Below, piece by piece: positions 1 to 32,057 of a stretch of DNA of 32,057 nt. Position 1 is the first letter of the stretch; each line of letters opens with the position of its first letter. Under the pieces are notes generated by a model. The model searched no databases. It saw only the letters and a program-made list of their open reading frames with translations, and was not told the DNA's origin. The translations under genes and the position numbers were made by a program. Origin of the DNA: Candidatus Peregrinibacteria bacterium (GTDB lineage: Bacteria; Patescibacteriota; Gracilibacteria; Peribacterales; Peribacteraceae); assembly GCA_016186175.1 (NCBI GenBank), contig JACPMB010000037.1, forward strand, positions 1 to 32,057, read 5' to 3'.

Positions 1-1
1 C

Positions 2-85
2 TCGCGAAATTTTGGCTTGCTTCCTCGCATGAGGCGATTTTTGAGAGGTTCCTTCCCATCGTGATGTTTTGGTGATGCGTATCAT
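2..85 (-). CDS. possible partial ORF running off the left edge
   Basis: An ATG at 85 on the minus strand opens a frame that stays open for 28 codons to the window edge. The peptide begins MIRITKTSRWEGTS and is rich in Lys, Arg and Ser. I do not recognise a family. No clear -10 box or ribosome binding site precedes it. It follows dedA on the same strand with a 42-base gap, so it could belong to the same transcript. It is too short to judge and may be chance. Confidence 0.25.
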   Translation of the reverse strand, partial: MIRITKTSRWEGTSQKSPHARKQAKISR

Positions 86-127
86 TTTGCAGAGGTTCCC
101 TAACGCAGAATGAACATCGGTTATTTG

Positions 128-805
128 TCATTTCGATCGTCTTTTCGTCAACCAATGCCTCCCCGCATGGACGCACGCCGGGAACAGCGACACCGCGATG
201 ATCGCGAAAATCACGAGCGTGAAGTTTTCTTCGACCGCTTTGATTGTGCCGAAGAAGTAGCCGCCCCACACGAAAAGCAACACCCAAACGACGCCGCCGA
301 GCACGTTGTAAAAAATGAAAGTGGAGTACGGCATTTTCGCGACCCCGGCGACGAAGGGGACGATTGTGCGGAACATCGGCAGGAACCGCGCGAATACGAC
401 CGCCTTGCTGCCGTGGCGGCGGTAGAATTCTTCGGTCGCGCGAAGATGATCGAGGTTGAGTATTTTCCTGTGTTCCTTGAATACTCGCCGGCCGAGCAGC
501 CCCCCCATCCGGTAATTGCACGAATCGCCGAGTATTGCTGCAACTCCCAACGTCACGGTCAGCAGGACCGGATTCAAAGACCCGCGCGCCGCGAACGCGC
601 CGGCGGCAAACAGGAGGGAGTCCCCAGGAAGAAACGGCATAAAGACAAGACCCGTCTCGCAGAATATCGTGACAAAGAGGATGAAGTACGTGAAGAAGCC
701 GAACTGCTCGATTAGGGCGGCTAAGTGGACGTCGAGGTGGAGGAAGAGGTCGATGACCCGATTCATAGAAGGGATTGAAGGGGTCGTAATGTTGATCAAC
801 CGCAT
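128..805 (-). CDS. DedA/SNARE-associated family membrane protein
   Basis: Integral membrane protein of the DedA (VTT-domain) family, 225 aa from the first ATG, a normal family length. Visible family marks are the early motif with FLPGDSLLFAAG (about residues 58-69), the GDSCNY-type segment near 93, and the conserved stretch RFLPMFRTIVPFVAG (about 141-155), which carries the family's conserved Arg residues. Several long hydrophobic segments follow. Family members are implicated in undecaprenyl-phosphate or lipid translocation and membrane homeostasis; the substrate here cannot be told. An alternative start is the ATG at 766, which removes 13 residues and begins just before the first helix. The gene lies 14 bases downstream of the S41 protease gene on the same strand, so co-transcription is likely. 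Neither start has a good Shine-Dalgarno sequence. Confidence 0.9.
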   Translation of the reverse strand: MRLINITTPSIPSMNRVIDLFLHLDVHLAALIEQFGFFTYFILFVTIFCETGLVFMPFLPGDSLLFAAGAFAARGSLNPVLLTVTLGVAAILGDSCNYRMGGLLGRRVFKEHRKILNLDHLRATEEFYRRHGSKAVVFARFLPMFRTIVPFVAGVAKMPYSTFIFYNVLGGVVWVLLFVWGGYFFGTIKAVEENFTLVIFAIIAVSLFPACVHAGRHWLTKRRSK

Positions 806-819
806 GATGGAATTCTTTC

Positions 820-2508
820 TTACCGCAGAAGCTCCATCGCCTTTTCCATCTGCAGATCACGCCCCTGCGGCGCGCCTTCGTTGCTCACAATTACATCCGG
901 CGTCACACCAAGCTTGTCAATTTTGCGGCCTAGCGGAGTTTTCCATTCGGCTATCGTGTATTTTAGGCTTGAGCCGTCCGAAAACTGCATCACCTGCTGA
1001 ACGGTGCCCTTTCCGTACGTGGTTTCGCCGACGATTTTCGCGCGCCTGCCGTCCTGAAGGGCGCCTGCGACTATCTCGGACGCGCTGGCCGATCCGTTGT
1101 TGACCAGCACGATCGTCGGAACCGAGAACATCACTGTCGGCTCGTCCTCGGTGAGTTCGACGCGCGTGGAATCGCTTTCCATTATGGAAACGAACGGACT
1201 GCCCTTTGGCAGGAACGCGCTGATCACCATTCCAGCGGCGTGCAGAAGGCCTCCGGGATTGTTGCGCAAATCGAGTATAATTCCGCGCGGATTGCCCGAC
1301 TGCATTTCGGCCATTGCCTGCCGGAATTTCTTGTCCGTCGTGTCCCAAAACTGGAGAATCTTCACGATCGCGACGTTGCTTTCTTCCGTGATTTCGATTT
1401 CCGGAATCACGACTTTTTCGCGCGTCACGGAAACTTCGAACTCGCGTCCGGCTCTCCTGACCCTAAGGAGCGCCGATGAGCCCTTCGGCCCGCGCACTTT
1501 GTGCACGGCGTCATCGAGCGAAAGTCCCTGCAGCGATTCGCCGTTCACGGAAAGTATCTCGTCCTTGGGTTTCAGTCCCGCATTTTCAGCCGGCGACCCC
1601 CGAAGAGGCGTGACTATGCGCAGCACCCCTCCGGTCATCTCAACCGTCGCGCCGATGCCCTCGACTTCGCCTTTCATTTGAATTTTGAAGTCATCGCTCT
1701 TTTGTTTCGGCATGTATGTGGTGTACGGATCGCCAAGCGAATTCACCAGTCCTTCGATGGCCTTGTCTCCCGCTTTGTCCACTGTCAGCCGGTCGCGGTA
1801 GAGATAATCGCGGCGCAGCACGTTCCAGATGCTCTCGAGCATATCGGCTTTCGGAATCGGCTGCGTCGAGATCCCCTGAAGCTTCACGCGTATCACCGGA
1901 GCCGACAGGCTTTCCGTGTTCTGATCGGGGGGACCCGGAATCTGGAATGCGCGCGTGAGCAGTAATTTTCCTTCTTTGCCGCGCAGATACCGCTTAAGTC
2001 CGAACATTGTGTCCGAAACCGGCTTTAGCCAGTTGCGCTCGATCGCCAGCAACACAGTCATGCGATCGCTTGATGTGGCAGCATCCGTGAATTTTCTTGC
2101 AGGCGCGTCGGATGCGCCGGAATGCGTCGCCTGCAGAAGAATGCCAAGCATCTCGACGGCCTCACCGCGGCGTATGCCATTTGAAAATCGCAGCGCGCGC
2201 CCCTCTTTCGCGAACATCCTCAAAGCCCCGCGCGCATGTGCCGCGCGCACGTACGGGAGCAGCGCGTCCGGAACGTTGTCGTACGGCACCGGGCTTGCCT
2301 GCGGGAGAGGGAGTTCCGAGGCTTTGACGGCGGCGCGGATAAAATCCGCGCGCGTGACCGTTTGCGCATTGCGGGCGTTGAGCAGCGTGGTGACATTTAC
2401 GGCTCCTGCGACAGAGGGCAGAACCAGGAAAAAAACGAGGCCGGCGCCGACGATGCGCGCGATGAACGAGTTAAAACTCCGATTAATTTCACGCTGGCCT
2501 CCGATCAT
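820..2508 (-). CDS. S41 C-terminal processing protease with SLH-like N-terminus
   Basis: Secreted or membrane-anchored serine protease of the CtpA/Prc (S41) family, 562 aa. Residues about 15-36 form a hydrophobic signal or anchor. Residues about 50-200 contain SLH-like sequence (TRADFIRAA and RRGEAVEMLGILL helices). A PDZ domain lies around 270-350 (LRGSPAENAGLKPKDEIL). The S41 core follows, with the ILDLRNNPGG strand. The catalytic Ser is S475 in NNGSASASE and the Lys is K500 in TYGKG. Their 25-residue spacing matches the known Ser/Lys dyad of the family. It probably trims or degrades envelope proteins. It sits between prsW and dedA on the same strand. A TACAGT -10 box preceded by TGT ends six bases before the ATG, suggesting its own leaderless promoter. 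The SLH-like region makes it longer than a plain CtpA. Confidence 0.93.
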   Translation of the reverse strand: MIGGQREINRSFNSFIARIVGAGLVFFLVLPSVAGAVNVTTLLNARNAQTVTRADFIRAAVKASELPLPQASPVPYDNVPDALLPYVRAAHARGALRMFAKEGRALRFSNGIRRGEAVEMLGILLQATHSGASDAPARKFTDAATSSDRMTVLLAIERNWLKPVSDTMFGLKRYLRGKEGKLLLTRAFQIPGPPDQNTESLSAPVIRVKLQGISTQPIPKADMLESIWNVLRRDYLYRDRLTVDKAGDKAIEGLVNSLGDPYTTYMPKQKSDDFKIQMKGEVEGIGATVEMTGGVLRIVTPLRGSPAENAGLKPKDEILSVNGESLQGLSLDDAVHKVRGPKGSSALLRVRRAGREFEVSVTREKVVIPEIEITEESNVAIVKILQFWDTTDKKFRQAMAEMQSGNPRGIILDLRNNPGGLLHAAGMVISAFLPKGSPFVSIMESDSTRVELTEDEPTVMFSVPTIVLVNNGSASASEIVAGALQDGRRAKIVGETTYGKGTVQQVMQFSDGSSLKYTIAEWKTPLGRKIDKLGVTPDVIVSNEGAPQGRDLQMEKAMELLR

Positions 2509-2514
2509 GGGCGC

Positions 2515-2520
2515 ACTGTA
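2515..2520 (-). promoter_or_regulatory. -10 box, S41 protease gene (leaderless)
   Basis: Minus-strand TACAGT (4/6 to TATAAT) is preceded by TGT, an extended -10. Six bases separate it from the ATG at 2508, so the predicted transcription start falls on the start codon. I see no convincing -35. Confidence 0.45.
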
Positions 2521-2532
2521 ACAGATCGCAGC

Positions 2533-3897
2533 TTATTCATCCACATCCACACCAGACAATGTTTCAGTTTCTATCAAATGCCCCATTTCCTTCATGTTTT
2601 CCTTTTTTTGGAACAGCGCAGTAAGCAGCGTGAATCCTCCCACAACATAAATCAGCGTGGGCGCCAACAGAAGGGCGATCAGATTGAACGGCGAGCCGGG
2701 AGAGGAATGCAGCAGGTCTCCGACAGTGCGCGGATTGCCGGGCAGAGCCTCCGGGAGAGACACCAGGAAATTACTGAGCCCGTGCAAGAAAATCGCTATC
2801 GCGAACCCCGTGATGATCTTGAAGCGCCTGTAAAGATCGCGCTTCCGTATCCCCAGCAAATCGTGGCACCATTCAAGAATCCGGTAACGGACGCCGCGCG
2901 ACTGCCGCTCCTGCAGCAGCGGCCCGGCGAAGAGCGCGAGCCCCAGATAGTACCCCATGATTCCGGTTGAGACGATGTGAACCATGCTTGTCAGAATCGA
3001 GCGCCCGGCGACGTTTCCCAGGAATGCGGACCAGTCGCGGCCGCCAGGGGCAAGCAGGAATTCGCGCACAAAGCCCAGGAAATACCCGGAATTCGTCACG
3101 TTTTCCGCGAACGCGAAGCCAATTGCAACAAGCACGGACATTTGCATCACATCGTCAATGCTGGTCACATGGCGTCGGCCCGCGCGCCACAGAACCCACA
3201 ATTTGCTTCCCTCCTCGATGAAACCGACGAAAAGGAACGATACGAACATGCTGAGCAGGGAGGATTGCAGCGGCGAAATGCCGGTGGCGTGATCGGAAAC
3301 GAAAAGACGCGCGTTGGAGCTGAAATTCTGCGGGACGATTTTGAACAGGAAAAAATTCAGCTCGGCGCCACCGCGGACGAGCGCGTCGTAAAACAGGATC
3401 GGCGCTGTCGCGAGCATTCCGGCAAAGATCATTCCCAGAGCGACGCCGGCCCGCACGCGGTGATACGGCAGAAACAGTCCGCACCAGACGGCTGCCGGAA
3501 CGGCGGCGGCTCCTATCGCGATCAGGTGTGCGGTGCGATCGGGCCCTGACTTGATTGAGAGCATGTAGAAGAAAATCCAAAACACGAAAGCACCGAGCAC
3601 GGTCGCGCGCGTATTCGCGTCCCAGTCGCCGAAAAGCAGTCGCCATGCAAGAACAACTAAGAAGACTCCCATGGCGATCGCCTGACCATGCCTTGGCATG
3701 CCGGAACTCATTATCGCTTTCGTCGCAATTATCAGTCCGAACGACAATATCGTGCCCACTGCGACGCCCAGCGCGTATCGCGCATGCCGGCGCCGCGCGC
3801 GCGCCACCAGATCGAGACACGCCAGAAGCGCTACCGCAACCAGAACGACCGCAGTTTTCGGCAGCGAGATCTCGAAGTCGTGGAGGCTCTGGAGCAT
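2533..3897 (-). CDS. PrsW-like glutamic-type intramembrane protease
   Basis: Polytopic membrane protein of 454 aa with about ten hydrophobic segments. The PrsW-family motifs are present in order: EExxK (E228, E229, K232 in FIEEGSKLW), a second Glu with Asn (E265-N266 in FAFAENVTN), and conserved His residues in later helices (H307 in MVHIVSTG and one in FLHGLSNF near 385). In this family the Glu and His residues sit in the membrane and are proposed to be catalytic; known PrsW cleaves an anti-sigma factor. The substrate here is unknown and no anti-sigma gene is nearby. Four N-terminal helices extend beyond the minimal PrsW core. It heads a minus-strand group with the S41 protease (24-base gap) and dedA. 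A perfect TATAAT ends six bases upstream of the ATG. Confidence 0.8.
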   Translation of the reverse strand: MLQSLHDFEISLPKTAVVLVAVALLACLDLVARARRRHARYALGVAVGTILSFGLIIATKAIMSSGMPRHGQAIAMGVFLVVLAWRLLFGDWDANTRATVLGAFVFWIFFYMLSIKSGPDRTAHLIAIGAAAVPAAVWCGLFLPYHRVRAGVALGMIFAGMLATAPILFYDALVRGGAELNFFLFKIVPQNFSSNARLFVSDHATGISPLQSSLLSMFVSFLFVGFIEEGSKLWVLWRAGRRHVTSIDDVMQMSVLVAIGFAFAENVTNSGYFLGFVREFLLAPGGRDWSAFLGNVAGRSILTSMVHIVSTGIMGYYLGLALFAGPLLQERQSRGVRYRILEWCHDLLGIRKRDLYRRFKIITGFAIAIFLHGLSNFLVSLPEALPGNPRTVGDLLHSSPGSPFNLIALLLAPTLIYVVGGFTLLTALFQKKENMKEMGHLIETETLSGVDVDE

Positions 3898-3903
3898 CGG
3901 AAC

Positions 3904-3909
3904 ATTATA
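3904..3909 (-). promoter_or_regulatory. -10 box for prsW-like gene (leaderless)
   Basis: Minus-strand TGATATAAT is a perfect TATAAT with a TGn extension. Exactly six bases lie between it and the ATG at 3897, so transcription should begin at or within a base of the start codon. A weak -35 candidate, TCAACG, lies 17 bases further upstream (3927-3932). Confidence 0.7.
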
Positions 3910-3992
3910 TCAGATTTTTGGCCTGGCGTTGAGGGGATTTGAACGAACTGTCCGCATATTTTACTCCGCATATTACGGATTTCACTAAACTC

Positions 3993-4013
3993 GCAACCGG
4001 CAACCGGCAACCC
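3993..4013. repeat. heptamer tandem repeat (GCAACCG)3 in glyS promoter
   Basis: Two exact copies of GCAACCG and a third ending in C lie end to end, directly before the glyS -10 box. They fill most of the -35 to -10 spacer. Gain or loss of a copy would change what sits at -35. Confidence 0.8.
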
Positions 4014-4019
4014 TATACT
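4014..4019 (+). promoter_or_regulatory. -10 box for glyS (leaderless)
   Basis: TATACT (5/6) ends six bases before the ATG at 4026, predicting a leaderless glyS mRNA. The -35 is weak: TCGCAA at 3991-3996 with a 17-base spacer. Confidence 0.65.
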
Positions 4020-4025
4020 CACGCC

Positions 4026-5423
4026 ATGCCGGCCGCCTCCCTCGATCAGCTTGTTTCTCTCTGCAAACGCCGCGGGTTTGTTTTCCCCGGATCGGAAATA
4101 TACGGAGGGCTCGCAAACACATGGGATTACGGGCCGCTCGGCGTGGAGCTGAAAAACCGAGTGAAAAACCACTGGTGGAAGACATTCGTCCACAGACGAG
4201 CCGATATGGTGGGGCTCGACTCCTCTATCTTGATGAATCGGAAAGTGTGGGAGGCAAGCGGGCACATCTCCTCTTTTGCCGACGCGGAAGTGGAGTGCAA
4301 GCACTGCCATCAGCGCTTCCGCGGCGACAAATTGTTGGAGGAAAAATTGGGAACCGAGCCAGCAGCCGTCCTTAAGCTGGACCAGATACAGCCTATGCTG
4401 ATGACGGAAAAAATCTGCTGTCTGAATTGCGGTAAATTGCAGTGGACCGACGCCAGGAAGTTCAATTTGATGTTCAAGACGCATCAGGGCGTCGTGGAGG
4501 AAGAGGCGGCGCTCGTGTACATGCGGCCGGAAACCGCGCAGGGCATCTTCGTGAACTTCCGAAATATCCTGGATACCATGCGCATGCGCCTGCCGTTCGG
4601 CGTCGCGCAGATCGGGAAGGCGTTCCGCAACGAGATCACTCCGGGCAACTTCACGTTCCGCACACGCGAGTTCGAGCAAATGGAGATCGAATATTTCATC
4701 GAGCCGGGCACGTCCGAAAAATTCTTCGATGAATGGAATGAGGCCGTCTGGAAATGGTACACGGATCTTGGGATCGGGAAGGACCGGCTGCGTGTTCGCG
4801 AACATGACAAAGACGAGCTCAGCCACTACAGCTCGCGCACCATAGACATCGAATACAAATTTCCATGGGGCTGGGGGGAACTGTTCGGCCTGGCCAACAG
4901 AGGCGATTTCGATTTTTCTCAGCACCAGAAATTCAGCGGGCAAGACCTTGCGTACACCGACCCGGACGACCCGAAGAAGAAATTTCTTCCACACGTCATT
5001 GAACCGTCCTTTGGATGCGACCGCAGCATCCTCACATTCATGCTCGAAGCTTATACCGAAGAGAAGGTTAAAGACGAAACGCGCGTCGTGATGAAATTGT
5101 CACCCGAGATCGCTCCTGTTGATATCGCCATTCTCCCGTTGAGTAAAAAGGAACACCTCGTCGCCAAAGCACAAGAACTGTACAAGAAAATTATTCATGA
5201 AACCGGTCTGGTCTGCGATTTCGACGTCACCGGCTCGATCGGCAAGCGTTACCGCCGCCAGGATGAAATCGGGACACCGCGGTGCATAACGGTGGATTTC
5301 GGGACGCTGGGTGAAGACATTGCGCAGGGCGAAAGAGATACCGTGACGATCAGGGACAGAGACACGCTGGGACAAGAAAGGGTCCATATACATCAGCTGA
5401 CGACGCATGTGCACCGCCGATGA
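4026..5423 (+). CDS. glyS: glycyl-tRNA synthetase (dimeric type)
   Basis: Class II aminoacyl-tRNA synthetase that charges tRNA-Gly, 465 aa, of the single-chain alpha-2 type (the archaeal/eukaryotic-like form also found in many bacteria) rather than the two-subunit GlyQ/GlyS type. The N-terminus has the family sequence RRGFVFPGSEIYGG and the WDYGPLG motif. A zinc-ribbon-like insert follows with CKHC and CLNC pairs. Catalytic motifs include MRPETAQGIFVNF and FRNEITPGNFTFRTREFEQMEIE. The C-terminal anticodon-binding domain begins near PVDIAILPL. The annotated start is the ATG immediately before PAASLDQL, because the -10 box lies just upstream of it; an earlier ATG at 3939 would place the promoter inside the gene. 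It is monocistronic or followed by the rpsB leader region. Confidence 0.97.
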   Translation: MPAASLDQLVSLCKRRGFVFPGSEIYGGLANTWDYGPLGVELKNRVKNHWWKTFVHRRADMVGLDSSILMNRKVWEASGHISSFADAEVECKHCHQRFRGDKLLEEKLGTEPAAVLKLDQIQPMLMTEKICCLNCGKLQWTDARKFNLMFKTHQGVVEEEAALVYMRPETAQGIFVNFRNILDTMRMRLPFGVAQIGKAFRNEITPGNFTFRTREFEQMEIEYFIEPGTSEKFFDEWNEAVWKWYTDLGIGKDRLRVREHDKDELSHYSSRTIDIEYKFPWGWGELFGLANRGDFDFSQHQKFSGQDLAYTDPDDPKKKFLPHVIEPSFGCDRSILTFMLEAYTEEKVKDETRVVMKLSPEIAPVDIAILPLSKKEHLVAKAQELYKKIIHETGLVCDFDVTGSIGKRYRRQDEIGTPRCITVDFGTLGEDIAQGERDTVTIRDRDTLGQERVHIHQLTTHVHRR

Positions 5424-5467
5424 TCCGCCTCTTGTGCTGAAAAAGTCCTGACTGGGGTTGTAGAAAG

Positions 5468-5557
5468 CCGGATTTCGTCCTAGAGTACGAGCGCTCCCGG
5501 CCGATCGCGGTGATCCTCCCCCTCGTGGGGCCTGCACAGCGGACGAAATGACGCCGG
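5468..5557 (+). ncRNA. candidate structured RNA / rpsB leader element
   Basis: This lies in the 240-base gap between glyS and rpsB. A closing helix pairs CCGG-ATTTCGTCC (5468-5480) with GGACGAAAT-GACG-CCGG (5541-5557): nine perfect pairs, then a four-base bulge and four more. Inside it are the hairpin CCCC-TCGT-GGGG (5519-5530), GATC-GCGGT-GATC (5503-5515) and the palindrome GAGCGCTC (5489-5496). It could be an autoregulatory ribosomal-protein leader, a small RNA or a glyS terminator. The strand is assumed from its position ahead of rpsB. I do not match it to RNase P, tmRNA, SRP RNA or a tRNA. The remaining gap, 5558-5663, shows no gene. Confidence 0.35.
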
Positions 5558-5663
5558 ATACGAGCCCAAGGATTCTCACTTCAGCCTGCCATTCCCCGAT
5601 ATGTTCGCGGCGTCGTCGCGAGCCACCGGCGGTCACAGGCGCTACTCTCCCCGCCTTATTCGT

Positions 5664-6377
5664 ATGATTCCCTCTGAAAAACAACTCCTTGAGTGCGCCT
5701 GCCACTTCGGACACCGCAGGGAAAAGTGGAATCCGAAAATGGCGGCGTACCTTTACGGCGTGCGCAGGGGCATCCACATATTCGATCTCACGAAGACGCG
5801 CGAGGGATTGCAGCTCGTATGCGATCATCTCAAGAAGCTCCAGACTGAGGGGAAAACCATTCTCTTTGTGACCACTAAGCAGCAGTCCATTACGATGGTC
5901 GAGGGCATGGCGAAGAAGCTGGGGCAGCCGATGGTTACAAAAAAATGGATCGCCGGACTCCTTACAAACTGGTCCACGCTCAAGCGGCGGCTTAAATACT
6001 ACCTGGATTTGCAACGCTCGTTCCAGACCGGAGAAATCGAGAAATACACGAAAAAGGAACAGACGAGCCTGCGCAAAAAGCTGGCCAAACTGGATATCGC
6101 GCTGGCCGGCGTCTCCAAAATGCACGGGCTTCCCGACGCTGTCTTCGTAGTGGACGCGATCCGCGACCGCGTGGCCGTGCTCGAGGCCGCGAAACTTAAA
6201 ATTCCGCTTTTCGGAATCTGCGACAGTAACGCCGATCCGGATTTGTTCACCGTCTTCATCCCGGCAAACGACGACGCGGTCAAGTCGCTCTCTCTCATAC
6301 TCTCAACCATCGAGAGCGAGCTTCTGGAATCGTCGCCAAAAAAAACTCCGGCCGGCGAAGAGCTGGTCGTAGTCTGA
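5664..6377 (+). CDS. rpsB: 30S ribosomal protein S2
   Basis: Small-subunit ribosomal protein of 237 aa. Family sequence is clear: the N-terminal GHRREKWNPKMAAYLYGVRRGIH-type segment (CHFGHRREKWNPKM about 13-26), the central KKWIAGLLTNW block, GLPDAVFVVDA near 155, and the FGICDSNADPD block near 190 with the following FTVFIPANDDA. The chosen start is the ATG giving MIPSEKQLLE; the upstream in-frame extension to 5601 has no family similarity. No Shine-Dalgarno sequence precedes it. tsf follows after 65 bases in the classic rpsB-tsf order. The long structured region upstream may regulate the pair. Confidence 0.97.
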   Translation: MIPSEKQLLECACHFGHRREKWNPKMAAYLYGVRRGIHIFDLTKTREGLQLVCDHLKKLQTEGKTILFVTTKQQSITMVEGMAKKLGQPMVTKKWIAGLLTNWSTLKRRLKYYLDLQRSFQTGEIEKYTKKEQTSLRKKLAKLDIALAGVSKMHGLPDAVFVVDAIRDRVAVLEAAKLKIPLFGICDSNADPDLFTVFIPANDDAVKSLSLILSTIESELLESSPKKTPAGEELVVV

Positions 6378-6442
6378 TATTCCGGCACCCGAAGACAACA
6401 TGTTCGTTCTCTAATTCTACCTTCCGCATTCTCCATCCCAGT

Positions 6443-7219
6443 ATGTCTTCCATTGCCCCATCAGTCGTCGCCGCTCTTCGCGCCCGCACCGGCGTAGGCA
6501 TCGTCGCCGTAAAGCAGGCGCTCGAAGACGCCGGAGGCGACGAAGACAAAGCCATTGAGCTCCTGCGCAAGCGCGGGCTCTCACAAGCCGTAAAAAAGGC
6601 CGACCGCGACCAGTCGGAAGGGGCGATTTTTGTGTGCGAGAAACCCGGGAAAGCAGCTATGATCATTCTCAAATGCGAGACTGATTTCGTGGGTCGCAGC
6701 GATGCTTTCATCCGTATGGGCGAGGAACTCGCGTCGAGCCTGGCCAGTGACGGAGTGGCGGCAACCAAAGTGCTGACGGATGCGCAAATTCCCGACGCCG
6801 TCCAGAAGCTCGGGGAGAACGTCTCGCTCGGCGAAACTATTGAAGTCTCCGCGCCGGTCATAGGAGCGTATGTACACAGCAATCGCAAGATCGGCGTAAT
6901 CATCGGGCTTGCCGAAGGCGGAGACGCGACTAAGGCCAGGGATGTCGCGATGCACGCCGCCGCCATGAACCCCTCTTACCTTGATCCAGATGATGTGCCG
7001 GCCGAAGCCATAGCGAAAGAGCGGGAAATCTGGAAAGAGCAGATGAAGAATGAAAAAAAACCTCCCGAGATCATGGAGAAGATCATGGCCGGCAAGGAAC
7101 GCAAGTTTCGCGAAGAGAATGCTCTGACAAAGCAGTCGTTTGTGAAGGACCCTGCCATGACAGTCGAGAAATATCTCGGCGGCGTCAAAGTAACGGCTTA
7201 CAGGCGCGTGGCGATTTGA
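6443..7219 (+). CDS. tsf: elongation factor Ts
   Basis: Guanine-nucleotide exchange factor for EF-Tu, 258 aa. The N-terminal UBA-like domain has the family sequence RARTGVGIVAVKQALEDAGG and ends at KRGLSQAVKKADR. The exchange core begins with the diagnostic TDFV motif (CETDFVGRSDAF, about residues 73-84). The coiled-coil-like Glu/Lys segment and the C-terminal VEKYLG sequence follow. The length is a little under E. coli EF-Ts. It is second in the rpsB-tsf unit and has no visible Shine-Dalgarno sequence before its ATG. The gene converges on the Cys-rich gene with a 20-base gap. Confidence 0.97.
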   Translation: MSSIAPSVVAALRARTGVGIVAVKQALEDAGGDEDKAIELLRKRGLSQAVKKADRDQSEGAIFVCEKPGKAAMIILKCETDFVGRSDAFIRMGEELASSLASDGVAATKVLTDAQIPDAVQKLGENVSLGETIEVSAPVIGAYVHSNRKIGVIIGLAEGGDATKARDVAMHAAAMNPSYLDPDDVPAEAIAKEREIWKEQMKNEKKPPEIMEKIMAGKERKFREENALTKQSFVKDPAMTVEKYLGGVKVTAYRRVAI

Positions 7220-7239
7220 TCCGCCCGGACGCAATCCGC

Positions 7240-8448
7240 CTATTTCGAGTTCCTGAATCGGAAAATAGAAACTGCTTTCCGCAGAAGAAAGACGAACAAA
7301 CCGGCAATGACGACTGCGGTCGTGCCAATGGCAGCAGTAATGACATTATCCTCGATGCCGGAGCTGGCATTATCGCCGCCGTCACTGGCGTTATTTTTTT
7401 GGCTTTTGTTCTGTCCTTTGTTTGCGGAAACGGCAGAAACGGCTGCGGCCGGAATAGGCGCGAACTTGCAATCCCTGCTGCACAGCGCGTTCGCTGCGGT
7501 CAAATCCGGCCTGCGTCCTGGCGGGTCGCACATTTCTCCGCGATCAACCACTTTGTCGCCGCATATCGGCTTCCTGCATGAGACGCGGCAGGCATCTGGC
7601 TGTGTGTTTGAATTTTCCTTGCCTTTGTCGCATTCTTCGCGCTTCTGCACTATTCCGTCGCCGCAACGAGCAAGTCTGCACGCGTTGCTGCAGCCGTCCG
7701 CATTGTTCCTGTTGCCGTCATCGCATTCTTCCTTCGCCTGCCGGATGCCGTCGCCGCATACGACGGCTCGGGTGGACGATATCGAGAAAAAGGACGATGT
7801 GGAGGAAAATGATGATGAGGACATGGATGCAACTGGCGCGGCGCTTCCTGATGAGACAGAAATTCCCTTCCCGCTGCCCGACTCGGCGGACGACTGACCG
7901 GCGGACGACTGACCGGCGGACGACTGACTGGCGGACGACGACGCCTGCGAGCTGCTCTTGGAACATTCGCCGATGAACTTCAATTGGCATCCTCCTGTGC
8001 ACGCGGTTGCGGTGCATTCCGGAGGCTTGCAGTACCAGCCGCACGCCGGAGGCGCGGCAAATCGGATTTCGGTGGTCAGATTCCCGTTTTTATCGAGCAC
8101 ATAGTATTCCTCCCTGGGCGGATCGCATTCTTCCCTGATATCCATGGTTACCACACCGTCACCGCAGTATAGAATCTTGCAATCGTCGCTGCAGCCGGTT
8201 TTGCCGTTGAATCGTCCGTTGTCGCATTGCTCGCCCTCGTCAAGAATGGAATTGCCGCAGTGTCGCGAGGAGGATGCGGATGATCCGGAAGACGACGCCG
8301 GGCGCGTCGGACACCCGGGATAGCCGTAGGTTTTGCCGACACAATCCGCCGACGCAGCTGGTTTTGCGCCCGCCGTGAACCACATGGCAATCGCCAGAAA
8401 TATCAACACGGTTGTCGGAGCCGATATGCGCTGCATTCGTGAAAACAT
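7240..8448 (-). CDS. DUF4215-type Cys-rich surface protein, membrane anchored
   Basis: Exported protein of 402 aa. An N-terminal signal sequence (about residues 10-33) is followed by Ser-rich linkers and several copies of a Cys-rich unit of the form CGDGxxxxxEECDxG (CGNSILDEGEQCDNG, CGDGVVTMDIREECD, CGDGIRQAKEECDDGN, CGDGIVQKREECD, CGDKVVDRGEMCD). This is the DUF4215/Myxococcus Cys-rich repeat pattern, usually found on secreted or surface proteins. A C-terminal hydrophobic helix followed by Arg/Lys (near 375-402) should anchor it with the repeats outside. No sortase motif precedes that helix. Function is unknown; adhesion or interaction is a guess. The Ser linker contains a 15-base DNA repeat. 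The promoter has a perfect TATAAT ending 11 bases before the ATG. Confidence 0.85.
   Translation of the reverse strand: MFSRMQRISAPTTVLIFLAIAMWFTAGAKPAASADCVGKTYGYPGCPTRPASSSGSSASSSRHCGNSILDEGEQCDNGRFNGKTGCSDDCKILYCGDGVVTMDIREECDPPREEYYVLDKNGNLTTEIRFAAPPACGWYCKPPECTATACTGGCQLKFIGECSKSSSQASSSASQSSAGQSSAGQSSAESGSGKGISVSSGSAAPVASMSSSSFSSTSSFFSISSTRAVVCGDGIRQAKEECDDGNRNNADGCSNACRLARCGDGIVQKREECDKGKENSNTQPDACRVSCRKPICGDKVVDRGEMCDPPGRRPDLTAANALCSRDCKFAPIPAAAVSAVSANKGQNKSQKNNASDGGDNASSGIEDNVITAAIGTTAVVIAGLFVFLLRKAVSIFRFRNSK
7884..7928. repeat. 15-bp in-frame tandem repeat, three copies
   Basis: Three exact copies of CGGCGGACGACTGAC lie inside the Cys-rich gene, and a diverged partial copy follows. 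They encode the repeated SAGQS linker. The unit is a multiple of three, so copy-number changes would alter linker length without breaking the frame. Confidence 0.9.
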
Positions 8449-8459
8449 GCAATCCGGTC

Positions 8460-8465
8460 ATTATA
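8460..8465 (-). promoter_or_regulatory. -10 box for Cys-rich surface protein gene
   Basis: Minus-strand TGGTATAAT is a perfect TATAAT with a TGn extension, lying 11 bases before the ATG at 8448. The predicted leader is only about five bases. The box lies between the phospholipase D stop and this gene, so the gene can be transcribed on its own. Confidence 0.65.
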
Positions 8466-8485
8466 CCATAACCAGCGCCGTTTTG

Positions 8486-9805
8486 CTAAAGCTTCAGCCA
8501 TGTCATCCACCGCCACAACCACCGGAACCTGGGCGGCTTCGAGACCGGAGTGCTCTTTAAAACATCGTCACGCAGAATGCCACGGAGCTTTCGGATGGCG
8601 GCGTGCGTCCTGCCCTCCAGCAGAACGTTAACCTCGCCCATCTCATCAAGGGACGACGTCATCAGGTTCGCGGAACCTATAAACGCCCGCCTGCGATCAA
8701 CAAGCAGGATTTTGCCGTGCATCATGCGCGGATACAGGAACACCGACATGTGCTTGACATCGCCCTCGCTGAGCAGTCGGCCTATCGCCTGCATGTTCGC
8801 GTACTGATGAATGCTGGAATGTTGCGGAAGTATGATCACAATTCTGACGCCAGACAGACTCCGGCTTATGAGCAAGTCAATAACAGCCGCATCGGAAAGA
8901 TAACTATGTTCCAGCACTATGGAATTTGACGCGCCTCGCAGCAAAGTCATGACGGCCGGCCTGATTTCTTTTCTGCGGCCGGAATTGATGACCAGGCGCG
9001 CGTCCTGCCAATCGTTTCCGGCCTGATTGTATGCGGCTGGTCTCGCAGAACCCGGAATATCGCCGCCGGTGAGATATCGCTCGACGAAGGAATTTCCGCG
9101 CAACTCGACCATATAGTCGTGCCAGTCTTCGTGATACTCGTCGGCGATGTTCATTCCGGTGATCAGCAGGATACGGTCGTCAATAATGAATACTTTCGCG
9201 TGATCGTTGCACGTTTCGTGCATGATCTGAATGCGGGGATGGCTCCAGAATTTTTTCCAGACGCCGCCTGATTTGTGACGGGTGCCAAGGAAATCCTGGT
9301 GGAACTCGAAAAAGTCACCTACGGCTTCCTTGCTGACGGAAACCCGCACGCCGCGGTCGGCCGCGGAGCAGAGAGCCTCCGCCATCTCGCGGCCGAGGCG
9401 GTCGTCTTTCCAGATGAACATCTGGATTACGACTGTGTGACGCGCCCTCCGGATAAGCTTCTTTACTCGTGGAAAAGCCTCGCTATCCACCCACAGCCTG
9501 GCCGTCGGAAACTGACTGATGCCACGGATTGGTATTTTGCTGCGCAGCATTACTTCCACGCGCATGCGATAGAACATCCGCCATCCGTGCACGCGACGCT
9601 GGCCGCGCTTCCCGAAAACATACAGCATCCCGCCGCGAAGGAGCGATCGTACGGCCCTCCTGCTCATGATGGTCCGCCATTGACGCAGGTATCCGGCGAG
9701 ACCGATGAATATGAGAACCGCGACGCACAACGCCAGAAGCCACAGAGCGTCCCTACTGATCTGCATCGCCAGGCTGGCGATTCGTGGAGAAGCGGCGTCA
9801 GGCAT
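8486..9805 (-). CDS. cardiolipin synthase-like phospholipase D
   Basis: Phospholipase D superfamily membrane protein of 439 aa, close to the cardiolipin synthase layout. A hydrophobic anchor spans about residues 19-40. Two HKD motifs are complete: H202-K204 in DHAKVFIIDDR followed by TGMN, and H363-K365 in MHGKILLVDRR followed by GSANLMTSSLDEMGE. Each motif supplies half of the active site, so the enzyme should be active in phosphatidyl transfer, most likely making cardiolipin. Only one N-terminal helix is obvious, whereas typical Cls has two. ATG codons at 9805 or 9769 could start it; the first is 11 bases from a TATCCT box (9817-9822). It is divergent from the VirD4-like gene, 46 bases apart, with overlapping promoter regions. 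Confidence 0.88.
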   Translation of the reverse strand: MPDAASPRIASLAMQISRDALWLLALCVAVLIFIGLAGYLRQWRTIMSRRAVRSLLRGGMLYVFGKRGQRRVHGWRMFYRMRVEVMLRSKIPIRGISQFPTARLWVDSEAFPRVKKLIRRARHTVVIQMFIWKDDRLGREMAEALCSAADRGVRVSVSKEAVGDFFEFHQDFLGTRHKSGGVWKKFWSHPRIQIMHETCNDHAKVFIIDDRILLITGMNIADEYHEDWHDYMVELRGNSFVERYLTGGDIPGSARPAAYNQAGNDWQDARLVINSGRRKEIRPAVMTLLRGASNSIVLEHSYLSDAAVIDLLISRSLSGVRIVIILPQHSSIHQYANMQAIGRLLSEGDVKHMSVFLYPRMMHGKILLVDRRRAFIGSANLMTSSLDEMGEVNVLLEGRTHAAIRKLRGILRDDVLKSTPVSKPPRFRWLWRWMTWLKL

Positions 9806-9807
9806 GG

Positions 9808-9822
9808 TATACTGCTAGGATA
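9808..9822. promoter_or_regulatory. overlapping divergent -10 boxes
   Basis: On the plus strand, TGGTATACT (box 9808-9813) is an extended -10 for the VirD4-like gene, leaving a leader of about 30 bases. On the minus strand, TATCCT (9817-9822) is a -10 for the phospholipase gene. The two promoters occupy the same short interval, so simultaneous use is unlikely. Confidence 0.4.
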
Positions 9823-9851
9823 CCCGAGCGTGCGCGTCGCAGCAGTCTTCC

Positions 9852-12338
9852 ATGCTTTTAATCTTCACATTTCTGGCCTCGCTCGCCGCTATTACAGGAG
9901 CGACGCTGTCCGCGCTGGCGCTTCTCCGGTATATGTCTGACAGGCAGCGTGAAAGGGAGCTGGTATTTTTGCAAATTCAGATGCCTAAGAAAGAAAGCAA
10001 GGAAGATAAGGAGGTGCAGTCGGAACAATTCACCGTCGGCAGCGATTTTCGCGAGGTGCTCGGCGTCATGGATCACCTCTTTCAGTCGCTGCACGGGCTT
10101 TACAATCACGGCTGGAGCCGTTTCTTCACAGGACAACCGTTTTTCTCCGTGGAGTACGCGGCGTTGGCCAAAGAAATACTCTTTTTCATCGTATGCCCGC
10201 GGCAGATAGCGCATCTGGTTGAGAAGCAGGTTACGTCGTTCTATCCGGACGCGATCATTGACGAAGTGGAGGACTACGATATTTTCACCGACAAATCGGT
10301 GACTGCCGCAAAACTGCTGGTTCCTGCGAAATCGTGGAAATCATCGTTTAAAACATACCAGAGCCTGAAGAGCGATCCGCTCAATACGATTACGAACGCC
10401 TTTTCAAAACTGACGATGGAGGAAGGCGCCGCGGTGCAATTCGTACTTCGTCCGGTCAAGCAGGGCTGGCAGCACAAAATCGAGGAGGAGGCGAAACGCA
10501 TGATCAATCCGAAGAGGAAGCGCGGCATGCGCTGGTGGAATCCGATCACCTGGGCCAGCGCCGTGTTCGACATGCTTACAGGAAGCGCGGAGCCCATAGA
10601 TTTGAAAGAAGATCAGGCGACTGGCGAGCGTGTATCGCAGATGGCAGAAGAATACAGCAAGGCGCTGGACGAAAAAGCGAGCAATCCAGGGTTCACATGC
10701 GTCGCGCGAATCGTGACTTCCGCACAGTCGCATACGAGGGCAGAAACTCTGCTGGATGGCGTTTCGGCCGCTTTCAGCCAGTTCAACAGCATCCAGGGGA
10801 ACCACAGCGCGCACCCAAAGTTTGTGCCACGCCAATCAATCGTGCCGGCTTTTATCCGGCGGTCGCCAAGCCGGTCGTTGTATCAGTGGATCAGGTTCCG
10901 CAAGATGCTACTCGGCACGGCGGAGATCGCAAGCTTGTGGCACCTTCCGAACATCAAGTACAACAAAGTCGAAACCATCAAGTGGCAGAACTTCAAGCTG
11001 GCGCCGTCTCCCAAAAGTGTGCCGGACGAAGGGCTGTATCTCGGCATCAATCATTTCCGCGGCGAAAAACGGAAAATATTCATAAAACACGAGGACCGGT
11101 TCCGTCACTTCTATATCATCGGACAAACCGGCACCGGAAAATCTTCGATTATACAGATCATGGCGCGTCAGGATTTTCACAACGGCAACGGCGTGTGCGT
11201 GGTGGATCCTCACGGTTCACTTATCGAAGATCTTCTGCCGTACATACCACGATCGCGCGCCGACGACGTCATTTATTTCAATCCGGCCGACACCGAACGC
11301 CCGATGGGCCTGAATCTGCTCGAAGGCAAAACGCCGGAGGAGCGCGATCTGATCGCGCTCGACGCGATGAACATGATGGTAAAGATGTTCGGCGAGGAGA
11401 TATTCGGTCCGCGCATCCAGGATTATTTCCGCAACGGCTGCCTCACGCTGATGGAAGACGAGGAGGAAGGCGGCGCCGTAACCGACCTTGTGCGCCTTTT
11501 CACCGACGATGAGTGGATGAAATACAAAGTCGCCAAGGTGAAAAATCCGATCGTTCGCTCGTTCTGGGAAAAGCAGATGGCCGCCACCGGCCAGCGCGAG
11601 AAGCAGGAGATGATCCCCTACTTCGCGGCGAAGTTCGGCCAGTTCACCACCAACACCCTCATACGCAACATCGTAGGACAGACAAGGAGCGCTTTCGACA
11701 TTGCGGACTGCATGAACACCGGGAAGATATTGCTGATGAATCTCTCCAAAGGCCTTGTAGGCGACATAAATTCCACCCTGCTCGGCCTAATCGTGGTGAG
11801 CAAGATACAGGTCGCCGCGATGCGCCGGCAGCGGCAGGACGCGCAGACCAGGAGAGACTTTTTCCTTTATATAGACGAATTCCAGAATTTCGTCACGCAA
11901 TCGATCGAGTCAATCCTTTCCGAGGCGCGCAAATACCGGCTCGGACTCATTCTTGCTCACCAATACCTCGACCAGCTGGAAAAGGAAAGCAAGCTGAGCG
12001 GCGCCATAAGCCTGAAAGGCGCGGTCTTCGGCAACGTCGGCACGATGATGTTCTACAAAATCGGGCCGCAGGATGCGGAAGTATGCGCGAAGGAAATGGC
12101 GCCGGTATTCACCGAGCAGGACCTCGTGAACGTGGAGGCATTCAAGGGAGCGATGAAGCTGAGCATAGACGGGCAGCCTTCGCGGCCGTTCTCCATAGAC
12201 GTCCCGCGCCCGTGGCTGGACAAGACGTACGCCAGGGACGCCAAGGCCGGAGAGGCGTTCAAACAATTGAGCCGGTTAAAGTACGGGAGGGCGAAGGAGT
12301 TTGTGGATAGAGAAATTATTAGAAGGATAGGGGCATGA
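9852..12338 (+). CDS. VirD4/TraG-like membrane-anchored ATPase
   Basis: P-loop ATPase of the VirD4/TraG/HerA-FtsK clade, 828 aa. An N-terminal hydrophobic helix (about 2-25) anchors it. A long N-terminal region of about 400 residues precedes the motor domain. Walker A is GQTGTGKS at 424-431, followed by VVDPHGSL. Walker B is YIDEFQNF, with D675 and E676, followed by SEARKYRLGLILAHQYLDQL, the type seen in TraD/TraG DNA-binding proteins. The C-terminus contains the EMAPVFTEQDLVNVEAF segment seen in related CPR proteins. Such ATPases pump DNA or protein. No relaxase, VirB4 or pilus gene lies in the window, so a conjugation role is not supported locally. The ATG used is the first in frame after a stop. 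Confidence 0.85.
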   Translation: MLLIFTFLASLAAITGATLSALALLRYMSDRQRERELVFLQIQMPKKESKEDKEVQSEQFTVGSDFREVLGVMDHLFQSLHGLYNHGWSRFFTGQPFFSVEYAALAKEILFFIVCPRQIAHLVEKQVTSFYPDAIIDEVEDYDIFTDKSVTAAKLLVPAKSWKSSFKTYQSLKSDPLNTITNAFSKLTMEEGAAVQFVLRPVKQGWQHKIEEEAKRMINPKRKRGMRWWNPITWASAVFDMLTGSAEPIDLKEDQATGERVSQMAEEYSKALDEKASNPGFTCVARIVTSAQSHTRAETLLDGVSAAFSQFNSIQGNHSAHPKFVPRQSIVPAFIRRSPSRSLYQWIRFRKMLLGTAEIASLWHLPNIKYNKVETIKWQNFKLAPSPKSVPDEGLYLGINHFRGEKRKIFIKHEDRFRHFYIIGQTGTGKSSIIQIMARQDFHNGNGVCVVDPHGSLIEDLLPYIPRSRADDVIYFNPADTERPMGLNLLEGKTPEERDLIALDAMNMMVKMFGEEIFGPRIQDYFRNGCLTLMEDEEEGGAVTDLVRLFTDDEWMKYKVAKVKNPIVRSFWEKQMAATGQREKQEMIPYFAAKFGQFTTNTLIRNIVGQTRSAFDIADCMNTGKILLMNLSKGLVGDINSTLLGLIVVSKIQVAAMRRQRQDAQTRRDFFLYIDEFQNFVTQSIESILSEARKYRLGLILAHQYLDQLEKESKLSGAISLKGAVFGNVGTMMFYKIGPQDAEVCAKEMAPVFTEQDLVNVEAFKGAMKLSIDGQPSRPFSIDVPRPWLDKTYARDAKAGEAFKQLSRLKYGRAKEFVDREIIRRIGA

Positions 12339-12346
12339 TCTGAATG

Positions 12347-12376
12347 GCCCCCTCTTCTCACCCCTCTCCTCGGGGC
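12347..12376. terminator. possible bidirectional terminator hairpin
   Basis: This lies between the convergent ends of the VirD4-like gene and the sortase gene. GCCCC pairs with GGGGC around a loop of 20 bases rich in C and T. No T-tract follows on either strand, so it is a weak candidate. Confidence 0.3.
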
Positions 12377-12382
12377 AAGAAA

Positions 12383-13576
12383 TTATCGCACCGCCACCGT
12401 CTCCACCGGCGCCGCACGCACAATCAGTCTTTTCTTGATCGAATTCGGCGGCCAGCATGTGTAGAGAATCAGCTCTTCCCCTTCCCCGGAAAACGGGCCT
12501 GCGTCAGCCGGGGATATCGTCTGCTGCCCGGTGACTTCGTATTCGAAAAGATTTCCGCCGAATGTGACATAGACCCTGTCACCCTCTTTTAGCTTGTTCA
12601 CCTGGCGGAAAATCTTCGTGTAGCGCGACACATCCCAAGCGTAGCCGCTGCTGTGCCCGTAAATCATGATTTTGCCGCCGCGGCCCGGATAGCTGAACAG
12701 ATGCCCGACGCCGTCGCGCAGCGGCGCAAGAAGTCCTTCCTTGCTCTGCGTATCGTCCGGATGCGCGATCGGAAGATCGAGGATGCCGAGAGACGGGATG
12801 GTGATCGCGAAATCCCGTGATGAACGGAAACCGTTGATCGTACTCTGATCGTTCGCCGGACTGGCGACGACTACGCTGCCGTTTTCCGCTGGCCGCGCGG
12901 CGACGTGTCGGGATGCTCCAGCGGCCGCCCCTGCGCCGGGGCCGCGCTCGTTCCGCAGCGGCCCGGCATTTGCCACGGGCCCCGGGAACGCGTCCAAGTT
13001 GTCCCTGATCATAACGCCGACCCGATATGCCATGTCGAAAAACTGGCCCCGCGTGATCGCCTGGCCCACGCGCATGGACCGCGGATCCCCGATCAGATTC
13101 CTGCGCAGCGCCGCTCGCACGAACTGCGCGTACCACTCGCCGTCCCCGTCGGACGGCTCGCCGTCCTGACGGTGCGCGCGCATCAGAAGCGCGATTGCCT
13201 CTTCGGCCGGAATGGCATCGGACGGGCGCAGCGTCCTGTCGGAGAAGCCGGAGGTAATGCGCAGAGCGAACGCAGTCTCAGCATACGGCGCTATCGGATC
13301 GTCCGGAGGCACGTCCAGGAAAAGCGCAAGCCTGGAAAGGCGGCCTCGGCGTCGCTCGACCTGCGCGCGTGTTTCCTCGCGCATGTCCAACATGATTTTA
13401 AGCGCGTCACCGCGCGTGATCGGCTCATCGGCAGCCGGAGCATCCGAGTCTGCGACTGCGCCGGTCGCAGCCAGGAATTTTAAGACCTCCTCATACGAAG
13501 CGCCATAAGCGGCCGCCGGAGAGGCCGCTGCAAGCAATGCGACAAGCAAGCCGGATAAGAGAGGACGTTTGCTCAT
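12383..13576 (-). CDS. sortase with SLH-like N-terminal region
   Basis: Cysteine transpeptidase of the sortase superfamily, 397 aa from the ATG giving MSKRPLLSG. A signal peptide covers about residues 1-25. Residues about 50-195 contain SLH-like repeats (ITRGDALKIML, IPAEEAIALLMRA, ITRGQFFDMAY). The sortase domain occupies about 255-397. The expected residues are in place: H308 in IYGHSSGY, C374 in LYTCWP and R383 in KKRLIV. Sortases cleave a sorting motif and attach proteins to an envelope partner. A wall-anchoring SLH-like region on the sortase itself is unusual. A likely substrate tail is encoded at 31912. Longer ATG starts upstream lie inside the promoter region and are less likely. The gene is divergent from the unknown gene at 13641. 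Confidence 0.9.
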   Translation of the reverse strand: MSKRPLLSGLLVALLAAASPAAAYGASYEEVLKFLAATGAVADSDAPAADEPITRGDALKIMLDMREETRAQVERRRGRLSRLALFLDVPPDDPIAPYAETAFALRITSGFSDRTLRPSDAIPAEEAIALLMRAHRQDGEPSDGDGEWYAQFVRAALRRNLIGDPRSMRVGQAITRGQFFDMAYRVGVMIRDNLDAFPGPVANAGPLRNERGPGAGAAAGASRHVAARPAENGSVVVASPANDQSTINGFRSSRDFAITIPSLGILDLPIAHPDDTQSKEGLLAPLRDGVGHLFSYPGRGGKIMIYGHSSGYAWDVSRYTKIFRQVNKLKEGDRVYVTFGGNLFEYEVTGQQTISPADAGPFSGEGEELILYTCWPPNSIKKRLIVRAAPVETVAVR

Positions 13577-13589
13577 GAAAAAGGCATTG

Positions 13590-13618
13590 AGTATGCCAAA
13601 GAACATTGACTTTGTCAA
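13590..13618 (-). promoter_or_regulatory. sortase gene promoter, consensus -35
   Basis: On the minus strand a perfect TTGACA (13613-13618) is followed after 17 bases by CATACT (13590-13595), which has a TGG extension. The predicted start is about seven bases before the ATG at 13576. The -35 abuts the -35 of the opposite promoter. Confidence 0.75.
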
Positions 13619-13634
13619 CATTCTATTGTATAAA
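13606..13634 (+). promoter_or_regulatory. promoter of the 13641 gene (leaderless)
   Basis: TTGACT (13606-13611), a 17-base spacer and TATAAA (13629-13634) precede the ATG at 13641 by exactly six bases. Transcription should begin on the A of the ATG. This is the best-matched leaderless promoter in the window, with -35 5/6 and -10 5/6. Confidence 0.8.
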
Positions 13635-13640
13635 CACAAC

Positions 13641-14645
13641 ATGAGGGAAGTCACATTCCAGCCTCTCAAAGAGGATGACTACGAGTCTGATTCGCGGTTC
13701 TGCGAATTCACGCTGCCGATTGCAACTCTGTCCGCCAACGCCCAGGCGCACATCCGGACGTCCGTCATTGCGGCGCTCAGGGACGTGTTCGGCCATTGTA
13801 ACAACATTCAATGCGCGTGCGAAGGCGACCGGCTTGTTGTGTTCCGCATCAGAAGGGATTTGGAAGCTCTTGTCTCTTCAATAAGAGAGTCTCCGCCTGC
13901 CTCGCAAATTAACGGTGTTATTGTTGCAACCTTAAAAAGCGTTCTCGGAATCACATCGGAGCCGCAGCCGCGCGATCCGCATCCATCGCCACCGAACTTC
14001 ACGGACGATCGCGCAGACGCGTACATGCGCATTTCCCGCGCGCCGCAACGAAGGTGCGCGCTTGTGCGGGCATGGAAATGGATGACTGGAACAGCGGCGC
14101 AGGAGCGCGCTCGGGAGCTCAGTGACGCGAAATCAACCCTGGCGGATCTATACGCCAAAGGCAAAGACGCTCACATATTCCTGGAATCGCTCAATGTACG
14201 CTCGTGGCTGCAGCAGCCGGAAATTCGCAGGAAATTCGAGCTCTTGGGAGACGAGGCCCCTGCGCCGGTCACAAACAAACTGCAAGAATATAAGAGCGCA
14301 AAATGGCTCGTCATTCGTCCGGACGCGAGGCAAACGTGCCCGTGCATTATCGCAGACAAAGAAAAAAAAGGAGAGCGGATTAATTTTACGTTATATGTCG
14401 TCGGAATTGACGGCGGCAAGCTTCAGGTGACATATAAGACACGCGCCGGCATGCAGGCGTCGCTCGCGCTCGATCCAAAAGGGGCGACCAGCGAGGACGT
14501 TCATTCTGTGCAGGGATTGCAGATACTGTGGCAGCAGCAGGAAAAATGCGCGCCTTCGTGGCGCATAACCCCGAATGACGGCTGCCTGCTCTTCCTGCAT
14601 GAACGCAAAATCCGGCACGGCAAAGGCATGATCGCCGGATGGTAG
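13641..14645 (+). CDS. hypothetical protein, no family recognised
   Basis: Predicted soluble protein of 334 aa starting MREVTFQPL. I see no signal peptide, membrane segment or recognised motif. The N-terminal third (residues 1-100) looks like a compact alpha/beta domain. A Pro-rich linker follows near 110-125, then a charged helical part with RARELSDAKSTLADLYAKG. The C-terminal part has strands around WLVIRPDA, FTLYVVGIDGG and CLLFLHERKI. The internal CPC (TCPCIIADK) is a possible metal or redox site but stands alone. The start was chosen because the promoter -10 ends six bases before this ATG; the earlier ATG at 13569 lies upstream of that promoter. It is divergent from the sortase gene and 68 bases from ychF. 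Confidence 0.75.
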   Translation: MREVTFQPLKEDDYESDSRFCEFTLPIATLSANAQAHIRTSVIAALRDVFGHCNNIQCACEGDRLVVFRIRRDLEALVSSIRESPPASQINGVIVATLKSVLGITSEPQPRDPHPSPPNFTDDRADAYMRISRAPQRRCALVRAWKWMTGTAAQERARELSDAKSTLADLYAKGKDAHIFLESLNVRSWLQQPEIRRKFELLGDEAPAPVTNKLQEYKSAKWLVIRPDARQTCPCIIADKEKKGERINFTLYVVGIDGGKLQVTYKTRAGMQASLALDPKGATSEDVHSVQGLQILWQQQEKCAPSWRITPNDGCLLFLHERKIRHGKGMIAGW

Positions 14646-14699
14646 ATAAACGCCAAGTGTGGACAACTGGCTTTTGTGGCTAAATGCACGGAACAATGA

Positions 14700-14705
14700 G
14701 ATACT
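14700..14705 (+). promoter_or_regulatory. -10 box for ychF (leaderless)
   Basis: GATACT (4/6) ends eight bases before the ATG at 14714. The only -35 candidate, TGGCTA at 14677-14682, is weak. It predicts a leaderless or nearly leaderless transcript. Confidence 0.45.
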
Positions 14706-14713
14706 GCGCTACG

Positions 14714-15832
14714 ATGCCACTTAGAATTGGAATCGTCGGTTTGCCGAATGTAGGCAAATCAACTCTCTTCAACGCGCTCACGAAGAGCATGGGCGCGCAA
14801 GCTGCCAATTACCCTTTTTGCACAATTGATCCCAACGTCGGAATTGTGGCGGTGCCGGATGATCGCCTTAATGCGCTGGCTGCCTTGGTAAAGCCGCGGA
14901 AAGTAGTTCCAGCGACAGTGGAGTTCGTGGATATCGCCGGTCTTGTAAGGGGCGCTAGCGCTGGAGAAGGCCTGGGAAACAAATTTTTGAGCCACATCCG
15001 CGAAGTGGACGCGATATGTCACGTCGTCCGCGCCTTCGAGAGTGGTGACATCCTCCACGTGGAAGGCTCGGTTGATCCAAAAAGGGATCGCGAAACGATT
15101 GATACCGAACTCGCGCTGGCCGATTTGGAGACTATCAAGAAGCGCATCGAACGCATTCAGGGCGCAGCGCGGACGGGGAACAAGGAGGCGAAAACTGAAC
15201 TCGCGCTGACGGAGAAGATCAAAGCTGTTTTAGAGCGCGGCGGACCCGCATCATCCGTCGCGTTTGATGATGATGAACCTCCGCTCGCGGAGGATATGCA
15301 ACTGCTTACTCTGAAACCCGTGATCTACGCGGTGAACGCCTCGGAGGAGCAGATGAAATCACTGACGCCGGAGAATGCCAGTCGGAAACTCTTTCTTGCC
15401 TCTTCCGCCGAAGCTGGTGATGGCCGCGAAACGGAGCTCGTCATCATTTCCGCCAAAATCGAAGAAGATATGCAGACATTGACTCCGGAGGAATCCAGGA
15501 TATTCCTTAAAGACCTCGGCGTGGAATCTTCGGGGCTCGATCGCCTGATCCGCGCGGCATACCGCCTGCTCGGGTATATCACGTATTTCACAGCGGGACC
15601 GGAGGAAGTGCGCGCGTGGACGATACGCCGCGGGTGGGCGGCGTCGCGAGCGGCGGGAGTTATACACACGGATTTCGAAAAAGGTTTCATCTGCGCCGAA
15701 ACTATATCGTACAAGGATTTTATTCAGTTTGGATCGGAACTGAAAGCCAAAGAAGCCGGAAAGATGCGACAGGAAGGAAAATCGTATGTCGTGCAGGACG
15801 GGGACGTGATGCATTTTAGATTCAACGTGTGA
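14714..15832 (+). CDS. ychF: YchF/Obg-family GTPase (redox-regulated ATPase)
   Basis: Universally conserved P-loop protein of 372 aa, family length about 363. The G1 motif is GLPNVGKST (residues 8-16). The family sequence NYPFCTIDPNVGIV follows, then DIAGLVRGASAGEGLGNKFLSHIREVD, with DIAG as the G3 motif. A coiled-coil-like segment (about 135-185) and the C-terminal TGS domain (ITYFTAGPEEVRAWTI through the end at VMHFRFNV) complete the family layout. YchF binds ATP rather than GTP and associates with the ribosome. The start giving MPLRIGIVG matches the family; two ATGs further upstream are inside or before the -10 box. The RNHCP gene follows 15 bases later. Confidence 0.96.
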   Translation: MPLRIGIVGLPNVGKSTLFNALTKSMGAQAANYPFCTIDPNVGIVAVPDDRLNALAALVKPRKVVPATVEFVDIAGLVRGASAGEGLGNKFLSHIREVDAICHVVRAFESGDILHVEGSVDPKRDRETIDTELALADLETIKKRIERIQGAARTGNKEAKTELALTEKIKAVLERGGPASSVAFDDDEPPLAEDMQLLTLKPVIYAVNASEEQMKSLTPENASRKLFLASSAEAGDGRETELVIISAKIEEDMQTLTPEESRIFLKDLGVESSGLDRLIRAAYRLLGYITYFTAGPEEVRAWTIRRGWAASRAAGVIHTDFEKGFICAETISYKDFIQFGSELKAKEAGKMRQEGKSYVVQDGDVMHFRFNV

Positions 15833-15847
15833 AAGTGAATTTTTCCC

Positions 15848-16156
15848 ATGCTTCGTATGCCGTTCATTGCGCGCGAAGAACCGTTCATCTGCGAACACTG
15901 CATGGAGCCGGTTGCTCCGATTCTTCACGGCACATACAGAAATCATTGCCCGCGATGCCTTTGGAGCAAACATGTGGATGACGAGGGTCCGGGAGACAGG
16001 GCTTCCGCCTGCGGCGGCATGATGCGGCCGGCGGCGCTCGATCGGAGGGGCGGGAAAGGATGGGTTGTGATTCATGAATGCGAGAAGTGCGGGAAAACGA
16101 TATCCAACAAATTCTCAGACGATGACCAATGGGAGCGGATATTGCAATTCACGTAG
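15848..16156 (+). CDS. RNHCP domain zinc protein
   Basis: Small protein of 102 aa matching the RNHCP family, named after its conserved motif, seen here in YRNHCPRCLWSKH (about residues 35-47). Four Cys pairs or singles are visible: CEHC near 17-20, CPRC near 39-42, a lone Cys in ACGGMM near 56, and CEKC near 79-82. Together they suggest one or two zinc-binding sites. The function of the family is unknown. The ATG at 15857 (MPFIAREEPF) is an alternative start three residues in. The gene lies 15 bases after ychF on the same strand, so it is probably co-transcribed. Confidence 0.85.
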   Translation: MLRMPFIAREEPFICEHCMEPVAPILHGTYRNHCPRCLWSKHVDDEGPGDRASACGGMMRPAALDRRGGKGWVVIHECEKCGKTISNKFSDDDQWERILQFT

Positions 16157-16214
16157 AGCTGCGCCAGTATTGGAACATCAGGCACGGAAATTCCCGTGCA
16201 GAATCTCTTCCCGT

Positions 16215-16604
16215 ATGCGCAGGATCGTTCCGCTTCTAGGCTGTCTCTTTCTCTTAGTCCTGGCTGCCTGCGGCACTGATTCGTTTGAAATCCGCAACAG
16301 CAACGGGCGGATAGTCGGCGCGATTGACATGCAGGGCGTCAAGACCGCCATTCTCTTGAACACTCACGGCGACGTGCTCGGAAAAGTGCGCGGCAAAGTA
16401 ATCCGTGACGACGCCGGCAGGAATGTCGGCGGCGTAGCGGAACGGGACGGCAGCACCGTTATTCTGGGCCCGGGAGGCGACGCTCTTGGAACCGTGAAGG
16501 ACGGCGATTGCTACGGAAAAGGAAACGGAAAGCTCGGAGGCGTGAGCGGCGCAGCGGATGCGGAAGCGGCTGCCGCGGCATGCCTGCTGTTTTTTCTGCG
16601 ATAG
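16215..16604 (+). CDS. small lipoprotein, function unknown
   Basis: Predicted lipoprotein of 129 aa. Residues 1-18 form a signal peptide with Arg residues and a hydrophobic core, ending in the lipobox LAAC with the lipidated Cys at position 19. The mature part has a Gly/Asp-rich pattern of short beta-like repeats (GRIVGAID, GDVLGKVRGKV, GRNVGGVAERDG, GDALGTVKDGDC), similar in rhythm to repeated strand-turn units. The C-terminus is Ala-rich and ends in a short hydrophobic run. A longer frame starting at 16074 overlaps the RNHCP gene and is rejected. The 58-base gap before it contains a hairpin, GCACGG-AAATTC-CCGTGC. It converges on nrdJ with a 46-base gap. Confidence 0.7.
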   Translation: MRRIVPLLGCLFLLVLAACGTDSFEIRNSNGRIVGAIDMQGVKTAILLNTHGDVLGKVRGKVIRDDAGRNVGGVAERDGSTVILGPGGDALGTVKDGDCYGKGNGKLGGVSGAADAEAAAAACLLFFLR

Positions 16605-16650
16605 CTGGGTTACATGACCACGAGTGCATTATCGCGCCCAGCAGCCAAAA

Positions 16651-19600
16651 TCAGCTGCAACCCGACGTCGCCCCGCAGTCCAGGCAGACTTCGCACGAAC
16701 CGTTCCTTTTCATCTTGAAGCTTCCGCACCCGGAGCACATTGACCCCGTATACCCCTGGAGTTTCGCCTGCGCCATCCTGCCGCTGCCGGTTTCAACCGC
16801 GTTCACGCCTTCCGTCACCTCGCGTCGCGTCTTTTCTTCCACGCGTTGTGACATTTCTGCGCTGCTGACCGGTTCATCACCTTGAAGCAGCGCAGGATGT
16901 AATCCGTAAGATGCCGATGATCCCTCGTCAACAACCGGCAGCCGCATCGCAAACGCTTCCTTGCTCTTGCTGCCGACGGCATGCGCCTGCTCCACGAGTT
17001 CGCTGTTGTGGAATTTCTTTGCATTGTCTTTGGACATGAATTTGAGCGCCAGCCATCGGCCCAGATAATCCATGACGCTGCGGACGATCGGTATTTCCCT
17101 GTTGGCCGTCATGCCCATCGGCTCGAACCGCGTTCCAACCAATTTTTCGCACAGGCTCTCGAGCGGCACGCCGTACTGCAGGTTCATGCTCAAGCTGATC
17201 GCCAGGGTATCCATTACTCCGCTCAAGGTGCTTCCTTCTTTGCTCATCCTGATGAAGATTTCGCCAGGCGAGCCGTCCTCGTACGTGCCGACGTGAATGT
17301 AGCCCTCGTGCCCTGCGATGCTGAACTTATGCGCAATCGCGAGCCGTTCGTCCGGGAGCTTGCGACGGCGCGGAACCTCCTTAACGACGACCTTCTCGAT
17401 CGTCCGGACTTCGCCGTGATTCTTGGAATCAGATTTGCCGCTCAACGCCTGGCTCATCTTTGAACCGTCGCGATACAGCGCGTTCGCCTTGACTCCCAGT
17501 TTCCAGCTGAGCAGATACGCGTTTTTGACGTCTTCCACCGTCGCCTCCGCCGGCAGGTTGATGGTCTTGCTTATAGCCCCGCTGATAAACGATTGCGCGC
17601 CAGCCATCATGCGGATGTGGCCTTCGGCACTGATGAAGCGCCTGCCTGTTTTGCCGCATTTGCTGGCGCAATCGAAGACCTGCAGATGATCTTGGCTAAG
17701 ATGCGGCGCGCCCTCGACGGTCATGTGTCCGCAAATCACGACATTTGCTTCTTCGATCTGTTCCGGCGTAAAGCCGAGACCACGCAGGACGCTGAAATCG
17801 CCATCGGCGATCTGGCCTCTGGTGAATCCCAGGCGTGCCATGGTTTTTTCGCCCAGAGTCCACTTGTTGAAGGCAAATCCTAGTTCAAACACCTGCGGCA
17901 GATGCTTCTCGACGTTCGCTATGTCCTCGTCGTTGAATCCTTTTTGCTTGAGAGCCACTCGATTTATGTGCGGAGCGCCCTCCAGGCTCAGCGTTCCCAT
18001 GACGTATTTCATGATTTCCTGCACCTGCCGTTCGTCATAGCCAAGCGCGCTTAAAGCGGGCTTAACTGATTGATTCGCAATCTTCATATATCCGCCTCCC
18101 GCCAGTTTCTTAAATTTCACTAGGGCGAAATCCGGCTCCACGCCGGTCGTATCGCAATCCATCAGCAGTCCTATGGTGCCGGTCGGCGCTATAACAGTCA
18201 CCTGCGCGTTGTGGAAGCCTTCTTTTTCGCCTTTTGCCAGAGTGCGGTCCCACGCGGCTTTGGCGGCTTGCAGCAGGTCCGGCGGGCAATCTTCCTGATT
18301 GATACCGACCGGCGGAACGTGCAGCCCCTCATACTCGCGCGCGGGCGCGTCGTACGCGGCGCGCCGATGATTGCGAATGACACGCAACATGTGTTCGCAG
18401 TTGTGCCGGAATTCCGGGAACGTTCCCAGTGCGCGCGCCATTTCCGCGGACACGAAGTAACTTTCGCCGGTCATAATCGCCGTGATCGCGCCGCATATCG
18501 CGCGTCCTTTGGAAGAATCGTAAGGAATGCCCATGCGCATCAGCATGGCTCCCAGATTCGCGTAGCCGAGCCCGAGCGTGCGGAATTTGTAGCTCAATCC
18601 GGCGATTTCCCTGCTTGGGAATTGAGCCATCAAAACGGAAATTTCGAGCACGATCGTCCAGAGATGGACGGCATGTATGAAATGCTCGACTTCAAACTTC
18701 CGACATTCCGCGTCATAAAACTTGATTAGATTTATCGAAGCCAGATTGCACGCGGTGTTGTCGAGGAACATGTATTCACTGCACGGGTTAGAGGCGTTGA
18801 TGCGGCCGGCTTCCGGGCACGTGTGCCAGTCGTTGATAGTCGTGTCGTATTGGACGCCTGGATCGGCGCATGCCCACGCTGCGTATCCGATCTGATCCCA
18901 TAGATAACGTGCTTTAAGCGTCTTGCACGGCTTTGGCCCCCTGCCTTCTTCCGCGGCTTTCCTGAGCTCCGTGCGCCATACCAGGTTCCAATCGCCGTCT
19001 TGTTCCAGAACTTCGAAGAATGCGTGCGGAACCCTGATGGAATTGTTGGAATTCTGGCCGGATACCGTAAGGTACGCCTCTCCGTTGAAATCAGTGTCGT
19101 AGCCAGCGCCTGCCATAGCCGCCACTTTTTTCTCTTCTTTCACCTTCCAGTTGATGAATTCTTCGATATCCGGATGATCAAGATCCAGACAGACCATCTT
19201 TGCCGCTCTGCGCGTGGTGCCGCCGGACTTTATCGCTCCCGCCGCCCGATCGCCGATCTTAAGGAAGCTCATGAGCCCGGAGCTACGGCCGCCTCCGCTG
19301 AGCGGCTCGCCGTCGCCACGGAGCTTGCTGAAATTCGTGCCGGTCCCCGACCCGAATTTGAACAGGCGCGCTTCACGAACCCAAAGGTCCATGATCCCCC
19401 CTTCGTTGACCATGTCATCCTCGACGGACTGGATGAAACACGCGTGCGGCTGCGGATGCGTGTAAGCGTCCACGCTGCGTTTTATTTCTCCGGTCTCCGG
19501 TTCGCAGTAATAATGGCCCTGCGCCGGCCCGGCTATGCCGTAAGCATGATGGAGACCGGTATTGAACCATTGCGGGCTGTTCGGCGCGGCCATCTGGTGG

Positions 19601-20169
19601 ACCAGCATGTGACTGAGCTCGTCTTCAAAGGCCTGCGCATCCTGCTTTGTTTCAAAGTATCCGTGGCGCTCGCCCCACCACCGCCAGCATCCTGCCAGCC
19701 GCCTGATCACCTGCTTTACGCTTCTTTCAGGACCGGTTACGACTTCGCCTTTGTCGTTTTTTACAACGCTGCCGGTCGCGTCAACCTGCGGCACGCCGGC
19801 TTTTCGAAAATATTTGCTGACCATTATGTCGGTGGCGACCTGGCTCCAATCAGCCGGTATCTCGGCCCCTTGCATTTCAAACACTACTGAGCCGTCGGTA
19901 TTCACTATGCGGCTGATGCGATTTTCGTAGACAACGCGCTCAAGCGGGTCGGCGCCGACTGTCGTGAAAACACGCGGGATCGTAAGAGCCCCGCCTGTCC
20001 GCCGACGACCATAATCATTTACCACCGAACGCAGCGATGTCATAGCTTCTCCTTTCTTAAGGCGCGGAATCACTCCGCTGCCGCCGATGCCCCTGGAGGA
20101 GGATTTGCCGCCGGGTCCTTGTGCCTTAAAGCCGGATGCAGGCGCGGCGGAAGATGGCGTGGAGTTCAT
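16651..20169 (-). CDS. nrdJ: B12-dependent (class II) ribonucleotide reductase
   Basis: Adenosylcobalamin-dependent ribonucleotide reductase of the long NrdJ type, 1172 aa, making deoxyribonucleotides. Family blocks appear in order: APNSPQWFNTGLHHAYGI near 200, HACFIQSVEDDMVNEGG with the substrate-site Cys, the LFKFGSGTGTNFS block, the catalytic NPCSEYMFLDN block (the Asn-Cys-Glu set on the active loop), and PTGTIGLLMDCDTTGVEPDFALVKFK. A TSCPD-like domain lies near 960-1060 (IHVGTYEDGSPGEIFIRMSKEG). The C-terminal CSGCG/CEVCLDCG Cys cluster probably takes electrons from thioredoxin. The ATG at 20169 is preferred over a GTG at 20223. No class I or III subunits or cobalamin genes are in the window. 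It lies downstream of ribD but is separated by a large inverted repeat. Confidence 0.95.
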   Translation of the reverse strand: MNSTPSSAAPASGFKAQGPGGKSSSRGIGGSGVIPRLKKGEAMTSLRSVVNDYGRRRTGGALTIPRVFTTVGADPLERVVYENRISRIVNTDGSVVFEMQGAEIPADWSQVATDIMVSKYFRKAGVPQVDATGSVVKNDKGEVVTGPERSVKQVIRRLAGCWRWWGERHGYFETKQDAQAFEDELSHMLVHQMAAPNSPQWFNTGLHHAYGIAGPAQGHYYCEPETGEIKRSVDAYTHPQPHACFIQSVEDDMVNEGGIMDLWVREARLFKFGSGTGTNFSKLRGDGEPLSGGGRSSGLMSFLKIGDRAAGAIKSGGTTRRAAKMVCLDLDHPDIEEFINWKVKEEKKVAAMAGAGYDTDFNGEAYLTVSGQNSNNSIRVPHAFFEVLEQDGDWNLVWRTELRKAAEEGRGPKPCKTLKARYLWDQIGYAAWACADPGVQYDTTINDWHTCPEAGRINASNPCSEYMFLDNTACNLASINLIKFYDAECRKFEVEHFIHAVHLWTIVLEISVLMAQFPSREIAGLSYKFRTLGLGYANLGAMLMRMGIPYDSSKGRAICGAITAIMTGESYFVSAEMARALGTFPEFRHNCEHMLRVIRNHRRAAYDAPAREYEGLHVPPVGINQEDCPPDLLQAAKAAWDRTLAKGEKEGFHNAQVTVIAPTGTIGLLMDCDTTGVEPDFALVKFKKLAGGGYMKIANQSVKPALSALGYDERQVQEIMKYVMGTLSLEGAPHINRVALKQKGFNDEDIANVEKHLPQVFELGFAFNKWTLGEKTMARLGFTRGQIADGDFSVLRGLGFTPEQIEEANVVICGHMTVEGAPHLSQDHLQVFDCASKCGKTGRRFISAEGHIRMMAGAQSFISGAISKTINLPAEATVEDVKNAYLLSWKLGVKANALYRDGSKMSQALSGKSDSKNHGEVRTIEKVVVKEVPRRRKLPDERLAIAHKFSIAGHEGYIHVGTYEDGSPGEIFIRMSKEGSTLSGVMDTLAISLSMNLQYGVPLESLCEKLVGTRFEPMGMTANREIPIVRSVMDYLGRWLALKFMSKDNAKKFHNSELVEQAHAVGSKSKEAFAMRLPVVDEGSSASYGLHPALLQGDEPVSSAEMSQRVEEKTRREVTEGVNAVETGSGRMAQAKLQGYTGSMCSGCGSFKMKRNGSCEVCLDCGATSGCS

Positions 20170-20303
20170 AAAAACCGTGGAAACGATGAAGTATGGAAAT
20201 TCGGGTTCCTGAACGCAAAACACAACCTATAGGCGCTCCGAGACAACAGTGGCACAAGATATTGACGAACATTGATGCGGTCAATAGAGCAGCAACATGG
20301 AAG

Positions 20304-20371
20304 CGCCAAATGGAAAATGGAAAATGGAACACCGCACATAATTTCGCACAATTGCCATTTTCCATTTGGCG
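20304..20371. repeat. 17-bp perfect inverted repeat with heptamer repeats
   Basis: Arms CGCCAAATGGAAAATGG (20304-20320) and its exact complement (20355-20371) flank a 34-base loop. The left arm runs into tandem TGGAAAA heptamers (20311-20331). It lies between the ribD stop and nrdJ, so it may act as a terminator or processing site, or be a small mobile element. No T-tract follows the stem on the minus strand. The rest of the ribD-nrdJ gap holds no gene. Confidence 0.75.
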
Positions 20372-20386
20372 GTTTTAGGAACCGCC
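20368..20386. repeat. hairpin containing the ribD stop codon
   Basis: GGCGGTT and AACCGCC form a perfect seven-base stem with a five-base loop that contains the ribD stop codon. It shares bases with the neighbouring 17-bp inverted repeat, so the two structures exclude each other. Confidence 0.6.
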
Positions 20387-21415
20387 CACAAGCGTTACAT
20401 CTTCATCCACGAGTCCGGCAGACCTGAAGACTTGCCACGTTTTGCCTCCACCTTCCACCAGAATGGATGTTATTCCGCAAAAATCCTCGCAAGGAGTCAT
20501 CAACGCGCTCCAGAGCGCCAACCAATCGAAGATGGCCCCCGCTTTCGGTATAGAAAGCATTCGTACCCCGCGCTCATGCAATGCCGCAGTTTTCTCCGGA
20601 TCAGTGGCAGCCGCCTGCGGCGTCACGCACAAAATCGTTCGGCGCCGTTCATTATCCGAAATCAGTCTTGCTCTTAGATCAATTTTCATGTTCGGATCAA
20701 GTATTATCCTGAAAGGATTAATGGAATTATTTAAATTTGCCTTCTTTTCGTTGAGCCCTTCTGTAAAAGAAAAAACTGGATTATGATCAAATCGTATGTT
20801 CAATTGTGGATTGTCACTTATCACCGTGCCGATGCCGATCAGTATTGCATCGTGCGTTGCGCGCAAAAAACAATGAGACCAAGCATCCTGCTCAGGCGAA
20901 GTGATCTTGAGCATAGATCCATCATCATTGGCAATCGAACCAGAGCGTGACACTGCCTGCTTCAAAGTGATGTAAGGACGCCGTTTTTTTCTGACCTGAA
21001 TAAATCCTTTGTTCAGTCTTTCGCAGAGCGCCTGCTCAAAAGGGCCAATGACTATAACGCCTGCCTCTTGCAATGCTTTAATTCCCTTTCCAGATATTCT
21101 TGCATCAGGATCATCCATTCCATACACGACCGTTTTTACACCTTTTTGGATAATTACATCGGTGCAAGGAGGAGTCTTGCCGTAATGACAGCAGGGCTCA
21201 AGGTTCACGTATAACGTGTCCTGAGGTTCTACGGAGCTATACGACTCCAAAAGCGCACGCTCCGCGTGGAGACCGCCAAATGAGTCATGGAATGCCTCTG
21301 CGATTACCGTCCCATTGCGCACAAGGACGGCCCCTACCAGAGCGCCATTGCCGACTCTCCCTCGTCCAATCGCAGCAAGTTCCAGGCACCGGTGCATGAA
21401 GGCGGGATCGAACAC
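20375..21415 (-). CDS. ribD: RibD-like deaminase/reductase, C-terminus short
   Basis: Riboflavin-pathway protein with two domains, 346 aa. The N-terminal deaminase has the zinc site H50-A-E52 and PCC/C (C75 and C84 in EPCCHYGKTPPC). The usual PNPxVG substrate loop reads GNGALVG here, a notable departure. The reductase domain begins near 145 (RRPYITLKQAVSRSGSIA) and reaches ILVEGGGKTWQVFRSAGLVDE. The protein then stops after only seven more residues, whereas known RibD proteins continue for about 50. The stop lies in a hairpin next to an inverted repeat. A GTG start is used, with TATCAT (21423-21428) seven bases before it. No other riboflavin gene is in the window. It may be a decaying or altered enzyme. 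Confidence 0.85.
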   Translation of the reverse strand: MFDPAFMHRCLELAAIGRGRVGNGALVGAVLVRNGTVIAEAFHDSFGGLHAERALLESYSSVEPQDTLYVNLEPCCHYGKTPPCTDVIIQKGVKTVVYGMDDPDARISGKGIKALQEAGVIVIGPFEQALCERLNKGFIQVRKKRRPYITLKQAVSRSGSIANDDGSMLKITSPEQDAWSHCFLRATHDAILIGIGTVISDNPQLNIRFDHNPVFSFTEGLNEKKANLNNSINPFRIILDPNMKIDLRARLISDNERRRTILCVTPQAAATDPEKTAALHERGVRMLSIPKAGAIFDWLALWSALMTPCEDFCGITSILVEGGGKTWQVFRSAGLVDEDVTLVGGS

Positions 21416-21422
21416 GACCGGA

Positions 21423-21428
21423 ATGATA
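21423..21428 (-). promoter_or_regulatory. -10 box for ribD (leaderless GTG)
   Basis: Minus-strand TATCAT (5/6) lies between the trpR-like stop and the ribD GTG, seven bases from the GTG. No clear -35 is visible, so this may be weak and ribD may mainly be read from the upstream promoter. Confidence 0.35.
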
Positions 21429-21441
21429 GAGGACAGCGCTT

Positions 21442-21861
21442 TCAGAGAATCGGGTGGCTACCCGATATTTTTTCCAGATATTTCTGCAAAACAGATGGAG
21501 ATGCCTTTATTTCTGTTTCTAAGGCCCCCTGGAGCGTCGGCTGCATGCGGTGATGCCTATGAACGTGAAGTATCTTCCGATAGCCTCCGGGGCCGTTTTC
21601 GATGAATTTGGCGACCCGGGTGATCGTCGTGGTGCTTGCGCCAGTCTGGCGGGCTACCTCGCGGTAACTGAGGCCCCTGGCCAGCTGCCGTGCGACCTCC
21701 AACCGCTCGCCCCATGCCTGCAGCTCACTGAGCGTCCCCACATCGCGCAAAAAGCTCCCCATGTCTTCCTCAGTTTTGCATGCCAGAAGCGCATGACAGA
21801 GAGCTTTGAACCATGGCTCTCTGCGATATGAATCTTCGGTGAAGCGTTTGCGAGTTGGCAT
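21442..21861 (-). CDS. TrpR/YerC-family DNA-binding regulator
   Basis: Helical DNA-binding protein of 139 aa related to TrpR and the YerC/YecD group. The N-terminal helices include FLRDVGTLSELQAWGERLEVARQL, where L-x-E-x-x-x-x-x-x-R spacing matches the TrpR fold. The helix-turn-helix is GLSYREVARQTGASTTTITRVAKFI (about 64-88), read as two 12-residue parts. A C-terminal tail of about 45 residues extends beyond the usual 95-100 aa of YerC and may bind a ligand or partner. Its ligand is unknown; YerC proteins lack a proven tryptophan response. ribD follows 26 bases after its stop on the same strand, so it may control ribD and itself. An AATAAT -10 with a TGC extension lies four bases before the ATG. 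Confidence 0.8.
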   Translation of the reverse strand: MPTRKRFTEDSYRREPWFKALCHALLACKTEEDMGSFLRDVGTLSELQAWGERLEVARQLARGLSYREVARQTGASTTTITRVAKFIENGPGGYRKILHVHRHHRMQPTLQGALETEIKASPSVLQKYLEKISGSHPIL

Positions 21862-21865
21862 GACA

Positions 21866-21895
21866 ATTATTGCATGATTGCCCTGATATTGTTGA
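21866..21895 (-). promoter_or_regulatory. promoter of trpR-like gene
   Basis: On the minus strand TCAACA (21890-21895) is followed after 18 bases by AATAAT (21866-21871, 5/6, TGC extension). The ATG at 21861 begins four bases later, at the edge of what a leaderless start allows. Confidence 0.45.
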
Positions 21896-21956
21896 TGCTA
21901 CGCAGATGAATGTCAATGTTTTACCACAGTGATACGAACAAGATGATTAAATCGCG

Positions 21957-22071
21957 TATAATACACATGCGCACTTCATTTGCGAGAAGAAGAGTTACTC
22001 GAGACGGCGCATTTTGTTGCGATACACGCAGTGTAGCACGGCGTAATTGTGTTTTGAGACGGATCGCATGA
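21957..22071 (+). other. consensus -10 with 34-codon antisense ORF
   Basis: A perfect TATAAT (21957-21962) is followed four bases later by an ATG (21967) opening 34 codons, rich in Arg, to a TGA at 22069-22071. The ORF runs antisense to the 3' end of the Cys-rich gene. It could be a small leaderless protein, an antisense RNA or coincidence. No good -35 is visible. The remainder of the gap at 21862-21975 shows only the trpR-like promoter. Confidence 0.25.
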
Positions 22072-23179
22072 AGACATGCATTCTGCGCGTTTCAAATTGC
22101 ACGGCGCATAACATGCAGGATTCATTATCATGGAAGGTTTGCCGGTCGGATTGCACGGATGCAGGCACAAATCATACTTGCGAATGCAGGTGTTATCGCA
22201 TGTGTCCATGCTCGAACACTTAACTTTGCACTCTTGAAGTTTCAAATTGCACGGGATGTAACATTCCGGCTTAAGTACTGCAGAAATCGCGCCAGTCGGA
22301 TTACACGGATGCAGGCACGAATCATACGTGCGAGTGCAGGTGTTATCGCATGTTTTCAGAGCATCATTACACGATAATTCACACTCGTTTTCACATGCAG
22401 TTCCACGGCTGCTAGCCGCATTTCCACTGCCGCCACCGCCAGCCGCCGGCTTCTGTGAACTAATCATGCCGCCACCGGGCTTGCTGCCAGCCGCACTTCC
22501 ACTGCCGCCTTCCACCACCTCCTCCGCCCGGACGATTGCCGCCACCCCATGGCCACCACGTAGGCCGCCAGCCGTGGGTCCCCCAGCCAGGACGGTTGCC
22601 GGCTCCGCCCGGCCTAAATCCTGAGAACCATCCGCCAGGACGGTTGCCAGCTCCGCCTGCGCCTCCTGGAAGAACACCCCCGCCCGCACCGCCGACTCCG
22701 ACTCCCGCACCTTGGGCGGCAACCGGAGCACAGTTGAGAGCCGCTCTGGCGTTGCACTGATCCATCGTCTGGCCTCTCATTGGCGTTCCTCCAAGAAGAT
22801 CACCTTTGCAATCTTCGATCGAGTAACTTTCGCAGTAAGCCGCATCGCCCGTATCAGGATCAGCAGGAACGCAGCAGATGACAGGCGCGTCGCATATATC
22901 ATCGCATTTGTTTTTTGCGTCCCGGATGGCGGCAGAAACATATGTGTTGCCGTTCCTGTCGCCCATTCTCAAGCACGTCATGCGATCAGCTTGCATACAC
23001 ACCATGCCCTGTCTGTTGCTTGGACAGCAGAAGCCGACGGCTGGATTGACGTCAGCCGTAAATAATCCTGAAAATCGCAACGCGAGAGCCGCCGCGACCG
23101 CAAGTCCCGCGATTGCAAGCCGGCGGCGTGGAATGCTTAGAAACATTTCATTGGCAGTGAGCCGGACTAATTGCGGCAT
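21976..23179 (-). pseudogene. Gly/Cys-rich exported protein gene with frameshift
   Basis: Two overlapping frames look like one gene broken in the middle. The first (to 22460) starts with a hydrophobic signal or anchor (MFLSIPRRRLAIAGLAVAAALAL), has a Cys-rich region (FCCPSNRQ, CCVPADPDTGDAAYC) and enters a Gly/Pro/Trp-rich stretch with NRPGG repeats. The second continues Gly/Ser-rich sequence and carries two copies of a 50-residue Cys-rich unit (CDNTCxRxYDxCLHPCNPTG, then CYxPCNLKxxEC). Removing one A at the AA of 22510-22511 (minus strand) joins them as GGGGGSGSAAG. This may be an assembly error, a real frameshift or programmed slippage. A GTG three codons earlier (23188) is an alternative start. 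Function unknown; probably surface exposed. Confidence 0.6.
22144..22353. repeat. 150-bp intragenic duplication (two 50-aa units)
   Basis: The segments 22144-22203 and 22294-22353 are nearly identical and exactly 150 bases apart. Further similarity flanks them (TTCAAATTGCACGG near 22088 and 22239). They encode the two Cys-rich units of the protein above. Confidence 0.85.
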
Positions 23180-23260
23180 CTTTACCACACATAACGGGAG
23201 GATAGCGACGTCGGTCTCCGCCAGGCAATCGCCGACCGGACATGATTTTCGCCAGGATCA

Positions 23261-25360
<2,100 letters not shown>

Positions 25361-25363
25361 ATA

Positions 25364-25438
25364 TTATGCTTGGAGAGAAATGATTCCGCGTCTGGCGTTC
25401 TTCTCCAGATGCGCAAAGGCTTTGTTCGTCCGCGCCAT
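25364..25438 (-). pseudogene. remnant or duplicate of the rpsG 3' end
   Basis: A 24-codon ORF lies in the rpsG-fusA spacer, starting at an ATG and ending two bases before the fusA ATG. Its first 13 residues, MARTNKAFAHLEK, match the S7 tail MAQANKAFAHLAK at 10 of 13 positions. Of the ten shared residues, eight use a different synonymous codon, so the copies diverged under coding constraint rather than by recent duplication. The rest, NARRGIISLQA, has no counterpart in the intact gene. Most likely it is the left-over end of another rpsG allele. It could still be translated and couple to fusA. Confidence 0.75.
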
Positions 25439-25460
25439 CCCTCAGCTGCGCTCAGGATGG
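25435..25460. repeat. REP-like imperfect hairpin after rpsG
   Basis: CCATCC and GGATGG flank a 14-base interior (CATCCTGAGCGCAGCTGAGG on the minus strand). It resembles palindromic intergenic repeats of the CATCCTGAGCG type that I recall from many environmental genomes; that likeness is from memory. It sits exactly at the start of the S7-like remnant. Confidence 0.4.
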
Positions 25461-25473
25461 TTCGCCGGGGAAC

Positions 25474-25932
25474 TTAAGCAGATTTTGCAAGGTGAGCGAA
25501 GGCCTTATTCGCTTGAGCCATCTTCAGGACGTCCTGCTTTTTTTTGACGGCGCTGCCCTGGTCGGCGGAAGCGTCTAGGAGTTCGAGCGCAAGCTTGTGG
25601 GCGATCGGGACTCCTTTGCGCGAACGCGCGGCGTCGAGAATCCAGCGTATAGACAGGGCCATCTGACGCCTTGGATTGACTTCGACCGGAATCTGGTAGA
25701 CGGATCCCGCTATGCGCTTTGGGCGAACCTCGACGAGCGGAGTGACGTTAAGAAGCGCCTTGCTGAAAACCTCGGTCGGCGGCTCCTTGGTGCGTGTCTT
25801 GATGATATCGAACGCGTTTGAAACTATGCGGCGCGCCAGTGATTTTTTGCCGTGTTTCATGACACAGCTGATGAATTTCTCCATCAGAGGATCGGAGCCG
25901 GCGGGTATGAATGGCTTGATGGGCTTGGACAT
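25474..25932 (-). CDS. rpsG: 30S ribosomal protein S7
   Basis: Small-subunit head protein that binds 16S rRNA, 152 aa, close to the family's usual 155. Family sequence is clear: DPLMEKFISCVMKHGKKSLARRIVSNAFDII near the N-terminus, ALLNVTPLVEVRPKRIAGSVYQIPVEV in the centre, and RRQMALSIRWILDAAR followed by KLALELLDASADQGSAVKKKQDVLKMA. The C-terminus KAFAHLAKSA is short and has a divergent second copy downstream. The start follows the rpsL stop by 17 bases with no Shine-Dalgarno sequence. The order rpsL-rpsG-fusA is the classic str operon. Confidence 0.98.
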   Translation of the reverse strand: MSKPIKPFIPAGSDPLMEKFISCVMKHGKKSLARRIVSNAFDIIKTRTKEPPTEVFSKALLNVTPLVEVRPKRIAGSVYQIPVEVNPRRQMALSIRWILDAARSRKGVPIAHKLALELLDASADQGSAVKKKQDVLKMAQANKAFAHLAKSA

Positions 25933-25949
25933 ACGGAGACGGTTATTAC

Positions 25950-26369
25950 CTACGTCTTCGGCTTCTTCGCGCCGTAAATGGAGCGTCCCTGTTTCCTGTC
26001 GCGCACGCCTTCGGTATCAAGAATTCCGCGCACTATATGATACCGCACGCCTGGAAGATCTTTTACGCGCCCGCCACGGACCAGCACAACCGAGTGTTCC
26101 TGAAGGTTATGCCCCTCGCCTGGAATGTAGGTTTTCACCTCGTACCCGTTCGTGAGTCGCACGCGCGCTATTTTGCGCAAAGCGGAGTTCGGCTTTTTTG
26201 GCGTCATAGTGGTTACTTTTACGCAGACCCCGCGCTTGAATGGGGAACCTTTTGGCAGCTTTACGTCACGCATGCTGAGAGCGTTCCAGGCTGTCTGGAG
26301 CGCCGGTGCTTTGGACTTGGTGCGCTTGTCCCTACGCCTATTACGAATGAGTTGATTAATCGTTGGCAT
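25950..26369 (-). CDS. rpsL: 30S ribosomal protein S12
   Basis: Decoding-centre ribosomal protein, 139 aa. The N-terminus is [24 protein letters not shown]. The decoding loops are intact: [20 protein letters not shown] (about 46-65), and [30 protein letters not shown], which includes the conserved Asp of the beta-methylthiolation site. Lys residues at the streptomycin-resistance positions appear wild-type. It has its own promoter: TTTACT and TATAAT with a 16-base spacer in the gap after rpoC. The TATAAT ends 11 bases before the ATG, giving a leader of about five bases. It begins the rpsL-rpsG-fusA unit. Confidence 0.98.
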
Positions 26370-26380
26370 TGCTGCGGGAT

Positions 26381-26408
26381 ATTATAGATTGAAGTGACGA
26401 AAGTAAAG
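26381..26408 (-). promoter_or_regulatory. promoter of rpsL-rpsG-fusA
   Basis: On the minus strand TTTACT (26403-26408), a 16-base spacer and a perfect TATAAT (26381-26386) lie between the rpoC stop and rpsL. The box is 11 bases from the ATG, so the leader is too short for a Shine-Dalgarno site. Confidence 0.65.
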
Positions 26409-26439
26409 ATGGCAATGGTTGTGAAGGCGTTTGCGGCCC

Positions 26440-29400
26440 TTAGATTTCCTCGTTCTCTTCGGCGTGGGTTTTCACTCCGGACACATACCGTTTTCGGTAC
26501 ACTTCCCCGGTCGGAATCAGGCGTCCGATGATGACGTTCTCCTTTAGACCTTGGAGCATGTCTATGCGGCGCGTCGTGGCTGCTTCCACCAGGACGCGGA
26601 TAGTTTCCTGGAATGAAGCGCCAGCCAGCCACGAGTCTGTGGCAAGCGCCACGCGCGTGATCCCAAGAAGCAGCTGTTCGTACGTCGCCTCGCGGTTCTC
26701 CTTTTTGCGCGCACGCGCCCGGTCATTTTCGTACTGGACCTCGCCGAGATCCGCAGTTTCCCCCGGAAGAAACTTGGTGTCTCCGGAATCTACAATGCGG
26801 ACCTTGGAAAACATTTTCTTGACGATGATTTCCAGGTGCTTGTCGTTGATGGTCTGCCCCTGAGATGCGTAGATGTGTTGTACTTCATGCACTATGTACT
26901 TTTGCACCGCATACGCGCCCTTCTTCTCCAGCAGCTCCTGTATGTTGTAATGTCCTGCGTTCAGCGCTTCGCCGGCCTCTACGAACGAGCCGGTCTTTAC
27001 GAGCAGCGACTCGCGCGGACCGAATTCATAGCTTCGCTCCTGAATCTTGGCGTGCCGGATTCGGAGCAGCCCGCGCTCTATGTGACTGATCTCCCCTGAA
27101 ATGTTCACCTTGATCGTGCTCTTGTCTGACCGGGATTTGGCGACGATGGAGCGCTCGGCGACGGACTGGCCCTTTTTAACCGTAACATCGAACCCGGATG
27201 GAACGTAGTATGTGTCCTCACCGGGCTCTTCGGCGACCACTTGGACGAAGGTTTTGCCGCCCTGATGGCTTACTTTAGCGCGTCCGGTGATATCGGAAAG
27301 AGTTGCCGGCGTGCGCGGTGACCGCGCCTCAAAGAGCTCTTCCACGCGCGTGAGGCCCTGCGTGATGTCGGCGCCCTCAGCCACGCCTCCCATATGGAAA
27401 GTGCGCATCGTGAGCTGGGTTCCAGGCTCTCCTATGCTTTGCGCGGCTATGATGCCGACCGGCGTGCCGATCTGCACGGTCTTGTTGTTGCTAAGGTCGC
27501 GCCCGTAGCACTTCATGCATATCCCGCCCCTCGTGCGGCATGTCATAATCGAGCGGACGGATATGTTGTCTATCGCATGCTTCTGGATGCTCTCCAGAAG
27601 CGGGCCGTCAATTTCGGCATCGCGCTTAACCGTCCGGCCGTCTATGACGATATCCTCGGCAAGCGTGCGCCCGAAAAGGCGAATTTCAAATTTCTCGCCG
27701 ATCTCTTCGGATTCTGCGCGCGTCACCATGTGCCCCTGCTGCCCTTTGCAATCCTCCTCGCGGATGATTATGTCCTGCACCGCGTCAACAAGACGTCGTG
27801 TGAGGTACCCCGCCTCGGCCGTCTTTAGCGCCGTGTCGGATTTTCCTTTGCGTCCGCCGTGCGTTGCAATGAAATACTCCAGAACTGAGAATCCCTCCTT
27901 CAGGTTGCTCTGGACCGGCAGTTCGATGGTTCGGCCGGACGGATTGGCGACGAGGCCTTTCATGCCGGCAAGTTGCGTGATCTGCCCCCAGTTGCCGCGG
28001 GCGCCCGAGTCAATCACGTAAGTTATTCCGTTTTCCTCTTCGCGGAGGAACGCCTTGATCATCGCCGTCGTGATTTCATTTTTCGTCTGCGACCATATTC
28101 GTATTGCGTGACTGTAACGCTCGTCGCCGGTTACAAGGCCTTTCCAGTAGAAATTGTTGATCTTGCGGATTTTTTCGGTGGCGTCTGCCAGGAGTTTTTC
28201 CCGCTCGATCGGCACAATGATATCGGCGGCCGATATGGAGATGCCGGAAGTCGTGACGTAGTAGAAGCCCAAATCCTTTACCCTGTCGGCCAGCGCGACG
28301 GTCGCCTCGCGTCCCAGTTCCTCCAGACAACGCGAAATCAGGTCTGACAGGGTTTTTTTCTTCATTGTTTCGTTTACGAATCCCAATTCCTGCGGCACAC
28401 ATTCATTGAACTTCAACCGGCCTATGGAAGTTTCGATTATTTCCGTCGTCTCCGCGCATTCCGCGTCGCCCCCCGTCGGCACGCCGGAAGAATGAGAATT
28501 AATTCTCACTCTTATCTTTGCCTGCAAATCAACAGCGCCATGCTCATGCGCGATCAGCGCCTCGACGGGGCAGCTGAACGTCATCCCTTCCCCTTTGCGG
28601 CCGTCATGTATGCGCGTGAGGAAGTAGCATCCCAGCACCATGTCCTGGATCGGATTGATGATTGGCTCCCCTGCTGACGGCTTAAGGACATTGTTCACGG
28701 ACGCCATGAGGGATCTGGCCTCCTCCTGCGCTTTTACAGAAAGAGGGACGTGCACGGCCATCTGATCGCCGTCAAAATCGGCGTTGAACGCGGCGCACAC
28801 CAACGGATGGAGCTGTATCGCAAGTCCTTCGACGAGCTGCGGCTTGAACGCCTGGATTCCAAGGCGATGTAGGGTCGGCGCCCTGTTAAGCAGCACGTAC
28901 TTGTCCTTTATGACGTCCTCAAGAATGTCCCACACTTCTCTGCCGGATTCCTGCACCAGGCGCTCGGCGGCCTTCACGTTGTGCGCGAGCTCGCCGCGTA
29001 TGATGCGACCGATGACGAACGGCTTGAACAGCTTCATCGCCATCTCTTTCGGCAGGCCGCACTGATCAAGATGCAAATGAGGGCCGACGACTATGACTGA
29101 TCGGCCGGAGTAATCAACGCGCTTTCCAAGAAGGTTTTGCCGGAATCGGCCTTGTTTGCCCTTCAGCATGTCCGAGAGGGAACGGAGTTTTCGGCGGTCG
29201 CCGGCTGTGAAAAGAGTTTTGCCGGCGCGCGCGCTGTTATTGAGCAGGGTATCCACTGCTTCCTGGAGCATCCGCTTTTCGTTGCGGCAGATTACTTCCG
29301 GCGCTCCGATGCTCATCAGCTTCTTCAACCGGTTATTACGATTAATGACGCGTCTGTACAGGTCATTCAGGTCCGACGCGGCGAACCGTCCGCCGTCCAG

Positions 29401-30354
29401 CTGCACCATCGGCCGCAGGTCGGGCGGTATAACCGGGAGGCGCGCGAGAATCATCCATTCGGGCTTGATGGAAGATTGCTGCAATGAGCTGCACAGCTTG
29501 ATTCGCTTCATAACTTTCTTTAGCTTCTGTCCGCTAGATTGCTCGCGTTCCTGCTGCAGTTCTTTGATCATCGTCGCAAGATCAACCATTGCGACGATTT
29601 CGCGGATGGACTCCGCCCCGGTGCCTGCGCGGAAGACGTGCCCGAATTTCATGTTCATTTCGCGGAATTTCAGCTCACTCAGCACTGCTCCGACACGAAG
29701 GTTGTTGAGATCGTCGAGGGCATCCCTGTGATTCTGCTTCAGAGCTTCGAGCTTGTCGGCCGCTTCCTTATCCAGCGCATCGAGCTGCGCCGCAGTCGCC
29801 TTGGCTTCCTGCATCCGCTTGCGCTCGTCCTCATACTCGCGCTTGATCTGGTTTTTTCGCGCGTCCATCGAGCTTGAGATTTCTTTTCCTGCTTCATTTT
29901 GCGCAGCTTCATCAACCTGTATGACTATGTACGCGGCAAAGTAGACGATCTGCTCGAGAGTCTTGATTGGAAGATCGAGCAACAGACCGATGCGGGACGG
30001 TGATGATCGTAAGAACCAGATGTGCGTCACCGGCACGGCGAGGTTTATATGACCCATGCGCTCACGCCGGACTATGCTGCGCGTTACTTCCACACCGCAC
30101 TTTTCGCAAACTACGCCGGCGTAGCGCACTCCTTTGTATTTGCCGCAAAAACACTGGAAATTTTTCGTCGGTCCGAAAATTCTTTCGCAGAACAATCCAT
30201 CCGGCTCGGCGCGCTGCGTGCGATAGTTGACGGTTTCCGCCTTGGTAATTTCTCCGCGGGACCAGCCAAGCATATCTTCCGGACTGGCGATGCTGAGCGC
30301 GACGGCGTCAAACGAATCAGTTGCGGCTGACTTTTGCTGGTGGGGAAAAGGCAT
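26440..30354 (-). CDS. rpoC: RNA polymerase beta' subunit
   Basis: Catalytic beta' subunit of RNA polymerase, 1304 aa. The N-terminal zinc ribbon has [16 protein letters not shown] and the following CEKC (about 58-77). A helical coiled insertion rich in Glu/Lys spans about 150-225. The clamp and lid region [24 protein letters not shown] is followed by the active-site [12 protein letters not shown] (three Asp bind catalytic Mg). The second zinc site includes [16 protein letters not shown] near 890. The trigger-loop region [10 protein letters not shown]-type block ([22 protein letters not shown]) and the C-terminal [14 protein letters not shown]-like end are present. rpoB is not upstream: the preceding genes are a lipoprotein and a zinc-ribbon protein. 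The start codon directly follows a 14-bp tandem repeat. Confidence 0.98.
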
Positions 30355-30360
30355 ATAAAG

Positions 30361-30449
30361 AAGTGGAAAGTTGAAAGTGGAAAGTTGAAAGTGGAAAGTT
30401 GAAAGTGGAAAGTTGAAAGTGGAAAGTTGAAAGTGGAAAGTTGAAAGTG
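30361..30449. repeat. 14-bp tandem repeat, six copies, in rpoC leader
   Basis: Six exact copies of AAGTGGAAAGTTGA plus five bases of a seventh lie seven bases upstream of the rpoC ATG. The unit is a pair of related heptamers (TGGAAAG and TTGAAAG). On the rpoC mRNA it reads as C/U-rich sequence. It lies within the predicted 5' leader. Confidence 0.97.
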
Positions 30450-30521
30450 CACGCGCGAAACCCGCAGCCCCTCCGCGGCGATCGTCTCAATCGCGGGAGA
30501 AACTCCGGTGAATGTGGCCCG

Positions 30522-30549
30522 ATTCTACCCAGATTGGACAACAAAGCAA
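30522..30549 (-). promoter_or_regulatory. candidate rpoC promoter
   Basis: On the minus strand TTGCTT (30544-30549), a 16-base spacer and TAGAAT (30522-30527, 5/6) lie between the lipoprotein gene and rpoC. The predicted leader of about 160 bases contains a GCGAT/ATCGC hairpin (about 30478-30494) and the six-copy repeat. No other gene is seen in 30450-30582. Confidence 0.45.
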
Positions 30550-30582
30550 TACTCAGGAATGCGCAGGCGACAAATTATCGCG

Positions 30583-30945
30583 CTATCGAGTCAATCCTTT
30601 CTGAATCAGCTCCTTCCCTTCTTTCACCGCTTCAATCCCCTGCTGCACCTGATATGCCCTTTTCTTCATCTCCTCCACAGTTTCTTTCCCCTTCTGCATC
30701 TCCATTTTTCCATACTCAACCGCCGCGGCGGCTTGTTTGCCGGCTTCCAGAACATAACCCGAGGCAGTGCGCAGTATGTCACGAACCGCGCCGGAGCCGG
30801 TTAGCGGATTTGTAGAAACGGAACAGCCGGAGAGCGCGATAAGCCAGGAACAGATCGCAATTACTCGAATAATATTCGAACGCGGAACATTCAAGCTCCC
30901 CAAACTATCTGGCGCCTGGCTCTTGAACATTGCGCGTTTCATCAT
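30583..30945 (-). CDS. small lipoprotein with charged helix
   Basis: Predicted lipoprotein of 120 aa. A hydrophobic signal (about 24-40) ends in the lipobox LSGC with the Cys at 41. The mature part is mostly one long charged helix rich in Glu, Lys and Gln (KGKETVEEMKKRAYQVQQGI), perhaps a coiled coil. The N-terminal region before the signal is long (about 23 residues), so a later start is possible, although no Met lies closer than residue 6. Its ATG overlaps the TGA of the zinc-ribbon gene (ATGA), a sign of translational coupling. Function is unknown. Confidence 0.7.
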   Translation of the reverse strand: MMKRAMFKSQAPDSLGSLNVPRSNIIRVIAICSWLIALSGCSVSTNPLTGSGAVRDILRTASGYVLEAGKQAAAAVEYGKMEMQKGKETVEEMKKRAYQVQQGIEAVKEGKELIQKGLTR

Positions 30946-31307
30946 ACAACGCGCGTATCCGCCGCCGGACCTCCACCGAACATTTTCTCGAACGATCCGC
31001 CGTTCTGCTCGAGAGTCTGACGCAGCGCCTTAATCTCATCTTCTTTCAACTGCAAACTGGAAGAAGCGTTTACGCATTGCTGTCCGCCATCAACAACGGG
31101 GCACATGCGGCTGGCTCCCTGCACTGACGCATTCAGCACGATGTAAGCGTCGCACGCTTCGCACTTAAGCTGAAGCAGAAAAAAATCGTCGGCGGCCATG
31201 TGGACGGCAGGAAAGTGCACCGGCATGCGCTTGCCGCATTGCGGACACCGCATCTGCTGCTCAATCCTACGGATTATATGCTGGAACGTGTGCGGATCCA
31301 TTTCCAT
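30942..31307 (-). CDS. zinc-ribbon protein, function unknown
   Basis: Predicted cytosolic protein of 121 aa from the ATG giving MEMDPHTFQH. Two CxxC pairs, C21/C24 in CPQCGK and C49/C52 in CEACDA, form a probable zinc ribbon, and later Cys residues lie near 69 and 78. The second half has a charged helix (LQLKEDEIKALRQTLEQNGG) and a Gly-rich end. I do not recognise a specific family. The start was chosen because a TACAAT -10 box ends seven bases before it; ATGs further upstream (31316, 31355) fall within or before that box. It is coupled to the lipoprotein gene by a four-base overlap and divergent from the 31376 gene. Confidence 0.65.
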   Translation of the reverse strand: MEMDPHTFQHIIRRIEQQMRCPQCGKRMPVHFPAVHMAADDFFLLQLKCEACDAYIVLNASVQGASRMCPVVDGGQQCVNASSSLQLKEDEIKALRQTLEQNGGSFEKMFGGGPAADTRVV

Positions 31308-31314
31308 CGGGCAC

Positions 31315-31320
31315 ATTGTA
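31315..31320 (-). promoter_or_regulatory. -10 box for zinc-ribbon gene (leaderless)
   Basis: Minus-strand TACAAT (5/6) ends seven bases before the ATG at 31307. The -35 is not obvious. It supports the shorter start of this gene. Confidence 0.5.
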
Positions 31321-31362
31321 ACACGAAATCGGGGAAAAAAGAACATTTTGTTCATAAAATGA

Positions 31363-31368
31363 TAGCAT
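31363..31368 (+). promoter_or_regulatory. -10 box for 31376 gene (leaderless)
   Basis: TAGCAT (4/6) ends seven bases before the ATG at 31376. No good -35 is visible, so this is a weak call that fits the spacing seen at other genes. Confidence 0.3.
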
Positions 31369-31375
31369 CAGCGAC

Positions 31376-31879
31376 ATGAGGCAGCGTCAAGGCAATCCGT
31401 TTCTGCTGTTAACGTTTTTCTCCGCCGCGACTCTCGCGGTAATCCTGCTTCTCACGGTTCGATCGGGCGTCTTGAGCCACAAAAAACCGGCCCAATCCGC
31501 TGCAGAGATCGCAATCGAGCACAACGCGGCGATGACCGTCACGGTCGGCAAAAGCAGCGGCAGGCGCGACGGCATCGTCGAATTCATCGGGGAGGGAGCG
31601 GATTTCCGTCTCAGCGTCCCGTTTGCGTGGAAACGCCGCGAAGTGCGCGGAACGGAGCTCTCGGCTGTGAGGGCTGATCCCCCCGCGATGGGATTCACAC
31701 GATGGCATGTGCCCAAAGGAGCAACTCTTTCCTTTCGAGTGATCGGCAGTCCGTCCCTAACAGTACGCAACGTCTCCACCGCTCCGTTGCTGTTCATCGG
31801 CAAGAAGGCGGATATGAAGACGGGGCACGTCGAAGAAAGCAGTTTTATGCTGAATGGAGGAGCTGCACGATTATGGTGA
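31376..31879 (+). CDS. membrane-anchored protein, function unknown
   Basis: Protein of 167 aa with an N-terminal anchor (about residues 8-28, FLLLTFFSAATLAVILLLTV) preceded by Arg residues, so the rest should face outside. The remaining 135 residues look beta-rich (FRLSVPFAWKRREV, TLSFRVIGSPSLTVRN, PLLFIGKKADM) without Cys. I do not recognise a family. It is divergent from the zinc-ribbon gene and converges on the sortase-substrate gene at the right edge with a 32-base gap that shows no strong terminator. Confidence 0.65.
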   Translation: MRQRQGNPFLLLTFFSAATLAVILLLTVRSGVLSHKKPAQSAAEIAIEHNAAMTVTVGKSSGRRDGIVEFIGEGADFRLSVPFAWKRREVRGTELSAVRADPPAMGFTRWHVPKGATLSFRVIGSPSLTVRNVSTAPLLFIGKKADMKTGHVEESSFMLNGGAARLW

Positions 31880-31911
31880 AGCACGCGTAAACAAGCCCTC
31901 GCGCAAATGCG

Positions 31912-32057
31912 TCACTTTTTTCGTCTCCTTCGAATCCACGCCCATCCCGCGGCCGCGCCGGCGGCCATGACTGCTATCGCCCCGGGGCCTGTTTGCCCAA
32001 CAGGAGCGTGCTCCGGAGCGATATCGCCAGGAATCTGTGCGTTGAGAGGCGTAAGAG
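31912..32057 (-). CDS. 3' end of a probable sortase-anchored protein
   Basis: The last 47 codons of a gene that enters from the right edge. The tail has a QTGPG motif (in PVGQTGPGAIAV), then about 15 hydrophobic residues (AIAVMAAGAAAGWAW), then IRRRRKK and a TGA. That order, motif-helix-basic tail, is the classic cell-wall sorting signal, with QTG resembling the TG of LPXTG. It is therefore a likely substrate for the sortase at 12383-13576. Only the tail is visible, so nothing can be said about its main domains. Confidence 0.65.
   Translation of the reverse strand, partial: LTPLNAQIPGDIAPEHAPVGQTGPGAIAVMAAGAAAGWAWIRRRRKK

Follow-up and report, generated by a model that had tools for sequence, protein, structure and literature searches.

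The gene for ribosomal protein S7 in this Candidatus Peregrinibacteria bacterium is followed by what looks like a second ending of itself. The closest named relatives of the contig place its genome in the Candidatus Peribacteraceae, within the CPR. In the window, that is, the whole stretch of 32,057 nucleotides that was analysed, the str operon lies on the minus strand in its usual order, rpoC, rpsL, rpsG and fusA, and the spacer between the last two genes contains a short ORF that repeats the end of S7. We give an about even chance to the explanation that rpsG once ended in what is now this ORF, and that the old 3′ end was stranded there through the insertion of a short block consisting of a new gene end and a palindrome. 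Recurrent swapping of gene ends beside a palindrome does not seem to have been described from bacteria before.

The rpsG gene in use (25474..25932, minus strand, like all features of the locus) is a 152-aa ORF matching Pfam PF00177 with an E value of 1.4e-51. Its last 15 codons plus stop, MAQANKAFAHLAKSA (25474..25521), here called tail1, were delimited by codon comparison and by the synonymous divergence from the family, which rises exactly there. The spacer that follows measures 113 nt and is composed of a 13-nt linker (25461..25473, read from the sequence) between the rpsG stop and the palindrome, a 26-nt REP-like palindrome, CCATCCTGAGCGCAGCTGAGGGATGG (25435..25460), and a 24-codon ORF, MARTNKAFAHLEKNARRGIISLQA plus stop (25364-25438). 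The palindrome, which the first-pass annotation had missed, is the only full match within the window to a family that is dispersed in the genome and in relatives. Its right arm supplies the ATGG with which the short ORF starts, and exactly at that edge begins tail2, the displaced S7 tail, MARTNKAFAHLEKNA (25394..25438), recognized by its alignment score against shuffled sequence and by codon comparison; only 39 nt lie between the two tails. The rest of the ORF, RRGIISLQA plus stop (25364..25393), is not S7-like, and it probably represents read-through beyond a lost stop codon, because the displaced tail of a congener (G001) ends GCC TGA where the window reads GCC AGA. The fusA gene, a 699-aa ORF with elongation factor G motifs (23261..25360), starts three bases (TAT) after the ORF's stop and not two, as had been stated.

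Is the likeness between the tails more than an accident? A local alignment of the rpsG tail with the spacer scores 56, while 60 dinucleotide shuffles average 19.3 and reach at most 29; 11 of the 15 aligned residues are identical, and 9 of these 11 are written in different codons. The first-pass annotation had described the ORF as a repeat of the rpsG tail with synonymous recoding at 8 of 10 residues, a count that was obtained again, and had proposed the comparison with shuffled sequence, which the spacer clearly surpasses. It had also anticipated S7 proteins ending in a tail like NARRGIISLQA, but RRGIISLQA is not S7-like in any relative seen. That a random ORF in the spacer resembles the end of S7 by chance has the shortness of the repeat as its sole point in favour; the shuffle controls, the recurrence of the pattern and the synonymous excess refute it, and its probability is next to nothing.

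The recurrence was followed in 62 rpsG loci, nearly all from Peribacteraceae. A second S7 tail occurs in six of these spacers, with scores of 50-101, and the remaining spacers score 30 or less. The genomes concerned are G000 (that of the window), G001, G005, G016, G063 and G065. Tail1, stop, linker, palindrome and tail2 follow one another in G000, G005, G063 and G065, and in all four the right palindrome arm equals the RTGGC of the rpsG Met-Ala codons, though the palindromes differ. G016 has a similar, though degenerate, arm pair, GCCACC...GGTGGC, read by eye, and G001 carries, in place of the palindrome, a 509-nt insert with an ORF whose 179-aa product gave no match in a Pfam search. Single rpsG tails with a palindrome 11-16 nt downstream occur in G015 and G031; possible donor layouts thus exist. 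When the whole class was scanned with a stricter pattern, one that would miss several of the known cases too, no close double tails turned up beyond the family.

The relatives give no support to the proposal that the short ORF may act as a coupling peptide. Their tail2 often starts with GTG and can be as far as about 900 nt from fusA. Frameshift, bypass and coupling were all rejected as ways of translating tail2, since its offsets from tail1 (77-83, 97 and 103 nt) cover all three frames and the start codons are not conserved.

The spacer between rpsG and fusA looks like an insertion hotspot in relatives. Its length in L004, L007, L008, L031, L033, L107 and L113 ranges from 6 to over 2000 nt, and spacers of relatives contain genes for a Y1 transposase, a GIY-YIG nuclease, DUF559 and a 23S rRNA intervening-sequence protein. 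Upstream of fusA, the spacer of L033 (G002) holds several tandem copies of another palindromic repeat, TCATGGCGAGGAGCGCTGCCTGCAGGCAGCGCCTCGAGCCA, immediately ahead of a GIY-YIG ORF.

The palindrome family itself numbers 7-64 copies per genome in five relatives, against 0-1 for a control pattern, and it is an imperfect, dispersed family located mostly between genes. The predicted RNA folds of its members are stable, yet no better than those of shuffles of the same composition. A gene's own C-terminal peptide appears again directly behind the palindrome in 17 of 334 gene-end/palindrome pairs, where swapped tails lead one to expect 0.8, and a DNA-level scan that ignores coding finds a direct repeat abutting 38 of 222 palindromes against 2.3 expected. 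No such repeat is longer than about 70 nt, and when longer ones were sought at the peptide level, mostly low-complexity noise came back.

Genes other than rpsG are affected, and outside the str operon they are named by motif recognition, not by family searches. A second gyrB tail occurs in five genomes, and double ends were also seen at fusA (Peribacter UBA2144) and tpiA (G016); at these other genes, too, the palindrome arm coincides with gene codons. Gene starts give the mirror image, for example rpsL of G015. At L203 (G063, about 2454-2633, minus strand), three tatD-like starts are stacked with two palindromes between them and nearly the same linker, as if the event had taken place twice at one site. 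The window's own genome adds a tRNA-Thr (L125, G000:C35, 1375-1449), whose 3′ end and flank are duplicated almost exactly around a palindrome near 1500 that belongs to the same family as that of rpsG, and a weak double-tail case (score 33) at orf222 on C32.

Two further observations come from the same genomes. In G015 (L207, L208, L209), several genes with CYLKEVY-like ends have displaced tails behind palindromes, and their products seem to belong to a single family of Cys-rich proteins. The TpiA of G016 (L141/P0001, 269 aa) contains an in-frame insert of ~35 residues at about 141-180 that is absent from relatives and resembles a palindromic element inserted in frame; matches to peptides of this kind lie elsewhere in G007, G009, G017, G019, G060, G065, G066 and G081.

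Which of the two tails is the old one? The best reading is that tail2 is the displaced original and tail1 the newly installed end, because of two relatives in which this could be shown. In gyrB of G015, the DNA after tail2 (TGAGGGGTCACCAGTTTTCCGTC) matches the DNA after the single tail of a congener, G096 (TGAGGAATCACCAGCTTTCCGTC). In tpiA of G016, tail2 (ASLKPDVFGKII) fits the family consensus, and tail1 (ASLNPTAFAAII) fits none of the compared relatives. For the window, the same assignment would hold by analogy.

The differences between the tails are those of coding sequence, as the first-pass annotation had maintained: 20 pairs of tails together show 119 synonymous codon differences and 31 nonsynonymous ones. 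Neutral decay of a duplicate made in situ predicts about 42 synonymous and 104 nonsynonymous differences, with at least 86 nonsynonymous ones in every simulation, and is ruled out by this result; most of the 20 pairs were found by peptide similarity, which biases them towards synonymous change, and the gap is still large. Nor is there a gradient of differences along the tail that would point to a seed or a chimeric crossover (0.53, 0.62, 0.52 and 0.63 by quarters).

What changed was the gene end and not the whole gene, because in rpsG the divergence rises only in tail1 and because the body of tpiA stays with its genus. Synonymous divergence of rpsG in the event genomes, measured against the other family members, is ordinary in every 15-codon window up to the junction, and in tail1 it reaches percentiles of 0.98, 0.94, 0.92, 0.94 and 1.00. 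The body of G016 tpiA groups with its own genus, if weakly (73% of bootstrap trees). In gyrB, tail1 displays the divergence tendency of rpsG only weakly, and no foreign tract was found in the gyrB of G015. These data bear on the idea of the first-pass annotation that a foreign or sister allele replaced the resident rpsG and left the old 3′ end behind. The left-behind end survives, in keeping with the coding-type divergence of the copies and the resident look of tail2 in relatives; the exchange of the entire rpsG finds no support, since the atypical codons begin at the junction, the gene body carries no foreign signal, G015 gyrB is free of a foreign tract and the tpiA body is native. Whole-gene replacement was rejected on these grounds, and we regard it as very unlikely.

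The insertion of a short block is favoured because it fits the bounded size of the repeats, the fixed palindrome edge, the junction shared across genera and the mirror cases at gene starts. A block of tail1, stop, linker and REP-like palindrome would have entered rpsG at the ATGGC codons, about 14 codons short of its former end. S7 would then terminate with tail1, and the old end would be left behind the palindrome to decay. A related bacterium may have supplied the block as a short piece of homeologous DNA; uptake of DNA has been reported for Patescibacteria (PMC12455944). One side of the block would have annealed along the gene end, and the other would have been joined through microhomology of the gene with the outer palindrome arm, much as happens in homology-facilitated illegitimate recombination. 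The palindrome may have set the break point, for instance by protecting the end of the incoming single-stranded DNA. Some data count against this insertion. No donor of tail1 was identified; both tails carry lineage-specific endings, which is odd for a donor as synonymously diverged as tail1; the tail1 codons of rpsG are atypical with respect to the whole family and not only to the host; the gyrB effect is weak; and some copies are exact (L162, L125).

Could tail1 instead have been recoded where it stands? Here the palindrome would be a mobile element that inserts with a target duplication of 30-70 nt and survives only where that duplication spans a gene end, the coding copy being rapidly recoded by synonymous changes, e.g. 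because selection or survival favours the breaking of an unstable direct repeat. Recoding in situ stays a serious rival because the two tails share lineage-specific endings, namely QRE in G005, one extra residue in G016 and two in G001, and the typical codons of tail2 beside the atypical ones of rpsG tail1 agree with it, as do the exact or almost exact direct repeats of 51-64 nt beside the palindrome in L162, L125 and L197. It would, however, lead one to expect many nonsynonymous changes in the decaying tail2, which are not observed, and offers no clear reason for change in the coding copy alone; moreover, the homology of the tails in the coding cases does not reach past the stop codon, not even in the exact copy L162, and no transposase common to all event genomes was found. 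On balance we consider it unlikely, if worth keeping in view. Transposition in cis by a RAYT was set aside: Y1_Tnp is present in 11 of 16 genomes, including the window's own, and the event genomes G010, G015 and G016 have no match.

A related thought, to which we give only a slim chance, is that the palindrome belongs to a selfish unit: it would invade essential genes at their ends and be maintained because the gene end before it is recoded synonymously. Such a unit would resemble, in nature, a recoded-rescue cassette, with the tail left unrecoded behind the hairpin as the mark or target of the original sequence. That the atypical synonymous codons of rpsG are confined to tail1, that lineage-specific residues are retained and that tail2 is typical would fit such a unit; against it, exact copies are tolerated (L162, L125), the changes do not cluster near the junction, and the TnpB nuclease (PF07282) is found in 0 of 10 event genomes, so that a TnpB-type RNA-guided element was discarded.

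Or was the arrangement passed on ready-made? From a gene that already has tail1, palindrome and tail2, ordinary homologous recombination with crossovers in the gene body and in tail2 could move tail1 together with the palindrome into other species and leave the recipient's own tail as tail2. This stays a rival because a gyrB linker is common to different genera: linker and palindrome (TATCTGCGATGCGTCCTGAGC) are the same in G005 and G015, those of G063 are almost identical to them, and those of G000 have decayed. The use of one rpsG junction in different genera also suits it. On the other side, when rpsG tail1 was compared between genera, the sequences proved no more alike than random sets to any significant degree, a result on which their common origin was rejected, and tail2, diverged and just 30-70 nt long, is a poor crossover site. 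We judge such a spread to be distinctly improbable.

How do these loci compare with known systems? In Rickettsia, palindromic elements enter coding regions and are translated in frame, whereas the palindromes of the present loci stay outside the coding sequence and each gene retains its own end. Duplicated gene ends are not known to us from the neighbourhood of REPs, and searches of open-access papers found no account of displaced gene ends next to REP-like palindromes. As with REP/REPIN sequences and RAYTs (PMC3116915, PMC2817692), the palindromes are short, dispersed and mostly extragenic, and Y1_Tnp occurs in several of these genomes, but the three event genomes named above have no match.

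Among published systems, the nearest to these loci are the mobile ORFs of fungal mitochondria that bring a foreign C-terminus, described for Allomyces atp6 and for Glomus atp6, atp9, cox2 and nad3 (PMC3630166, citing Paquin et al. 1994). There, a new C-terminus is in use, the native end is displaced downstream and matches relatives, and the differences are largely synonymous, as at rpsG. Displacement of the native end is seen in G015 gyrB and G016 tpiA and, by analogy, would apply to the window. The mobile ORFs differ in having a homing-endonuclease ORF of about 1 kb between the copies, where these bacterial loci usually have a linker and a palindrome; the window has its 39 nt, and only G001 has an insert with an ORF, which belongs to no known family.

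Of bacterial processes, homology-facilitated illegitimate recombination is the most similar in its working: incoming DNA is joined to the chromosome by one homologous side and one microhomology side (PMC3240628). The loci described here differ in that the illegitimate joint repeatedly coincides with the edge of a palindrome from a single family, and in the shortness of the block. The presumed microhomology joint would be where the palindrome arm coincides with RTGGC of rpsG in four genomes and with gene codons at other genes.

Old gene ends kept behind a small palindrome are a repeatable signature, and each of them would document the exchange of a gene end in organisms that do not grow readily in culture. 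The signature connects break points at rpsG, gyrB, fusA, tpiA, rpsL and a tRNA, all taken as essential genes, with a palindrome family that is dispersed, and it could show how REP-like elements get beside genes. It also carries a warning: the last codons of conserved marker genes can differ in history from the remainder of the gene.
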